Assembly (NCBI GenBank): GCA_913056235.1
Contig: CAJXMW010000005.1
Span: forward strand, 1-64,000
From: an uncultured Fodinibius sp.
GTDB taxonomy: Bacteria; Bacteroidota; Rhodothermia; Balneolales; Balneolaceae
Reading direction: 5' to 3'
Length of the DNA: 64,000 nt
Shown: positions 1 through 64,000 of the stretch, piece after piece
Position numbering within the stretch: position 1 is the first letter of the stretch
How the letters are laid out: each line of letters begins with the position of its first letter
Position numbers and translations under genes: made by a program
The notes under the pieces: model-generated
The model's input: only the letters and a program-made list of their open reading frames with translations
What the model was told of the DNA's origin: nothing
Database searches by the model: none

Positions 1-68
1 CCCGCGACTTGCATGTGTTAAGCCCGCCGCCAGCGTTCGTCCTGAGCCAGGATCAAACTCTCCATGGT
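1..68 (-). rRNA. 16S rRNA, 5' end only (gene runs off the left edge)
   Basis: The complement of 42-61 is the universal 27F primer site at the start of bacterial 16S rRNA (AGAGTTTGATCCTGGCTCAG), followed by the conserved GACGAACGCTGGCGGCGGGC block. About 68 nucleotides are inside the window, so most of the gene and presumably the rest of the rRNA operon lie to the left. The exact mature 5' end is set by analogy with E. coli (a few bases before the primer site) and may be off by several bases. Species-level assignment is not possible from so short a piece. Confidence 0.97.
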
Positions 69-190
69 AAATACACCAATAAATAACTTTGAGCCTGGCC
101 TTGCTGTCATTGTAAAAATTAACTCTCATCGCTTGGCCCGAAAGCCAAGCCGACAAGGGCTCGACGTGCGATCGTCTGTATGTTCCAATA

Positions 191-201
191 TGTAAAGAAC
201 A
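191..201 (-). promoter_or_regulatory. boxA-like antitermination element in the 16S leader
   Basis: On the minus strand this reads TGTTCTTTACA, followed by TATTGGAAC, about 125 nt ahead of the 16S start. It resembles the boxA element (TGCTCTTTA) at which NusB/NusE load to make rRNA transcription resistant to Rho, and similar TTCTTT-CATATTGG blocks are common in Bacteroidota rRNA leaders. The call rests on motif and position only. Confidence 0.5.
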
Positions 202-303
202 AAATAGAACTACTTGAAATAACACCTTAAGTAGTTCAGTGCTAAGGAAATTGAGCAACTCACGCTATTTTTGCATTGAGTAACTCCGTTTCCGAAGCGA
301 TGC

Positions 304-334
304 CAAACTAAGGCCTTTCAAGCAGAATGCCAAA
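304..334 (-). promoter_or_regulatory. rRNA operon promoter, Bacteroidota type
   Basis: The minus strand carries TTTG (331-334), then 19 nt, then TTAGTTTG (304-311). This matches the Bacteroidota sigma factor consensus of TTTG around -33 and TAnnTTTG around -7 with the usual 19-nt spacing, apart from the first two -7 bases. It would start transcription near position 297, giving a 16S leader of about 230 nt that contains the boxA-like element. It lies directly downstream of a terminator, as expected for an independent rRNA promoter. Confidence 0.65.
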
Positions 335-360
335 CTTAATTTTAGCTCTTTATTAGAGCT

Positions 361-406
361 AAAAAACGGGGCTGAGCATCAATTCATGCTGGGCTCGACC
401 CCGTTT
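361..406 (-). terminator. intrinsic terminator upstream of the rRNA promoter
   Basis: Positions 364-406 form a long imperfect inverted repeat (AAACGGGG at one end, CCCCGTTT at the other, with AGCAT/ATGCT near the loop). On the minus strand it is followed by a run of T, which is the layout of an intrinsic terminator. A second hairpin (340-364; AGCTCT/AGAGCT arms) follows immediately. It most likely ends transcription of the queuosine-precursor transporter gene (525-1298) before the rRNA promoter. Confidence 0.7.
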
Positions 407-524
407 CTAAATTGGATTCTCAAGGTACAACATTTACCCGGTTCGGATCAATATTTTTTTTAACTTTTTTGGTCAATTCCCCCAATCCCTACTGGTATCA
501 GTTAAACGGCTTTTCAATGATGAT

Positions 525-1298
525 TTACCCTTCATATAAGCTATATTCACCGGGGTCTTCTTCGAATTCCTGGAACAATTTGACCCCCAGATAGCAAAGT
601 GGTGTATCGAACAGTGCGAAGAAAAATTTAAAGAGATAAGAATTAAGAATGAGGATGATTAATTTGCCAATTGTGTCAACTTCCTGACCAAGATTTCCAG
701 CGACATAAAGTATAGTTAAAATAGCTGTGGAATCGACCAGTTGGCTAACAGTGGTAGAAGCATTGTTTCTCAGCCAGAGGTGTTTTCCATTAGTATACTC
801 TTTCCAAAAATGGAATAGTCGTACATCAATCGTTTGGGCAGTCAAGTACGCAATCATACTGGCAATGGTGTTACCAATCATAAATTCGTAAACCCCTTCA
901 AACAACTGAATACCACCACTGACACCACCGGTATTTGGTAACCAGTGATTGACAGTCATCAGAAAAAGCATAAATACATTCATCCAGAAACCAACCCACA
1001 CCACTAATTGCGCTTTCTTTCGCCCGTATAACTCCGAAATCAAATCCGTAGCTAAAAAGGTAAAGGGATACGCAATCACTCCAACGGGAACACTCATCGT
1101 GTAGATCTGATGGTCGCGTATCAACTCGGGAACAATCGACAACATCCAATCGGATAGCTCCACAGAAAAAATAGTCACAAACTTAGTCGTGCCGATAACA
1201 TTGCCCAAGACCAATGAAGTCAGGAAGATCCCTGCAAGAGACAGAAATAGCGCATCGCGTTTGTAGCTGGTAGGTGTTTGAGGATTTTCTCGTTCCAT
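525..1298 (-). CDS. queuosine precursor transporter (YhhQ/VUT family, DUF165)
   Basis: A 257-residue, very hydrophobic protein with about six membrane segments. The block LATDLISELYGRKKAQ and the NTIASMIAYLTAQTIDV region are typical of the YhhQ/QPTR family (DUF165), which imports queuosine precursors such as preQ0/preQ1 for tRNA modification. The substrate is inferred from the family; members differ in which precursor they carry. It is transcribed toward the rRNA operon and is separated from it by a clear terminator. The gene appears full length, starting at ATG 1298. Confidence 0.85.
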   Translation of the reverse strand: MERENPQTPTSYKRDALFLSLAGIFLTSLVLGNVIGTTKFVTIFSVELSDWMLSIVPELIRDHQIYTMSVPVGVIAYPFTFLATDLISELYGRKKAQLVVWVGFWMNVFMLFLMTVNHWLPNTGGVSGGIQLFEGVYEFMIGNTIASMIAYLTAQTIDVRLFHFWKEYTNGKHLWLRNNASTTVSQLVDSTAILTILYVAGNLGQEVDTIGKLIILILNSYLFKFFFALFDTPLCYLGVKLFQEFEEDPGEYSLYEG

Positions 1299-1378
1299 TT
1301 AATTTGGTTTCGTATCCTTTAACAGAGAACTATGCACTTAGAATAAGTTAAATAAAAGCAATTTTCGGCTGTAAAGTT

Positions 1379-2092
1379 TCAACCTTGAAACTCATCAAAA
1401 GCTAAACGCAACGATTGAGCAATGTTGTCTTGCAATTCATCCCATTCCGAATCTGGAACTGTAGAAGCAAACCGCTGGCTTACCTCGATCTCCATCCCCA
1501 AATAATCCTTCGCTGAATAATTTCTTCGGAGGTAGGTCGTAAATCCATCCATCGTACCTCTATAGGGCTGATTCATCCTGAGTCTTAATCCCTTATGCTT
1601 TGCTGACAACTGCCTTCGCCAATGCTGACAAAATTGTTGCTCACCATCTCGTGTTGGATCATACAAAAATCCTACATCTACATCTCGTTCCTCTCCTTCC
1701 CAAACCGGCGTAAAAGTGTGAACACCCACATGTAATGCCTGATGGCCCTGATCAACAATTTGTTGTACTCTTTTCTCAACCTTTTCACGATGAGGACGGT
1801 AATAGTTCTCAAAAATATCCTCCCGTACATTCAGTGGCTGTTTTCGTGTGAATTCTGAAAACAGTGTGGGGCTCTGCACCGATCGATTTAAATCAACCAA
1901 TAGCCGAGTAACAGTGTGTAAGTACGGCTCTTGCTTCATTGTGTCCGCGATGGTATTGGTCAATTTTAATGCTCCGATATCAACTCCCCTGTGAGTTTGC
2001 AACGTTTCCCATCCACCTTTAAAAAGATGATGGTATTCCCCTGGCACCTCATTTCCGGCATGTTCACAAGAGATAATGAGCTTTATGGCCAT
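1379..2092 (-). CDS. N-formylglutamate amidohydrolase family protein
   Basis: This 237-residue cytoplasmic protein starts with the family signature ISCEHAGNEVP (near residues 8-18), has an RGVD block (about 35-38), LLVDLNRS (about 64-71), and the GVHTFTPV histidine motif near residue 122. These are conserved in N-formylglutamate amidohydrolase (HutG2-type, PF05013), a zinc enzyme releasing formate from N-formylglutamate at the end of one histidine-degradation route. No hut genes lie nearby, and many short family members have unknown substrates, so the reaction is only suggested. It is probably co-oriented with, but independent of, the transporter gene downstream (80-nt gap). Confidence 0.82.
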   Translation of the reverse strand: MAIKLIISCEHAGNEVPGEYHHLFKGGWETLQTHRGVDIGALKLTNTIADTMKQEPYLHTVTRLLVDLNRSVQSPTLFSEFTRKQPLNVREDIFENYYRPHREKVEKRVQQIVDQGHQALHVGVHTFTPVWEGEERDVDVGFLYDPTRDGEQQFCQHWRRQLSAKHKGLRLRMNQPYRGTMDGFTTYLRRNYSAKDYLGMEIEVSQRFASTVPDSEWDELQDNIAQSLRLAFDEFQG

Positions 2093-2161
2093 TCCTAGAT
2101 TGGTATTTGTTCGATTTGGTTATCTAGAATTACCTTTCGACAAAATATCGAAGTAAAAATA

Positions 2162-2611
2162 CTATTGTTCTTTGCGCATTTCACGCTGACGCATTGGCAT
2201 TGCATCAATCACTGAAAATAATGTGTCGGTTTCAAGCGGACTGGATTGGCGCAACTTTTTGGTGCCATCCTTCCCGATCAAAATGACAGCAAAATTCCCT
2301 TTTGCAACATCAAATGATTCATAAAACTGATCTCGAAGTACAGAATCTATTACTTGGGTACCCTGGTAAGAACCCGCCTCTTTAAACAAGTGAAAAATAA
2401 GTAAATCACGATCTGTAAATCCATTTTTGTCTCCCTCGAACTCATCTATTTGATTTAAATACCGCGGGTGCATCTTATTGGGTGCAAAAATGAGCACTAC
2501 CCGATTTCCCCACTGATATTGGTCCATAAAAGGTTGCAACCTTTCCTGTGCCATCATCACACTGGATAAGGTTAATGTTACTAAAAGTACTAAGATGGTT
2601 TCCTTTAACAT
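2162..2611 (-). CDS. exported DUF4174-like protein
   Basis: The start is placed at ATG 2611 because the protein then begins with a signal peptide (MLKETILVLLVTLTLSSVMM, cleavage after the AQ region); a longer frame to 2683 would add a non-hydrophobic stretch and overlap the divergent gene. The mature part (about 125 residues) has a thioredoxin-like pattern: a strand VVLIFAP, a central DRDLLIFHLFK and a strand FAVILIGKDGTKK, resembling DUF4174 proteins. There is no CxxC motif, so redox activity is not expected. The function is unknown. The family match is from memory of the pattern. Confidence 0.7.
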   Translation of the reverse strand: MLKETILVLLVTLTLSSVMMAQERLQPFMDQYQWGNRVVLIFAPNKMHPRYLNQIDEFEGDKNGFTDRDLLIFHLFKEAGSYQGTQVIDSVLRDQFYESFDVAKGNFAVILIGKDGTKKLRQSSPLETDTLFSVIDAMPMRQREMRKEQ

Positions 2612-2676
2612 GATGTTATAGACTTTGTTATTATAGGCCTCATTGCAACACCAACTTTGAATCGTAAATTCACCTG

Positions 2677-3606
2677 ATGTCACTTTTACTCATTGCTCCC
2701 GACCGGGATATGTCACCCTGGGCAAACGCATTGAAAGATGAAGACCCAAATATAGATATCGAAATCTGGCCCGAGGTGGAAGACAAAAAGAAGGTTCATT
2801 TTGCTGTAAGCTGGAATCAGCCCAAACATGTATTGGACCAATATCCAAACCTGAAGGCAGTCTCTTCGCTGGGGGCCGGTGCCGATCATCTACTTGAAGA
2901 TCAGGCTCTTCCGAAATCAGTCGATATTTGCCGAATTGTTTCCCCGTCTCTGATTCAACAGATGCAAGAATACGTATTGGGAGCAGTCATCAATATTCAG
3001 CGTAATTTTGTGCACTATATTCGTCAAAAGGATCATGGAAAGTGGCAGGCACACAATCATCCGCTAGCGAAAAATTTGGGCGTTGGTATTATGGGACTGG
3101 GCGAACTTGGTCAACCGGTAGCCACGCAGCTGGCACAAGTAGGATACAAAGTACTGGGGTGGTCACGATCCGAAAAGAAGATCCCAAATACCACCACTTT
3201 TGCAGGTACCGGTGAGCTACCTGCTTTTTTGCAACAAACACAAGTGCTGGTCTGCCTGCTGCCGCTCACTCCCGAGACCAAAGACATTCTCGATCTGGAT
3301 TTTTTTAAACAGCTCAAAAAGCCAGCTTGGATCATTAACGTAGCCCGAGGCGAGCACCTGGTTGATGAGGACCTGATTTATGCCCTGGACAGTAACATAT
3401 TACAGGGCGCTTGGCTCGATGCGTTTACGGAGGAACCGCTGCCCGACAAGCACGCCTTCTGGAATCGTAAAAACATCATAATCACCCCACACATTGCCAG
3501 CATAACCAAACCCAAAGAAGTAGCTACCCAGATTATCGACAATTACAAAAGGGCTCTGTCGGGCATGGAACTTAATTACCGGGTCGATCGGGAAAAGGGA
3601 TATTAA
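2677..3606 (+). CDS. ghrA: D-2-hydroxyacid dehydrogenase, glyoxylate/hydroxypyruvate reductase A type
   Basis: The 309-residue protein has a shortened N-terminal domain and an NAD(P)-binding domain with GIMGLGELGQPVA (near residue 135), the NVARGEHLVD loop carrying the catalytic arginine (about 228), a D-AFTEEPLP block, and TPHIAS with the catalytic histidine (about 272). This pattern is the GhrA subgroup, which reduces glyoxylate and hydroxypyruvate with NADPH. The gene is divergent from the DUF4174 gene and convergent with the aminotransferase downstream. Length is normal for the subgroup (about 310). Confidence 0.85.
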   Translation: MSLLLIAPDRDMSPWANALKDEDPNIDIEIWPEVEDKKKVHFAVSWNQPKHVLDQYPNLKAVSSLGAGADHLLEDQALPKSVDICRIVSPSLIQQMQEYVLGAVINIQRNFVHYIRQKDHGKWQAHNHPLAKNLGVGIMGLGELGQPVATQLAQVGYKVLGWSRSEKKIPNTTTFAGTGELPAFLQQTQVLVCLLPLTPETKDILDLDFFKQLKKPAWIINVARGEHLVDEDLIYALDSNILQGAWLDAFTEEPLPDKHAFWNRKNIIITPHIASITKPKEVATQIIDNYKRALSGMELNYRVDREKGY

Positions 3607-3641
3607 TCGTGGTGTGTGTTGGATCGTATAATTCAAAAACG

Positions 3642-4718
3642 TCAGGAATTGACTTCTATAGAAGTGGTCCACCCAAATGGATCCTCAATTTTTCCGCGCT
3701 GGATGCCGGTGATAGTATCGTATAGTTTTTGTCCTATTAGACCGCGCTCTTCATCATGAACCCGCACCGTACTTCCATCGTGATGGATTTCTTCAACCGG
3801 TGCGATCACGGCGGCCGTTCCGGCGCCGAACGCTTCTTGCAAAGTTCCATTTTCACCGGCTTCCATCACTTCATCAATAGAGATGCGGCGTTCTTCCACC
3901 GGCATATCCCAGTATTTCGCCAACTCTATCACAGATGCCCTCGTGATGCCAGGTAAAATTGTCCCTGAGAGATTCGGAGTTATTAATACGCCATCAATAA
4001 CAAAGAATATATTCATCGTGCCTACCTCTTCGATGTATTGATGCTCAAATGCATCCAGCCAAAGGACCTGATCGTACCCTTTGGCTTTGGCCTGCTGCGC
4101 TGGGTACAAACTCCCTCCGTAATTGCCAGCTGCTTTGGCTTCACCTACCCCGCCCTTAACAGCACGGACATACTTTTGTGAAGTTGTGAGCTTCACCGGT
4201 CGCTGGTAATAGGAACCCACCGGTGAGGTCATTACATAAAACCGATATTTATCTGACACCCTCGCTGAAATCATCTGATCAAACGCACACGCAAGTGGAC
4301 GAATATATAATGTATTCCCCTCCTTTTGTGGGACCCATTTGTGATCGAGTTTAATAAGCTCGGCAATACCATCCATAAACACTTCTTGCTCGAATACCGG
4401 GATGCACATACGCTCACAAGAACGGGCCATCCGCGCGTAATTCTTTTCGGGTCGGAATAAATTGATTGTTCCCTCATCTACATAGTAGGCCTTCAATCCT
4501 TCAAATACCGATTGTGCATAATGAAGCGTATTTAGTGCAGGTGTAGTCTCAATCGTTCCAAACGGCTTGATTTCCGGCTCCTGCCACGCGCCATCGTTAT
4601 ATTCTACTTCCAGCATGTGATCGGCAAATTCTCGACCAAAACCCGGATTGTCCAAATCAACGTTTTTGATCCTACTTTCAGAGACTTTCGTAATATTAAA
4701 TGCAGTATCAGTAGTCAT
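3642..4718 (-). CDS. ilvE: branched-chain amino acid aminotransferase
   Basis: A fold-type IV PLP enzyme of 358 residues, the length of the larger IlvE class. The PLP lysine lies in GEAKAAGNYGGSL (around residue 190), and the family signature spanning EEVGTMNIFFV to GTILPGITR is present. It transfers the amino group between glutamate and the keto acids of leucine, isoleucine and valine. I start it at ATG 4718 (MTTDTAFN) rather than at 4766, because the 16 extra residues do not look like family sequence. It is monocistronic here; no other ilv/leu genes are visible. Confidence 0.9.
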   Translation of the reverse strand: MTTDTAFNITKVSESRIKNVDLDNPGFGREFADHMLEVEYNDGAWQEPEIKPFGTIETTPALNTLHYAQSVFEGLKAYYVDEGTINLFRPEKNYARMARSCERMCIPVFEQEVFMDGIAELIKLDHKWVPQKEGNTLYIRPLACAFDQMISARVSDKYRFYVMTSPVGSYYQRPVKLTTSQKYVRAVKGGVGEAKAAGNYGGSLYPAQQAKAKGYDQVLWLDAFEHQYIEEVGTMNIFFVIDGVLITPNLSGTILPGITRASVIELAKYWDMPVEERRISIDEVMEAGENGTLQEAFGAGTAAVIAPVEEIHHDGSTVRVHDEERGLIGQKLYDTITGIQRGKIEDPFGWTTSIEVNS

Positions 4719-4978
4719 AAGAATTTCTTTAGTTAGCTTGGTTTGTAAAATACAGCCTTTCAACAAAAATCCCTTATAAAAAACCAGAAAACTAAAAGGT
4801 TTATCGAAGACAAAACGGAATGAACACTTTTAAATCCGAACCATCAAATCTTAATACCCCAAGCACAACATTGTGTAGTTTCATGCTAACACAAATAATT
4901 GCTTTTTGATGGAAATGCTGATCACTATATTTCCCGGGCACCAAACTGACTTTAATCCCAAAATTTCGTTACAGCTCA

Positions 4979-5671
4979 ATGAGCACCGTTGATTCCCTTT
5001 TAACACTTCTGGAAGATACCCCTGATGGCCCCTTTTTTAATCCCTGGTTTCAGCAGGATCCCAAACATGATTTAAATGACCAAGGACCTCAAATTCGAAA
5101 ACAACAACTGCAAACGTACCTGAAAGAACGTCTCGAGAGTGCCAAATATTTGTTCATTGCAGAGGCACTCGGCTACCAGGGCGGACATTTTACCGGTATA
5201 GCAATGACCTCGGAACGTATTCTTCTGGGCCATCATGAACCGGTGCATGGTATTCCCGCCGACGGGGCTTTCAAAAAGATCGATGCCAAACGGACCAGCA
5301 AACCGGAGGTTAACGAAAAAGGAATGTCTGAGCCGACGGCCACTATTATGTGGAAGGCCATCTATCAGTTGGGGATTGATCCCTACGAAACGGTGCTTTG
5401 GAATGCTCTGCCCTGGCACCCTTACGATCCCGACGATGGGCTGCTGAGCAATCGAACGCCCACTGATAATGAATTGGAGCAAGGCTATCCCTCGCTACGC
5501 GCTTTCCTGAACCTGTTTCCTGATGGACAGATCATTGCCGTAGGCCGCAAGTGTGAGCAGAGCCTCGATGCTTTTGGGATCTCAAACTATACGCCGGTAC
5601 GTCATCCCGCCAACGGTGGTGCGCCGAAATTTCGCCGTCAGATGAAGGAACTAATTAGAAATGAAAAATGA
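4979..5671 (+). CDS. uracil-DNA glycosylase superfamily protein
   Basis: A 230-residue protein with the alpha/beta fold motifs of the UDG superfamily: YLFIAEALGYQGGHFTGIAM (about residues 58-77; the water-activating/uracil-pocket region), NALPWHP (about 142-148) and the DNA-intercalation-type VRHPANGG loop near the C-terminus. The catalytic motif does not match the classical Ung GQDPYH, so this belongs to an atypical branch of the superfamily whose substrate cannot be named from sequence. It may act in uracil or deaminated-base repair. Confidence 0.78.
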   Translation: MSTVDSLLTLLEDTPDGPFFNPWFQQDPKHDLNDQGPQIRKQQLQTYLKERLESAKYLFIAEALGYQGGHFTGIAMTSERILLGHHEPVHGIPADGAFKKIDAKRTSKPEVNEKGMSEPTATIMWKAIYQLGIDPYETVLWNALPWHPYDPDDGLLSNRTPTDNELEQGYPSLRAFLNLFPDGQIIAVGRKCEQSLDAFGISNYTPVRHPANGGAPKFRRQMKELIRNEK

Positions 5672-5733
5672 GAAAATTAAAAATTAACCATTCATCAGTA
5701 TTTTTAATTCTTCAATAGCCCATTTTTAATTGA

Positions 5734-8520
5734 TTAACCTGTGCTTTGCATGGCGGCGGCAACCCCGTTAATACTCAAAAAGAGGGCATTGCGCAGGGCT
5801 TCTTCATCATCTTTCTGGTCGGAGTTCCAGCGCCTGAGCAATTCGGCCTGCATCATATTTAATGGATAGGTAAATGGATTACGGAATCGAATTGACTTCT
5901 TTATAACAGGACTATTATCGAGAATATCTTGTTGTCGCGTAATTTTCCTGATCGCTTCCGTAGCTTTTTCAAAATCGGTGGTGATACGCTTGTGAAAAGA
6001 ACCATCATCAATATCGTGGTAGATGTTTGATGTGGGAATATGTGTACGCGCCATCTCGCGCTGTGCATTGTCCAGCACTGTTTTGAAAAAGATTTCATTC
6101 TCGTACCACTCCCGAAGCTGTGCCAGTTGCTCCTCCTCCTGAATCATCTCCTCAAGGGCCTCTCCCATGCCATACCATCCCGGCACGTTATAACGAACCT
6201 GCGTCCACGCGAAGACCCACGGAATAGCACGGAGATTCTCAAAGTCAGCAGCCTTGGCGCTGCCCCGCGAAACCGGTCGCGATGCAATGGGCAAACGACT
6301 GATATGCTCAATCGGGGTCTTGGAAGTGTACCAGTTCCAGAAGTTATCGTGATCAATCAGGTGGCGATAACTCTGCATCGACTCAGTTGCAAGCCGCTCC
6401 ATTGACTCTTTGAAGTCTTCTTTCTCCGCCTCCTCCTGATCAGAGACCGTCACCTTAATCATCGCATTTACAATCTGTTCGAGATGACGACGGGTAATGG
6501 GAGCCAACGAATAGCGGAATGAAATTACTTCGCCCTGCTCGGTAAATCGAATGCGCCCGTTATTACTGATGGGCGGCAGTGCCAGAATCGCTTGATTGGA
6601 TCGTCCACCACCACGGCCAACTGTGCCTCCGCGACCGTGAAACAGGCGGAAATCAACATCAAAATCACGGCACACTTTACCGAGATCCTTTTGTGCTTTC
6701 TCCAGTGCCCAGTTGGCCATCCAGTAACCACCGTCTTTATTACTGTCGGAATAACCCAGCATAATTTCCTGCAGGTTATTACGAGCACTGAGCTGTTTCT
6801 GGTAGAGCGGACTCTCATAGATATCCGTCATCAGCCGGCCGCACTCTTCAAGATCCTCGATAGTTTCGAAAAGCGGAACCACATCGATCTGGCTTTCTAC
6901 CTGTTCATCCTCATATCCCCAAAGACCGACCTCTTTGGCCAAGATCAACACTTCAAGCATATCACTCACGCCGTGCGTCATACTAATGATATAATTACCA
7001 AAGCTGTTGGGATCCAGCTCAATCAGCTGCCCAATGACCTTAAATACCTCCAGCATCTTGGACGTTTCTTCATCGAGATGAGCCCGAACCGGTGACAGTG
7101 GACGCGGATTCTTCAACTCTTCGTTCAGCAACTCCAACTTTTCCTGCTCCGAAAGCGAACTGTACTCATCGGTCACCTCTCCTACCGAAAGAAGCTCAGC
7201 CACAGCAGCTTCATGCTTTTCGCTGTGCTGGCGGATATCCAGTCCCGCCATATGAAAACCAAACGTTTGAGCACGAACCAAGAGATGTTTGAGCGTGCCT
7301 TGCGAGCCCACAGATTCAAGTCCCGACTGGGAGAGACTTTCCGCAATCATCTGAAGATCATCTATAAAATCATCGGAAGTGTAGTGTTGAGCCTCGCTAA
7401 GAATGTAATTGGGATTATCACTATCAGCCGCCGAAATCTGATGCTGTAGCTTGTGCATCATATGTGTAACCTTGCGACGATATGGCTCCTGCGTATATAA
7501 CCGCTGGTAGCGCTCCGAAAGTGGATCCTCCTGCTGATCCTCTTCGAGTGACTTGGCCAGCTTGTCGGATATGTCATACTTGTTTTGGGAAATACTCAAG
7601 TAACGCCGAAGATCATCCAGCTCATCAAGGTACAGATCCATCACATTTTTACGCTGCTCCAAGATGGTCTGCCAGGTCACTTCCGGTGTCACATTGGGAT
7701 TACCGTCGCGATCGCTTCCGATCCAGGAACGGTACTTCAAGATCGTGCTGAAATCCGGCACTTCATCATAATAGGTCTCAAAAGCATTGGCCAGATCATC
7801 ATAGAGCACGGGAATGGTTTCCCAAATGGCATTGCGAAAATAAAACATGCCGTTCTCGACCTCGTCCTCGACCGTGACCCGCTCCGTGCGTACCTCATCA
7901 GTCGCCAACAACAGATGAATCTCATTAAAAATATCCAGCTTCTTGTCTTTGCGCTCCGATGATGTCAGGTCCTGCCCGCGCAGCTCATCAATCATCTCGG
8001 TAATACGCTGCTGCTTAATTAACACGCTGTGCCTGCGCGCCTCGGTGGGATGGGCGGTAATCGTAGGCTGAATATCGAGCTTGCCGATGACTTCCGCCGA
8101 TTCCTGAGCACTGTATCCAGATTTTTTGAGTGCGTGAATTGCTTCGGCAATACTTTCGCTGCGAGGAGCATCCGGGTCGGTATGAATTGCACGATCTCGA
8201 TTGATACGTGTAATTTCCCGCTGCTCCTGCGAATTCATCAGGTGAAAAAAGACCGTATAGTACCGTAGAAATTGGGCAATCTGATCGGTAGATAGTTTTG
8301 CAATATCATCTTCTAATTTATCAAAGGCCTGCTGATTGTGCTCATCAAAGGCATCAGCCGCCAGTTCCGGAAAAGTAGTCAGCATTTCGAGCAGATGCTT
8401 ATCTTCTTTCTCCTGCACAATATCTTCCAGGAAGTGCGTAAGGAGCTCAATCTGCCCGGCTAACTCATTACTAATTCCACTTTTTATTTTAAGGTGCTCT
8501 ACCAGTTTCTCCCAATCCAT
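5734..8520 (-). CDS. ppc: phosphoenolpyruvate carboxylase
   Basis: A full-length 928-residue enzyme that fixes bicarbonate onto PEP to give oxaloacetate, replenishing the TCA cycle. Diagnostic motifs are TAHPTEARRHSVLIKQQR with the catalytic histidine (near residue 157), GYSDSNKDGGY (near 595), the glycine-rich FHGRGGTVGRGGGRS loop (near 635), and the typical C-terminal end NGVAAAMQSTG. It starts at ATG 8520, divergent from the tag gene with a 70-nt shared upstream region. Confidence 0.97.
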   Translation of the reverse strand: MDWEKLVEHLKIKSGISNELAGQIELLTHFLEDIVQEKEDKHLLEMLTTFPELAADAFDEHNQQAFDKLEDDIAKLSTDQIAQFLRYYTVFFHLMNSQEQREITRINRDRAIHTDPDAPRSESIAEAIHALKKSGYSAQESAEVIGKLDIQPTITAHPTEARRHSVLIKQQRITEMIDELRGQDLTSSERKDKKLDIFNEIHLLLATDEVRTERVTVEDEVENGMFYFRNAIWETIPVLYDDLANAFETYYDEVPDFSTILKYRSWIGSDRDGNPNVTPEVTWQTILEQRKNVMDLYLDELDDLRRYLSISQNKYDISDKLAKSLEEDQQEDPLSERYQRLYTQEPYRRKVTHMMHKLQHQISAADSDNPNYILSEAQHYTSDDFIDDLQMIAESLSQSGLESVGSQGTLKHLLVRAQTFGFHMAGLDIRQHSEKHEAAVAELLSVGEVTDEYSSLSEQEKLELLNEELKNPRPLSPVRAHLDEETSKMLEVFKVIGQLIELDPNSFGNYIISMTHGVSDMLEVLILAKEVGLWGYEDEQVESQIDVVPLFETIEDLEECGRLMTDIYESPLYQKQLSARNNLQEIMLGYSDSNKDGGYWMANWALEKAQKDLGKVCRDFDVDFRLFHGRGGTVGRGGGRSNQAILALPPISNNGRIRFTEQGEVISFRYSLAPITRRHLEQIVNAMIKVTVSDQEEAEKEDFKESMERLATESMQSYRHLIDHDNFWNWYTSKTPIEHISRLPIASRPVSRGSAKAADFENLRAIPWVFAWTQVRYNVPGWYGMGEALEEMIQEEEQLAQLREWYENEIFFKTVLDNAQREMARTHIPTSNIYHDIDDGSFHKRITTDFEKATEAIRKITRQQDILDNSPVIKKSIRFRNPFTYPLNMMQAELLRRWNSDQKDDEEALRNALFLSINGVAAAMQSTG

Positions 8521-8590
8521 GGATTCGCTATTTTATTGATTCAATAATGAATCCTAAGATGGGTGTTACGTTTAACAAAAACAATCAATT

Positions 8591-9160
8591 ATGCCTAATC
8601 GATGTGAATGGTGCGAAAACACCTTCGACCAATACATACGATACCATGATGAAGAATGGGGCGTTCCGGTTCGAGATGACCAAACCCAATTCGAATTCCT
8701 GGTACTGGAAAGTGCCCAGGCAGGACTAAGCTGGAGCACCATCCTGAAAAAGCGTGAAGGCTACCGTAACGCTTTCGCCAACTTTGATGTTGAAAAAGTA
8801 GCTCGATTTGATGAAGAAAAAGTCCAGCAATTACTCGAAAATCCCGGTATTGTTCGCAATGAACTGAAAATAAGATCAGCCATTAATAATGCGCAGCAGT
8901 TCATCACCATACAACAAGAGTTTGGCAGTTTTACTGATTATATCTGGTCATTTGTGAATGGAGAACCTATTCAAAACAACTGGGAGGAGCTGAGTCAGAT
9001 TCCAGCTACAACTGAACGATCCGATATCTTAAGTAAAGATCTCAAGAAACGTGGATTTAAATTTTTGGGCAGTATCACCGTCTATGCCCACATGCAGGCC
9101 ACCGGCTTGGTAAATGACCATGTGGTAAGCTGTTTTCGACACGAAGAGGTCCAAAAATGA
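8591..9160 (+). CDS. tag: DNA-3-methyladenine glycosylase I
   Basis: A 189-residue protein opening with NRCEWCENTFDQYIRYHDEEWGVP, the Tag signature including zinc-binding cysteines and the catalytic glutamate region, and later AGLSWSTILKKREGYR. It removes 3-methyladenine from alkylated DNA in base excision repair. The C-terminal zinc histidine/cysteine pair is consistent with the NDHVVSCFRH ending. Start ATG 8591 agrees with the family N-terminus. Confidence 0.95.
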   Translation: MPNRCEWCENTFDQYIRYHDEEWGVPVRDDQTQFEFLVLESAQAGLSWSTILKKREGYRNAFANFDVEKVARFDEEKVQQLLENPGIVRNELKIRSAINNAQQFITIQQEFGSFTDYIWSFVNGEPIQNNWEELSQIPATTERSDILSKDLKKRGFKFLGSITVYAHMQATGLVNDHVVSCFRHEEVQK

Positions 9161-9252
9161 CTTAACATTTTGTGATGCACAAAATAGAAGCCGAAAATGT
9201 TATATGTACGTGAAAAGGCCTATTTAGGGGTCGCAAAAAAGTGGATTTTTTC

Positions 9253-9260
9253 TATCTTTG
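9253..9260 (+). promoter_or_regulatory. -7 promoter element
   Basis: TATCTTTG matches the Bacteroidota -7 consensus TAnnTTTG and lies 41 nt before the start of the small protein at 9301. No convincing TTTG is found 19-20 nt upstream, so only half of the promoter is supported. Confidence 0.4.
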
Positions 9261-9300
9261 ATGTCAAATTGACAAATCAATTCAATAGTAAAATCACATT

Positions 9301-9510
9301 ATGCGTTCGATGTTCTCCCTGGAAGAAGTCGGTGAGATGTTAGATATGAAAACCAGTGAGGTTGAAAAAGAAATTAAAAGTGGACATTTGACTTATTCTT
9401 TTCACGAGGGTGAGAAGCAGGTAACCCTCTATGACCTTGAAAAGTATATGGGAGCAGAACAAACACGAAAGATCACCCAGGAATACCTGGAAGGCCAAGA
9501 GTCGGGTTAA
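9301..9510 (+). CDS. small helix-turn-helix-like protein
   Basis: A 69-residue protein. Residues 1-50 (FSLEEVGEMLDMKTSEVEKEIKSGHL, then LYDLEKYMG) follow the layout of MerR/excisionase-type helix-turn-helix domains (HTH_17), in which a helix, turn and recognition helix are followed by a short beta wing. It may be a DNA-binding regulator, but the similarity is by pattern only. It is followed directly by a decayed gene on the other strand, and no partner gene is apparent. Confidence 0.6.
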   Translation: MRSMFSLEEVGEMLDMKTSEVEKEIKSGHLTYSFHEGEKQVTLYDLEKYMGAEQTRKITQEYLEGQESG

Positions 9511-9511
9511 T

Positions 9512-10300
9512 TGCACGACCGGCCAAATACCCCCTTTTGCCCCACATTTTCAAACTGTTTCCTTTTCGACCCAGCGATCAATAAGGTCGTTAATATATTG
9601 CGCGTCAAAGCCATCGCACTCTAAAAGAAGCGGAGGCTACTGATGCAGGCGCCTCTTACCGGCAATGTACCCCTTTGTCGAGCTCTCTTTCGCGATCCAA
9701 CAGCCCCGTATGTGCAATGTTGATTGCGCCGGGTACATGCCCTTCCTGAAACTTAGTTGCCTTACAAACGTCCATTACACCAAAGTCGGGACAACGAAAC
9801 AATTCTGCTGTTTTCGTCAACATCAATCGTTGGTAATGTTTGTGCACTGCCAGGATCTTGCAGATGTAGTTCCAGCTCAGCCCGGGTTACGTATCCTTTG
9901 ATATTGTCGAGCCCAATACGAATCAGATCACGTACAGCCTCTTCCAGGTTGTTTTCATCTATCAGCAAATAAATATCCTCGTCTTCGCGCACTTAGCAAC
10001 CCGCTACCGTATAAAAGGACTTATTGAGTGACGATAGCAATAATCCTTTCAAATGAGTACCCATAAACCATAAAGTAATACGCTCTAGCGTATCTATTAC
10101 AACTCTTCCCTTTTTACCAGAACAAGACGCCAGATCAGCAACATCTACCTTTTTTGGCATAGGGGATGCCCCTAACATTGCTGGATCACTCCTGTTGTCG
10201 CGCTTCATACGGGCAAATAAAGCGGCGGTTCAGGCTGTCCTTCCAGGATGTAATCCACAAAATATTACTCACTGTCCGAAGCCAGAATTGACGGATTAAA
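9512..10300 (-). pseudogene. decayed MBL-fold hydrolase with rhodanese domains
   Basis: Minus-strand fragments in shifting frames reconstruct the C-terminal half of an MBL-fold metallohydrolase fused to rhodanese domains. From upstream to downstream they are FVDYILEGQPEPPLY (about 10220-10265), MKRDNRSDP to GLLLSSLNKSFYTVAGC (9993-10208), EAVRDLIRIGLDNIKGYVT (about 9880-9960), FQEGHVPGAINIAH (about 9700-9745), and LLECDGFDAQYINDLIDRW (about 9545-9605). At least three frameshifts and in-frame stops separate these parts. The N-terminal metallo-beta-lactamase domain is gone. Intact relatives act on persulfides or glutathione persulfide and related sulfur compounds. Nothing here should make a working enzyme. 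Confidence 0.8.
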
Positions 10301-10462
10301 CCCAAACCGTCCCCAAGAATCCTATCCATGTTGAAATCCTCAAAACATTCAGCTCATTTCCCGACTATTACCATACCTTTAAAAATCAAGTAAACTTTTG
10401 TAAAGTTGTACTGTTTATATCATATTTCAATTCTTAAAATTTCATATAAACAAGGAGATAAG

Positions 10463-11995
10463 ATGCTACGACGTGCTCTGCAATTATTCTGCGTTGTGCT
10501 ACTTGGGGTTTGTTTTGCATATCAACCTGCCAATGCACAGTCGCTGGAAGAGTTTGAGAAAAAAGTAACTGAATTTACCCTCGACAACGGACTCACCTTT
10601 CTTATTATCGAACGTCCGGTAGCCCCTGTGGTAAGTTTCGCCACCTACGTAAATGTGGGTGGTGCCAACGAACCAGTGGGACATACCGGCATGGCTCATA
10701 TTTTTGAACATATGGCCTTTAAGGGTACCCACACCATTGGCACCAAAAACTGGAATAAAGAACAGAAGGTGCTCCAACAAATGGATGAGACCTATCAGAA
10801 GTGGCTGGCCGAAAAATATAAGCCAGAACCCGACTCGGCTCGCATGGATACGCTCTGGAGCCAATTCAAGGATCTTCAGGAAGAAGCGGGACAATATGTG
10901 AAAAACAACGAATTTGCCCAGATTATTGATCGCAACGGTGGAACAGGCATGAACGCCTCCACAGGCTACGACCGCACGAACTATTTTTATAGCCTGCCGG
11001 AAAACCGTAAAGAGCTCTGGTTCAGTCTGGAATCGGATCGTTTTAAAAACCCGGTATTCCGCGAATTCTATAAAGAGAAAAATGTCGTCCGCGAAGAGAA
11101 ACGCCGCAGTGAATCGCAGCCTATCGGCCGATTGATTCAAGAGTTTCTGACGGTGGCCTATACTGCACATCCTTATGGACGACCCAATATTGGATGGGAG
11201 TCCGATATTACAGCTACCACTATTGAAGATACCCGTGACTTTTATGAGACGTATTACGTGCCCAACAATATTACGATTGCTATTGCCGGCGATATTAAAC
11301 CAGATCGGGCCAAAGAACTAGCCAAAGAGTATTTTGGGGATATGAAATCAGCCCCCGAGCCCCCACCGGTATTTACTAAAGAACCGGAACAACGTGGCGA
11401 ACGACGGTTCACCATTCAGGGACAGTCGCAGCCATTCCTTGTGATGGGATATCACACGGTGCCGGAAGATCATCCCGATTTTCAAGCACTTCAGTTGTTG
11501 GGCAACGTACTCTCGGGCGGCCGTACCTCCATTCTCTACAAGCGGATGGTGGAAAAAGAACAGACGGCTCTGCAAGTGGGTGCGTTTAATGGCTTCCCCG
11601 GTACAAAGTTTGAAACAATGTTTGCAACATTGGCCATCCCAAATCGGGAGGTCGATGTAGATACGCTCGAGTCGACCATACTGGAAGAGATTGAAAACAT
11701 TAAGAATGGAGAAATCCCGAAAGAAGCCCTGGACCGAGCACGTACCAATGCACGGGCTAATCTGATACGCAGTCTCGATTCCAATTCCGGTATTGCACAG
11801 ACCCTGGCTTCAGCCGAAGCTTTACGGGGCAACTGGAAAAAAGTATTCAGCGATATTGAAAAACTGCAAGAGGTCACCGTTGATGACCTGCAACGCGTTG
11901 CGAAAAAATATCTCATAAAGAAAAATCGCACCGTAGGCACCATCGTCACCGAATCTGAAGAATCCAGTGAAGAGGTTGCCGATGCAAAGCAATAA
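10463..11995 (+). CDS. M16 family zinc peptidase, catalytic partner
   Basis: The start is ATG 10463, preceded by an AAGGAG site at 10452-10457. The upstream extension to 10406 would bury the signal peptide (residues 1-25, ending ANAQ). The inverted zinc motif HIFEH (H79, E82, H83) and a downstream glutamate pair near NVVREEKR are present, so this is a catalytically competent M16 (pitrilysin/insulinase-like) peptidase. It is likely exported to the periplasm. It is 43 nt upstream of a second M16 protein lacking the zinc motif. Such active/inactive pairs work as heterodimers in related peptidases, and that is inferred here. Confidence 0.92.
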   Translation: MLRRALQLFCVVLLGVCFAYQPANAQSLEEFEKKVTEFTLDNGLTFLIIERPVAPVVSFATYVNVGGANEPVGHTGMAHIFEHMAFKGTHTIGTKNWNKEQKVLQQMDETYQKWLAEKYKPEPDSARMDTLWSQFKDLQEEAGQYVKNNEFAQIIDRNGGTGMNASTGYDRTNYFYSLPENRKELWFSLESDRFKNPVFREFYKEKNVVREEKRRSESQPIGRLIQEFLTVAYTAHPYGRPNIGWESDITATTIEDTRDFYETYYVPNNITIAIAGDIKPDRAKELAKEYFGDMKSAPEPPPVFTKEPEQRGERRFTIQGQSQPFLVMGYHTVPEDHPDFQALQLLGNVLSGGRTSILYKRMVEKEQTALQVGAFNGFPGTKFETMFATLAIPNREVDVDTLESTILEEIENIKNGEIPKEALDRARTNARANLIRSLDSNSGIAQTLASAEALRGNWKKVFSDIEKLQEVTVDDLQRVAKKYLIKKNRTVGTIVTESEESSEEVADAKQ

Positions 11996-12038
11996 GCCAT
12001 TATCCAAGAATTTATTTATCACTAAAGCGAATAATATT

Positions 12039-14141
12039 ATGAAGAGTCTACGACTAAGTGTTGTATGCCTTTTAGCAATCTTGGTTGGTTCCTGCGCAGG
12101 AACCAAACAGACCTCAGAAAACAACTCACAACAATCGCAGGAAACGGCCGCTTACGAAAATATTAACTTTCCAGCACTCAATGATTTTCAGAAACCAGAA
12201 GTAGAAACCTTTACCACCAGTAACGGTGTCACCTTCTTTTTGGTTGAAGACAACGAACTGCCACTGGTTGATGTCAATGTCAACGTCCGTACGGGTGGTG
12301 TGCTTGTGCCGAATGATAAAGCAGGCCTGGCTTCGGTTACGGGAACTGTGATACGCTCGGGAGGTACTAAAAATATCTCTTCGGATTCCCTGAACACACT
12401 GCTCGAAAACAATGCCGCAAGCATGGAAACGGGTATCAGTTTTACATCTGGTGGAGCCAGCATGAATGTGCTGAAAGAAGATTTCGACCGGATGTTGCCG
12501 ATCTTCATCGATCTGTTAACCAATCCCGTGTTACCGAAAGAAAAGATTGAACTAGCCAAAAAGCAGCAAAAATCAGCCATATCGCGCCGTAATGACAATG
12601 CGCAGCAAATTGCTTCCCGCGTTTTCGATCAGCTTATCTATGGCGAAAATTCCGTTTACGGCAGGAATACGGAATATGAAAGCATCAATAATATCACGCG
12701 CGAAGATATCGTCAACTTTCACAAAAACCACTTTGTTGGTCAAAATATGATGGTGGGAGTCGTCGGTGATTTTGATGCCTCTGCCATGAAGCAAAAACTG
12801 CAAGAATCGTTCGGCGAAATTCCAGCCGGCGAAAAGACCAATCTCGACTTTCCTGACGTTGATTATGAATATGAGAGCACGATCAACTATGTAGAAAAAT
12901 CGGATGTAGAGCAGAGTATTGTGCTCATGGGTCATATTGGCGGTATGCGCGACAATCCGGATTACGCCAAGCTGCAGGTAATGAATAAAGTGCTGAGTGG
13001 TGGATTTTCGGGTCGCATCCTGCAGGTAATCCGAACAGAACTTGGCCTAGCCTATTCACCGGACGGACAATTTGGAATGAACAGCTTTTATCCCGGTAAG
13101 TTTTACGTACAGGTTCGAACCAAGCCTTCAACCACATCGGAAGTAATTGATGCAGTTCGGAAAGAGTTGAAGCGACTGCAGAACGAGCCGATTACTGAAG
13201 AAGAGCTTCAAAATACGAAGGATCAGATCCTGAACTCAGCTGTTTTTCAGTACGACAGTTATGAGAAAGTCCTCAGCCAACAGATGTCGTATGCCTACCG
13301 CGGACTGCCCCGAGATGCTTTTAACCAATATATTGAGGGTGTGAAAAATACAACCGTTAAGGATGTGCAAAATATGGCGCAGCAGTATTTGCATCCTGAT
13401 AGCCTGCAGATTTTAGTTGTGGGTAACAAGGAAGAAATTGGCGAACAGCTGCAAAAGTATGGTGATGTTAACACTATTGATGTCAGCATTCCCGAACCGG
13501 GTGAAGGTCAGCAACAAGTAGTCGAAGGTGATGCTCAACAAGGTGCCAAACTGCTTAGCCAAATGGCTGATGCCGTCATCAGCGATACCGAAATAAATAC
13601 GCTGACTATATCCGGCCAGGCTATGATGCGCGGACAGAAAATGCCTATGACCATGACCATCGACTTCCCCGACGCCGTAACCCAGACCATACAGGGACCG
13701 ATGGGCAAAGTACAACTCAATTACGCAGATGGATCTGGTACAATGAAGATGGGTGAACAAGAGCGGCCATTGCCGCCTCAATCCATCAAAGCAATGAAAA
13801 GTATGCTGAACAAGAGTTTCATCTCTATCGCGCGCAATGCCGGTAGTATGAATCCTCAGTTTTTGGGTACCGAAAAAGTTAATGGAACTACTTACAACAA
13901 AGTAACTGTAAGTGTTGAGGGCTCGAATATTACGCTGCTGTTGGATCAGGAAACCAACTATCCGGATGTGATGCGGTACAAACAGTTTAGTCCTCAAGCA
14001 GGCAAACAAGTTACGATTGAAAACCTTAACTCAAACTGGACCATCGTTGATGGCGTGGCCTATCCCTACAAGCAAGTAACCAAACAGGATGGGAATAAAG
14101 CTTCTGAAGTTACCTACGAAAGTCACAAAGTCAATGAATAG
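12039..14141 (+). CDS. M16-like lipoprotein, non-catalytic partner with extra C-terminal domain
   Basis: ATG 12039 gives a lipoprotein signal (lipobox LVGSC at about residues 14-18), so an outer- or inner-membrane-anchored protein of 700 residues. Residues about 45-480 are two M16 halves, but the position of HxxEH reads LASVTGTVIRSGG, so the zinc site is lost. The second half keeps the R/Y-type substrate-binding pattern LGLAYSPDGQFG. Residues about 510-700 form an additional beta-rich domain (GQAMMRGQKMPMTMTIDFPD onward) resembling LolA-like lipoprotein-sorting folds. It is probably co-transcribed with the active M16 peptidase upstream. Confidence 0.85.
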   Translation: MKSLRLSVVCLLAILVGSCAGTKQTSENNSQQSQETAAYENINFPALNDFQKPEVETFTTSNGVTFFLVEDNELPLVDVNVNVRTGGVLVPNDKAGLASVTGTVIRSGGTKNISSDSLNTLLENNAASMETGISFTSGGASMNVLKEDFDRMLPIFIDLLTNPVLPKEKIELAKKQQKSAISRRNDNAQQIASRVFDQLIYGENSVYGRNTEYESINNITREDIVNFHKNHFVGQNMMVGVVGDFDASAMKQKLQESFGEIPAGEKTNLDFPDVDYEYESTINYVEKSDVEQSIVLMGHIGGMRDNPDYAKLQVMNKVLSGGFSGRILQVIRTELGLAYSPDGQFGMNSFYPGKFYVQVRTKPSTTSEVIDAVRKELKRLQNEPITEEELQNTKDQILNSAVFQYDSYEKVLSQQMSYAYRGLPRDAFNQYIEGVKNTTVKDVQNMAQQYLHPDSLQILVVGNKEEIGEQLQKYGDVNTIDVSIPEPGEGQQQVVEGDAQQGAKLLSQMADAVISDTEINTLTISGQAMMRGQKMPMTMTIDFPDAVTQTIQGPMGKVQLNYADGSGTMKMGEQERPLPPQSIKAMKSMLNKSFISIARNAGSMNPQFLGTEKVNGTTYNKVTVSVEGSNITLLLDQETNYPDVMRYKQFSPQAGKQVTIENLNSNWTIVDGVAYPYKQVTKQDGNKASEVTYESHKVNE

Positions 14142-14169
14142 TATAAGTCCGTTTTAAAAATTAAACCAA

Positions 14170-14195
14170 AAGGCCGGAGCAATCCGGCCTTTTTT
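14170..14195 (+). terminator. intrinsic terminator after the M16 pair
   Basis: AAGGCCGGA (14170-14178), loop GCAA, then TCCGGCCTT (14183-14191) running into a T tract. The nine-base-pair stem is perfect. It ends the M16 peptidase operon. Confidence 0.92.
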
Positions 14196-14247
14196 ATTGA
14201 TATGTGATTTCTATTTTAAACAAGGTCTTATTAGAATCCCTACCGTT

Positions 14248-14398
14248 ATGGAAAAGGATCAGCAGGCTAAAGCCACCAAATCTAATGATAACCTAGTCAG
14301 CAGGTATCGCTATAGGAACAGCTAATGGCGCGGCACTGGGCGCTCGACCGGTGATATGGGACTGTGGTGTGGATAAACTTGGCGTAAGCATAGGTTAA
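14248..14398 (+). pseudogene. remnant of a small glycine-zipper membrane protein
   Basis: From ATG 14248 the frame reads MEKDQQAKATKSNDNLV, then is broken. In other frames it continues AGIAIGTANGAALGAR, then GDMGLWCG and LGVSIG before TAA at 14396-14398. Joined up, these parts give a short protein with a charged N-terminus and a repeated G-x-x-x-G hydrophobic segment (GIAIG, AALGA, GVSIG), as in small glycine-zipper membrane proteins. Two frameshifts are needed, so it is called a pseudogene. Confidence 0.5.
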
Positions 14399-14443
14399 CG
14401 CTATCGAGCTAATCGTTTTTTTAACAACATTAAGTATTGATCA

Positions 14444-15004
14444 ATGTCACTATTAGATTGGGATGACAATCGACCAGAACCCGAGGAGTACGGCGACTTT
14501 TACCAAGGATATATCGATCTCATCGATGAACCCAACATCATCCAGGTGCTTATTCAACAGGGCCAGCGAGCGTATGCAGTGATCAAACAACTTACACCTG
14601 ATGAAGTCTCCCATCGGTATGCAAAAGACAAGTGGAGCGTAAAAGAAGTTTTCGGTCACCTGGTCGATACCGAACGTATTATGGCCTACCGGGCACTGTG
14701 CATCAGTCGCGGCGAAACCAAAACGCTGCCCGGTTATGATCAGGATAATTACGTTTCGCAGGCCGATTTTGACGACCGAAGTCTCCAGAGCATCTCCACC
14801 GAATACGATGCGCTGCGCAATGCCAATATCAGCATGTTCAACAGCTTTAGCCAAGAGCAAATCTTGCGAAAGGGAACGGCCAACGATGTGACCGTTTCGG
14901 TGCGGGCCCTAGCTTATATTATTGCCGGTCACGAACGGCATCACATGAACATCCTGGAAGAAAAATACGGAATCAACATCTCAGCTGACCAACCAAAAGA
15001 GTGA
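14444..15004 (+). CDS. DinB family protein
   Basis: A 186-residue four-helix protein of the DinB/YfiT-like superfamily. The three metal-binding histidines expected of the fold are seen at GHLVDTER (about residue 71), and at GHERHHMNI (about residues 164-170). The family includes metal-dependent thiol transferases using bacillithiol or mycothiol, as well as many members of unknown activity, so no reaction is assigned. It stands alone between two decayed genes. Confidence 0.82.
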   Translation: MSLLDWDDNRPEPEEYGDFYQGYIDLIDEPNIIQVLIQQGQRAYAVIKQLTPDEVSHRYAKDKWSVKEVFGHLVDTERIMAYRALCISRGETKTLPGYDQDNYVSQADFDDRSLQSISTEYDALRNANISMFNSFSQEQILRKGTANDVTVSVRALAYIIAGHERHHMNILEEKYGINISADQPKE

Positions 15005-15082
15005 GCGTCTACGTTTGACCAATATACTTGATGAACTAATTTCCAGAATTTTTTGAATCACATCCGCCGGATCTGAGATTTC

Positions 15083-15320
15083 ATTAATACTTATTAGTTC
15101 CATTAGCCATCAGGCTTAGGAAGCACTTGACCGGCTGCGTGTGAGATTCCGGCTAGTAACACTTTTTGAAGTTTCATATATCGAAAATATTCCCATTAAG
15201 GATGAGGATTCGGGGCTCGATAGAATTCAGGTATTGTGCCAGCTCAACGGCATGACACCCCACGGTACCGAGATGTAAATCCGAAAGAACAACTATATCG
15301 ACTGATCGTTTATTCGTCAT
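15083..15320 (-). pseudogene. decayed LpxH-like metallophosphoesterase
   Basis: From ATG 15320 the minus strand encodes MTNKRSVDIVVLSDLHLGT (metal motif DLH), GCHAVELAQYLNSIEP and LILNGNIFDI, then stops at TGA 15174-15176. After the stop the same frame continues NFKKCY, another stop (TAG), PESHTQPVKCFLSLMANGTN, as in the family. Both stops fall where relatives have tryptophan. The family GD motif also reads GN here. This is the N-terminal third of a UDP-2,3-diacylglucosamine diphosphatase-like phosphoesterase; the remaining two thirds, including the GNHD motif, are missing. Confidence 0.75.
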
Positions 15321-15514
15321 AGACTATTGCGGTTTTTGGTTACTAAACAAATCCAATATTACCACAGCATAGCCTCACTATTAACTCTCAATAATGATTA
15401 TGTTAACCCGTTTTGACCTGCACAGTGCTTGATGACTCCGTTTCGGACATATTTTTTGTACGTTTCTAATAGATTATTTGTCAATGATTTTAACTTAAAC
15501 CAAATACTTACATC

Positions 15515-15970
15515 ATGGCAGCAGACTCTGACAAGAAAAAGATTGTTCACGCACATCTCCCAAAAGATGAACAATTTACGACAACGCTCACCACCGACAC
15601 ACATGAGCTCCTGGCCGATGAACCAACCAGCGTAGAAGGCGGCCAAGACAAAGGGCCCGATCCCTACGACTATCTGCTGATGTCGCTGGGTTCCTGTACG
15701 CTTATGACCATCAAGATGTACGCTAACCACAAAGGCTGGGAGCTGGATGACGTTTACATGGAGCTACAACACAATAAACGCCACGACGAGGATTGCGAAA
15801 ATTGTGAAGATGCCCAAAGCAAAATCGACGTCATCGAAAAAGAGGTCATCATCGACGGCGATCTGTCTGATAAACAGCTCGAAAAGATACTGGATATATC
15901 CAAAAAATGTCCCGTTCACCGCACGTTAATGGGGGATATTAAAATAGAGAGCACTATCTCGCGAAAATAG
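15515..15970 (+). CDS. OsmC family protein
   Basis: A 151-residue OsmC/Ohr-fold protein. The first reactive cysteine lies in SLGSCTLMTIKMYA (about residue 69) and the second in KKCPVHRTL (about residue 129), as in peroxide- and organic-hydroperoxide-reducing members. The insertion DEDCENCEDA (about 90-99) adds two extra cysteines. It probably detoxifies organic hydroperoxides in the cytoplasm. The start ATG 15515 gives the family N-terminus. Confidence 0.88.
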   Translation: MAADSDKKKIVHAHLPKDEQFTTTLTTDTHELLADEPTSVEGGQDKGPDPYDYLLMSLGSCTLMTIKMYANHKGWELDDVYMELQHNKRHDEDCENCEDAQSKIDVIEKEVIIDGDLSDKQLEKILDISKKCPVHRTLMGDIKIESTISRK

Positions 15971-15997
15971 CTTGCACCTGCTAATGTAACAATTAAT

Positions 15998-16085
15998 GCC
16001 TGACGATGAATCATCAGGCTAAAGATACATGTTAAGCTCACTTGAAGTGAGCTTAAAATACCTTAGACCATGGATTCATCCATGG
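15998..16085. repeat. three consecutive hairpins between convergent genes
   Basis: Three palindromes follow one another. The first is 15998-16019 (10-bp arms GCCTGACGAT/ATCATCAGGC with one mismatch). The second is 16032-16056 (perfect 12-bp arms TTAAGCTCACTT/AAGTGAGCTTAA around a single G). The third is 16068-16085 (perfect 8-bp arms CCATGGAT/ATCCATGG). None has a T tract, so they are not standard intrinsic terminators. They may slow polymerase between the convergent OsmC and gcvP genes, or form a repetitive extragenic element. Confidence 0.6.
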
Positions 16086-16136
16086 GAAGCCCTATAGCTA
16101 ACCTTCTACTGTGCAAGTGGACCACAAATTTAATCA

Positions 16137-19049
16137 CTAATCTACCGCCGCGGGTTCCTGTCCTTCGGTGTAGGCGTCGATGGGCACGCAGTTACACATC
16201 AGGTTGCGGTCGCCGTAGGCGTCATCCACGCGGCTAACGGCGGGCCAGAACTTATTGAAACGGAGGTAGTCGAGCGGGAAGATCGCTTTCTCTCGACTGT
16301 AAGGTCGATCCCAATTGTCGCCCATAGCCACACGCATGGTATGCGGGGCATGCTTAAGTACATTATTTTCGGGATCGGCACTGCCCTCTTCAATCTCGCG
16401 GATCTCTTCTCGAATCGAAATCATCGCCTCACAAAAACGATCCAACTCATCCTTGGTTTCGCTCTCAGTAGGCTCAATCATCAACGTGCCCGGTACCGGG
16501 AATGACATGGTAGGCGCATGGAATCCGTAATCCATCAAGCGCTTGGCTACGTCTATGGAATCAACATTGGCGGATTTGAACGGGCGGATATCCACAATAA
16601 ATTCGTGTGCCGTGCGTCCATTCTTACCGGTATACAGAATGGGATAGTGATCTTTCAAACGCTCTTTGAGATAGTTTGCATTTAGAATAGCTACCTCTGA
16701 TACATCGGTAAGACCCTCCGCACCCATCATCTTGATATAGGCATACGAAATAGAGAGGATACTTGCACTTCCCCACGGTGCAGCAGAAATACTTTTGATG
16801 CCGTGCTCGCCGCCCGTTTTCTTCACGGGATTGCCCGGCAAGAACGGCGCCAGCTCATCCGTCGCAGCAATAGGTCCCATGCCGGGTCCGCCACCGCCAT
16901 GTGGAATACAAAATGTCTTATGCAGATTCAGGTGACAAACGTCGGCTCCAATCTCGGCCGGACTTGTAAGTCCCACCTGGGCATTCATGTTGGCCCCATC
17001 CATGTAAACCAGTCCGCCATTATCGTGAATAATCTGGCAAATCTCTTTGATATCTTCTTCAAACACCCCGTGCGTAGACGGATAAGTGATCATCAAGGCA
17101 GCCAGGTTCTCTTTATTGGCTTCGACCTTTTCACGTAGATCATCGAGATCGATATTGCCGTGCTCATCGCATTTTGTCACGACAACTTCCATGCCGGCCA
17201 TTACTGCGCTGGCGGGATTGGTGCCGTGGGCCGAGTCGGGCACGATCGTTACATTGCGATGCGCTTCACCGTGATGCTTGTGATAAGCGCGAATAGTCAT
17301 CAGTCCAGAAAACTCACCCTGCGCTCCCGAATTAGGCTGCAAAGAAACCGCCGGAAACCCGGTAATCGCAGAAATTTGGCTCTCCAAGCCATCGAACAGT
17401 CGATGATATCCCCTGGCCTGATCTTCAGGTGCAAAGGGATGAATTTTACCAAACTTAGGCCATGTCAGTGGAATCATTTCGGCCGTCGCATTCAGCTTCA
17501 TCGTACAGGAGCCCAATGAAATCATCGAGTGGACCAGCGACAGATCTTTGTTCTCCAGCTTCTTCATATACCGGAGCATTTCATGCTCGGAATGGTAGAG
17601 ATTAAATACTGGATGCTCCAGGTAGCTCGAGGTCCGAGTCAGTGCTTCGGGAAAATCGACCTCAACATTATCAGCAGATTCCTTGGCATCAAAACCGTTT
17701 TCGATGTCCCGCAGCTCGGCAAAAATGCCAAGGAGCTCATCAACGTGATCAAGGTCTTTTACCTCATCAAAGGCAATGCCAACGGCAGGTTCGTCAAAAT
17801 ATCGGAGATTGATCTTGTGGTCGAGCGCCATCTTGCGAAGTTGCTGCTGCTCTTCGCTGCTGTCGAGAGTTACTTTTAGGGTATCAAAATAAAGGTCGTT
17901 CTCTACCGAATAGCCAAGCTTCGAAAGTCCTTGATCCATTAATTTGGTCAATCCGTGAACGCGTTCAGCAATGCGCCGCAATCCCTTAGGACCGTGATAA
18001 ACGGCATAAAAACCGGCAATAACTGCCAGCAGCACCTGCGCCGTGCAGATATTGGAGGTCGCCTTTTCGCGACGAATATGTTGCTCCCGGGTTTGCAGCG
18101 CCATTCGGTAAGCGGGATTCTCCTCGGTATCCTGCGTAACGCCGATAATACGTCCCGGTATTTTGCGCTGATATTTTTCACGCGTGGCAAAGAATGCCGC
18201 ATGCGGGCCGCCATAGCCCATCGGGACGCCAAATCGCTGTGATGATCCCACCACCACATCGGCGCCCATTTCTCCGGGCGGCGTCAACAGGGTTAGACTC
18301 AGCAGATCAGCCGCTACAACCGACTGTACATCATGCTCGTGGGCCGCCTCAATCAAGCCCGAATAATCTTCAACCGCTCCATCTGTGCCGGGATACTGCA
18401 GCAGGATGCCAAACAATTCTTCATCCGTAACATCCAGCTCATTGTGATCGCCGACAATCACTTCAATATCCAGCGGTTCGGCCCGTCCTTCTACAACATC
18501 AATGGTCTGCGGGTGGCACTGCTCGGAAACAAAAAAGGTGTCCGCATTTTTGCGCTTAGCTCCGCGTCGCAACGAATAGAGCATCGACATCGCCTCGGCG
18601 GCAGCTGTCCCTTCATCCAACAGAGAGGCATTGGCCAGTTCACGACCCGTCAGGTCAGACACCATCGTCTGGAAGTTAATCAACGCTTCGAGACGTCCCT
18701 GTGCAATTTCGGCTTGGTACGGCGTGTAGGCCGTGTACCAGCCAGGATTTTCCAGCACATTTCGCAGAATTACATTGGGCGTCAACGTATCATGATAGCC
18801 CATGCCAATATAGGACTGGAAAATCTCATTCTGGTCCGCCAGCTCCCTGAACTCTTCGAGGAATCGATATTCGCTCATCGGTTCGTCGAGGTCGATCTGA
18901 TTTTTCAGGCGTATACCGGCCGGAACAGTCTCATCGATAAGCTGATCCATCGAGTCGGCGCTGATAGCCGCGAGCATTTCTTTCTTTTGTTCAGCATCGG
19001 GACCAATGTGGCGGTGCAGAAAACGTTCTTTATCAAAGTTGATACTCAT
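16137..19049 (-). CDS. gcvP: glycine dehydrogenase (decarboxylating), P-protein, single chain
   Basis: The 970-residue P-protein of the glycine cleavage system decarboxylates glycine and loads the aminomethyl group onto GcvH lipoamide. The N-terminal half ([30 protein letters not shown]) and C-terminal half are fused, as in the homodimeric form. The PLP lysine lies in [18 protein letters not shown] near residue 705. Length and ends are complete. GcvT and GcvH are not in the window. No glycine riboswitch pattern was seen upstream. Confidence 0.97.
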
Positions 19050-19408
19050 GAAAACTTAGAACTGGTAATAATTTGCGTTGATTAACAATACATAAGAGAA
19101 GACAACAAAAAAGCATGAACCAGGGTTCTTTGGACTAACCTACTGACCCCTTTTCAAATCACTGAAGATAAGAATTACGACGTTCATTTAACAGAGCGGA
19201 ACGACTTAAAATTCGGTTATTTGTAAAAGTATTTTTTATATGGTGACCAGCCTATATTTTAAAACTTATTTGAATTATAATAATATTCAACGGCTCTAGG
19301 AGACTATGCTTTCAATGCTTCATCGGATTGTAAAAGAAAGTGTTTAACAACGGTCGAACATGATTAATAGTAGCAGCTTACTAATATCTTCAAATCAACA
19401 GTAATATT
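19050..19408. other. 359-nt intergenic region, divergent promoters expected
   Basis: This gap separates gcvP (minus) from the LVIVD-repeat protein gene (plus), so it should hold both promoters. I see AT-rich sequence but no full TTTG-N19-TAnnTTTG pair, no open frame with family sequence, no tRNA and no riboswitch. Confidence 0.4.
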
Positions 19409-21439
19409 ATGAAAAATGTAATTACCGCCATTGCAATCTTTGCAATGATGCTGGGCGTACAGTCAATGGCCAAGGCCCAGAATAACAGCGACAGTAAAGC
19501 AAAAATTGTGGTCAAGCCATCGCAACTGAATCTCAATGTGGATGAGACGGCTCAACTAGAGTCGTTTGTCCAAGATGCCAATGGTAACGCCACGCAAGAC
19601 ACTGTTTACTTTTATTCTCGTGCTAGCAAAAGTGTTAGTATCTCAAAAAATGGAGAAGGGCACCAGGTGAAAGCGCTCAAACCTGGCTCTTTTGAGCTTA
19701 TCGCTTATGCGGAGAGTCCCAGTGGTGATCGGCTGAGAGCTCCTGTCAAAGTTGAAGTAGCCTATCCCCCGATAACTAATATTGCGTTCCGGGATATGCC
19801 CTCCAAGGTGTATACCATGACCTCAACCCCGATCAAATACAAAGTGACCGATGCCAAGGGGCTTGCTCGAAAAAATGCGGACGTCAATCTTGCAAGCTCA
19901 AAACCCTCGATAGCATCTGTGGATGACTATGGCCAGCTACAAGCACACAAGCCGGGCACTACAACCATTAGCGCAACCGCTGAACAAGCAAAGACTGTAT
20001 GGCAGCTTAAAGTAACTGAAAATCCCGTTACTGCGCTTGAACTTACAAGTGAGAGTCAGGAAGGACGCACCGGTCATGTATTTAACTTCAATGCCACTCC
20101 TAAAAATAGTGCTGGCAACACGGTGGATGGCGCGCCGGTTGAGTACTCGTTTATTGCCAAGCCAGATGATGATCTAGGGGAAGGAACTTCGGGACAAATA
20201 CAGCAGAATGGTCGTTTTGTAGCCAGCAAACCGGGCTTATATAAAATTGTTGCTAAATCCGGATCGGCAGTAGCAGAAAAAACGATCCGCGTTAATGCCC
20301 GGGATGTTCAAAAAAATATCAAGATGGTTGGGCACGGACTCGTCAGCGATGTACATACATCCGACTTGTGGATCTGGGAAGGCGTTGACGGTGGCGACTA
20401 CGCGATCACCGGAACCTGGGGCGGCAATGGGGAAGCTTATTTCTGGGATGTGAGCGATCCAGCCAATATGACCATTATCGACACGGTGACCGTTGATGCC
20501 CGCACAGTCAATGACGTTAAAATTTCAGAAGATGGGCGTATCGGCGTGATTACCCGAGAAGGTGCCTCAGATCGCAAAAACGGTATTGTAATTCTGGACG
20601 TCTCCGATCCACATAACGTGAGTGTCATTTCGGAATACACGAAAGGGCTCACTGGTGGCGTACACAATTCATTTATCTATCAGGATCACGTATTTGCCGT
20701 TAACAATGGCCGACGCTATGATATTATCGATATCAGTGATCCCAAAAATCCTGAAACCGTAAGCCGCTTTGAACTGGATACGCCTGGACACTCCGTACAC
20801 GACGTGTGGGTAGAAAACGGCATCGCCTACTCCTCGAACTGGGATGACGGTGTCGTTGCTGTTGATGTGGGTAGTACTCCCAATGCACAATCCCCCGAGC
20901 GCCACGACACTGGCGCCGGATCCTTCGACAACCCGGTAAAACTGGGCAGCTATACCTATCCCAGTGGATGGAACCATGCGGCATTCCCCTTTAAAAGTCA
21001 GTCAACCGGCGACTTTTACGTAGTAGCTGGTGATGAGGCTTTCCCCAACGGCCTGCATATTGAAAATCAGCCCACGGAACCGGCAGGATGGATTCACTTT
21101 GTGAAGTTTGAAGATGGTTGGGATTCGCCCAAAGAAGTTGCACGTTACCAAGTACCCGAAGCGGGAACGCACAACTTTTGGATTAAGGACGACACCCTCT
21201 ACGTTGCCTATTACAATGCCGGACTGCGAGTGGTTGATATCTCCGGCGAACTGATGGGCAACCTCTATGAACAGGGGCGTGAAATTGCCAAATTTGTACC
21301 CACGCACCACAAAGGAAAAATTCCTAATGCGCCAATGAGTTGGGGACCACAACCATATAAAGGGTACATCTTTGTATCTGACTGGAACTCCGGTCTCTGG
21401 GCCTTCAAAATTCAAGAACCATCACAAGGAACGAATTAA
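19409..21439 (+). CDS. exported Ig-like/LVIVD-repeat beta-propeller protein
   Basis: A 676-residue secreted protein with signal peptide 1-23 (AKA-QN). Residues about 33-295 contain three Ig-like Big2-type units (VVKPSQLNLNVDETAQLESF; KPGSFELIAYAE; KPGTTTISATAE). Residues about 305-670 are LVIVD-type propeller repeats: each unit has a strand ending in ILDVSDP, IIDISDPKNP or VVDIS. Such propellers bind ligands or partners on the cell surface; no enzymatic residues can be named. It is followed 58 nt later by another propeller protein, suggesting a two-gene operon. Confidence 0.85.
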   Translation: MKNVITAIAIFAMMLGVQSMAKAQNNSDSKAKIVVKPSQLNLNVDETAQLESFVQDANGNATQDTVYFYSRASKSVSISKNGEGHQVKALKPGSFELIAYAESPSGDRLRAPVKVEVAYPPITNIAFRDMPSKVYTMTSTPIKYKVTDAKGLARKNADVNLASSKPSIASVDDYGQLQAHKPGTTTISATAEQAKTVWQLKVTENPVTALELTSESQEGRTGHVFNFNATPKNSAGNTVDGAPVEYSFIAKPDDDLGEGTSGQIQQNGRFVASKPGLYKIVAKSGSAVAEKTIRVNARDVQKNIKMVGHGLVSDVHTSDLWIWEGVDGGDYAITGTWGGNGEAYFWDVSDPANMTIIDTVTVDARTVNDVKISEDGRIGVITREGASDRKNGIVILDVSDPHNVSVISEYTKGLTGGVHNSFIYQDHVFAVNNGRRYDIIDISDPKNPETVSRFELDTPGHSVHDVWVENGIAYSSNWDDGVVAVDVGSTPNAQSPERHDTGAGSFDNPVKLGSYTYPSGWNHAAFPFKSQSTGDFYVVAGDEAFPNGLHIENQPTEPAGWIHFVKFEDGWDSPKEVARYQVPEAGTHNFWIKDDTLYVAYYNAGLRVVDISGELMGNLYEQGREIAKFVPTHHKGKIPNAPMSWGPQPYKGYIFVSDWNSGLWAFKIQEPSQGTN

Positions 21440-21497
21440 CAGGCTTTGCCGGCGACCTCATGGACGTCGGCACTACTAAAAAGCTGAGGGTACTACT

Positions 21498-22619
21498 ATG
21501 AAACACTTACGACGAATCTGCTTTCTCGCGATTCTTTTTACGGTTGGCTTCGGATCATCCAGCTTTGGCCAAACCTACCACGCTTTTGTAACCGCCGAAT
21601 CCGACGATGAAGTTTATCAGGTAGCATTCAATGCTGAAACCCGCACGGGATCCGTCAGCGATGTGATTCCAGTGGGCCAATGGCCTACCGAAAATGAAGG
21701 TCCGCATGGCATTAACGTGGGCCTTGACGGTGAGTACTGGTATCTCTCTGTTGCGCACGGCAACCCTTATGGATGGCTATACAAATTCAAAACCGGCAGC
21801 AACGAACTAGTTTCGCGCACCCAACTGGGCATGTTCCCGGCCAGCATGGAAATCTCATCCTTAACGGGACTGCTCTATGTGGTCAACTTTAACCTGCATG
21901 GGGATATGGAGCCGAGTACGGTTTCGGTTGTAGATCCCGAAGCTATGTCCGTAGTGACCGATATACCAACAGGCATTATGCCGCACGGCTCACGTATCAC
22001 CGAAGATGGTAAGCTGCAGTACCACGTTTCGATGATGACCGATGAGCTGATGGAAATTAACGCAGCCGATTTAGAGCTGACCCGTCGATTAAATCTCGCA
22101 CCGAGCAAAGCAAACAGCAAGTCCGCAAGCCAATCGACGATGCAGCAGACCAGTATGACCGCCAATCCAAAAGTTAAACCCACCTGGGCCGATCCCCATC
22201 CCAAAAAGGATCTGGTGTATGTAGCTGGTAATGGATCTGACGAGATTATTGAAGTAAACACTAAGAACTGGAAGGTGCAGCGACGCTTTAAAAGTGATGA
22301 TGAAACAGCGCCCTATAACCTGGAAGTTAGCCACGACGAAAAATACGTGGTGGCCAGCTACAAGGGTACTGGCGAAACTGGCATCTGGAACCTGAAAACA
22401 GGCGAAGAAGTAGCGGTCATTAAAAACAGTCGCAATATCACACACGGCGTTAGCATTACGCCCGATAGCCGCTATGCTTTTATCTCAGTCGAAGGCGTGG
22501 GTGGACAGCCCGGCTCGGTTGATATCATTGATCTTCAAAAACTGGAGCGTGCAGAAGTCATCGAAGTTGGTAAACAGGCCGGCGGTATTATGTTCTGGAA
22601 GATGACGCAGAAGCCTTAA
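21498..22619 (+). CDS. exported YncE-like beta-propeller protein
   Basis: A 373-residue protein with signal peptide (about 1-24, SFGQ). Its repeats have the YVTN/YncE pattern (LDGEYWYLSVAHG; TGLLYVVNFNL; DPEAMSVVTDIPTG; DLVYVAGNGSDEIIEVN; SRYAFISVEGVGG), consistent with a seven-bladed propeller of the quinoprotein/lactonase-like superfamily. A low-complexity S/K/Q segment (about 199-222) sits between blades. It lies in the same direction as the LVIVD protein and probably shares its transcript and location. The substrate is unknown. Confidence 0.8.
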   Translation: MKHLRRICFLAILFTVGFGSSSFGQTYHAFVTAESDDEVYQVAFNAETRTGSVSDVIPVGQWPTENEGPHGINVGLDGEYWYLSVAHGNPYGWLYKFKTGSNELVSRTQLGMFPASMEISSLTGLLYVVNFNLHGDMEPSTVSVVDPEAMSVVTDIPTGIMPHGSRITEDGKLQYHVSMMTDELMEINAADLELTRRLNLAPSKANSKSASQSTMQQTSMTANPKVKPTWADPHPKKDLVYVAGNGSDEIIEVNTKNWKVQRRFKSDDETAPYNLEVSHDEKYVVASYKGTGETGIWNLKTGEEVAVIKNSRNITHGVSITPDSRYAFISVEGVGGQPGSVDIIDLQKLERAEVIEVGKQAGGIMFWKMTQKP

Positions 22620-22735
22620 TACAGCACTATAGAGAAAGAATCAAAAAGTTTAGCCCAGGCTAATATTCACTTTTGTATAAGCTTAATAATTGCTATCATG
22701 GGCTTTTTAATAATCGCTTTTAAAAAAATTAGCTC

Positions 22736-23575
22736 ATGTTTGAACTGGCTGAACTCAAAGATTCTTTCTATGCGCTCAATCCCGTCATGCAGAGTTTATT
22801 TGGTGGACTCTTCACTTATGGTTTGACGGCCCTGGGGGCAGCTCTTGTATTTTTTACACGGAACGTCAACTATAAGATTCTTGACGCTATGATGGGCTTT
22901 GCCGCCGGCGTCATGATTGCAGCCAGCTTCTGGTCGCTCTTGGTTCCTTCCATCGAAATGGCTGGAGCACAGGGCGTTATTGAATGGTTGCCGGCCGTTA
23001 TAGGGTTTCTATCGGGTGGCATTTTTCTGCGAATATGTGATGCCTACATGCCGCACCTTCATATCGGATTGCCAGTTGAGGAAGCGGAGGGTGTCCCTAC
23101 CAGCTGGCGACGAGCTACCCTGTTAGTACTGGCAATCACGCTACACAATATCCCCGAGGGACTTGCGGTAGGCGTTCTCTTTGGAGCGGCAGCCTCAGGT
23201 GTTGATCCTACAGGTACGGCCACCATTGCAGGTGCCATTTCACTGGCCCTTGGTATTGGCATCCAAAACTTTCCGGAAGGCGTGGCCGTTTCTATGCCGC
23301 TGCGCCGCGAGGGCGTATCCGTTGGCAAAAGCTTCTGGTATGGACAGCTTTCCGGTATAGTTGAACCTATCTCTGCGGTCATTGGGGCCGCAGCTGTCCT
23401 GATGGTTCGTCCCCTCCTGCCCTATGCCCTCGCTTTTGCGGCCGGTGCCATGATCTACGTGGTGGTCGAAGAACTCATTCCTGAATCACAACATCACGGA
23501 AACACCGACCTTGCCACTATGGGTACCATGCTCGGCTTTAGCGCAATGATGGTCTTGGATGTTGCCCTAGGTTAA
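22736..23575 (+). CDS. ZIP family metal transporter (ZIP11/GufA type)
   Basis: A 279-residue inner-membrane protein with about eight membrane segments. The binuclear metal site is formed by [14 protein letters not shown] (TM4, near residue 140) and [15 protein letters not shown] (TM5, near residue 180), which are hallmarks of ZIP transporters for zinc, iron or manganese. The absence of a long His-rich loop and the first-helix sequence fit the GufA subfamily. The metal is not determined by sequence. Confidence 0.92.
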
Positions 23576-23642
23576 TTCCTAAAAATTTACTTTATTATCT
23601 GCGTGATATCTTAAATGGATGATATAGGGTAGCTAAATCTGA

Positions 23643-24035
23643 ATGAGTAATTCAATCGAAGGCAAAAAAGTTCTTATCGTTGAAGATGACATGATCATCT
23701 CAATGGTGCTGGAACGAATGATTGTCAAGCTTGGCAACGAGGTGATAAATAAAGTCAGCACTGGCGAAGAAGCCATTTCTTCGGCTCTGAACTTTGATCC
23801 CGATCTCATCTTGATGGATATTCAGCTCAAGGATGACATCGATGGTATCACAGCCATGGAAGAAATCAGGAAAGAATCCGATGTGCATGTCATCTATATT
23901 ACCGGTAATTCCGATCAATATAACCTTTCGAGAGCTAAAGAGACCAATTATATAGATTACCTGGTAAAGCCCATCCAAATGAGTCATCTCAAAAAATCCA
24001 TATCCAAAGCTTTTTCAGAGCAAGCGACTGAATAA
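23643..24035 (+). CDS. single-domain response regulator (CheY-like)
   Basis: A 130-residue receiver domain without output domain. The acidic pair D15/D16, phospho-acceptor D59 (DLILMDIQL), T87 and K109 (LVKP) are all present. The sequence resembles receivers that pair with HisKA_2-type kinases in Bacteroidota. A HisKA_2 kinase is encoded at 30400-31875, but the partnership is only a possibility. It is in line with, and 79 nt ahead of, the desaturase gene. Confidence 0.92.
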   Translation: MSNSIEGKKVLIVEDDMIISMVLERMIVKLGNEVINKVSTGEEAISSALNFDPDLILMDIQLKDDIDGITAMEEIRKESDVHVIYITGNSDQYNLSRAKETNYIDYLVKPIQMSHLKKSISKAFSEQATE

Positions 24036-24113
24036 ATTTTTGTTCCCTCCTATTAATTAATTTTATTGCACCTAATCTCAATAAAAACAGACGGTTAATC
24101 GGGGCATTGAGCT

Positions 24114-25202
24114 ATGGGAGCTACACGTATATCTTTTAAGCACGATGGCAAGAAGGAATTTGCTCGTGAGCTAAAAGCGGCAGTCAACGACTACTTCGAA
24201 GAAAACGACCTTTCCAAGCATGCCAATGCTGCAATGGTCGCTAAAACCATTATTCTTCTGACCCTGTATTTTGGCGCTTACGGCCTGATTATCAGCGGCA
24301 GTGTTGGCTTGTGGGGTATGGCTTTTCTCTGCTTTGTAATGGGAATAGGCATGGCGGGGATTGGCTTCTCTATCTCTCACGATGCGCTACACGGAGCCTA
24401 CTCATCCAATAAAACCGTCAATCGGTGGCTCGGTTACACCTTTGATCTGCTGGGAGCCAACAGCTACATCTGGAAGATTACTCACAACATCATCCATCAT
24501 ACCTATACGAATATCTATGAGCACGACGAAGATCTGGAAGTAGCTGAATTTATCCGGCTCTCTCCCAATGCCGAACACAAACCCGTCCACCGTGCACAAC
24601 ATATTCTGGCCTTCTTTGCCTATGGATTTGCCACATTGTTTTGGGCTTTTATCAAAGACTATAAGTATTTTTTTCAATCCAGTCTGGGGCCGTATGAAGA
24701 TAAATCACATCCTATCCGAGAGTGGATTACCCTGTTTGTCACTAAAGTGCTCTATTATGGATACATGATTGTGCTCCCCTACATGTTGCTGCCGGTCACT
24801 TGGTGGCAAATTGGTATCGGATTTCTGATCCTGCACTTTACAGCAGGCATTATTCTGGGCGTCATCTTTCAGCTAGCCCATGTGGTAGAAGAGACCGAAC
24901 ACCCTACCCAAAATGATGAGGGCAACATCGAGAATGCCTGGATGATTCACCAGTTGGAAACCACCTCTAATTTTGCCCATGACAACGACCTTCTCTGCTG
25001 GTATATCGGCGGTCTCAACTATCAAATTGAGCATCATCTGTTTCCGGGTATTTGCAGCATCCACTACCCTGAGATCAGCTCTATTATTCGTAAAAAAGCA
25101 GAAAAGTACGATATTCCATATAATTATCACGACACGCTCGGAATTGCCATCAAGTCACATTACGAAACACTCAAAGAGTTTGGAAATCCGGCGAACGCCT
25201 AG
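24114..25202 (+). CDS. membrane fatty acid desaturase (acyl-lipid/acyl-CoA type)
   Basis: A 362-residue integral membrane di-iron desaturase. The three histidine boxes are HDALHG (near residue 90), HNIIHHTYTN (near 124) and QIEHHLFPG (near 304). The Q in the third box is typical of front-end/linoleoyl-CoA desaturases that add a double bond close to the carboxyl end, though the cytochrome b5 domain is absent. It likely adjusts membrane unsaturation. The position of desaturation cannot be told from sequence. Confidence 0.92.
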   Translation: MGATRISFKHDGKKEFARELKAAVNDYFEENDLSKHANAAMVAKTIILLTLYFGAYGLIISGSVGLWGMAFLCFVMGIGMAGIGFSISHDALHGAYSSNKTVNRWLGYTFDLLGANSYIWKITHNIIHHTYTNIYEHDEDLEVAEFIRLSPNAEHKPVHRAQHILAFFAYGFATLFWAFIKDYKYFFQSSLGPYEDKSHPIREWITLFVTKVLYYGYMIVLPYMLLPVTWWQIGIGFLILHFTAGIILGVIFQLAHVVEETEHPTQNDEGNIENAWMIHQLETTSNFAHDNDLLCWYIGGLNYQIEHHLFPGICSIHYPEISSIIRKKAEKYDIPYNYHDTLGIAIKSHYETLKEFGNPANA

Positions 25203-25338
25203 CTCACAGTTGCATTCCTGCACTTCCATTGCTATTTATTATCGCTAGGCAGTTATTAGTAGTGCCTGATGCTTTCTTCTGTAAGTTTGATAGAATAGAC
25301 ATACAAGCCATCATTTTAATTGGGAAATGGAGGGCGTT

Positions 25339-25812
25339 ATGGAAGCAAATCTATTTATCGCAGCATTTTCGGGATTCTTTGGAGCCATCATTCTAACCCT
25401 GCTGATCTACCTGCTTAAAGTATTTGACCAAAATCTGGATATTCCCTATCTCATTGGCACACGTTTCATCGATATCAATAAACGATCCCAGGTATATACG
25501 GCCGGCATCTTGCTGCATCTTTTGATTGGCGCAGGATGGGGAGTGCTTTATGTGGTATTGCTTACCGGGATGGTCGTCACTCCCAACTGGCCGGCGGGAA
25601 TTTTATGGGGCTTTGCACATGGCATTTTTGTGGGAGCCATGATGGGAATTCTAGCTGACACACATCCCAATATCGGACCCGATAAACCTATCAAAAATCC
25701 CGGTATTCTGGGACGAAACTGGGGCGCCCTGATGCCCTACTGGATTTTAGGATTACATATCGTATATGGCGTTTGTACCCTGTGGATCTACCACTGGTGG
25801 ATAACGGGATAA
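25339..25812 (+). CDS. membrane protein of unknown function
   Basis: GGAGGG at 25329-25334 is well spaced for ATG 25339, so I prefer this start to the in-frame ATG at 25327. The 157-residue protein has four membrane helices (about residues 5-27, 48-75, 80-105 and 135-155) and a HPNIG block between helices 3 and 4. I do not recognise the family. It follows the desaturase in the same direction with a 136-nt gap. Confidence 0.7.
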   Translation: MEANLFIAAFSGFFGAIILTLLIYLLKVFDQNLDIPYLIGTRFIDINKRSQVYTAGILLHLLIGAGWGVLYVVLLTGMVVTPNWPAGILWGFAHGIFVGAMMGILADTHPNIGPDKPIKNPGILGRNWGALMPYWILGLHIVYGVCTLWIYHWWITG

Positions 25813-25858
25813 AACGCCGCAAACAAATAGTAATTAGCACGAATAGCATTCACTTATC

Positions 25859-26059
25859 ATGAGTAACAAGCTTAAGACACTATCCGCATCGCAGCTCGAA
25901 AACTTAATCAGCAATGCCGTAGGAGAATACCTTGGTGAAGAGTGCAGCTGTGAAATTAGCAACCTCGATACACCCAATATCGACACCGAGGATCATATTG
26001 CCATCGAAGATAAGCGGAGCATGCACTTTGAAGTAGATCTTTCTTACATCGAAGAATAA
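25859..26059 (+). CDS. small acidic protein of unknown function
   Basis: A 66-residue strongly acidic protein starting at ATG 25859. The N-terminal half is predicted helical (LSASQLENLISNAVGEYLG) and contains CSC (residues about 28-30). There is no signal peptide. It ends 6 nt before the converging PH-domain gene. No family is recognised. The frame is supported by its acidic composition, like neighbouring genes, rather than by homology. Confidence 0.55.
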   Translation: MSNKLKTLSASQLENLISNAVGEYLGEECSCEISNLDTPNIDTEDHIAIEDKRSMHFEVDLSYIEE

Positions 26060-26064
26060 TGACT

Positions 26065-27552
26065 CTATTGCTTCTGCGAAGGAGGAAATTCTTTTTCCTC
26101 CTTCTCTTCTACTTTATCATCTGATAAAATGGAAGTCGAATTCCCGTTTGCCAACCAGTTGAGGTATGTCGAAGAGTCTTCTTTGGCAAGCTCGCGTACA
26201 GTAAACGAACGCCCCTGATTGCCACTGGCTACATGGACGGTGAAATTACTGAGTTGGAGGCGCGTCTGAAACGGATTCTCCCTGATTTCGCACGCCTGGG
26301 TACGGTACTTTTTGATGATTGCCGTCGTCTTGCTCAACAATCGCGACGTCAGGATTATCGTATCATCACCTTTGGAAATCTGAGCATCACGATACTGCTG
26401 ATATCCCAGTACTAACGCTGGAATTAGCAAGAACCAGGCATAGACGCCGTAAGTTACTGTTCCCCAGATCGTGAGTATCACAGGCAGGGAGACCCATACC
26501 ATACGCAGCAAATACCGGCGCAGACCGCGCTGCGATGCCCTGGTTGTTTCCGAGATATCCGCATGATATTCGGGAATCACCTCGTTGATAAATTCATAAA
26601 TGCGGTGCTTGGAAATCAGCGGGAATAATGTTGTCGAGTTTGCCTGCTCCTCTCCGTAGCCAGCACTTTCAATTACCAGAGATGCGTAGCCCAATGGTTG
26701 ACGTAACAGCTCTTCTTTAATCTGCACGGCCTGGATCCGATTAAACGGGATGGTAAGCTGGGTACGCTCAAACAACCCACGCGCAATGAGCAGCTCGTTT
26801 TCGCGAACCTCAACCACAAAATCGTAATACTTGACAATAGTACCCAAAAACGCGAAGACCCACGACACTACGATTACGGCAGCTATGGATAGTAACACCA
26901 TCGTAGTTGACGTGGTGTTGGGCAAATGATTCTCCACAAAACTAATCATCTGTTCCTCGGAAATAATCTGCTCTATCTGTGAAAACAGAGCACCTACTAC
27001 CGAAAGGGCTACTCCCAATCGCCCGGAAGTTGAGGCCGCTACCAAGAGATCCCCGGTATTTAGCGTGTACACCTGGCTCTGTTTAAGCCCCTCGCTGGCC
27101 TCGGCATTTTCAGACTTGTTTTCTTTGCGAAGAAGCCTCTTCAACTGTTCGGCCTTTTCGCGTGTAATAGCGTTAATTTTGGCCTCCTTTGAGCTGCTGC
27201 CAGCAGTTTTTACCTCTACGGCCACCAGCCCAAACAGACGCTGAACTACCCCGGCCGAAATATCAATTACCTGAATGCGATCGGAGGTGAGATACAGCTT
27301 TTTATGGATGACGACACCTTGTTCGATCTGCAACTCTCCATCCTGAACACGGAACTCAAAACGATACCACGAAATCAATCCCCATATCAGCAGCACGATA
27401 AAGGTGCCGAGAATCCAATACAGGGTAAAATTCGCCTGTTGTCCTCCACCGCCGATGAAGATCAGCACAAGAATAGTAATAAAGTTGCTCCGAACAATAT
27501 CGAAGGCATTGGCCAGGGCCGCTGCCGGATGTTGTCGCTGTAAATCAGACAT
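26065..27552 (-). CDS. PH-domain membrane protein, YdbT-like (bPH2/DUF304)
   Basis: I start this at ATG 27552, overlapping the upstream gene by 8 nt; a TTG at 27573 is the only longer option. The 495-residue protein has a membrane pair (about 20-60), a bPH2 unit (YLTSDRIQVIDISAGVVQRLFGLVAVEVKTAG, about 85-117), another membrane region (about 170-250), a second bPH2 unit (IPFNRIQAVQIKEELLRQPLGYASLVIESAG, about 265-295), and a third membrane/bPH2 unit. This three-copy layout is that of YdbT. The role is unknown; in Bacillus, YdbS/YdbT are linked to antimicrobial resistance. Confidence 0.85.
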   Translation of the reverse strand: MSDLQRQHPAAALANAFDIVRSNFITILVLIFIGGGGQQANFTLYWILGTFIVLLIWGLISWYRFEFRVQDGELQIEQGVVIHKKLYLTSDRIQVIDISAGVVQRLFGLVAVEVKTAGSSSKEAKINAITREKAEQLKRLLRKENKSENAEASEGLKQSQVYTLNTGDLLVAASTSGRLGVALSVVGALFSQIEQIISEEQMISFVENHLPNTTSTTMVLLSIAAVIVVSWVFAFLGTIVKYYDFVVEVRENELLIARGLFERTQLTIPFNRIQAVQIKEELLRQPLGYASLVIESAGYGEEQANSTTLFPLISKHRIYEFINEVIPEYHADISETTRASQRGLRRYLLRMVWVSLPVILTIWGTVTYGVYAWFLLIPALVLGYQQYRDAQISKGDDTIILTSRLLSKTTAIIKKYRTQACEIRENPFQTRLQLSNFTVHVASGNQGRSFTVRELAKEDSSTYLNWLANGNSTSILSDDKVEEKEEKEFPPSQKQ

Positions 27553-28033
27553 CTTCTTCTGCAAGTCGGGCAAATTTTGAAATTTGATTGCGCACGCGGT
27601 CGGCCGTCTCTTGTTTCAGGGCCGGAATACGATGAGTGGTAGCTGCCGTTGAGACGGTCACATCGGCCAAATTATATGAACGTAGAATAGGACCCTGCCG
27701 CGTATCAACATGCTGCACACGCTTGATGGGCACCAAGGTACGGGTGATGATGAAAATTCCACTCTGGAGATCGATCTCGTGTTCATCCACTTCGTACGAC
27801 CAGCGCCGCCAACGTACTTCGGGGATAAAGACGATCCCCAGCCCCGATGCAATGGCAATGATCACCAACAAAGCAACGGCCGTCCACATCGAAAACAGAC
27901 CACTCCCGGACAGGAAATTGACCGTCCAGACGATAAGTAAAATCAATATCAAAAAAAGTGCTACAATTGAAAGGGAAAGCCGCCAAGCCTTGATGGCCGA
28001 CTTTGACAATTTTTTCTCGGGTGATGATCGCAT
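27545..28033 (-). CDS. PH-domain membrane protein, YdbS-like (bPH2/DUF304)
   Basis: A 162-residue protein with two membrane helices (about residues 18-65) and one bPH2 unit (about 78-145), containing TRTLVPIKRVQHVDTRQGPILRSYNLADVTVSTA, which closely matches YdbS. It is translationally coupled to the YdbT-like gene (TGA of this gene overlaps ATG of the next). The two proteins probably form a membrane complex. Confidence 0.88.
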   Translation of the reverse strand: MRSSPEKKLSKSAIKAWRLSLSIVALFLILILLIVWTVNFLSGSGLFSMWTAVALLVIIAIASGLGIVFIPEVRWRRWSYEVDEHEIDLQSGIFIITRTLVPIKRVQHVDTRQGPILRSYNLADVTVSTAATTHRIPALKQETADRVRNQISKFARLAEEDV

Positions 28034-28073
28034 GTATAAACTAGGAATGTAAAGCTGTTGAAAATAGCATATA

Positions 28074-28100
28074 CAAAAAAAGCCACTATGCAGTGGCTTT
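28074..28100 (-). terminator. intrinsic terminator after the H1-like gene
   Basis: On the minus strand AGCCACTG, a short loop and CAGTGGCT-like arms (28081-28098) are followed by a T tract (28074-28080). It ends transcription of the small histone H1-like gene. Confidence 0.85.
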
Positions 28101-28122
28101 TCAATAGAAGATAGGAAAAAGG

Positions 28123-28299
28123 TTATCCGTTGTTTTTGATATCCTGAATTTCAAGACGGACTTCCTGGGAAAGTTTCTTCAAATTTTGCAGTCCTTTGCG
28201 AGCACGTGTGCCGGCAGCTTTGTTTCCTTTTTCGTAGAATTTTACCATATCATCTTCCAATCCCGTGATGATACCTTTGATTTCGTCCAATCGACTCAT
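28123..28299 (-). CDS. small histone H1-like protein (Hc1 family)
   Basis: A 58-residue protein starting at ATG 28299 (an ATG at 28311 adds four residues). The sequence LEDDMVKFYEKGNKAAGTRARKGLQNLKKL is characteristic of the short Hc1/histone H1-like proteins common in Bacteroidota and relatives, although the C-terminal lysine-rich tail of chlamydial Hc1 is absent. It is presumed nucleoid-associated. It is monocistronic with its own terminator. Confidence 0.85.
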   Translation of the reverse strand: MSRLDEIKGIITGLEDDMVKFYEKGNKAAGTRARKGLQNLKKLSQEVRLEIQDIKNNG

Positions 28300-28422
28300 T
28301 GTTACGTCCATTAAAGTTTATGTTGATAAAGAGAGATGACCTCCCTTCCGAATGATCTCATTCGATTTAATTATGGCCCTAATTTAGCACTTTATGGACA
28401 AAAAACACGTTAATTTTTCATT

Positions 28423-29715
28423 TTAAGGCGATTTGATATCGGGTCGTGCTTTTTCGGCATCGGGTACCGTATATAGCAGCGCAAATCCGATCATAAAAAG
28501 GACCACAATAACACTCATTCCAATACGCTGACTGCCAGCCGCATAGGTCAGCCAGCCGACCAGTAGCGGTCCCAAAAACGCCGTTACCTTGCCCGAAAGG
28601 GCCATTAATCCAAACATTTGATTCTGCAGGTCTGGTGGTGATACTCTTGCCATATACGTTCGGCTTGCCGCCTGAACGGGCCCCACAAAGATACCCAGCA
28701 ACAGCCCAAACACCCAGAACCATGAAAGGCCTGTTACAAGCAGCACACCGGTAGTAGTAACAATTAATCCAACCAGTGCGAGCAACATTGTTGTGCGGCT
28801 GCCCATCAGATCATCGAGCCAGGCAAAGAGAGCTGCGCCGATGCCAGCCGTTACATTCAGACCGATACCAAAAATAAGCACATCGCGTTCGCCGAGATCG
28901 AAAGTGCCTGCCGCGTAGATCCCACCAAAAGCAAATACCGTAGCCAGGGCATCAATAAAAATCATGCGAGCCACAAGAAATCGCACGATATACTTAAACT
29001 TGCGCACATTCCGGATCGATTGCTTAAGCTGACTCCAACCTGACTTGGCCGCAGCTTTCAGCTTGAGATCAGTTCGGGGACGATCGCTGGTAAACAAAAA
29101 CATGGGCACCGAAAACAGTGCATACCAAACCGCCACCAACAAAAAGGTGGCCCGCACGTGCTCGGCCGATGTTTTATCCAGTCCAAAAGGCGGATTACTG
29201 ACATCCACAAAAACGAATAACGCTACCACCAGGCAAGCAAGTCCACCGGCGTATCCCAGCCCCCAGGACCAGCCCGACCAGCGTCCCATGCGTTCCTCGG
29301 AAGCCAAATCGGGAAGCATGGCATTATAGAAGATAATAGCAAACTCGGATCCCACGGTACCGATAAAAATAAGCACCAGTGCCAGCACCGTGTAGTCTTG
29401 GGATGGGGCTACAAACCACAATGCTGCCGTAGCCAAAATGCAAAGCAGCGAAAACCAGCCGATCCATGGCTTGCGGCGCCCAAGCTGGTCGGCAATGGCT
29501 CCTACGAATGGTGCACAAATAGCAATTACCAAACCGGCCGCCCCAATGGTATTGCCCCATAGCGTACTGCCCAATGTTTCATTTTCGGCCACCGACTGCA
29601 AAAAGTAGGTCGCAAATACAAAAGTCTGAATAACAGCAAAAAAAGCACTATTGGCCCAGTCGTACATGGCCCATGAAAACAGGGAAAGTGTCGATTCTTT
29701 TTTCTGTTGATTCAT
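28423..29715 (-). CDS. MFS transporter, UMF1/Atg22-like family
   Basis: A 430-residue carrier with twelve membrane helices. The opening LFSWAMYDWANSAFFAVIQTFVFATYF and the loop GAIADQLGRRKPWI are characteristic of the UMF1 family related to Atg22, with substrates that are poorly known (amino acids for Atg22). It is complete and stands alone. Confidence 0.88.
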   Translation of the reverse strand: MNQQKKESTLSLFSWAMYDWANSAFFAVIQTFVFATYFLQSVAENETLGSTLWGNTIGAAGLVIAICAPFVGAIADQLGRRKPWIGWFSLLCILATAALWFVAPSQDYTVLALVLIFIGTVGSEFAIIFYNAMLPDLASEERMGRWSGWSWGLGYAGGLACLVVALFVFVDVSNPPFGLDKTSAEHVRATFLLVAVWYALFSVPMFLFTSDRPRTDLKLKAAAKSGWSQLKQSIRNVRKFKYIVRFLVARMIFIDALATVFAFGGIYAAGTFDLGERDVLIFGIGLNVTAGIGAALFAWLDDLMGSRTTMLLALVGLIVTTTGVLLVTGLSWFWVFGLLLGIFVGPVQAASRTYMARVSPPDLQNQMFGLMALSGKVTAFLGPLLVGWLTYAAGSQRIGMSVIVVLFMIGFALLYTVPDAEKARPDIKSP

Positions 29716-29820
29716 CCACGAAATATTTTTTACAATTTCACCACAAGTATTGATGGAATAGTTGGGAAATGCAATTTGTTATTGTACACTCAAGTAGCAC
29801 TCAAATAAAACTGTTCCACG

Positions 29821-30396
29821 ATGAAACAAAAACGGCAAGACCTCATTTATATCTACGACACTGATCGGCAAAAAATCATCATGATTGATGGAGAAACCGG
29901 TGAACAGGTCAAAGAAGAAGATGACAAGGTGACCTCTTTTCTGAAGTATTTACACGAAGAGGATGAGCCTATACTACTGCGAAAGTTTTCGGTTTGGTGC
30001 GCAAACCAGATCAACGACAACCTAAAGCCTATTCAAAAAAAGATCCTGGATCTTGCTGATAAAGCTATCCAGGAGGAGGCCGACCGGACTTCCCTGCAAG
30101 AACTTTACGAGGAAACAGAAGGAACTGCCGTAGCCACCGATACTGTAGGATTACGGCAGGGCGACCAGAGTGCTCCGGCTTATCTGGCTGCTCGTGAGTG
30201 CATCAACCCCGATCCCCTGGAAGGTGCTATCCAGGCCGCACGATTCCATCGGCTCTGGGCTGAAATGAAGGAAGAAGAAAAGGACGATGCCAGTGATGTA
30301 GCACTCAAAGAGATCAAAGCGGAAACCACGAAATCTTCCATCCAAAAAGTAGAACAACAGCAAATTGACTATCTGCTGGATCTGATGAATAAGTAG
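29821..30396 (+). CDS. alpha-helical cytoplasmic protein of unknown function
   Basis: A 191-residue acidic, mainly helical protein without signal peptide or membrane segments. The N-terminal 30 residues look like a strand pair (IYIYDTDRQKIIMIDGE). The middle has an alanine-rich segment (PAYLAARECINPDPLEGAIQAARFHRLWAEM) vaguely similar to helical repeats of toxin-immunity-type proteins. That similarity is too weak to assign a family. It converges with the histidine kinase gene. Confidence 0.7.
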   Translation: MKQKRQDLIYIYDTDRQKIIMIDGETGEQVKEEDDKVTSFLKYLHEEDEPILLRKFSVWCANQINDNLKPIQKKILDLADKAIQEEADRTSLQELYEETEGTAVATDTVGLRQGDQSAPAYLAARECINPDPLEGAIQAARFHRLWAEMKEEEKDDASDVALKEIKAETTKSSIQKVEQQQIDYLLDLMNK

Positions 30397-30399
30397 TTG

Positions 30400-31875
30400 T
30401 TAGTTGGTTGAAAAGCGGAACGTAAACTCGGTGCCATCATTACTTTCGGTAATCTCGGTATCAGCATTGAGCTGCGAAGCAAAAGTATCAATGAGCATCG
30501 TTCCCAGCGACTCGCTGTTCAACATTGAAAAATCATCCGGTAGACCGGGTCCATCATCTGCTACGGAAACCTCAACCTCTCCGTTTTCCCGCTCCAGCTT
30601 TACTTCGAGCATCCCATCCCGATTTTCCGAAAATGCATGTTTAAAGGCATTCACTACCAGCTCGTTAATTAACAACCCACAGGGAATTACTTTGTCAACA
30701 TCGAGCCTCACCTTATCCATATTGAACTTCAGATCCACGGCTTCGGTGTACTCCGAAAAAGTGCCATGAATAGCTTCCACCAATTCTTTGATATAGACGT
30801 CAAGCTCAATATTGTCCGTTGAATCATGCTGGTATAACTTTTCGTGAATGAGAGCCACTGACTGAATCCGGGACTGACTGTTCTGGAGAACATTTTTTGC
30901 TTCTTCATCTTCGGTGCTATCCAACTGTAGGCCAATAAGTCCCGAGACAATTGACAAACTATTTTTTACTCGGTGATGAATTTCGTTGAGCAACGTTTCT
31001 TTTACCTGTAGCGATTCTTGCAGCTCTTTGGTCTGCTTGTCAACCTGCCGGCGCAGGCTCACAATCCATCCTCCAATGACGATACAAAGGACAACCAGAA
31101 ATCCACCACCGACAAACCAGTAATACCGGGGCAAAGTCGCATAACTCATATCGTCTGGGGAGCGTAAAAATACCTTGTAGGTTCTTCTATCGGGATATTC
31201 TGGGTTGTATTCCGTCACCACTCCTTTGACGGATATTTTATCGCCAATACTTAACACTTCAAAATCAAAATCGTTGTTCAAGTGATGGAAATTGGAAACG
31301 TACACCATGATGGATGCACTCGTCGAGTCAGAGGGTGAAATGCGTAGGTACCTGCCATTAAAGGTGCTTCCCTTTTCAATAATTTTTCCGTCTCCTTCCA
31401 CCAGCATACCCAGGTAGCGCCGGGGATTATAAATAGCATTTTCCAACGGTTTTGCTGCTGGAACTTTGGAAGCGCCCTTAACCACTTTGTAAGTATCTAC
31501 ATGTACTTCGGCCAGTCCGTTGTAGCGCTGAATATATCCCCTAGCCACTACACTATCACCCCGTGCAAATGGGGTATCAACCTCCTCTCCAAAAATGGAC
31601 ATGCCAGCCGAGTCATTTTGGACAAAGGTCTGCAGGTAGTGTTCGTGTAATATGCCTGTGGCAGTGTTGGCAATACCGGTAATCGTTACTCTTTCGCCAA
31701 TATGATCAAGAGTGTCGTCAGCGTTGGCATCTGCCCGTATTTTGGGAAATGACCAGAGGCTGTCTTCCTGGAACTGTGCGTTGGCGGATTCAGGAAGCAA
31801 AAAACAGAGCGCAGCCGTACCCAAAACAAATACAGCAACTATCAATCGGGAAGAATAGAATATTTTTTTATACAT
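30400..31875 (-). CDS. HisKA_2 sensor histidine kinase with periplasmic OB-like domain
   Basis: A 491-residue membrane kinase. Signal/anchor about 1-32; a periplasmic region about 40-250 with OB-fold-like strands (IGERVTITGIANTATG; TFVQNDSAGMSIFGEE; GDSVVARGYIQRYNGLAEVHV); one membrane helix (WFVGGGFLVVLCIVIGGWIV, about 246-268); then a HisKA_2 domain with histidines H300/H301 in EIHHRVKNSL; and an HATPase domain with the N-box INELVVNAFKHAF and G-boxes DDGPGLPDD and LGTMLI. It should autophosphorylate in response to a periplasmic signal. No response regulator is adjacent; one lies at 23643. Confidence 0.9.
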   Translation of the reverse strand: MYKKIFYSSRLIVAVFVLGTAALCFLLPESANAQFQEDSLWSFPKIRADANADDTLDHIGERVTITGIANTATGILHEHYLQTFVQNDSAGMSIFGEEVDTPFARGDSVVARGYIQRYNGLAEVHVDTYKVVKGASKVPAAKPLENAIYNPRRYLGMLVEGDGKIIEKGSTFNGRYLRISPSDSTSASIMVYVSNFHHLNNDFDFEVLSIGDKISVKGVVTEYNPEYPDRRTYKVFLRSPDDMSYATLPRYYWFVGGGFLVVLCIVIGGWIVSLRRQVDKQTKELQESLQVKETLLNEIHHRVKNSLSIVSGLIGLQLDSTEDEEAKNVLQNSQSRIQSVALIHEKLYQHDSTDNIELDVYIKELVEAIHGTFSEYTEAVDLKFNMDKVRLDVDKVIPCGLLINELVVNAFKHAFSENRDGMLEVKLERENGEVEVSVADDGPGLPDDFSMLNSESLGTMLIDTFASQLNADTEITESNDGTEFTFRFSTN

Positions 31876-32041
31876 AGACCCTTTAGTATCAGGAATATTT
31901 ATTACCGGCCGGGCAAATATTATATAAAAAAGTCAATTCATTAACAGCTTTGTTTATTACTTAGTTATATTTTTTTAAACATGAACCTTTTGAGCCGCCT
32001 AACGTGTTACCTTCAGTAATTCGAATCAATTTTTCTTTGCT

Positions 32042-33502
32042 GTGGATCAAACTAAACGATGCTTAGTTACCGGTGTTACCGGCTATATAGGAGGACGTCT
32101 CGTCCCCGAATTACTTGACCAGGGATATGATATACGTGTACTTTCACGTGATGCCAGCCGCCTGCAGGGGCGCCGCTGGATTGATAAGGTTGAGGTAGTA
32201 GAAGCCGATGTACTAAAGCCAGAAACCCTGCCTGCTGCCCTCGAAGATATCGATGTGGCCTATTATCTCATCCACAGTATGACCGGCAACGGGGATTCCG
32301 ACTTCCACGATCGCGATATGCAGGCGGCCCGCAATTTTGGGGATGCCGCCAAAGCTCAGAACGTCAACCGAATCATTTACCTGGGTGGACTCGGTAATCC
32401 CGAAGATAAGCTCTCGCAGCATCTGTCATCGCGACAAAAAACAGGCGAAACGCTTCGTGCATCGGGCGTGCCCGTTACCGAGTTCCGTGCAGCCGTTGTG
32501 GTGGGATCCGGCAGCAAATCTTTTGAGATGGTGCGCTATCTCACCGAGCGCGTACCCATGATGATCTGCCCCTCATGGGTATATAGCAACGTACAGCCCA
32601 TCGCCATACGGAACGTACTGCAGTACCTGGTGTTAGCCGTGGAGAAGCCCGAAACCAAAAACGAAATCATTGAGATCGGCGGCAGCAGTGTCATTACCTA
32701 TGCCGATATGATGCGCATCTATGCCCAGATCAACGGGCTAAAACGCATCCTGATTCCTGTGCCCGTACTTTCTCCGGCCCTCTCCTCGCATTGGGTGCAT
32801 TGGATGACCCCCATCCCCGCCTCGCTGGCACGTCCACTTATCGAAGGACTCAAAAATGACGTGGTTGTACAGAGCGACAAGGCTCAAAAACTATTTCCCG
32901 AAATTGATCCCTTTTCCTACAAAAAAGCAGTGGAGCTTGCCATTGCACGTACCGACACCGAAGAGGTCGAAACCACCTGGAACGACTCACTGATCAGCAG
33001 CAAAGGCGACGAGCGACCCGTAGTGTTGGAAACCAAGCAGGGACTGAATATCGAACGGCGGATCCGCAAAGTAAACGCTTCACAGCACGTCGTCTTCCAA
33101 ACCTTCACCAGTCTTGGAGGTGACAAGGGATGGCTCACCTTTGAATGGGCGTGGAAGCTCCGCGGCATTATGGACCGCCTGGTCGGGGGCGTCGGTTTTC
33201 GTCGCGGGCGACGTCATCCCCAAAACCTGCGCGTAGGCGATGCGCTGGATTTTTGGCGGGTGGAAGCGATCAAGCCGGATGAACTGTTACGGCTTCGCGC
33301 AGAGATGAAAGTGCCGGGACGCGCATGGCTTGAATTCCAGGCTATTCAAACCGGTGATCAAACCAAACTGGTGCAAACGGCTTATTTTGCACCCAAGGGA
33401 CTGGGCGGGCTGTTCTACTGGTACGGCCTCTACCCTTTTCACTCGCTGATATTTTCCAGCATGATTGATCATATTGCCGAAGATGCTGAATTGAGTAAAT
33501 AA
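32042..33502 (+). CDS. SDR-family oxidoreductase with DUF2867 C-terminus
   Basis: A 486-residue protein starting at GTG 32042. Residues 1-290 are an extended NAD(P)-binding Rossmann domain (LVTGVTGYIGGRLVPELL, then AYYLIHSM and IYLGGLGNPEDKLSQHLSSRQKTGETLR), similar to NmrA/complex I NDUFA9-like SDRs. Residues about 335-480 match DUF2867 (GGDKGWLTFEWAWKLRG, RGRRHPQNLRVGDALDFWRVE). Proteins with this fusion are widespread and of unknown substrate. Confidence 0.88.
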   Translation: MDQTKRCLVTGVTGYIGGRLVPELLDQGYDIRVLSRDASRLQGRRWIDKVEVVEADVLKPETLPAALEDIDVAYYLIHSMTGNGDSDFHDRDMQAARNFGDAAKAQNVNRIIYLGGLGNPEDKLSQHLSSRQKTGETLRASGVPVTEFRAAVVVGSGSKSFEMVRYLTERVPMMICPSWVYSNVQPIAIRNVLQYLVLAVEKPETKNEIIEIGGSSVITYADMMRIYAQINGLKRILIPVPVLSPALSSHWVHWMTPIPASLARPLIEGLKNDVVVQSDKAQKLFPEIDPFSYKKAVELAIARTDTEEVETTWNDSLISSKGDERPVVLETKQGLNIERRIRKVNASQHVVFQTFTSLGGDKGWLTFEWAWKLRGIMDRLVGGVGFRRGRRHPQNLRVGDALDFWRVEAIKPDELLRLRAEMKVPGRAWLEFQAIQTGDQTKLVQTAYFAPKGLGGLFYWYGLYPFHSLIFSSMIDHIAEDAELSK

Positions 33503-33545
33503 TCACGTATCATTATGATGAAATGTGAACCTATTTCTATGGCCT

Positions 33546-33929
33546 ATGTTTGATACCATTCGGTCGCTGCTGGGCTTTGAGAGCAAGCCGTACAATACTA
33601 ATAAGCGAGAAACCCTCGATACGGGCCAAATTGTGCAGTCGATCCGCGAACAAGAACAACAGGATGAGGCCATAGGCCGAAAAATTCTCAGCCTTGATTA
33701 TCAACAGTTTGAATTATTGGTCGACCGGGAGTTTACGGGCCGGTATCGAATCTCAGCATTCAAAGGTCAACATAAAATCTACGGCTTTACGGTCAGTGAA
33801 AAAGAAATCAGCGATCAACAATTTAAAACCGTCTGGAATGATATTTTAAAATTTTTGGATCATCCATCTCCCAACAAACTACCGGAAAGTGAACAGCTTA
33901 GCGCCCATTTTTTCGGCCACCCGGAATAG
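33546..33929 (+). CDS. hypothetical cytoplasmic protein
   Basis: A 127-residue protein from ATG 33546 (a GTG at 33525 would add seven residues). The sequence starts MFDTIRSLLGFESKPY and later has strands separated by charged loops (FELLVDREFTGRYRISAFKGQHKIYGFTVSE). It lies between the SDR and alpha/beta hydrolase genes and may be co-transcribed with them. I do not recognise a family. Confidence 0.65.
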   Translation: MFDTIRSLLGFESKPYNTNKRETLDTGQIVQSIREQEQQDEAIGRKILSLDYQQFELLVDREFTGRYRISAFKGQHKIYGFTVSEKEISDQQFKTVWNDILKFLDHPSPNKLPESEQLSAHFFGHPE

Positions 33930-33984
33930 AAAGCCAAAACCTGTTTAGCCTTCTAAACGTTTACCGATTTTATAAACCAATTAC

Positions 33985-34779
33985 ATGCTCTACTACAAAA
34001 CATATCGCAAGGATGAAGACGCCGAGTGGGTAGTGTTTGTCCACGGTGCAGGCGGCAGCTCCTCGATCTGGTTTAAACAGCTCAAAGCTTACAAAAAGGA
34101 GTTCAACGTGCTGATGGTAGATCTCCGCGGCCATGGCAAATCGAAGGGAATGCTCCAGAAATATTACGAAGACGAATACTCTTTTAAACTGGCCAGCCAG
34201 GATATCATCGATGTGCTCGACGACGCCGGCATCGAGAAGGCGCACTTTGTAGGCGTTTCACTGGGCACCATTATCATCCGCACTATTGGCGAAATGCAGC
34301 CCAGTCGCGTGCAGTCGATGGTAATGTGTGGAGCAATCATGCGGCTCAACATCCGCTCGCGTTTCCTGGTGGGGCTTGGACACCTCTTCAAAAAGGTGGT
34401 ACCATTCATGTGGCTCTACAAGCTCTTTGCGTGGATCATCCTGCCCCGAAAGCGCCACTCCGAATCACGAAACCTGTTTATCCGGGAAGCCAAAAAGCTC
34501 TATAAAAAAGAATTTATGAAGTGGTTCAATCTCACGCACCAGGTGAATCCCCTGCTCCGGTACTTCCGCGAAAAAGAACTGCGGATCCCTACCCTGTATG
34601 TAATGGGAAGCGAAGATCACCTTTTTCTGCCGCCCGTCAAACAGATCGTCAAAGATCACAAGCGATCGGTCCTCGAAGTTGTTGAGCAGTGCGGACACGT
34701 AGTGAACGTGGAACAGCCCGACACCTTCAATCGGGTCTCTCTAAATTTCCTAAAAGCCGGCGGGCAACCAAATTTGTAA
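33985..34779 (+). CDS. alpha/beta-fold hydrolase
   Basis: A 264-residue cytoplasmic alpha/beta hydrolase. Oxyanion-region HGAGGSSSIWF (about 20-30), VDLRGHGKS (about 45-53), nucleophile S92 in GVSLG, catalytic aspartate in GSEDHLF (about 212) and catalytic histidine in CGHVVNVEQP (about 237). The catalytic triad is complete. The substrate cannot be predicted. Confidence 0.88.
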   Translation: MLYYKTYRKDEDAEWVVFVHGAGGSSSIWFKQLKAYKKEFNVLMVDLRGHGKSKGMLQKYYEDEYSFKLASQDIIDVLDDAGIEKAHFVGVSLGTIIIRTIGEMQPSRVQSMVMCGAIMRLNIRSRFLVGLGHLFKKVVPFMWLYKLFAWIILPRKRHSESRNLFIREAKKLYKKEFMKWFNLTHQVNPLLRYFREKELRIPTLYVMGSEDHLFLPPVKQIVKDHKRSVLEVVEQCGHVVNVEQPDTFNRVSLNFLKAGGQPNL

Positions 34780-34839
34780 CATTGAAAGTTTGCTCGTTCA
34801 TGCTATTTTGAAGGTAATTCAATAATTAATTACTCGCTT

Positions 34840-35343
34840 ATGTCTGCTAAACCATTTTTCATAGCCCTCATTGGTCTACTCTTATGTACATCGCCAGTGA
34901 CAGCCCAGGATGCTTCTGTTGACAAAATCATTACAGATCTTTATCAATCGATCTCTTTTGATCAGGATAAAAAACCCGATTACGAGAGATTTAAATCGCT
35001 TTTTACCGATGGTGCGCAATTAATTAGCGTCAGAGATACATCATCATACCGACTGACGCCCTCCAACTATGAAAAAATGATGAACGAACAGCGGTCAAGT
35101 GGCAAGCTGTTATCGTTTGTGGAAGAAGAACTACACCGCAAGACCGACCACTTCGGAAATATCATACAGGTGTTCAGCACTTATATGACGCATCTAAAAA
35201 CGCCCAATGCCACTGATTCGGCTCGTGGTATCAACAGTATCCAACTGATAAAGAAAAACGGTAAATGGAAGGTCGCTTCCATTATCTGGTACCGCGAAAG
35301 CAAGGATTATCCAATTCCTGAGAAATATTTACCGAGCAATTAA
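34840..35343 (+). CDS. exported protein with NTF2/SnoaL-like fold
   Basis: A 167-residue protein with signal peptide (about 1-22, VTAQD). The pattern FKSLFTDGAQLISV, FVEEELHRKTDHFGNIIQVFSTYMT, INSIQLIKKNGKWKVASIIWYRE fits an NTF2-like alpha/beta cone. No catalytic residue is assignable. Its 3' end overlaps the converging deoxyribonucleotidase gene by four nt. Confidence 0.75.
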   Translation: MSAKPFFIALIGLLLCTSPVTAQDASVDKIITDLYQSISFDQDKKPDYERFKSLFTDGAQLISVRDTSSYRLTPSNYEKMMNEQRSSGKLLSFVEEELHRKTDHFGNIIQVFSTYMTHLKTPNATDSARGINSIQLIKKNGKWKVASIIWYRESKDYPIPEKYLPSN

Positions 35344-35777
35344 AGCAAATAATCCAGCACGGCATCCCAGTCCGGGTACGGCTCTTGCCCGAAATGAATG
35401 TGTTCGCCCGCAAATTGACCGGCGCCATTGGCTTTGCGGTCATCAATAAGGTAATCGCCCCGATTTAGATGCTTGTTGTGACTCAAAATAAGTCGCTTGT
35501 AACCGGCTTCGGGCAGATGGCGCTGTACCCAACGCACTTTGTCGATCCATGCCGATGGGTTGCGCCACGGTGCCGTTGACAGGATATAGGTATCATACTC
35601 CTCGTTGAGTTTTTGAAAAGCCTCGATAGCTCCATCGATGGGGGGCAGATCGGCAAAAAAGCCGGGCACCTCATCCAGGTCGCCTTTGTATTTGTTGCGC
35701 ACTTCTTCTGACAACTGATCGATTCCCCACGGAAAATCAACCAGTACATTGTCCATATCCACGTATACTATTTTCAT
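35340..35777 (-). CDS. 5'(3')-deoxyribonucleotidase (NT5C type)
   Basis: A 145-residue HAD-fold phosphatase. The nucleophile motif is VYVDMDNVLVDF (D7 and D9), followed by the substrate-binding block PPIDGAIEAFQKLNEEYDTYILSTAPWRNPSAW and the C-terminal metal motif YLIDDRKANGA. It removes phosphate from pyrimidine deoxynucleoside monophosphates, adjusting dNTP pools. Start ATG 35777. Confidence 0.88.
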   Translation of the reverse strand: MKIVYVDMDNVLVDFPWGIDQLSEEVRNKYKGDLDEVPGFFADLPPIDGAIEAFQKLNEEYDTYILSTAPWRNPSAWIDKVRWVQRHLPEAGYKRLILSHNKHLNRGDYLIDDRKANGAGQFAGEHIHFGQEPYPDWDAVLDYLL

Positions 35778-35838
35778 GGTATCCGTCCTTCTGTTTAAGT
35801 GTTATTTCGCCCAACGAAAGAAATCCTGCTATCAAAAT

Positions 35839-36043
35839 AAAGATTTCTCTTTACGCTATCGCTCCATCGAAATGACAAATTAGTTATTAAGCTCAACCGC
35901 TGTGAGAAGCCTCCACGCTTTTCACAAATTCCTACAAAAGATCTTGAAATGAGGATTTCTTCCTGCGTTACACTGCGCTCGAGATGACTATTAGCTTTTA
36001 ATAAAAAACCAATTGTCATCTCGACCAGCGGGAGAGATCTTTG
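35839..36043. repeat. interspersed inverted-repeat element, family A, copy 1
   Basis: Starts with AAAGATTTCTC...ACGCTATCGCTCC...GAAATGACAAA (35839-35880) and ends with TTGTCATCTCGACCAG-GGGAGAGATCTTT (36013-36042), which are imperfect inverted repeats of each other. A related unit (GGATTTCTTCCTGCG...GCGCTCGAGATGAC) lies inside near 35953-35990. A shorter copy with the same ends is at 37129-37217. Such untranslated repeats are common in Bacteroidota intergenic regions. Confidence 0.75.
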
Positions 36044-36053
36044 TTTCCCAAAA

Positions 36054-37079
36054 CTAAGGCTCCAAAATCACCTTGCCAATATTGCGTCGCTCTTCAATAT
36101 AGCGGTGGGCGTCGGCAATCTCATCAAAAGCAAAGGTCTTATCCACATGGGGATTCACCCAGCCGTCTTCCACTCCCTGCTGCAACTCGTTCACCCAAGT
36201 GTTTGCCTTTTCGGGCTCGTGCCACAAATGACCCAAGTTAACGCCAAAGACCCCGCGATTCTTATTCAACAGGGGCAGCGGATGGTAAAACGGCATCTGC
36301 ACTACCGTTTTCAACATATTCCACATCCCCTTGATGCCGCCAGAGCTACCCTCGCTGGCCGAAGATATCCCAAACATGCCAAGCCGTCCAGTGGCCCGCA
36401 GCGCCTTGTAGCTGCGTTTCCACTCTTTGCCGCCCAGCGGATCGGTGATCAGTTCTACGCCTTTACCCTCGGTTAACGCCATCAGCTCTTCGTACCAATC
36501 CTTATTACGGTAGTCAATAGCATAGTCCAGGCCACGGTCGCGCAGAAATTTGTGCTTACGTTGACTGGCCGTACCATAGGTCGTAGCCCCGATACGCTGA
36601 GCAATATCCAAAGCGGCAATACCCACACCACCGCCTACATTATGGATAAGGATAGATTCGTATGACTGCAGCGATCCCATCACCTGGATTAGAATATGTG
36701 CAGTAATATAGTTGACCGGGATAGCGGCCGCTTCGACAAAGGAAAGTGAATCCGGCTTTTCAAACACCTGCGACGGCTGAACAGCTACCTGCTCGGCCTG
36801 ACCTTTAAAGCGAGTTGTAGCCAACACTTCTTTGCCCACCCAGTTTTCCTTGATGTTATCGCCGACCTCCCTGACCGTGCCCGATACTTCGTAGCCCATC
36901 ACGCAAGGCTTCGACGGCCCGTCGGGATACTGTCCCTTGCGGGCCAGTAGATCCGCAAAATTGATGCCCGATGCCTCAACATCGATCACCAGTTCGGTGG
37001 ACTTGGGGACCAGGTCCGGAACTTCCTGCACTTCCAAAACGTCATAGCTGCCATTCGCAGTGTTTACAATTTGTCTCAT
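36054..37079 (-). CDS. medium-chain dehydrogenase/reductase, VAT-1/quinone oxidoreductase type
   Basis: A 341-residue NADPH-binding MDR protein without the zinc-binding cysteines. GroES-like N-terminal domain (INFADLLARKGQYPDGPSKP near 40), cofactor domain with NVGGGVGIAALDIAQRIGATTYGTAS (about 142-167) and AIDYRNKDW. The pattern resembles VAT-1 and quinone oxidoreductases. The physiological substrate is unknown. Flanked on both sides by copies of interspersed repeat A. Confidence 0.85.
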   Translation of the reverse strand: MRQIVNTANGSYDVLEVQEVPDLVPKSTELVIDVEASGINFADLLARKGQYPDGPSKPCVMGYEVSGTVREVGDNIKENWVGKEVLATTRFKGQAEQVAVQPSQVFEKPDSLSFVEAAAIPVNYITAHILIQVMGSLQSYESILIHNVGGGVGIAALDIAQRIGATTYGTASQRKHKFLRDRGLDYAIDYRNKDWYEELMALTEGKGVELITDPLGGKEWKRSYKALRATGRLGMFGISSASEGSSGGIKGMWNMLKTVVQMPFYHPLPLLNKNRGVFGVNLGHLWHEPEKANTWVNELQQGVEDGWVNPHVDKTFAFDEIADAHRYIEERRNIGKVILEP

Positions 37080-37128
37080 ATTGATATCAAAGTTTGTTTA
37101 AAATGTGATTATGCTATCGATACCAAAC

Positions 37129-37217
37129 AAAGATTTCTCATTACGCTATCGCTCCTTTCGAAATGACAAATTAACTCTAAATCCAATTATCATATCGACC
37201 AGGGGGAGAGATCTTTA
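37129..37217. repeat. interspersed inverted-repeat element, family A, copy 2
   Basis: AAAGATTTCTCATTACGCTA onward (37129-37173) nearly repeats 35839-35882, and 37185-37217 repeats 36011-36043 with a few changes. The 89-bp copy lacks the inner unit seen in copy 1. The two arms are inverted relative to each other. Confidence 0.8.
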
Positions 37218-37238
37218 TTTAGACTTAAGTCGCATGCA

Positions 37239-37375
37239 ACAGATCCCGAAACAAGGCCCACTTCGCTCTACGTTGCTGAAGGCCTACTACGCCAAAGCAT
37301 TTAGCTGCGAAGGCCGTGCTATGAAGCCGTAAAGATACCGAAGTAAAAGCGGCTATATAGGCTGAATTCAGGATG
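37239..37375. repeat. interspersed element, family B, copy 1; rest of gap empty
   Basis: Starts ACAGATCCCGAAACAAGG and ends AGGCTGAATTCAGGATG, with inverted ends (GATCCYGAA versus TTCAGGATG). The same ends occur at 59717-59781, enclosing a shorter middle. The remaining part of the intergenic gap (37376-37583) is AT-rich with no gene or RNA I can recognise; the promoter of the MFS gene should be in it. Confidence 0.7.
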
Positions 37376-37583
37376 CCACTATATCCTTAACACCAATCTC
37401 TGACTACCACAAAGATATTTGTTTAGAGAATAAGTACCTAACATACCTCCATTCTCAACAGGTCATTATACCAAATATTTATTGGCTACATAGAAAAAAT
37501 GTAACGATATCGCTCATGATTCCCGTCCACAGTTTTGTATCTTTGGCTCGCTTCAAGAATGACATAATTTTCAACAATTACAG

Positions 37584-38780
37584 ATGGCCGCCTCTTCACC
37601 TTACGAGCAAAATTCGACCCTGAAAAATTTCCTGTTGATTGCAGGCATTGTGCTAATCGCCCTTAACCTGCGACCCGCACTGGCCGGTGTGGGTCCGCTG
37701 GTTGGCACTATCCGCGATTCAACCGGGCTGTCGAATACCATGCTGGGGCTGTTGACTACCCTGCCTCTGATTGCCTTTGGCGTGCTATCGACACTTACCC
37801 CGCTAGTTGCACGCAAGCTCGGCATCGAAGGCACGCTGGCCCTGGCCATGGGATTACTTTCCGGTGGTATTCTGCTGCGGGTGATTCCGGGTAACTTGCC
37901 GCTGTTTGGCGGCACCCTGCTGCTGGGCATTGCCATTGCATTTGGCAACGTACTGCTGCCCAGCCTGGTGAAGCGCGACTTTCCCAATCACACCGGCATT
38001 ATGACAAGCGTCTATTCCAGCATGCTGGGCGTTGGAGCCACGCTGGCGGCCGGCATTAGCGTGCCACTGGCGCACGACCTCGGCTGGGGATGGCGTTGGT
38101 CGCTGGGCTCGTGGGCGGCGCTTTCACTGCTGGCGCTGATCGTTTGGCTGCCCCAGCTCAAAAACCTGACGCTACCCAAACACAACCGCAGTTTTACGCA
38201 GTCACTGAAGGATCTCGGCGGCTCCAAAATTGCGTGGCAGGTAGCGCTGTTTATGGGACTGCAGTCGCTAGCCTTCTATGTGATCCTGGCCTGGCTGCCC
38301 GAAATCCTGCAAGACCGCGGGCTCAGTGCCCAGAAGGCCGGCTGGATGCTTTCCCTCTCGCAAGGCATGGGCGTTGTAGGTACCATCCTGATTCCCACCT
38401 GGGCCGAGAAGCTCGACGACCAGCGCGGGCTCGTATGGATGCTTATGATCTGCGAATCCATCAGCCTGGTGGGACTGATGTTGCCCAATGCCTTTCTGGT
38501 GGGACTCTGGGCCTCCCTGATCGGGCTGGCGCTAGGGGGGAGCTTTGGCCTGGCATTACTTTTTATCGTCCTGCGCACCGTTGATTCTGAGACGGCCACC
38601 GAACTTTCCGGGATGGCACAATCCATCGGTTACCTGCTGGCTGCAGTGGGACCTACCCTCTTTGGCGCCCTCCACGACCTGACCCACGCCTGGTTTATTC
38701 CGTTGCTATTTCTGCTGGCTATCGTGGGCGTGAAACTAATCTTTGGCCTCGGCGCCGGACGCCCCAAAGCCGTAGAGTAA
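37584..38780 (+). CDS. MFS transporter, CynX/NimT family
   Basis: A 398-residue twelve-helix carrier. The start NLRPALAGVGPLVGTIR, and GLLTTLPLIAFGVLSTLTP, are characteristic of the CynX/NimT (cyanate/2-nitroimidazole) family. The true substrate is unknown. This gene is markedly GC-rich compared with the cassette region that begins just after it. Confidence 0.9.
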   Translation: MAASSPYEQNSTLKNFLLIAGIVLIALNLRPALAGVGPLVGTIRDSTGLSNTMLGLLTTLPLIAFGVLSTLTPLVARKLGIEGTLALAMGLLSGGILLRVIPGNLPLFGGTLLLGIAIAFGNVLLPSLVKRDFPNHTGIMTSVYSSMLGVGATLAAGISVPLAHDLGWGWRWSLGSWAALSLLALIVWLPQLKNLTLPKHNRSFTQSLKDLGGSKIAWQVALFMGLQSLAFYVILAWLPEILQDRGLSAQKAGWMLSLSQGMGVVGTILIPTWAEKLDDQRGLVWMLMICESISLVGLMLPNAFLVGLWASLIGLALGGSFGLALLFIVLRTVDSETATELSGMAQSIGYLLAAVGPTLFGALHDLTHAWFIPLLFLLAIVGVKLIFGLGAGRPKAVE

Positions 38781-38851
38781 GCCGGACCGACCGCTAGTCA
38801 AACCGACCTTATTAAGCAATATTATATCCCAAGAAACTACCCTTACGTGAG

Positions 38852-38922
38852 ATATAACATTATATTTTGCAGTTTATGCGTTTATTTATCAAACCAAATG
38901 CTCGCGTGATAACGTGTTATAC
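38852..38922 (+). other. possible left boundary of the integron-like array (weak site)
   Basis: 38916-38929 reads GTTATACAAAAGCG, 12 of 14 bases identical to the right end of the last attC-like site (GTTATACCAAAGTG at 44965). ATATAAC at 38852-38858 could be its partner and CAGTTTATGCG (38870-38880) resembles the conserved block of the other sites, but the spacing does not fit a normal attC. It may be a degenerate attC, an attI or chance. Confidence 0.3.
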
Positions 38923-39040
38923 AAAAGCGTAATTTGAGATAATTATAGATTAGACTGCGCACTCAAATCATATTTCAATCGTTGCATGGTACTTATAATG
39001 TAATTACATTATAAGTGTAATTTTATTAACCCATAGTGCT

Positions 39041-39298
39041 ATGAAAACGAAGCTTGTTCGTATCGGAAATTCCCAGGGAATTCGTATTCCCAAACCTGTT
39101 ATTGAAGAAATTGGGCTTTCAGAGGAAATCGAAATGATTCTTAAAGATAATCAAATCATCCTGCGTTCTGCCGACCAGACTCGCAAAGGCTGGGATAGTG
39201 CTTTTGAGAGAATGGCGGAAGAACAAGATGATCAACTGATTGACAAAGAAGAAGTGGAAGCCCCAAGCAAGTGGGATGAAACTGAGTGGACATGGTAA
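39041..39298 (+). CDS. mazE: MazE/AbrB-family antitoxin
   Basis: An 85-residue protein. Residues 1-45 form a SpoVT/AbrB swapped-hairpin DNA-binding domain (TKLVRIGNSQGIRIPKPVIEEIGLSEEIEMILKDNQIIL), and the acidic C-terminal tail would wrap the toxin. It overlaps the MazF gene by 7 nt. A palindromic AT-rich stretch upstream (ATTATAAGTGTAAT near 39004) may be its operator, as MazE usually represses its own operon. It is the first gene of the integron-like array. Confidence 0.9.
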   Translation: MKTKLVRIGNSQGIRIPKPVIEEIGLSEEIEMILKDNQIILRSADQTRKGWDSAFERMAEEQDDQLIDKEEVEAPSKWDETEWTW

Positions 39299-39627
39299 AA
39301 AGAGAACCAATTGAACGTTTTGATGTCTATTTAATATCTCTTGATCCTACGAAAGGTTCAGAAATTAAGAAACCCCGTCCCTGCTTGATCATTTCTCCTG
39401 ATGAAATGAATCGCCATATTAGAACGGTCACTATTGCTCCCATGACATCAACAATCAAAAACTATCCATCAAGAGTTACTACTACGTTTCAAAAGAAACG
39501 GGGGCAAATTGTATTAGATCAAATTCGGACAGTAGACAAACAACGATTAATCAAAAAGTTGGGAACAATTAGTTCTTCAGCCCAAGATAAAACGTTAAAT
39601 GTACTTCAAGAAATGTTCTCTCCATAG
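39292..39627 (+). CDS. mazF: MazF/PemK-family mRNA interferase toxin
   Basis: A 111-residue protein from ATG 39292 (a GTG at 39286 would add two residues). RFDVYLISLDPTKGSEIKKPRPCLIISPDEMN is the classical MazF/PemK start with the conserved GSE-KRP loop, and VTIAPMTS and GQIVLDQIRTVDKQR are the usual later blocks. It cleaves mRNA at short specific sequences when free of MazE. The stop codon is seven nt before an attC-like site, the normal cassette arrangement. Confidence 0.93.
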   Translation: MVKREPIERFDVYLISLDPTKGSEIKKPRPCLIISPDEMNRHIRTVTIAPMTSTIKNYPSRVTTTFQKKRGQIVLDQIRTVDKQRLIKKLGTISSSAQDKTLNVLQEMFSP

Positions 39628-39634
39628 TGCGCAT

Positions 39635-39752
39635 ACCTAACCCGCACAGGCCTCGCCATCTCCTTGCGTCGCTTTCATTTAATAGTTAATCTTTCGTTTT
39701 AAAACTAATTCAACATTCCGGCGCCTGCCGGTTATGCGCAAGGTCCTTAGAT
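39635..39752 (+). repeat. attC-like site 1
   Basis: Begins ACCTAAC (39635-39641, perfect RYYYAAC) and ends CTTAGAT (39746-39752, one change from GTTRRRY). It contains CCTCGCCATCTCCTTGC near the left end and GGTTATGCGCAAGGTC near the right end. Compared with the other sites it lacks about 11 nt (the CTTTAACACGG block) just inside the left core. Total 118 bp. Confidence 0.7.
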
Positions 39753-39784
39753 AGTTAATAAACTATGAATTTCATCTTAGTTAA

Positions 39785-40858
39785 ATGCATATAAATAATT
39801 CCAAGATCTATCTGTCAACACTATTAGTTCTTGGATTGTTTATATACCCATCGAAATCTATAGATGCTCAAAACCTTCCCTCATATCCTTCGCATAGATT
39901 TGTCGCATATGATATTCCAGATGTCCCCAAAGCTGTTAAAAATATTAAAGTTACAGTTCAAGAATTAAACAGAAACAATTCTTTAGAAGTAGAAGACATT
40001 AAAACGTTTAATTTTAGGAAGAATGGAAGCATAAAAAGTGTAGAATTTATTAATTCATCCAACGAATTATACAGTGTGCACTACTATGACAAATTTGAGC
40101 GAATTAAATTACAAATCAGTGTGAGAGATGATCCATATGTATTTAACAGATATAATTATAATGACTCACTTTTAGTCACAAAGCGATTCCGCCAAAACTC
40201 AAATGGCAAAATTTTGAGAAAGAATCTTATCGAATATAGTTCTTATCCATTTCGTCCAATAAAATTCAAGACTTTCAAAAATGACAGTACACTGGCTGAT
40301 TCCACAATACTTACCTATACAGAATTTGGTGACTTAAAAACAAGAGTATTTTATAATACCCCGAATGGATATGGAATAACAGTCGGTAAAAGTATTACAG
40401 GCAATAAAGATGAGTTTACTGCTTGGCCAAACGATACGGTTGCGTACCTTAAATATAAATATGATCAGGAAGGCAATATTTTAGAAAGAAGAAAATTTGA
40501 TTCCGGTGCTCTGGAAGAAAAAAATGTATATACTAGAAAAACGGACACTCTGGTTACAACCACTTATCACTATTCATCCTTTGATGGAAAAATTACCAGT
40601 AAGAAAATAGAAAAAGAGTTCGGTGACTTTAAAGAAGTGACGTCTCTAGGAAGCTACACAGATTACAAATATATTTACTCCAAAGGACAACTAAAATCTG
40701 AACTTGCTTTTGAAAACCAAAGAGATACGACATACTATAATCGAAAATATACTTACAAAACTAAAAAAGATGACCGTGGACAAATGGTCGAGTTGAGACA
40801 GTTTGAGGATGGAAAACTAATCCAGCTTGTGACTCGAAAAATAGAATACTGGAATTAG
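39785..40858 (+). CDS. exported protein of unknown function (cassette gene)
   Basis: A 357-residue protein with signal peptide 1-28 (SIDAQN). The body consists of repeated beta-strand units of about 25-30 residues with tyrosine-rich turns (LYSVHYYDKFER; RYNYNDSLLVTKRF; LKYKYDQEGNILERRKFDSG; NVYTRKTDTLVTTTYHYSS), resembling YD/RHS-type or MORN-like repeats. It is AT-rich compared with surrounding chromosomal genes. It occupies one integron-like cassette by itself, with its stop codon touching the next attC-like site. Confidence 0.75.
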   Translation: MHINNSKIYLSTLLVLGLFIYPSKSIDAQNLPSYPSHRFVAYDIPDVPKAVKNIKVTVQELNRNNSLEVEDIKTFNFRKNGSIKSVEFINSSNELYSVHYYDKFERIKLQISVRDDPYVFNRYNYNDSLLVTKRFRQNSNGKILRKNLIEYSSYPFRPIKFKTFKNDSTLADSTILTYTEFGDLKTRVFYNTPNGYGITVGKSITGNKDEFTAWPNDTVAYLKYKYDQEGNILERRKFDSGALEEKNVYTRKTDTLVTTTYHYSSFDGKITSKKIEKEFGDFKEVTSLGSYTDYKYIYSKGQLKSELAFENQRDTTYYNRKYTYKTKKDDRGQMVELRQFEDGKLIQLVTRKIEYWN

Positions 40859-40987
40859 CTAACTAACCAGCGCTTTAACACGGACACACCTCGCCTGGTC
40901 TTTGCCGCCCTTGGTTTTAAAACTCATCTTTCGTTAGTTGCTAATTCAACATCAATGCGCGTGCAGCTTATGCGCAATGTCTTAGGT
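40857..40987 (+). repeat. attC-like site 2
   Basis: Begins AGCTAAC/AACTAAC (40857-40867; exact edge ambiguous by four nt) overlapping the stop codon of the preceding gene, and ends CTTAGGT (40981-40987). Inner blocks GCGCTTTAACACGGACACAC on the left and CAGCTTATGCGCAATGTC on the right can pair in part (GCGC/GCGC, TTA/TAA). 131 bp. Confidence 0.72.
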
Positions 40988-41218
40988 TGCGCCAATTCAA
41001 TTAAGAGTGTCATGGAGATTGAATTATTCGAAAAACAGGGAAGCTTATACTATGTTTAAAATGCTCGAATTCTCAAAGCTAAACAGCGAATAAGAAAAGC
41101 TATAAGCATAAATCACCAAACGTATGCCGATACGTTTATCAAGAGGGGCGTATCACTTAATATAATGATGCGAACCTCTTTTTTAATTTTGCCCTCTCCT
41201 CCATCCCCAGGTCAGTTA

Positions 41219-41356
41219 TTAAATCAACATATCCTCTTTTTCGTCAGCGGATTCTCTGCCGGTCTTATTACTATCACTTCCGCAAGATATTAGAAATCCT
41301 ATTAGAATGAACACCATCGATGTTTGTAGAAACACCTCATAATACCATGATTTCAT
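41219..41356 (-). CDS. possible small lipoprotein
   Basis: From ATG 41356 a 45-residue product has a hydrophobic N-terminus ending in a lipobox (LIGFLISC) followed by GSDSNKTGRESADEKEDMLI, an acidic tail. The reading frame is open further upstream but not convincing there. It is within the 2-kb cassette on the opposite strand from the other cassette genes. Confidence 0.4.
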   Translation of the reverse strand: MKSWYYEVFLQTSMVFILIGFLISCGSDSNKTGRESADEKEDMLI

Positions 41357-41475
41357 AATTATAGATCTTACTGCATAATACATTGTAAAAAAGTCGAAAT
41401 GGTGAAAACAGTATTTAGACTCAACAAGAGGTCTAATGGTCCTCATTTCCCTGAAATATATGAGTCATAAATAAT

Positions 41476-41509
41476 AAAATAGGCCCTGTCTTCAAACAGG
41501 ACCTATTTT
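41476..41509 (-). terminator. intrinsic terminator after the collagen-like gene
   Basis: Fourteen-base arms (AAAATAGGCCCTGT / ACAGGACCTATTTT) with one mismatch and a six-base loop. On the minus strand the stem is followed by T-rich sequence. It lies 40 nt after the stop codon of the collagen-like lipoprotein gene. Confidence 0.85.
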
Positions 41510-41549
41510 GTAAGTTATCAGAATAGTTTATTATTCCTAGAATTGAATA

Positions 41550-42134
41550 TTATCTAACTTTAACCTTATCGGCATTGTCAAAGTTATAATATTCTGAAAG
41601 CTCCTTATAATTGGTAACATCCACGTGATCAGGAGTTATTGAACCAGTATTTGCGGCTTTTGTTGATGTATGATCGTTTGTATTATTTGCTACGATTTGT
41701 ACAACTTCGATCTTTTCATATTCATTACCTGTTCCATCTTCAAGTGAAATACTAATCTTCATTTCAGACGTAGAAAGCTTCCACCAATGCACTTGACTAT
41801 AGGTATCCCCCAAATCAGTCGTCCCTGGAACCTGATCATAGTATATGCCTACACCTGTTTCGTCTACTAAATACACATTCCATTCACTTTTTCGCATTTC
41901 TGTGCTATCAACTTCACTTAACGTTAATGTTGTCTCGGAAGTGGAGCTAAAATCATGGCCGGAAAATATATGCCGGGTTACATTGGCATTCCCGTCATCA
42001 CCTTGCGGACCCTGTGGGCCTTCTGGGCCAGCTGGACCTTCGGGACCCGCCGGACCTTGCGGACCTTCACAGGCAACTAATATTGACATACAGATCATTA
42101 AAAGTAGCGTTATTATTGATGATAACCGATGCAT
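41550..42134 (-). CDS. collagen-like lipoprotein
   Basis: A 194-residue protein from ATG 42134 with lipobox ILVAC (about 18-22), then about seven G-X-Y triplets (GPQGPAGPEGPAGPEGPQGP), and a C-terminal beta-rich domain (about 50-194; VTRHIFSGHDF, WNVYLVDETGVGIYYDQVPG, MKISISLEDG). The short collagen-like stalk after the lipid anchor is common in Bacteroidota surface lipoproteins. It is reversed relative to the cassette genes on both sides and has its own terminator, so it may be an independently transcribed cassette gene. Confidence 0.82.
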   Translation of the reverse strand: MHRLSSIITLLLMICMSILVACEGPQGPAGPEGPAGPEGPQGPQGDDGNANVTRHIFSGHDFSSTSETTLTLSEVDSTEMRKSEWNVYLVDETGVGIYYDQVPGTTDLGDTYSQVHWWKLSTSEMKISISLEDGTGNEYEKIEVVQIVANNTNDHTSTKAANTGSITPDHVDVTNYKELSEYYNFDNADKVKVR

Positions 42135-42359
42135 AAATGTATTTGGTTTTATTGACATTAATGAAATCGACAATAATGAAAGTTACATAGTATTATGCGT
42201 TATTGCATACGAACTGAGGCTAAATCCAAAAGAAAAGGATTAGACAAATAATTGGACTCAGCATTCTAAAGATTAAGACTCAGGCTACCTCGTGCTAGAA
42301 TATTACGCAAAACACTTACACTACTAAGGGGATATCTATATACATTTAGATAACGGTAA

Positions 42360-42545
42360 AACAATAAAATAACTGCTGCTTATGAACAGGCTTCAGTTGC
42401 TGCAAATAAACAGCTAGGAGAAGTAAAAAATCAATTCAAAGATGTATTTGAAATTTTTAAAACTACTAAATCTAATAAGACATTGGATTTTGGCAAAATC
42501 GAAAGTTTAGCCAAAAGATTATCTGTATTTATTATGGAAATATAA
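42360..42545 (+). pseudogene. orphan C-terminal coding fragment in the 2-kb cassette
   Basis: An open stretch of 61 codons without a plausible start: YEQASVAANKQLGEVKNQF then KTLDFGKIESLAKRLSVFIMEI before the TAA at 42543-42545. It looks like a helical protein tail that has lost its N-terminus. Downstream, GTTAGGC at 42564-42570 and a small hairpin with a T tract (42571-42599) may form its terminator. The family is not recognised. Confidence 0.35.
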
Positions 42546-42640
42546 TAGTACAGATAAACATAAGTTAGGCTGCAAAGACTTTAGCTTTGGCTTTTTTTAA
42601 CTTAGATTGAGCAATTACAAAGTAATCAATAGAGGCCGTT

Positions 42641-42949
42641 ATGAATTCATTAACAACATCAAGAGTTATCTACTTATCTATCCTTTTGCTTTTCTGCTTA
42701 CCTTTTAGTGGTTTGGCTCAACTTAATAGCAAAGTAGATTACAACCCACGCATTGGCACTACGGCAAACGAAATAATTAGAGTCGCTCCCGATAACATGC
42801 CGATTTTTAATCCCAAAAGTGATGCTGCCATTATGATTAAATATCCGCCAGAAAATCTTAGCTATAACATGCCAAACGCATTCAAGGAAGATAACTTAAG
42901 GGACTCGTTCGATCTTAATTATCTATTGGAATTGAAGGAAAAAGAGTAA
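42641..42949 (+). CDS. small exported protein of unknown function (cassette gene)
   Basis: A 102-residue protein with signal peptide 1-26 (FSGLA-Q). The mature part is about 76 residues with many N, P and Y (NEIIRVAPDNMPIFNPKSD; MIKYPPENLSYNMPNAF). There are no cysteines after the signal. It ends 53 nt before attC-like site 3 in the usual cassette orientation. No family recognised. Confidence 0.7.
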   Translation: MNSLTTSRVIYLSILLLFCLPFSGLAQLNSKVDYNPRIGTTANEIIRVAPDNMPIFNPKSDAAIMIKYPPENLSYNMPNAFKEDNLRDSFDLNYLLELKEKE

Positions 42950-43002
42950 GTAGCGTCTTATTTTACCTCCCTAATAATTTGTTGCTAGTTGCTTTTTTGC
43001 AA

Positions 43003-43132
43003 GCCTATCCAGCACATTAACTCGGACACACCTCGTCCTCTCTTGCCCGTTTTGATTATTTAGCTTCAAATAGTAAACTGAAAAATGAATAAACGTTGGT
43101 CCGTGCCCCAGTTATGCGCAGTGTCGTTAGGT
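43003..43132 (+). repeat. attC-like site 3
   Basis: Begins GCCTATC (43003-43009, one base from RYYYAAC) and ends GTTAGGT (43126-43132), a perfect GTTRRRY core. Left inner block CAGCACATTAACTCGGACAC and right inner block GGTCCGTGCCCCAGTTATGCG contain the pairing stretch CGGAC/GTCCG. 130 bp. The middle part diverges from sites 1, 2 and 4. Confidence 0.78.
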
Positions 43133-43192
43133 GTACAACTTCAAAAGCCCGCGCAATAAGTCTATTTAAATTTTCAAGACTATTTATCACTG

Positions 43193-44827
43193 ATGAGTAT
43201 TAAAAGAATTGAAGCAATTCTGGCAATATTTATTTTTGCAACAACTCTCAATGGCAAAGCTATTCAATCCAACAGCACGACCGTTCGCTTTGAAATTCTG
43301 GTCCCCGATGAGACGCCCAAAGAAGCAACCATCTTTTGGGCTGGTTCGCTAAACAACTGGGATCCGGGAGATCAGGGAGGAACCTTTGGACGTAAAGAGT
43401 ATGCCAAGCCAGCCCGTTTCGGCTCAGACCATTGGTCAATTGCGATAACTGCTCCAACGGGAACCGAAGTAAACTACAAGTATACGCGCGGCTCTATTTT
43501 TAGTGTGGAAGAAGCAGCGGACTACACCTATCGACAAACCCGTACCGTAACTTTTGACCAAGAGAAGACCATTCATGACACGGTACGTACCTGGCACGAC
43601 ATTCCTCCGAATGCATTAGCGGACCAGTGGCCTATAGTAGACCTAGAAAAAACGAAGCTAACAATTGTCGACGGTGGTACAATATTAAAGGGCATGTCCG
43701 CGATGCTTTATGGTCGACGAAAAAACAAATCCTTATTTGACTTTGATCCATCGATAAACCGTATTAAACATATCGAGGTCTCATTGACCGATACCGTTGC
43801 TTACTACCAACGAATCTCTCCATATACTGAGCAATTCCAACTGGTAGTAGCAGGTAAACAGGCCAGCCGTGGTCCTTGGCATATTTATGTGGATCAAAAC
43901 AATAATCAAGTTATTGAATCTAGTGAGCATGCTTTTTCACTTGGTAATACCACCTCTCGGTCTTGGAGTGACATTATTACCTACAGTGTTGCCCAAAACG
44001 GTTCCTCAACAACCGATTCCACTCAGTTTTCAGTACGTCATGCTACTGACATACCGAAGCAGTACCATTCCAGCAGAGAACCTAATGCTCCGAATTTGGT
44101 TTATGAAATACCTTTCCAGCTTAGAAAAGATCAGATTGGCAACCATGAGTTTTATCTACAAGCATACCACCAATACTCTTTCAAAGATTACCATAAAGTT
44201 CTGATTGACCGGAATGGTAACGATACATTAGAGGTTGGGTCCGGTTCTAATGAAACCTATGGCGTTGATGCTTCTAAAATGAACCGCAATGATAAATATT
44301 ATCTGCATCCTACCTTCAAGTTAGGGGATTCGTTTTGGACCGTTGCCAATGTTGATTCCGACGGAGATTGGATACGCCTGCGTCCGGCCAATCAGACACA
44401 AGAAAAACAACGAATTGCAGAAGGAACGGCTTCTCCTTCATGGAGGGCAAAAACGTTAAATGGTCAATCGATTGGTTCAGAACAGCTAAAAGGAAAATAT
44501 GTACTACTTGATTTTTGGGGAAGCTGGTGTGGCCCTTGTATTGAACAGATTCCGAAGTTGAACAAGGCCTATAGTAAATTTAAGGATACCAACTTTGAGA
44601 TTATCGGATTTGCATATGACAACCGTTCAACCTTGGAAAAAGCAGTAGAAGCCCACGACATTAGCTGGCCACAAATTGTGGACCTGAAAGGCCACTACAA
44701 TTCAGAATTTAATGTTTACGGTTACCCAACATATTATCTTATAAATCCAAATGGCAAAATTGTAGCAACTGATGAGGAATTGGGGAACCAGAACATAGTT
44801 CAGCTATTAGAAAAGTATCTCCACTAG
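43193..44827 (+). CDS. exported TlpA-like thioredoxin with N-terminal carbohydrate-binding-like domain
   Basis: A 544-residue protein with signal peptide (about 1-23). Residues about 30-140 have the pattern of starch-binding/AMPK-type beta sandwiches (ATIFWAGSLNNWDPGDQGG, EVNYKYTRGS). Residues about 150-395 are beta-rich and include DQNNNQVIESSE and DRNGNDTLEVGS calcium-loop-like repeats. Residues about 410-544 are a TlpA/AhpC-type thioredoxin domain with W445-C446-G-P-C449. It is periplasmic and probably reduces a disulfide or a peroxide, but its target is unknown. It is the largest cassette gene and ends ten nt before attC-like site 4. Confidence 0.8.
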   Translation: MSIKRIEAILAIFIFATTLNGKAIQSNSTTVRFEILVPDETPKEATIFWAGSLNNWDPGDQGGTFGRKEYAKPARFGSDHWSIAITAPTGTEVNYKYTRGSIFSVEEAADYTYRQTRTVTFDQEKTIHDTVRTWHDIPPNALADQWPIVDLEKTKLTIVDGGTILKGMSAMLYGRRKNKSLFDFDPSINRIKHIEVSLTDTVAYYQRISPYTEQFQLVVAGKQASRGPWHIYVDQNNNQVIESSEHAFSLGNTTSRSWSDIITYSVAQNGSSTTDSTQFSVRHATDIPKQYHSSREPNAPNLVYEIPFQLRKDQIGNHEFYLQAYHQYSFKDYHKVLIDRNGNDTLEVGSGSNETYGVDASKMNRNDKYYLHPTFKLGDSFWTVANVDSDGDWIRLRPANQTQEKQRIAEGTASPSWRAKTLNGQSIGSEQLKGKYVLLDFWGSWCGPCIEQIPKLNKAYSKFKDTNFEIIGFAYDNRSTLEKAVEAHDISWPQIVDLKGHYNSEFNVYGYPTYYLINPNGKIVATDEELGNQNIVQLLEKYLH

Positions 44828-44837
44828 CAGCAAATTT

Positions 44838-44971
44838 GTACAACTAACTCGCACTTTAACACAGACAGGCCTCGCCATCTCCTTGCCTCCCCTTTCAGCT
44901 ATTGGTTAATCCTTCGTTTTGAACTAATTCTACTTTTTAGCGTCTGCCGGCTATGCTTCATTTCGTTATAC
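44838..44971 (+). repeat. attC-like site 4 (right end of the array)
   Basis: Begins GTACAAC (44838-44844; the aligned AACTAAC core is at 44842-44848) and ends GTTATAC (44965-44971), one base off GTTRRRY. The outer seven-mers pair with one mismatch. It shares CAGGCCTCGCCATCTCCTTG and TTCGTTTT-AACTAATTC with site 1. 134 bp. Beyond it begins the minus-strand ligA gene, which looks chromosomal. Confidence 0.75.
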
Positions 44972-45084
44972 CAAAGTGAAGCCACCCAAAAATAAATGCC
45001 AATTCTCAATGATAGGAAATTCATCAAAGCTCCCTTTTTGGGTGAATATTTATCCCACAGCAAAATGATCAAGCGAGCAGATAA

Positions 45085-47175
<2,091 letters not shown>

Positions 47176-47207
47176 TCAGTCCATTGCACAATGTTGAGAT
47201 TGAAATT

Positions 47208-48935
47208 TTAGTTACGCCCCAGCATCTTCAACAGTTCATCTGCACTGAGCGTATTGATAATATCATCTGCTTCAAGCCATCCACGGCGGGCCTGATACAC
47301 CCCGTATTTCATGTTATGAAGCTCTCCGACGCTGTGAGCATCCGTTGAGATCGACATTTTCACTCCCTTATCCTTCGCCATCATACAATGCCGGTCATCC
47401 AGGTCGAGGCGATGCGGGTTGGCATTGATTTCTAACACAATATCATTTTCCGCTGCTTTATCGATGATCTTCTCCATATCGAGAGCCATGGGCTCGCGTT
47501 CTTGTATAAGACGTCCGGATGGATGACCCAAAATATCAATATTGGGATTATCCATAGCCTTCAGGATACGTTTCGTTTGTTCATCCTCCGGCAGGTCCGT
47601 GTGGTAGTGAACAGAGCAGATACAGATATCGAGTTTCTCAAGAATATCATCGGGCAGATCCAACGAGCCATCTTTCAAAATATCCACTTCGGCTCCTTTA
47701 AGGATTCGAATGTCATCAATTTTCTCATCTGCTTTTTCAATTTCATCCAGCTCCTCAGCTAACTCATCCGCTTCTAACCCGCCAGCTACGCTAACGCGTT
47801 TTGTATGGTCCGTTATGGCAATGTAATCGTGTCCATATTCTTTGGCGGCCTTCGCCATTTCTCTGATCGAAGCATCCCCATCCGTATGGGTGGTATGCAT
47901 GTGGATATCTCCTTTCAGGTCATCGAGTGTAATAAGATTGGGAAGAGTTCCTTTTTCGGACGCCTCAATTTCTCCGCGATCTTCGCGCATTTCCGGGGGG
48001 ATCCATTTTAGGTTAAGTACCTCATACATCTCTTCCTCCGTTTCACCGGCAATGGATTCATCTTCATCTTCCGGGAAAACACCGTACTCATTTACTTTAA
48101 GATCCATATCAAGCGCTCGATCCCGCAAATGAATGCCATGCTCCTTCGAGCCGGTAAAATAAAGCAAGGCCGCTCCATAACTTTCATCCTTAATCACCGC
48201 AACATCAACCCGAATGTCCGATCTGAGATGGACCGACGTTCTTGATTCTCCCCTCTTGATAACATCCTGCACATCTTCAAAATTGGTGAAGTAGTCCATT
48301 ATGGCATCTACATCAGAGCCGGTTATAAGAATATCGAGATCACCTATGGTTTCTTTGCGCCGCCTGTAGCTACCGCCAATTTCTATTTTTTGGGCAGCAT
48401 CGCATTCAATGAAATAATCGAGTAATGGCTCGGCATATTCTTCTGCGCGAGCAAACAAGGTTCTTGTCTCCTGATCTCTCTTTCTTTGCAGTTCTTGACT
48501 GATTTTATCTTCCACCTTTTTCCCCATGCCCTCCAGCTCCCGTACTTCTTTGTTTTCAACGGCCTTTTTAAGTTCATCAAGCGTCTCAATTCCCAATTCC
48601 TCATGGAGTTCTTTCGTACGCTCAGGACCGATGCCTTCAAGATTTAACAACTTACTCAGTTCCTCAGGTACTCGTTCTTTAATCTCTTCCAGCTGCTGCA
48701 GCGATCCGGTGTTCACAATTTCTTTGATTTTATCGGCAATGCTTTCACCTACATCGGATATTTTTGTCAGATCCTCACCATCCTTAACTTTTTCGGCAAG
48801 ATTATCGGTAATGTTTTCTACGGAATTCGCAGCCTGTCGGTATGATCGTACACGGAATTCATCAGCTCCCTCAATTTCAAGCAGGTCGGCCGTTTTTCTG
48901 AGGATTTCGGAAATGTCATTATTGTGAATAGGCAT
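47208..48935 (-). CDS. polX: DNA polymerase X with PHP exonuclease domain
   Basis: A 575-residue bacterial PolX. HhH repeats and the 8-kDa domain lie at about 1-150, the nucleotidyltransferase core with GGSYRRRKETIGDLDILIT (about 192-212; the aspartates bind metal) and IRVDVAVI, then the PHP domain from about 340 (DIHMHTTHTDGDASIREM, ITDHTKR, GAEVDIL, NANPHRLDL, STDAHSVGEL). It fills short gaps and can remove 3' ends in base excision repair. It precedes ligA, a natural partner in that pathway. Confidence 0.95.
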   Translation of the reverse strand: MPIHNNDISEILRKTADLLEIEGADEFRVRSYRQAANSVENITDNLAEKVKDGEDLTKISDVGESIADKIKEIVNTGSLQQLEEIKERVPEELSKLLNLEGIGPERTKELHEELGIETLDELKKAVENKEVRELEGMGKKVEDKISQELQRKRDQETRTLFARAEEYAEPLLDYFIECDAAQKIEIGGSYRRRKETIGDLDILITGSDVDAIMDYFTNFEDVQDVIKRGESRTSVHLRSDIRVDVAVIKDESYGAALLYFTGSKEHGIHLRDRALDMDLKVNEYGVFPEDEDESIAGETEEEMYEVLNLKWIPPEMREDRGEIEASEKGTLPNLITLDDLKGDIHMHTTHTDGDASIREMAKAAKEYGHDYIAITDHTKRVSVAGGLEADELAEELDEIEKADEKIDDIRILKGAEVDILKDGSLDLPDDILEKLDICICSVHYHTDLPEDEQTKRILKAMDNPNIDILGHPSGRLIQEREPMALDMEKIIDKAAENDIVLEINANPHRLDLDDRHCMMAKDKGVKMSISTDAHSVGELHNMKYGVYQARRGWLEADDIINTLSADELLKMLGRN

Positions 48936-49063
48936 ATAATCAATATCTCTATAAATTGTAATCTATAAAACAAAAAAAGGCCTGTTTTCATTTAATACCA
49001 CGAATGGCGGAACCGCGAGTAGAGTTATGAAAATGAAAGAAGCTTTAATTCAATAATCCTGCC

Positions 49064-49855
49064 ATGCCTGAGTTGCCGGAAGTTTTACACTTTAAACATT
49101 ACGTGGAATCGACCTCTTTAAATCAGTCGATTGGTAAAGCGGAAATTCTAAGCGACAAGGTCATATCTAATACTACTGCCGAAGATTTCTCGAAATTTCT
49201 CAAAGGCCAGACGTTCAAATCGGCTTCAAATTATGGCAAATATTTGTTCCTACATTCTACCGGCGATCGTGATTTGGTAATGCATTTCGGAATGACGGGT
49301 CAACCCGTATATTTTAAAAACGAGCATAAACAACCGGATTATGCCCGTGCTATCTTTCATTTTGAGAATGGCTTCAAATTGGCATTCAACTGTGCGCGAA
49401 TGTTGGGCAAACTTGAGTTAATCGAAGACAAAAAAGCCTTCATACAGAACAAAGAACTGGGCCCCGATATTTCTTCGGATTACTTCGATGAAGAGACCTT
49501 TCTTGAACTTGTGAATAGCCGAAGAGGGATGATTAAATCCTCCCTGATGGATCAGAATCTGATGGCCGGCATTGGAAATGAATGTTCAGATGAAATCCTA
49601 TTTCAAGCTCGTATGCATCCCAAAAAGAAAGTCAATGAATTAAATGAAGACGAGCTTCGGAACCTCTATGACAAGATAGATATGGTGGTAAAAACCAAAC
49701 TGGACTGTCTGGATCACGACAAGGAACTGCCCGATTCATTTATCCTTAAAGATCGCAATGAAGGAGCCGACTGCCCTGATTGTGACGGTACTATTGCAAA
49801 GATCACCGTTGGGGGACGATCGGGGTATTTTTGTCCACAGTGTCAGCATAAATAA
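49064..49855 (+). CDS. Fpg/Nei-family DNA glycosylase
   Basis: A 263-residue glycosylase/AP lyase. It starts MPELPEV with P2 and E3 forming the active site, contains the HhH-like MDQNLMAGIGNECSDEILFQARMHP block (about 166-190) and ends with a zinc finger CPDC...CPQC (about 241-261). It excises oxidised bases. The short N-terminal domain favours neither Fpg nor Nei clearly. It is divergent from the polX-ligA operon, with a 128-nt shared upstream region. Confidence 0.9.
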   Translation: MPELPEVLHFKHYVESTSLNQSIGKAEILSDKVISNTTAEDFSKFLKGQTFKSASNYGKYLFLHSTGDRDLVMHFGMTGQPVYFKNEHKQPDYARAIFHFENGFKLAFNCARMLGKLELIEDKKAFIQNKELGPDISSDYFDEETFLELVNSRRGMIKSSLMDQNLMAGIGNECSDEILFQARMHPKKKVNELNEDELRNLYDKIDMVVKTKLDCLDHDKELPDSFILKDRNEGADCPDCDGTIAKITVGGRSGYFCPQCQHK

Positions 49856-50170
49856 ATGAAGTTTGTCCGTACAAGTTGCCGGACTCTATCGGTAAATATT
49901 GATAATAACAGATACAAATCCCCGAGCATTAACTGAACAGGTACACTACAAACTGGGGCCGTTCTGATTCTTTTTATTTCCGAAGCAGATAACACATTCG
50001 GGTGTTGGAGGAAGTGCCGGGAAACATCCCAATCATATCAAGCTGTACCTGTAGTATTATTACTTAATACTTTATAAAAAGACGTTATACGGGCTGAGAA
50101 AATTAATACTTGATCAATACTGTAAAGTCACTAGGGCTGTTGAACGTAGTGTAAACTAAACTCTATTCAC
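49856..50170. other. 315-nt intergenic region without recognised features
   Basis: Between the convergent Fpg/Nei-like glycosylase and the PAS kinase. I see no ORF with family sequence, no RNA gene and no T-tract terminator. Some minus-strand reading is possible near 49970-50050 but has no clear family pattern. Confidence 0.4.
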
Positions 50171-52510
50171 TCAATGGCTCGGAATTCGCATTGTGAACGT
50201 TGAGCCACTATTTAACTTGCTCTCGACAATAATCTCTCCCTCCTGCAATTGCACCAAATGCTGACATAATTTGAGACCGATCCCACTTCCTTTTTCATCT
50301 TTTGTACCGTATGTGCTTGGATGTTCTGAACTAAAAAGCTTTTCCTGTGCTTCTTCAGTCATTCCGGCTCCTTCATCTTGCACAGCTATTTCCCAATAAT
50401 CGTTACTATCAGAACAACTTATTTGTATTTCATCACCAGCAGAAGAAAATTTAATCGCATTACTTAGAAAATTACGGACAACCGTTTTAACCATTTGTTC
50501 ATCCGTTTCCACAAGGAACTCCTCTTTTTTACAATCAAGGTTGATATTAATATCCTTTTCATTAGCGGTAGGCTCTAACAATTCCTTTATGTCGTCAACC
50601 GTACTTTGGAGGGAAACCTCTTCGATCGCCAAGTCAAAACCTTCAGTTTGAAGTTTTGCCCAACGAGATAAATCTTCAATCATTCCCCCCATTTGTATAG
50701 CAGACTGATTGATATAGGTGAGATATTGCTTTATTTCTGGATCTATGTCGGCATTCTCAAGATCTGATGAAACAATATCAGAAAACCCAATAATACTAGA
50801 CAACGGTGTTTTTAAATCATGGCCGAGGACCGAGTAAATTTTATTAGTGGCATCATTTAACTTTTCAAGAGCCTGATTACGCTCTCGAAGGGTATCTTCC
50901 ATCTCTTTCCTTTTTGTAAGATCTTTAAAAACACCATAAACTTTATAAACATTGCCCTTTTCATCCTGTTCTACTTTACCAATGGCTCTTACCCACTTCC
51001 GATTACCTTTGGCAGTAATAATAGGTAGTTCCATGTCATACTCTAACCCCTCATCAATAGCTTTTGCTACGGCATCTTGAATCTGATGCCGGGAATCAGG
51101 TGAATAGTACTCTATTGCTTCTTCTATATTCACCTCTTTATTTACGGGCAATTCATGGATTCGATATACCTCATCGGTCCAGTATAGCTGATCATTATCA
51201 ACATCATATTCCCAGCCTCCTACCTCAGCTAATTTATTCGTTTCTTGTAGTAAGAGTTCCAACTTTTTTCGGTCCGTAATATCTCGTGATCCAGTACGAA
51301 GTTTTACAACCTCTCCTTCTTGGTTTGTTATCGGTTCTGTTGAAGTTTCAAACCAGATGTATGTCCCATCCTTTCGTTTAATTCGATATTGTATACTGGT
51401 GATTTTTTTATTTGATTTAGCCGGGTCATGAGACATTTCTTCAATTTTCTTCAAATCATCCGGATGAAAAAGAGTGTACGGATTTACCCCAATCAATTCT
51501 TCCGGCGTATATCCAAGGATATCAGTCACTGAAGGAGACACATATTCATAAGTCCCGTCTGCTTTATGCAGGCAAACCAAATCTGCTGAGTGTTCGGAAA
51601 TAAGCCGAAACTTCTCTCGACTTTTACGAAGCTTGGTTTCCGTTTTCTTTCGCTCTAACATAGCACTCAACCACTCAGCCAATAACCGAAGTATATCTTT
51701 ATCAGCCTTGGTAAAGGGCTCCGTTCTTGGATTGGTGGATGAAAAATTCAATGTGCCAAAGCGGTCACCGTTGGCAGATAACGGTATCCCAATATAAGAT
51801 TCCAGCTCAAACTGCTCATAACACGGATGACCTTGATAAGCAGATTCTATCATGTGTTCGATATCGACAACGTCATCAGCTTTATACGTTATATCGCAGT
51901 AGGTATTTGCAAGATCAAATTGCATACCTTTTTCCAGGTCACTGTCTTGGGGATACAAATATTCAATCGTGTACGTATTATCGGATATGCTACTAATAAT
52001 CCCTGATTCCAGGTTTAAAATCCGGGTCATCTTTTTTAACGATTCTTCAATTGCTCCCTCAATACTTTCATGATTACCGGTCGTTATTTCAACAAGTAGT
52101 TGAAGCCGTTCCGAAAGCTTTTGGAGCTCTTGTTCTCTTTTTTTCTGAATAGTAAGGTCCCTTGTAATCCCCAAATAACCAATAGTATTCCCTTCATCAT
52201 CTTTTACAACACTACCGACCGTTTCTGCAGGAAATATCGATCCATCTTTGCGCTTATAGTCTATTTCATATATAACGGAATTAATATCGGAGGTGGGATT
52301 ATATTTGGTTCTTCCTGTTTGTTTGAAATCCTCTTCAGAAGCATATAGCATTTTTGTTTTTTGGCCTACTACCTCCTGCTCACTAAAACCGAAAATAGTT
52401 TCGAAAGTGCTATTTACTGAACGAATGTTTCGCTCTTTATCAGCAATAATTACGGCATCCGGAATAGAATCGAAAACAGATCGCAAAAAATTGAAATCAA
52501 TATCACTCAT
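50171..52510 (-). CDS. multi-PAS/GAF sensor histidine kinase
   Basis: A 779-residue soluble kinase. PAS 1 about 5-125 (AVIIADKERNIRSVNSTFETIFGF), GAF about 140-290 (IPLSANGDRFGTLNFSSTN), PAS 2 about 300-420 (YEYVSPSVTDILGYTPEELIG), PAS 3 about 425-540 (WEYDVDNDQLYWTDEVYRIHE), HisKA with H564 in GHDLKTPLSSIIGFSD, and HATPase (NFLSNAIKFSSAG, DEGAGMTEE, GSGIGLKLCQHLV). There is no membrane segment, so it senses cytoplasmic signals such as redox, light or ligands. No receiver gene is adjacent. Confidence 0.93.
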   Translation of the reverse strand: MSDIDFNFLRSVFDSIPDAVIIADKERNIRSVNSTFETIFGFSEQEVVGQKTKMLYASEEDFKQTGRTKYNPTSDINSVIYEIDYKRKDGSIFPAETVGSVVKDDEGNTIGYLGITRDLTIQKKREQELQKLSERLQLLVEITTGNHESIEGAIEESLKKMTRILNLESGIISSISDNTYTIEYLYPQDSDLEKGMQFDLANTYCDITYKADDVVDIEHMIESAYQGHPCYEQFELESYIGIPLSANGDRFGTLNFSSTNPRTEPFTKADKDILRLLAEWLSAMLERKKTETKLRKSREKFRLISEHSADLVCLHKADGTYEYVSPSVTDILGYTPEELIGVNPYTLFHPDDLKKIEEMSHDPAKSNKKITSIQYRIKRKDGTYIWFETSTEPITNQEGEVVKLRTGSRDITDRKKLELLLQETNKLAEVGGWEYDVDNDQLYWTDEVYRIHELPVNKEVNIEEAIEYYSPDSRHQIQDAVAKAIDEGLEYDMELPIITAKGNRKWVRAIGKVEQDEKGNVYKVYGVFKDLTKRKEMEDTLRERNQALEKLNDATNKIYSVLGHDLKTPLSSIIGFSDIVSSDLENADIDPEIKQYLTYINQSAIQMGGMIEDLSRWAKLQTEGFDLAIEEVSLQSTVDDIKELLEPTANEKDININLDCKKEEFLVETDEQMVKTVVRNFLSNAIKFSSAGDEIQISCSDSNDYWEIAVQDEGAGMTEEAQEKLFSSEHPSTYGTKDEKGSGIGLKLCQHLVQLQEGEIIVESKLNSGSTFTMRIPSH

Positions 52511-52749
52511 TTAACATTCAGCTTTCAGAGTATATTAATATGCGTTAAAACAACAATTGGCCAACCTAAAATTAAATAAGGACTTATTAAAAATGGATAT
52601 TAAAATTATTACGGCTATTGGTTGAGGGAATTATAGCAAGTATAAAATTATAATATTACTTGTTCATTTTAATATTTTTTCGTCTTTCTATATTTGTATA
52701 AAAACGGTGCTATAATCCACACCTCAACTGGAGCCATTTAACCAAATAT

Positions 52750-52786
52750 AAAAGCCCCACACTTAGAAATCCCAAATGTGAGGCTT
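52750..52786 (-). terminator. orphan minus-strand terminator 1
   Basis: AAGCCCCACA (52752-52761) pairs with TGTGAGGCTT (52777-52786) with one mismatch and a 15-nt loop. On the minus strand it ends in TTTTATA-type sequence. No annotated minus-strand gene lies between it and position 58913, so its transcript is unidentified. Confidence 0.6.
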
Positions 52787-52933
52787 CCCTCTCTCTTAAA
52801 ATAAATTACGTGCGCACATTACATTTAAATAGTTGTGTATCCAAATTCTTTATTTCAAGACTCAATATTTAAGGAAATCCCCTACAAGGCCAACGGGATA
52901 ATATATTTGAGTACACAACCAAGCTGATTGAAA

Positions 52934-52968
52934 ATAAAAAAGCCCCCACAAGTATCAGTTGTGAGGGC
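52934..52968 (-). terminator. orphan minus-strand terminator 2
   Basis: GCCCCCACAA (52942-52951) pairs with TTGTGAGGGC (52959-52968) with one mismatch and a seven-nt loop; the A tract at 52931-52941 becomes a T tract on the minus strand. Its stem is similar to orphan terminator 1. No gene precedes it on that strand. Confidence 0.65.
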
Positions 52969-52987
52969 CTGACTATTCATCAAGAGA

Positions 52988-53010
52988 GACACCCATGGGT
53001 AATGGGTGTC
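52988..53010. repeat. perfect nine-base-pair hairpin next to orphan terminator 2
   Basis: GACACCCAT and ATGGGTGTC (52988-52996 and 53002-53010) flank GGGTA. It lies 20 nt from terminator 2 and could be the stem of a small structured RNA on either strand. The rest of 52511-53205 holds no gene I can support. Confidence 0.5.
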
Positions 53011-53205
53011 CCCAAATATCGATTATTATGTTAACGATAACAAGCAGGACTATAAATTTAGGCTTTTTAACCTAGAAGATGGGTTACTAGTTTTTACGGA
53101 TATATCCATAGTAAAAATAGGTTTATCCCGTTATTGTTTCAGATGTCTTCCATATTTAAATTTTTATATATCATCTCAAGCTATCCTTAACAGGTGTAGA
53201 CAATT

Positions 53206-53433
53206 ATGAAGAATATCGACAATAGATTTCAAGAATATTATAAAACCGACAAATACAAAGGTTTCTGTAAGCTAAGAGAGCACGAGTTTAAACTTTCCGG
53301 ACAAATCAAGATGACCTTTACTAATGGGGAAAAGGAAATGTTTGCTACAGGCCCCTTCAGGGAAGCTACATTGGAAAGAATCTTTGACAAGATCGACAAA
53401 TATATCTGTAATAAATCGCCAAAGATATCTTAA
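53206..53433 (+). CDS. small protein of unknown function
   Basis: A 75-residue protein from ATG 53206. The sequence alternates charged helices and strands (FKLSGQIKMTFTNGEKEMFATGPFREATLERIFDKIDKYI) and may form a small alpha/beta domain. There is no signal peptide. An overlapping longer frame upstream (53006-53209) looks random. The gene is followed by the promoter of the winged-helix operon. Confidence 0.5.
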   Translation: MKNIDNRFQEYYKTDKYKGFCKLREHEFKLSGQIKMTFTNGEKEMFATGPFREATLERIFDKIDKYICNKSPKIS

Positions 53434-53489
53434 TACTTTTTACACCAAAAATAATTTTTCTGCCCCTTGTGCGTATAAATATTTTGTAG

Positions 53490-53514
53490 TAACTTTGAAA
53501 TAAAAAGTACTTTG
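53490..53514 (+). promoter_or_regulatory. promoter -7 and AAAAGTACTTTG operator of the winged-helix operon
   Basis: TAACTTTG (53490-53497) is a -7 box (TAnnTTTG) and TTG at 53467-53469 is a possible -33. The 23-bp motif ACTTTG-N5-AAAAGTACTTTG (53492-53514) overlaps it and ends one nt before ATG 53516. The same motif at the same internal spacing precedes the gene at 54743. It is probably bound by the winged-helix protein encoded at 54137. The 5' untranslated region would be only about ten nt. Confidence 0.65.
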
Positions 53515-53515
53515 T

Positions 53516-54130
53516 ATGAAAGACCAACAAGATTACGTTCAGGATATAGCTGAGATACGCTCGATGATGGAGCGTTCTTCCAAATTTTTGTCGCTCTCCG
53601 GCTGGGCAGGCATCATGGCCGGTATTTACGCTTTAGCCGGAGCTTATATCGCGAATAATTTTTTAGGATATCAGCCTGACCAGCTGGTCCAATCAGAAAG
53701 TTTGGCCCCCGACTTGTGGAACGTCGTTCTTTTAGCGTTGGTGGTATTGATACTCGCAGTGGGAACGGCCATTTACCTTTCTTATAAAAAGGCCAGCAGA
53801 CGGGGCGAAAAAGCATGGAATGCTACTTCAAGACGGATGATTGCCAATATGGCGGTCCCGTTAGTGGTAGGTGGTATCTTGATACTAGTTCTACTTGCCA
53901 AGGGATTTGTAGGATTGATGGCCCCGTTGACGCTACTGTTTTACGGACTCGCTTTATATACCGCCAGTAGATTTACCTATGATGATATTAAGTTTTTAGG
54001 GCTGATCCAGATGGGCCTGGGGCTGGCAGGGTCCTATTTTATAGCATATGGCCTGCTGTTCTGGACTATCGGATTCGGCGTAGTCCATATCGTCTACGGT
54101 ACTTACATGCATTTCAGGTACGAACGGTGA
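53516..54130 (+). CDS. multi-pass membrane protein, first gene of the winged-helix operon
   Basis: A 204-residue protein with about five or six membrane helices (residues about 25-50, 67-90, 112-150, 160-182 and 185-200). It is six nt ahead of the winged-helix regulator gene. Similar membrane protein plus HTH pairs are common in Bacteroidota, where the function is unknown. A role in membrane-stress sensing is speculation. Confidence 0.75.
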   Translation: MKDQQDYVQDIAEIRSMMERSSKFLSLSGWAGIMAGIYALAGAYIANNFLGYQPDQLVQSESLAPDLWNVVLLALVVLILAVGTAIYLSYKKASRRGEKAWNATSRRMIANMAVPLVVGGILILVLLAKGFVGLMAPLTLLFYGLALYTASRFTYDDIKFLGLIQMGLGLAGSYFIAYGLLFWTIGFGVVHIVYGTYMHFRYER

Positions 54131-54136
54131 TTAACA

Positions 54137-54436
54137 GTGAAAATATCAATCGATGATTTACATAAGGCGTTCGAAAGCCGCGTGAGGCTCGGCATTATGT
54201 CGGCACTGGCTGTCAATGACAGCCTCGACTTCACCTCACTGAAAGAATTTCTGGATGTGACCGACGGCAACCTGGCGACTCACATCAAGAAACTGGAGGA
54301 GGAAGATTTTGTAGAAGTGGAAAAATCATTTATAGACAACAAACCCAATACGAAATACTATATGACGAAAAAGGGTAAAAAAGCTTTTAACGAGCATCTC
54401 AGCGTTTTGGAAACCATCATTAATTCAAATAAATAA
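54137..54436 (+). CDS. winged-helix transcriptional regulator (HTH_27-like)
   Basis: A 99-residue protein starting at GTG 54137, six nt after the membrane gene stop. FESRVRLGIMSALAVNDSLDFTSLKEFLDVTDGNLATHIKKLEEEDFVEVEKSFIDNKPNTKYYMTKKG is the classic winged helix of the PF13601 group: helices 1-3 (about 12-50) and a wing at about 60-75. It probably binds the AAAAGTACTTT motifs at 53492 and 54683, and so controls its own operon and the gene at 54743. Confidence 0.88.
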   Translation: MKISIDDLHKAFESRVRLGIMSALAVNDSLDFTSLKEFLDVTDGNLATHIKKLEEEDFVEVEKSFIDNKPNTKYYMTKKGKKAFNEHLSVLETIINSNK

Positions 54437-54451
54437 CTGATCTAAATTTCC

Positions 54452-54646
54452 ATGAAACCAGACATAAATAAAAATATAAAGGCGCAAAAGCTATTATCGG
54501 TTCTTATCACAGCAATCGGTATCGTACTGCTGGTATTTATGATAACAGTTGAAAGCGAACCGGGTGCTATCCCATTACTGCTGATTACATTTGGTACCGG
54601 ATGGTACTTCGTCACAAGATATAGAATTCAGTCGCGGCACACGTAG
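54452..54646 (+). CDS. small two-helix membrane protein
   Basis: A 64-residue protein with two membrane helices (about 16-35 and 40-58), charged at both ends. It lies 15 nt after the winged-helix gene in the same operon. No family is recognised. Confidence 0.65.
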   Translation: MKPDINKNIKAQKLLSVLITAIGIVLLVFMITVESEPGAIPLLLITFGTGWYFVTRYRIQSRHT

Positions 54647-54682
54647 CAGTACCAACTGAACCTGCAATTTTTTTACACATGC

Positions 54683-54705
54683 ACTTTGCAATTAAAAGTA
54701 CTTTT
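54683..54705 (+). promoter_or_regulatory. second AAAAGTACTTTT operator with ACTTTG box
   Basis: ACTTTG-N5-AAAAGTACTTTT with the same spacing as at 53492-53514; the twelve-base AAAAGTACTTTT is a perfect palindrome. It is 37 nt before ATG 54743 and directly follows the winged-helix operon, marking a second transcription unit under the same control. Confidence 0.65.
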
Positions 54706-54742
54706 AAATAACAAATGAAGGGGAACACAAGAGGTAATTCAT

Positions 54743-55333
54743 ATGGATACGGATATCAAATTATTTAAAGCCGCTAAAGGGCCTGCGATTGTAACAGCAT
54801 TACTTTTATTAGTGCCTTTATCGTTTAAATTCTTTACCGCTGAAATGGCCTGGACACTGAGTGATTTTATTTCCGCAGGAGCCCTTATCTTCAGCACTGG
54901 TTTTGCGTATAAACTGATAACCCGCATACTGGAACCCCGAAGAGAAAATAGCATCATTTACCGGGTTGCAGTCGGCTTTGCACTATTTACCGGACTCTTC
55001 CTCATCTGGGTAAACCTTGCCGTCGGCATCATCGGATCTGAAGACAACGCCATAAACGGGTTGTATTTCTGTGTTATTTTTATCGGAATCATCGGTGCTT
55101 TTATAGCACGCTTTAAACCGAAAGGAATGTCGCTCACGATGTACGGAATGGCGATTACACAGGCGATAATAGCCATAATTGCACTTTTTAACGGTATGGC
55201 TGGGGCGACGGGCAGTTCCGCGTACGAAATACTGGCAGTAAATGGATTCTTCATCACACTTTTTGTTGTATCTGCGATAGTATTTCAATATGCCGCGCAA
55301 AAGCAAAAACCCGATAACGCAGAAGAAGCATAA
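54743..55333 (+). CDS. membrane protein with intact paralogue pattern
   Basis: A 196-residue protein with about six membrane helices. GFALFTGLFLIWVNLAVGIIGSED is shared almost exactly with the broken gene at 56563. The start ATG 54743 is preceded by GAGG. The family is common next to DUF4153 proteins in Bacteroidota, function unknown. It is 49 nt ahead of the DUF4153 gene. Confidence 0.75.
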   Translation: MDTDIKLFKAAKGPAIVTALLLLVPLSFKFFTAEMAWTLSDFISAGALIFSTGFAYKLITRILEPRRENSIIYRVAVGFALFTGLFLIWVNLAVGIIGSEDNAINGLYFCVIFIGIIGAFIARFKPKGMSLTMYGMAITQAIIAIIALFNGMAGATGSSAYEILAVNGFFITLFVVSAIVFQYAAQKQKPDNAEEA

Positions 55334-55382
55334 CGGAATGGATGCTGAAACATTTGCCTAACACATAAATAGAGATATTTCG

Positions 55383-56492
55383 ATGACATTACTCAATCAC
55401 TTTCGCGAAAAAACAAAAACACACAAGGAGGCCATAATCGCCTTTACGCTTGCGGTGACAGTGGCCGTGTTCATCAAGTTGCCAGCACTCTTTGGGATCA
55501 CACTGGACCAGAATGAAGAGTTTTATATCCGCAATATGAGTTTCTTCGTTTTGCCCTTCCTGACCGGCTTTTTTGCCTGGAAACGACGGCTTGATACCCG
55601 TACCCTCTTCTGGCTGATATGCTCATTTGTTGGGGCGGGAATATTCGCCAATGTCTATCCATTCCATCAGGGCGGCGACACCGAGGCACTTCTGGCATTG
55701 CATCTGCCCATAGCACTTTGGTTAATAGTGGGCATTGCATTTTCGGGCGGCCGATGGAACCAAGTTAGTACGCGCATGGAGTTCATTCGATTCTCTGGCG
55801 AACTCTTTATTTACTACGTTTTGATAGCCCTTGGCGGTGCTGTTTTTTCTGGATTTATGGCCCTGATCTTCGGGACTATCGAGATCGATATAGAACCGTT
55901 CTTTGAATCATGGCTTTTGCCGTGTGGAGCGACCGGTGCAGTTATCATCGCCTCTTGGTTGGTGGAAACGAGGAATAGCATGACTCAGAATTTGGCTCCT
56001 GTATTGGCGCACCTCTTCATCCCCCTATTTACCGTAGTTCTGATCACTTTTCTGGGCACGCTGCTCTGGACCGGACGTGTTGTCGAGATAGACCGCAACG
56101 TGCTCATTGCGTTTGATATGCTCTTGCTGATGGTATTGGGACTTCTGCTCTATTCGATCTCTGCCCGAAATCCTCAGACGCCTCCCGGCGTATTCGATGT
56201 GATACAAGTTGTATTGGTGATTAGTGCACTGTTGGCAGATGCCGTGGCGCTATGGGCCATCTTAGAGCGCATCACTGAATTCGGTTTCACCCCGAATCGT
56301 GTTGCTGGACTCGGTATAAATGTGATACTTCTGGTCAATTTGGCGTGGTCCGCCGTACTCTTTACTCGTTTCCTGCGTGGACGCATTACATTCCCGGTTC
56401 TAGAACGATGGCAGACGAATTACCTGTCGGTTTATACCGTTTGGGCGGCAGTCATCGTAATCATATTCCCGCCCTTGTTTGGATTCATATAA
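55383..56492 (+). CDS. DUF4153 membrane protein
   Basis: A 369-residue protein with about ten membrane helices. The C-terminal part ERITEFGFTPNRVAGLGINVILLVNLAW and the ending VYTVWAAVIVIIFPPLFGFI are characteristic of DUF4153. The N-terminal part is shorter than in long members. The role is not known. It is in the transcription unit starting at the second operator. Confidence 0.85.
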   Translation: MTLLNHFREKTKTHKEAIIAFTLAVTVAVFIKLPALFGITLDQNEEFYIRNMSFFVLPFLTGFFAWKRRLDTRTLFWLICSFVGAGIFANVYPFHQGGDTEALLALHLPIALWLIVGIAFSGGRWNQVSTRMEFIRFSGELFIYYVLIALGGAVFSGFMALIFGTIEIDIEPFFESWLLPCGATGAVIIASWLVETRNSMTQNLAPVLAHLFIPLFTVVLITFLGTLLWTGRVVEIDRNVLIAFDMLLLMVLGLLLYSISARNPQTPPGVFDVIQVVLVISALLADAVALWAILERITEFGFTPNRVAGLGINVILLVNLAWSAVLFTRFLRGRITFPVLERWQTNYLSVYTVWAAVIVIIFPPLFGFI

Positions 56493-56562
56493 TTCATTAA
56501 TTAATTGCCGGCATATCGGTTCATTATTAATAACCACCAAAAACAAATAGAGAAAATATCTC

Positions 56563-57135
56563 ATGAATACTGATAAATCATTAATAAAACCATCGCTAGT
56601 TTAGCAATTGCAACAGGGCTTTTATTGCTCATTCCTTTGGTTGCAATGCAGTTTTCTGGCGAAGTCGACTGGACATTGGCTGATTGGCTATAGCTGGAAC
56701 CCTTTTGTTGGTACCGGCCTTACTTATAAGCTCATCACAAGAAAGTCGGACAAAATTGATTACCAACTGGCCATTGGTTTTGCACTTGCCACGGGACTGT
56801 TTCTCATCTGGGTAAACCTTGCCGTCGGCATCATTGGTTCGGAAGATAATCCTATCAATATGCTGTATCTTAGTGTAATTGCTGTTGGACTGATCGGTGC
56901 CTTTATTGCCCGGTTTCAGCCAAATGGAATGGCCATAACGATGTTCGCAATGTCCCTTGCTCAAGCATTGGTAGCAACAATTGTCCTGGCCGGAGGCTAT
57001 TATCAAACTCCTCCTAGTACAGTTTCCCAAATTATAGTCATCAATGGTTTCTTTATGACACTGTTTATCGTATCAACGTTGGTGTTTCGTTATGCCGTTA
57101 GGGTATCTAGAAACTTGGATACTAATAACAAATAA
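56563..57135 (+). pseudogene. frameshifted paralogue of the 54743 membrane protein
   Basis: From ATG 56563, MNTDKSLIK is followed by a shift to TIASLAIATGLLLLIPLVAMQFSGEVDWTLAD, a second shift to IAGTLLL, and a third to TGLTYKLITRKSDKIDYQ...LIWVNLAVGIIGSED...FRYAV in the frame that stays open to 57135. All parts align with the protein at 54743. The 3' two thirds are open (an apparent ORF from 56608), but the N-terminus is broken at least three times. Confidence 0.8.
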
Positions 57136-57241
57136 GTCGGTATAGACGAGACTTGTTTTTTAATTCGGCGTTCCATATTTAACATAATCAACATTCAGTC
57201 ACTTACTAGCACCAGTTAATATATCCTTCATCAAATATATT

Positions 57242-57766
57242 ATGAGAAAAGTCATCTTCACCTGCCTACTGTTCCTGATATCAATCTCATCAAGTTTTGC
57301 CCAAAACACACCATTTGACCAACAAGAAAACCTGTTGAAATTAGGACTACTGGGACCAAATATTGAGTATGAAACTCAAATTGCCCCTGAAACCACACTA
57401 AGGGCAGAAGCAGGTCTCTCTTTTTCTTTTGGATACGGAGGAAATGCTATTGGCTGGCTTTTTGAATACGGATTCTATGCCAAAGCGAGTCCCCGGTGGT
57501 ATTACAATCTGGAAAATCGCCTTCAGGATGGAAAAAGCGTTAAGAAGTTTTCTGGAAATCACCTCTCATTTGTTTCAATGGCCTTTATGAATAACCTCAC
57601 ACAAAACGAACCTAATCAATATATTTTCGGTCCGGCCTGGGGACTTCAGCGTAATATTGGCAGTAACTGGTATCTAAACCTGGAAATTGGTCCGGGTATA
57701 TCCATCAGCAAGGAGGAAACTCAGTTTGTACCTATCATCGGACTGGATATTGGTATCCAGCTGTAA
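57242..57766 (+). CDS. exported beta-barrel-like protein of unknown function
   Basis: A 174-residue protein with signal peptide 1-21 (SFAQN). It has alternating amphipathic strands ending in aromatic residues (TLRAEAGLSFSFGYGG; FEYGFYAKASPRWYYNLENRL; WYLNLEIGPGISIS; FVPIIGLDIGIQL), like the eight-stranded outer-membrane barrels of Bacteroidota. The last residues (GIQL) do not give a typical C-terminal F. Confidence 0.75.
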   Translation: MRKVIFTCLLFLISISSSFAQNTPFDQQENLLKLGLLGPNIEYETQIAPETTLRAEAGLSFSFGYGGNAIGWLFEYGFYAKASPRWYYNLENRLQDGKSVKKFSGNHLSFVSMAFMNNLTQNEPNQYIFGPAWGLQRNIGSNWYLNLEIGPGISISKEETQFVPIIGLDIGIQL

Positions 57767-58249
57767 GACAAATATTTACAGGTAAAAATATATTTCTATC
57801 GGGCTGAAATGCCTGTACTACCAAATATTACCTATTTTGCTAGGGTTTAAGATCTTTGTTGGATAGCTTCATTTATTGATACCAACAAAGGGAGGAATGC
57901 TACATGTATATGCATTGAATGTTCGGAATGTATAGCCGTTTCAGAAGAAGCTTGTCAAAAAAGAGTCTCAAATTTAGTGCATTCACGGGGAAACCGAATG
58001 CGGTGCTAGAAGGGTTAAAGCCTGCCTCAAGAAAGCAGCCAAATAATAGCAAAAATAAAGCGATATCATCTTATCCCTAATTATTGACGGGCCATGCATT
58101 GCTACATCAATGCCCACTTTGCTTGATGCTCGTTTTATGGTTACCCTTCTATAGATCATTACAAAATTCACCAAAACTTGTAGAAAACAGATAAAATTAG
58201 CCCGACTGGATCCACTGCCGAGACACTGCTATCAAAAAACTCACAAGCT
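57767..58249. other. 483-nt intergenic region without a supported gene
   Basis: The only long frame (minus, 57983-58174) reads TIKRASSKVGIDVAMHGPSI and more. It has no start context I trust and no recognised family, though it could be a remnant. There is no RNA gene, terminator or repeat of note. Confidence 0.4.
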
Positions 58250-58534
58250 ATGGCGTTTGTAATTGCAACGGCTATTCTTCTATTCGTAGTAACATTTGTG
58301 GGATACAATGCTTTTGCCAGTCAAAAGTGGCACCAGAAAAACGCAGGCCAAGAGTATAAAAAAGAAGCCGAGCACTACTACTGGTATTTTGTATACTACA
58401 ATCCGGATGACCCACGTCTGTTCAAACCGCGCGGCGGTGCATACACCCTTAATTTTGCCCGACCAACGGCAGTTATTTCAACAGCAGTACTCCTCGGAGG
58501 ATACCTTTTGGCTCTCTATATGATGTACAATTAA
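58250..58534 (+). CDS. DUF5808 membrane protein
   Basis: A 94-residue protein with a membrane helix at each end (about 3-22 and 72-91). The central block YYNPDDPRLFKPRGGAYTLNFARP is the diagnostic DUF5808 motif, in which it usually reads YYNPDDPR-F-P-R-G-GWTLNFA. The function is unknown. Confidence 0.85.
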   Translation: MAFVIATAILLFVVTFVGYNAFASQKWHQKNAGQEYKKEAEHYYWYFVYYNPDDPRLFKPRGGAYTLNFARPTAVISTAVLLGGYLLALYMMYN

Positions 58535-58913
58535 GGTAATCAGAAGTTGCAATAAACCTTCCGCCCAAATCCTTACCTACATTATTTCCGGGATTGGGAA
58601 TATTACCAGCCATCCAATTTGTCAGCTTCTTTAACGTTTTCCTATAGGGACTGGGCTTCATTTTAGATTGCAGTTGTTTGTGGCTATGCGAGTTTCCATC
58701 CAGTCTTTTACTTGTTTGTGTATTGAGAGGCTTTTTGACGTGTGCATATGTCTCATTTGCTAGACTAAACACTAATACACAAAGCAATATAGCGTGCCAT
58801 CAGAATAATTAGCTCATTACATTTTGGGTTATCTTGTTAGGTCCCAAAAATTAAATACAACTTAGTAGTTTGGGTATTTGAAGCACATGCAGATATGTAC
58901 TCAAGCTATCAGC
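58535..58913. other. 379-nt intergenic region, possible decayed exported protein
   Basis: A minus-strand frame from a TTG at 58787 reads LVFSLANETYAHVKKPLNTQ and SPYRKTLKKLTNWMAGNIPNPGN, running into the DUF5808 gene at 58473. It has a signal-like start but no ATG, and overlaps a real gene. An inverted repeat (TTTTGGG/CCCAAAA) lies at about 58818-58847. Confidence 0.35.
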
Positions 58914-59120
58914 TTATGAATTAGTCTCTGCTCCGTCCTCAAAAATTTGCTCGATAGGCTGATCAAACAGCCGCGATATCTTGAAAGCCAACGGTAAGCT
59001 GGGATCGTATTTCCCCGTCTCAATCGCATTCACGGTTTGCCGAGATACTTCCAATTTTTCAGCAAGATCCGCCTGCGTCCAATCGCATTCAGCCCGTAGC
59101 ACTTTTAGCCGGTTTTTCAT
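58914..59120 (-). CDS. XRE-family transcriptional regulator (small, YozG-like)
   Basis: A 68-residue Cro/CI-type HTH protein: LKVLRAECDWTQADLAEKLEVSRQTVNAIETGKYDPSLPLAFKISRLFDQPIEQIF. Its ATG overlaps the stop of the membrane-protein gene (four nt), so the two are translationally coupled. In such pairs the membrane partner may modulate the regulator. The palindrome at 59564-59579 is a likely binding site. Confidence 0.93.
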   Translation of the reverse strand: MKNRLKVLRAECDWTQADLAEKLEVSRQTVNAIETGKYDPSLPLAFKISRLFDQPIEQIFEDGAETNS

Positions 59121-59539
59121 CGGTACCTCCGCAGGTTTACTGCAATTGATGTTAAATAGACGAGGCCAACTAAAATAACCAGATGAGCTATCTCAGCGTC
59201 AAAAGGAATAAAGTTGGTGGTATCGAGAAGCGAATAACTAAGTCCTGCCACGATGGCTACGCCCAACGACAAGCCCATCACTTCAAGTTGAATCTTCTTC
59301 ATCAGTTCATCCAGTACATTCAAGTGCTGGATATTTACCAAGATCATCCCGATGCCAGCTAGCAGATTTAGGATAATAGCTCCGATTGTAAGTAGCTGGT
59401 TGTAATCCCATAACAGTCTTGGTCCAAAGTTAGCCACTGCCATTGTCGCAACATAGGCTCCCGACCAATATGCCAGACGGTAAATAAGTCGATTCTTGCG
59501 CGTGGACCAATCCTTCGTTTTAGCATTCTTATTGTTCAT
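59117..59539 (-). CDS. membrane partner of the XRE regulator
   Basis: A 140-residue protein with four membrane helices (about 24-42, 49-68, 85-105 and 118-135) and the loop LDELMKKIQLEVMGLSLGVAIVAG between helices two and three, which is typical of proteins encoded ahead of small YozG-type regulators. Start ATG 59539. The role is unknown; control by the downstream regulator is expected. Confidence 0.82.
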   Translation of the reverse strand: MNNKNAKTKDWSTRKNRLIYRLAYWSGAYVATMAVANFGPRLLWDYNQLLTIGAIILNLLAGIGMILVNIQHLNVLDELMKKIQLEVMGLSLGVAIVAGLSYSLLDTTNFIPFDAEIAHLVILVGLVYLTSIAVNLRRYR

Positions 59540-59563
59540 CTGTGTACCTCATTATCTAAAGTT

Positions 59564-59579
59564 GTAAAGGTTACTTTAC
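59564..59579 (-). promoter_or_regulatory. palindromic operator upstream of the XRE operon
   Basis: GTAAAG-GTTA-CTTTAC: perfect six-base arms around four bases, 25-40 nt upstream of ATG 59539. Its position and symmetry fit the XRE regulator's own binding site. Confidence 0.5.
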
Positions 59580-59672
59580 TTAATATACATCCATCCGTTC
59601 TAGGTGTCAAGTTTAGTTGACAAAATATTTAGTTTCCTTTACAATAAACCCTTTGAAATTTTCAGAAATAAA

Positions 59673-59704
59673 AAAGCGGATACTCATCGCTGAGTACCCG
59701 CTTT
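59673..59704 (-). terminator. intrinsic terminator downstream of the helicase gene
   Basis: AAAGCGGATACTCA / TGAGTACCCGCTTT arms of 14 bases with one mismatch, loop TCGC (59687-59690), and an A tract at 59668-59675 that becomes a T tract on the minus strand. It lies 90 nt after the stop of the DEAD-box helicase gene. Confidence 0.88.
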
Positions 59705-59716
59705 ATCCAATGAGAT

Positions 59717-59781
59717 ACAGATCCTGAAACAAGACCTACTTCGGCGAAATAGCCACAGCAACGTAGGCTGAATTCAGGATG
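59717..59781. repeat. interspersed element, family B, copy 2
   Basis: Starts ACAGATCCTGAAACAAGACC and ends AGGCTGAATTCAGGATG. Both ends match the element at 37239-37375, with a shorter middle, and the ends are inverted relative to each other (ATCCTGAA/TTCAGGAT). Confidence 0.75.
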
Positions 59782-59795
59782 ATAAAAGCATAAAA

Positions 59796-61361
59796 TTAGG
59801 CCACTTTTACGTGCACCTTTTTGCCTTTCACCTTGTTTTGATTCATACCGCCAATAATCTGCTTGACATATTTGCCCGGTACATCTACAAAAGAATGTTT
59901 GGGGTAAATATCAATATTGCCAATAACATTGCCGGGTACGCTGGTTTCACCTGAAATTGCTCCCACGATATCACCGGGATATACATTGTTTTTCTTGCCG
60001 ACATTAAAATACATTTTAATCATCGCCGTATCATCGTAATTGGCCGGCTGTTGGGCCTGTTCTTCTGATTCGGTTCCAGCCGTTTGCATCTTCAGAAGAG
60101 CCGCAGCAATCTCGATGGTAGTAAATCGATCATCACCTAACCCTTCGATTTGCTCGATATACGTTCGCAGACTTCCTTTTTCAAGTACTTCCACAACCTC
60201 TTCCATCATTCCATCCATACGCGAGAGACGCACGTCGGCCGTAGAAGGCATATCCAGCGGATTTAGTTGCGTTTTAATCTGCTTTTCGATGGCGCGAAGT
60301 TGTTTTCGTTTGCTCTTGGTGGTAAAGGTAATAGCCATGCCCGAGCGTCCTGCACGACCCGTTCGGCCGATACGGTGCACATAATATTCAGGATCCTGCG
60401 GGATGTCGTAGTTAAACACCGCTTCGATATCATCAATATCGAGTCCACGGGCCGCTACATCTGTACCTACCAAAATATCAATAGCTCCCGAGCGAAATTT
60501 AGCCATTACGCGATCACGCTGATTTTGATTGAGATCTCCGTTGATAAAATCAGAGGAATAGCCGCGGGACTGCAGCTCTCGAGTTACCTTCTCGGTCTTT
60601 CGCTTGGTATTGCAAAACACCAGTGCCAGCGAAAAGCCGTTGATATCCATAAATCGGCAGATGGCCTCGGTTCGGACTGAGTCGCGCACTTCTACCATAT
60701 ACTGCTCAATATTGGGCGCGGTCATCTTCTTGCGCTCAATAGCAATAGTCTGGGGATTGTTCATGTAGCGCTTCATAATTTTTTGAATCCCTTTCGACAT
60801 CGTTGCCGAAAACATAATAGTCTGGACCGGGTTATCCGCATAGGAAAGAATTTGCTCCATATCCTGGCGAAATCCCATGTTTAACATCTCATCGGCTTCG
60901 TCAAAGACAACACGCTGCAGGTGATCCAGCTTCATCGTCCCGCGTCGCAGGTGGTCGATTGTTCGTCCCGGCGTACCCACAACAATATGCGCGCCGCGTT
61001 TTAGCGCTTTTATTTGACGCGAAATAGACTGTCCGCCATAGACGGGAATTACTTGCAGTCCATCCAGATATTTACCGATCTTGATGAGTTCGCCTGTTAC
61101 TTGTATCGCAAGTTCCCGCGTAGGACACATGATGATGGTCTGTACTTCGGAGATGCTTACATCGGTTTGCTGGACGACGGGAATTCCGAAAGCAGCCGTC
61201 TTGCCGGTGCCGGTTTGCGCTTGTCCCACCACATCTTTCTGTTTTAAGAGGGTAGGGATACACTGCTCCTGCACCGATGTGGGATGTTCAAAACCCATAT
61301 CCTGCAATCCCTGAAGTATAGGTTCACTTATTGATAAATCACTAAAATTCGAATTGGTCAT
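59796..61361 (-). CDS. deaD: DEAD-box RNA helicase (DeaD/CsdA type)
   Basis: A 521-residue helicase. All core motifs are present: Q motif (about 25), AQTGTGKT, PTRELA, TPGRTIDHL, DEAD (in VVFDEADEMLNMGF), SAT, and HRIGRTGRAGRSG in the second RecA domain. Residues about 440-520 form a DbpA-type RNA-binding domain (MYFNVGKKNNVYPGDIVGAISGE). It likely remodels rRNA structure and assists cold growth. Its leader is unusually long. Confidence 0.94.
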   Translation of the reverse strand: MTNSNFSDLSISEPILQGLQDMGFEHPTSVQEQCIPTLLKQKDVVGQAQTGTGKTAAFGIPVVQQTDVSISEVQTIIMCPTRELAIQVTGELIKIGKYLDGLQVIPVYGGQSISRQIKALKRGAHIVVGTPGRTIDHLRRGTMKLDHLQRVVFDEADEMLNMGFRQDMEQILSYADNPVQTIMFSATMSKGIQKIMKRYMNNPQTIAIERKKMTAPNIEQYMVEVRDSVRTEAICRFMDINGFSLALVFCNTKRKTEKVTRELQSRGYSSDFINGDLNQNQRDRVMAKFRSGAIDILVGTDVAARGLDIDDIEAVFNYDIPQDPEYYVHRIGRTGRAGRSGMAITFTTKSKRKQLRAIEKQIKTQLNPLDMPSTADVRLSRMDGMMEEVVEVLEKGSLRTYIEQIEGLGDDRFTTIEIAAALLKMQTAGTESEEQAQQPANYDDTAMIKMYFNVGKKNNVYPGDIVGAISGETSVPGNVIGNIDIYPKHSFVDVPGKYVKQIIGGMNQNKVKGKKVHVKVA

Positions 61362-61545
61362 AAAAGTCTATAAAATGAAAAATAAGGTGTACCTGACGCC
61401 ACATATACTTTTAGTACCAGCATAGCTATGCTGCCATCCTAAAACCATATACAATCTTGAGGCGCCGACAGACCTTGGAAGGGATGTAAGAACCTGTTTA
61501 ACCAATAGGTGGGATAGAATATAACACCAGAATGCGCCAAATATA
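61362..61545 (-). promoter_or_regulatory. long structured 5' leader and promoter of the DEAD-box helicase gene
   Basis: On the minus strand TATATTTG (61538-61545) is a perfect TAnnTTTG -7 box. Transcription from about 61531 gives a leader of about 170 nt. It contains the perfect 16-nt palindrome CAGCATAGCTATGCTG at 61418-61433. Long structured leaders are known for cold-shock helicase mRNAs. The rest of the gap to 61692 shows no gene. Confidence 0.5.
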
Positions 61546-61692
61546 CGCATAAATAATCAGACCACATACTTTAAATGTCACTAAAACTTGTAACGATCGC
61601 CCGATGTGCATCTCTTGGATTATCAGAAGAGATCTATTAAAATAGCTTTTAGAGCTTTTCCTTAAAATGTCGGGTATAAAAATCTATTCCTT

Positions 61693-62082
61693 ATGGGACA
61701 ACAACAATTACTACTGGTAATCCTTGTCACTATTATTGTGGGAGTGGCAACGGTTGTGGCTATTGATACCTTCCAGAGCTCCCGAGTGGATTCAAACAGA
61801 GCAGCACTCCGTCAAGATATCCTGATGATTCTCAACGATGCCCAAATCTACTACGAAAAACCCGAGATGATGGGAGGTGGCGGACAGTCGTTCAATACTA
61901 TCTCCCAAGATCAAATCTTATCAGTGGAAACATCCAACGAAAATGGAAGCTATACTATCTCGGGATCGGGCAATACGGTGACAGTTATCGGAACCAGCCA
62001 ATCAACAGATGTTAAACTTACCGCTGAGGCCACCATCAGCACAGATGGGATGGACATCAACTGGACTGAATCAACGAAATAG
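61693..62082 (+). CDS. pilin-like protein of unknown function
   Basis: A 129-residue protein with an N-terminal hydrophobic helix immediately after MGQQQ (LLLVILVTIIVGVATVVAIDTFQSS), followed by a globular region. The layout resembles type IV pilin-like N-termini, but there is no classical prepilin cleavage site (G before F-T-x-x-E). It ends two nt before the converging sterol desaturase-family gene. Confidence 0.65.
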   Translation: MGQQQLLLVILVTIIVGVATVVAIDTFQSSRVDSNRAALRQDILMILNDAQIYYEKPEMMGGGGQSFNTISQDQILSVETSNENGSYTISGSGNTVTVIGTSQSTDVKLTAEATISTDGMDINWTESTK

Positions 62083-62083
62083 C

Positions 62084-63013
62084 CTATTCCTCTCCTACGG
62101 TTGATGCCTGCATGGCCGGAGCTTCTTGAGATTGAACTTCGGCCTGGCTCTCCTTTTCCACGCGCGCCTGCTCGGCAGGACTGGCAAAAAGTATAAACAG
62201 GTACTCCCTCCAGCCGTCAGCCTTTTTCAGATCTTTCCAAATGGCAATAAATTCATGAAACACCAAATAAATAGGATTGTAGGAGTCTGGCGGTGTGGTA
62301 ATGCCGTAATTTGGCGTATTGAGTTCCGGCTGAAACGTACCGAACATGCGATCCCAGATGATAAGTGTGGAACCGTAATTCTTGTCCAAGTAATGATCAT
62401 CTTTGGCGTGATGCACACGGTGGTGCGATGGAGTGGTGAAAATAAACTCAATGGGACGCGGCAGCTTGTCAATCAGCTCAGTATGAATCCAAAATTGATA
62501 GAGTACGGCAATCTGATGACAAATAAAAAAGGCTACCGGATGAAATCCTGCCAGTGCTACCGGAAGGAAGAAAACCACTTTAAATCCCTGTACCCATGAA
62601 AGACGAAAAGAGACCGAAAAATTATATTCCTCAGAAGAGTGATGCGGTACATGAGTAGCCCACCAGATCCGCTGTTCATGTGCAATACGATGCGCCCAGT
62701 ACCGGCAAAAATCAAGTAACACAAAACAAAGCAAGTACGACCACCAAGTGTGAGGAATGCGCCACGGTACCATATTGTAGAAGAAAAGCACCAAGGCAAA
62801 AATGCTAATCTTGGTCGCTGAACTCACAATGATATTACCAACACCAATAGCAGTAGAGGCCCAAAAATCTTTGGTATCGTACAGATCCCATTTTCTCCAA
62901 GCACTTAACCCCCACTCGATGAATACAAGAGAAAACATGACTGGTGCCGCATAGATGATAATAGGAGGAAGACCCATTGCCATGAGTTCCTCAATCGTAA
63001 TAAGTTCAGGCAT
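62084..63013 (-). CDS. sterol desaturase/fatty acid hydroxylase family protein
   Basis: A 309-residue membrane protein with about four helices and the histidine motifs of the family: HRIAHEQRIWWATHVPHHSS (around residues 110-128) and HHRVHHAKDDHYLDKNYG (around 199-216). It binds a di-iron centre in other members; hydroxylation or desaturation of a lipid is likely, but the substrate is unknown. Bacteroidota homologues are often linked to carotenoid or alkylglycerol metabolism. Confidence 0.88.
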   Translation of the reverse strand: MPELITIEELMAMGLPPIIIYAAPVMFSLVFIEWGLSAWRKWDLYDTKDFWASTAIGVGNIIVSSATKISIFALVLFFYNMVPWRIPHTWWSYLLCFVLLDFCRYWAHRIAHEQRIWWATHVPHHSSEEYNFSVSFRLSWVQGFKVVFFLPVALAGFHPVAFFICHQIAVLYQFWIHTELIDKLPRPIEFIFTTPSHHRVHHAKDDHYLDKNYGSTLIIWDRMFGTFQPELNTPNYGITTPPDSYNPIYLVFHEFIAIWKDLKKADGWREYLFILFASPAEQARVEKESQAEVQSQEAPAMQASTVGEE

Positions 63014-63145
63014 AATGGGATTTTTGACCTAAAGTTTTTATGCGATTAACATATCGTATCTGTCTGTTAATTAAAAAATTTTATTTCTGGAATGCCAATA
63101 GTTTAAAACGGGTTTTGCCACTTCTGATTAATCAATAAAGACTCT

Positions 63146-63907
63146 ATGAAAATCTATCTACAACTGCTATCAATCATCTTTTTCCTGCCTCTTTTTGCTT
63201 CAGCTCAGCCGGATAACCCGGAGGCACGTAAAATTTTTGAGGAGGTGGACAAACGTCGTTCCTCGGTCGCCAGCGAAGTAGCTAAAATGCAAATGATTAT
63301 CTATAACAGTAACGGCAACCGCCGAAAGCGCTCGTTAAAATCTTTCAGCTATAACGAAGGAGACATCAGTAAGAGCCTGCTCATCTTCAAAGAACCGGCC
63401 AATGTACGCGGAACGGCTTTCTTGAATATCAGTGAAGGCAGCGACGAACTACAAAAGCTTTACCTGCCAGCTCTCAAGCGTATTCAAACGATCTCGGCCT
63501 CTCAGAAAAACGACCGTTTTGTTGGCAGTGATTTTACCTATGAAGATCTCGGGGACCAAAATCCCGATGACTACAGCTTTGAACTAAAAGCTAAAACGGA
63601 CACGGCATATGTGCTTCAGGCTACCAAAAAGGGCAACAGCCAATACGACCATTTCCGGTTTTATATTCATCCGCAAAAGTATACGCTCGGCCAGGTAGAA
63701 TATTTTAATGAGGAAGAAGAGATGATCAAAAAATTGGTGGCCGAAAATTTTGAACAACTCAACGAACAACTCTGGCAACCCCGCAAAATGACAATGTACG
63801 ACCTCAAAAATAACCGGCGCACCGAATTAATCTGGAATGATCGTACCACTGGCAGCGATATCCCACAATGGCGGTTTACCGAACGCGGCCTTAGACGGGG
63901 GCTGTAA
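63146..63907 (+). CDS. LolA-like outer membrane lipoprotein-sorting protein
   Basis: A 253-residue exported protein with signal peptide 1-20 (FASAQ). The sequence RRSSVASEVAKMQMIIYNSNG then SLLIFKEPANVRGTAFLNI, YLPALKRIQTISASQKNDRFVGSDFTYEDLG is the signature of the outer membrane lipoprotein-sorting protein family (PF17131, LolA fold). It presumably binds lipids or acyl chains in the periplasm. Such genes usually stand beside RND/MMPL exporter genes, which may lie past the right edge. Confidence 0.88.
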   Translation: MKIYLQLLSIIFFLPLFASAQPDNPEARKIFEEVDKRRSSVASEVAKMQMIIYNSNGNRRKRSLKSFSYNEGDISKSLLIFKEPANVRGTAFLNISEGSDELQKLYLPALKRIQTISASQKNDRFVGSDFTYEDLGDQNPDDYSFELKAKTDTAYVLQATKKGNSQYDHFRFYIHPQKYTLGQVEYFNEEEEMIKKLVAENFEQLNEQLWQPRKMTMYDLKNNRRTELIWNDRTTGSDIPQWRFTERGLRRGL

Positions 63908-63942
63908 TTCAAAGTAGTACGTTAGATAGCGTTCAATTTTTG

Positions 63943-63962
63943 ATACCTTAAATTTAAGGTAT
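63943..63962. repeat. 20-bp perfect palindrome after the LolA-like gene
   Basis: ATACCTTAAA and its exact complement TTTAAGGTAT (63943-63952 and 63953-63962), 36 nt after the stop codon at 63907. No T tract follows. It may be an operator for the next gene beyond the edge, or a cruciform-like termination signal. Confidence 0.5.
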
Positions 63963-64000
63963 AACAGAATATTCAACACATTCTGAAAAATTGAATGAGG

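Follow-up and report, generated by a model that had tools for sequence, protein, structure and literature searches.

A putative autoregulatory operator of three half-sites at an HTH_34 regulator locus kept in Bacteroidota, Balneolota and Ignavibacteriota

The window analysed here, a stretch of 64,000 nucleotides from an uncultured Fodinibius sp., carries two neighbouring units on its plus strand. Operon 1 starts with the gene for a membrane protein of 204 residues (MP204; 53516-54130), continues with that for a 99-residue winged-helix regulator (WH; 54137-54436) and ends with that for a small, probably membrane, protein of 64 residues (P64; 54452-54646), while unit 2 starts with the gene for a 196-residue membrane protein (MP196; 54743-55333) and contains that for a 369-residue membrane protein (MP369; 55383-56492). 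The name DUF4153, under which the first-pass annotation had listed unit 2, sits loosely on MP369, which scores E = 6.2 and 6.3 bits against PF13687, under the gathering score of 27, and is at best distantly DUF4153-like; a relative at locus L113 scores E = 0.00082 and 19.1 bits, likewise under the cut-off of 27. Another MP196-like gene, with 55% identity to MP196 in the aligned part, occupies 56563-57135; its apparent ATG at 56563 runs into a stop after 13 codons, and the gene looks like a decayed duplicate. The window also holds a second regulator-plus-membrane-protein pair, on the minus strand at 58914-59539, in which the gene for a small HTH_3 regulator overlaps that for a 140-residue, probably membrane, protein.

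WH is assigned to the HTH_34 family (PF13601) by profile match, structural model and fold search. In the Pfam scan it covers positions 1-80 of the 80-position profile with E = 4.8e-27 and 94.4 bits (cut-off 27), and the other HTH_34 matches in the genome of the window reach at most 28.8 bits. Its AlphaFold2 model (mean pLDDT 88.1) has a winged-helix fold, for which the top Foldseek match is 1ub9 (E = 1e-5), also the best sequence match among solved structures. The MarR (PF01047, 25.7 bits) and ArsR (PF01022, 26.8 bits) profiles are matched above their gathering scores of 24.6 and 22, respectively, but far more weakly than HTH_34; the PadR match (PF03551) stays at 22.1 bits, under the gathering score of 27, and the NCBIfam models listed for WH all remain below their cut-offs.

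For comparison we used the best 80 of 373 relatives, picked by regulator similarity alone, which together with the window make 81 loci. By record title, these best 80 include Balneolaceae, Gillisia, Salinimicrobium, Flavobacterium, Parapedobacter, Litoribacter, Rufibacter, Niastella, Bacteroidales and Ignavibacteriae. An MP204 gene accompanies the regulator in all of these 80 loci and a P64-like gene in 18 of the 80. The model of MP204 has an N-terminal helix (residues 2-20) followed by six long predicted helices, with a mean pLDDT of 84.7 that falls to only 60-64 over residues 1-30. The N-terminal helix is conserved: among the 75 relatives that entered the count (MP204 starts were inferred by alignment, and six of 81 that were mis-set were left out), residues 13-29 are 83-100% conserved, and residues 11-30 average 90% identity to the consensus, above every other ten-residue block. 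The fold search gave no match for MP204 at E <= 0.001 and the Pfam scan no HAAS match.

A pattern scan of the window recovered the two copies of ACTTTG-N5-AAAAGTACTTT(G/T) that had drawn attention to this locus, at 53492-53514 (site 1) and 54683-54705 (site 2), both on the plus strand and with equal spacing. When up to three mismatches are allowed, the window contains three matches against 0.14 expected, a number reached in none of 100 shuffles; the third is a minus-strand reading that overlaps site 2. A scan of the whole genome (3.97 Mb, nine contigs), as the first-pass annotation had proposed, returned exactly two exact matches to ACTTT-N7-AAAGTACTTT, both at this locus and flanking the regulator. 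Allowing up to two mismatches gives 24 places in the genome, compared with 34 when the control pattern is reversed, and hence no enrichment of weaker matches. Because matches with one or two mismatches do not exceed this control and 19 of the 21 such places examined lie inside open reading frames of at least 70 residues, we rejected a wider regulon in the organism's own genome. The MP196-like gene at 56608-57135 was likewise rejected as a third unit, having no motif upstream of it in the window.

Site 1, as ACTTT-N7-AAAGTACTTT with at most one of 15 letters off, precedes the regulator operon in 81 of 81 loci (the best 80 of 373 plus the window), 72 times exactly, and with alignment-inferred starts it ends 2 nt before the start codon in 36, 3 nt before it in 26, and at most 19 nt before it in 80 of the 81. 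Site 2, with up to two mismatches and at most 1.5 kb after the regulator, is found in 67 of the same 81 loci, a number that includes one plainly chance match (L139), and is missing by this criterion in 14; the logo of site 2 was built from the 71 of 81 loci with up to three mismatches, the counts below from the 67. Elsewhere on the plus strand of the 81 loci, four of 550,058 positions match at up to two mismatches, and some of these may be sites. In the organism's own family, 30 regulator loci, partly from the same genomes, have AAAGTACTTT just before MP204 in 30 of 30 cases. Sequence comparison shows the arrangement to persist alongside the regulator in loci of Bacteroidota, Balneolota and Ignavibacteriota.

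The logos resolve the operator into three half-sites, namely an inverted repeat CTTTG-N5-CAAAG, whose half-site centres are 10 bp apart, and a third half-site, CTTT, in opposite orientation and abutting the repeat. In the window, the half-sites of site 1 are CTTTG at 53493-53497, AAAAG at 53503-53507 and CTTTG at 53510-53514. The two sites are conserved in different parts: AAAGTACTTT is strict at site 1 (78 of 81) and looser at site 2 (29 of 67), whereas an exact ACTTTG-N5-CAAAGT occurs in 22 of 81 copies of site 1, where the C of CAAAG is lax, against 48 of 67 copies of site 2; the third half of site 2 reads CTTT in 57 of 67. A fourth half-site 10-11 bp past the third was considered and rejected, as neither logo has a conserved CAAAG there. 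The earlier description had the two motif copies right but overlooked the third half-site as well as the two differing promoter contexts described below, and the perfect palindrome that it reported exists over 12 bp at site 2 (AAAAGTACTTTT) but at site 1 only as the 10-bp AAAGTACTTT.

In Bacteroidetes, the -7 element for sigma-A has been described as TAHHTTTG, its G being at -5 and transcription probably starting 4-5 nt beyond the element (PMC6847099). Site 1 fits such a promoter, for which TTG or TTTG is expected about 19 nt before TAnnTTTG, and the first half of the operator is the TTTG of the predicted -7 element. In the window the -33-like TTG is at 53467-53469, 20 nt before the -7 element TAACTTTG at 53490-53497. 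Among the 81 loci (best 80 of 373 plus the window), TTG at a spacing of 17-23 nt is present in 78, and the -7 element takes the form TAnnTTTG in 43 and TAnTTTG in 32, thus either form in 75. That the motif overlaps the -7 box, as first proposed, stands for site 1, but the position and leader need correction: with the G placed at -5 according to the published sigma-A register (PMC6847099), transcription is predicted to start at about 53502, leaving a leader of about 14 nt rather than 10. Predicted leaders are 14-15 nt in 62 of the 81 loci. In F. psychrophilum, the 5' UTR is reported to have a median of 24, and 5.5% of mRNAs to be leaderless (PMC9723704); measured against these figures, the leader of operon 1 is short rather than leaderless.

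Our reading of the locus, to which we assign a probability of about three in four, is that WH acts as an autorepressor of its own operon and as a repressor of the neighbouring membrane-protein unit through both motifs. Winged-helix dimers in general behave in a way that would let a WH dimer read the inverted repeat CTTTG-N5-CAAAG, the half-sites of which are about one helical turn apart, and the abutting CTTT might allow a further dimer or subunit to bind next to it. As expected for an autorepressor, the operator at site 1 overlaps the regulator's own predicted promoter; because it covers the TTTG of the -7 element and reaches almost to the start codon, WH bound there would exclude RNA polymerase and so repress its own synthesis, while site 2 would put the next membrane-protein unit under WH control. 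Autoregulation combined with a two-unit membrane-protein regulon had been suggested from the window alone, and comparison lends support to both parts, with two exact sites in the genome and an arrangement kept across lineages.

The context of site 2 is different. Reading the register of ACTTTG only, a TTG at 17-23 nt is present in one of 67 copies, and in the logo the TA expected in a -7 box is not conserved; because neither a -33 element nor this TA is recognisable, the promoter and the sign of regulation at site 2 are uncertain. What most copies of site 2 have is an A/T-tract, in the window AATTTTTTT at 54666-54674, which reads AATTTTTTT or AAAAAAATTT and ends 8 nt before ACTTTG. Nine A/T positions at -16 to -8 are present in 59 of 67 copies of site 2 (one exception being L170) against eight of 81 copies of site 1, and across loci L108-L187 the tract precedes most copies of site 2 at the fixed 8-nt distance and is rare at site 1. 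Placed in the -7 register of site 1, the tract would extend from about -27 to -19; AT-rich motifs with their centres at -18 and -28 are mentioned in PMC6847099, and the tract may stand in for the -33 element at site 2. We also considered that the tract might be part of an intrinsic terminator and rejected this, since folding over the 67 sites revealed no hairpin ahead of the tract, with a mean z of -0.19 against mononucleotide shuffles, structures below -6 kcal/mol occur in eight of 67, and A7TTT variants of the tract (the AAAAAAATTT form) also occur. For a terminator in which bound repressor is the roadblock and the T-tract supplies the U-rich hybrid, the evidence is not decisive, although the A-run variants make it less likely; T-tract sites nearly always lie behind a co-directional gene because site 2 comes after the regulator, and at the orphan copy in L242 the nearest co-directional gene is about 370 nt upstream of the motif.

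These features give some room to a reading in which WH activates one or both units by recruiting or positioning RNA polymerase, with site 2, devoid of a -33 element, depending on WH. With TTG in one of 67 copies and no conserved TA, site 2 does look too weak to work alone. Site 1 argues in the other direction, because its operator overlaps the -7 element and extends downstream from it, the position of a repressor, and because its promoter, with TTG in 78 of 81 loci, is near consensus by itself. We consider activation rather unlikely and repression the better account.

At the level of whole genomes, the motif was searched for in three sets (the totals 77 and 15, 75 and 4, 43 of 44, 6 of 48 and ~49 were added up by hand from tables). 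A set of 128 genomes from the order contains 77 exact places, compared with 15 for the reversed-pattern control, so the motif is not one that occurs frequently and unrelated to genes of this type, the outcome that the first-pass annotation had named as speaking against it. In 29 genomes of the named loci (L165 left out), ACTTTG-N6-AAAG-NN-CTTT has 75 exact places against 4 for the control, mostly paired at a distance of about 1 kb. An exact match to this pattern occurs at least once in 162 of 394 genomes sampled over the phylum, and as the reversed control is matched in ~49, an appreciable part of the single matches in this sample may be chance.

When 11 regions of the order with the motif away from the module were opened, seven proved to precede an MP196-, MP369- or DUF4153-like gene, one lies by a distant regulator paralog, one before a DoxX-like gene and two before no called gene. 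Six genomes of the family have the motif and no close regulator. In three of them (G083, G086 and G088, assemblies 63-89% complete) it stands before a DUF4153-like gene, in G015 (98% complete) before an MP196 gene, and the remaining two share an almost identical sequence in which no gene was called downstream of the motif. The four genomes with a gene after the motif and no regulator found imply either that another regulator may use the motif or that the regulator was lost or missed. The MP196 gene of G015 (L242:7145-7802) has both tract and operator, which would fit a lost regulator as well as a different controlling protein. In genus g19, the motif precedes DUF4153-like genes at L236, L237, L238 and L241 with no close regulator beside it; L236 has one very weak regulator match (E = 0.002). 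Of 18 extra motif regions opened in other lineages, nine have the regulator beside the motif and nine do not, which indicates that the regulon is not always just two units; among the nine without it, two are before DoxX-like genes, two have CreD further on and five have no recognised target, including L234, probably a chance match. In a Flavobacterium genome, two tandem operators with starts 56 bp apart (L229:2544-2621) stand ahead of an unnamed gene, beyond which a CreD gene follows.

Such copies without a regulator beside them (the nine of 18, and those before DUF4153-like and MP196 genes), together with the resemblance of ACTTTG to a -7 element, would fit a motif that belongs to some other DNA-binding protein or to a sigma-factor variant, with the HTH_34 protein merely sharing the operon. 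The motif nevertheless follows the presence of the regulator, as it is found in 43 of 44 family genomes with a close regulator (E < 1e-30) against six of 48 without, the single exception, G084, lacking an exact motif and having an MP204 match that spans only residues 122-204. It is also present again at loci of paralogous regulators, and its length, which much exceeds that of a promoter box, and its sparsity of ~2-3 per genome (75 places, 29 genomes) are unlike a sigma-factor site. We judge a foreign owner of the motif improbable. Still less credible is an RNA element, in which the motif would form a 5' UTR hairpin (ACUUUG/CAAAGU) and influence translation. Pairing between the arms of the inverted repeat is conceivable, and in 62 of 81 loci the end of site 1 is 2-3 nt ahead of the start codon, but the half-sites are nearly fixed with no covariation to speak of, and transcription is predicted to start downstream of the first half of site 1, which would therefore be absent from the RNA.

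Paralogous MP204-regulator modules, each with its own motif pair, were found at six loci (L218, L219, L220, L221, L222 and L233). Their regulators are 48-58% identical to WH and keep the predicted recognition helix TDGNLA(S/T)H unchanged. Their operators end in GTGCTTT or GCACTTT, in one case in GCGCTTT, and GTACTTT is retained in a single pair; the half-sites stay and the third part is altered (GTG, GCA or GCG before CTTT) in five of the six modules. A CreD gene lies downstream of the paralogous module in L218 and L233.

The common theme of the target genes is the envelope. In 63 of the 66 loci other than the window (from the best 80 of 373), site 2 is followed by a called gene; this gene encodes a 110-residue protein in 22, a DUF4153-like protein (the wider MP369 family) in 20, an MP196 relative in 17, CreD in two (for the one scanned, PF06123 with E = 7.3e-132), and a DoxX-like and an MpaB-like protein in one each. 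More speculatively, MP204 could relay an envelope signal by holding or releasing WH. Taken further, the module could be an ancient one-component envelope switch in Bacteroidota, Balneolota and Ignavibacteriota, in which MP204 would sense the membrane with its helix bundle and capture WH with its near-invariant N-terminal helix (consensus EIRSMMERSSKFLSLSG), and in which WH, captured or released, would set two unlike promoters, one with a -33 TTG and one with a phased A/T-tract, through one three-half-site operator, such that operon 1, with sensor and regulator, and unit 2, with the effector membrane proteins, differ in threshold. We put this forward tentatively, as a possibility that we would not bet on.

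If the autorepressor reading is right, the HTH_34 family, for which we found no described target, would have its operator defined exactly, together with a small regulon and a membrane partner, in a module whose gene order is kept across three phylum-level groups (NCBI taxonomy). With ~2-3 sites per genome, few experiments would go far toward the function of MP204, MP196, the 110-residue and the DUF4153-like proteins, and the contrast of sites 1 and 2 would provide a natural setting in which to compare -33-dependent with A/T-tract promoters governed by the same regulator. In the open-access literature we found no description of an operator or regulon for HTH_34 (PF13601), nor of the operator or regulon of WH. 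Among the matches listed, no paper was by title on the subject of AAAGTACTTT or, for CreD, to the point, and CAAAGTACTTT occurred in none of the matches for motif plus lineage.

The nearest relative of known structure is PH1061 of Pyrococcus horikoshii (PDB 1ub9), which is like WH in its HTH_34 domain and is its best match by sequence and fold. In the manner of action that we propose, the locus resembles the MarR, ArsR and PadR autorepressors, small winged-helix proteins with an inverted-repeat operator over their own promoter, and the folds of Rv3488 (PadR) and YusO are among the best fold matches of WH. It differs from them in that the WH operator has an abutting third half-site and the partner is a conserved membrane protein, and the PadR model itself stays below its cut-off. 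In Firmicutes there are PadR regulators paired with HAAS-domain membrane proteins; as in those pairs, the regulator gene here adjoins that of a membrane protein that may control the regulator, but MP204 has no HAAS match, and gene content and operator differ. The CreBC regulon of Escherichia coli has creD as a target, and CreD-like genes lie within six of the 80 named loci (best 80 of 373) as well as by some of the paralogous or distal copies of the motif; unlike CreBC, WH is a one-component HTH_34 protein rather than a two-component system, and CreD was not found in the genome of the window. From its sequence features, then, the locus appears to represent a known kind of system, the autoregulated small winged-helix protein, set apart by its three-half-site operator, its two promoter contexts and its membrane partner.
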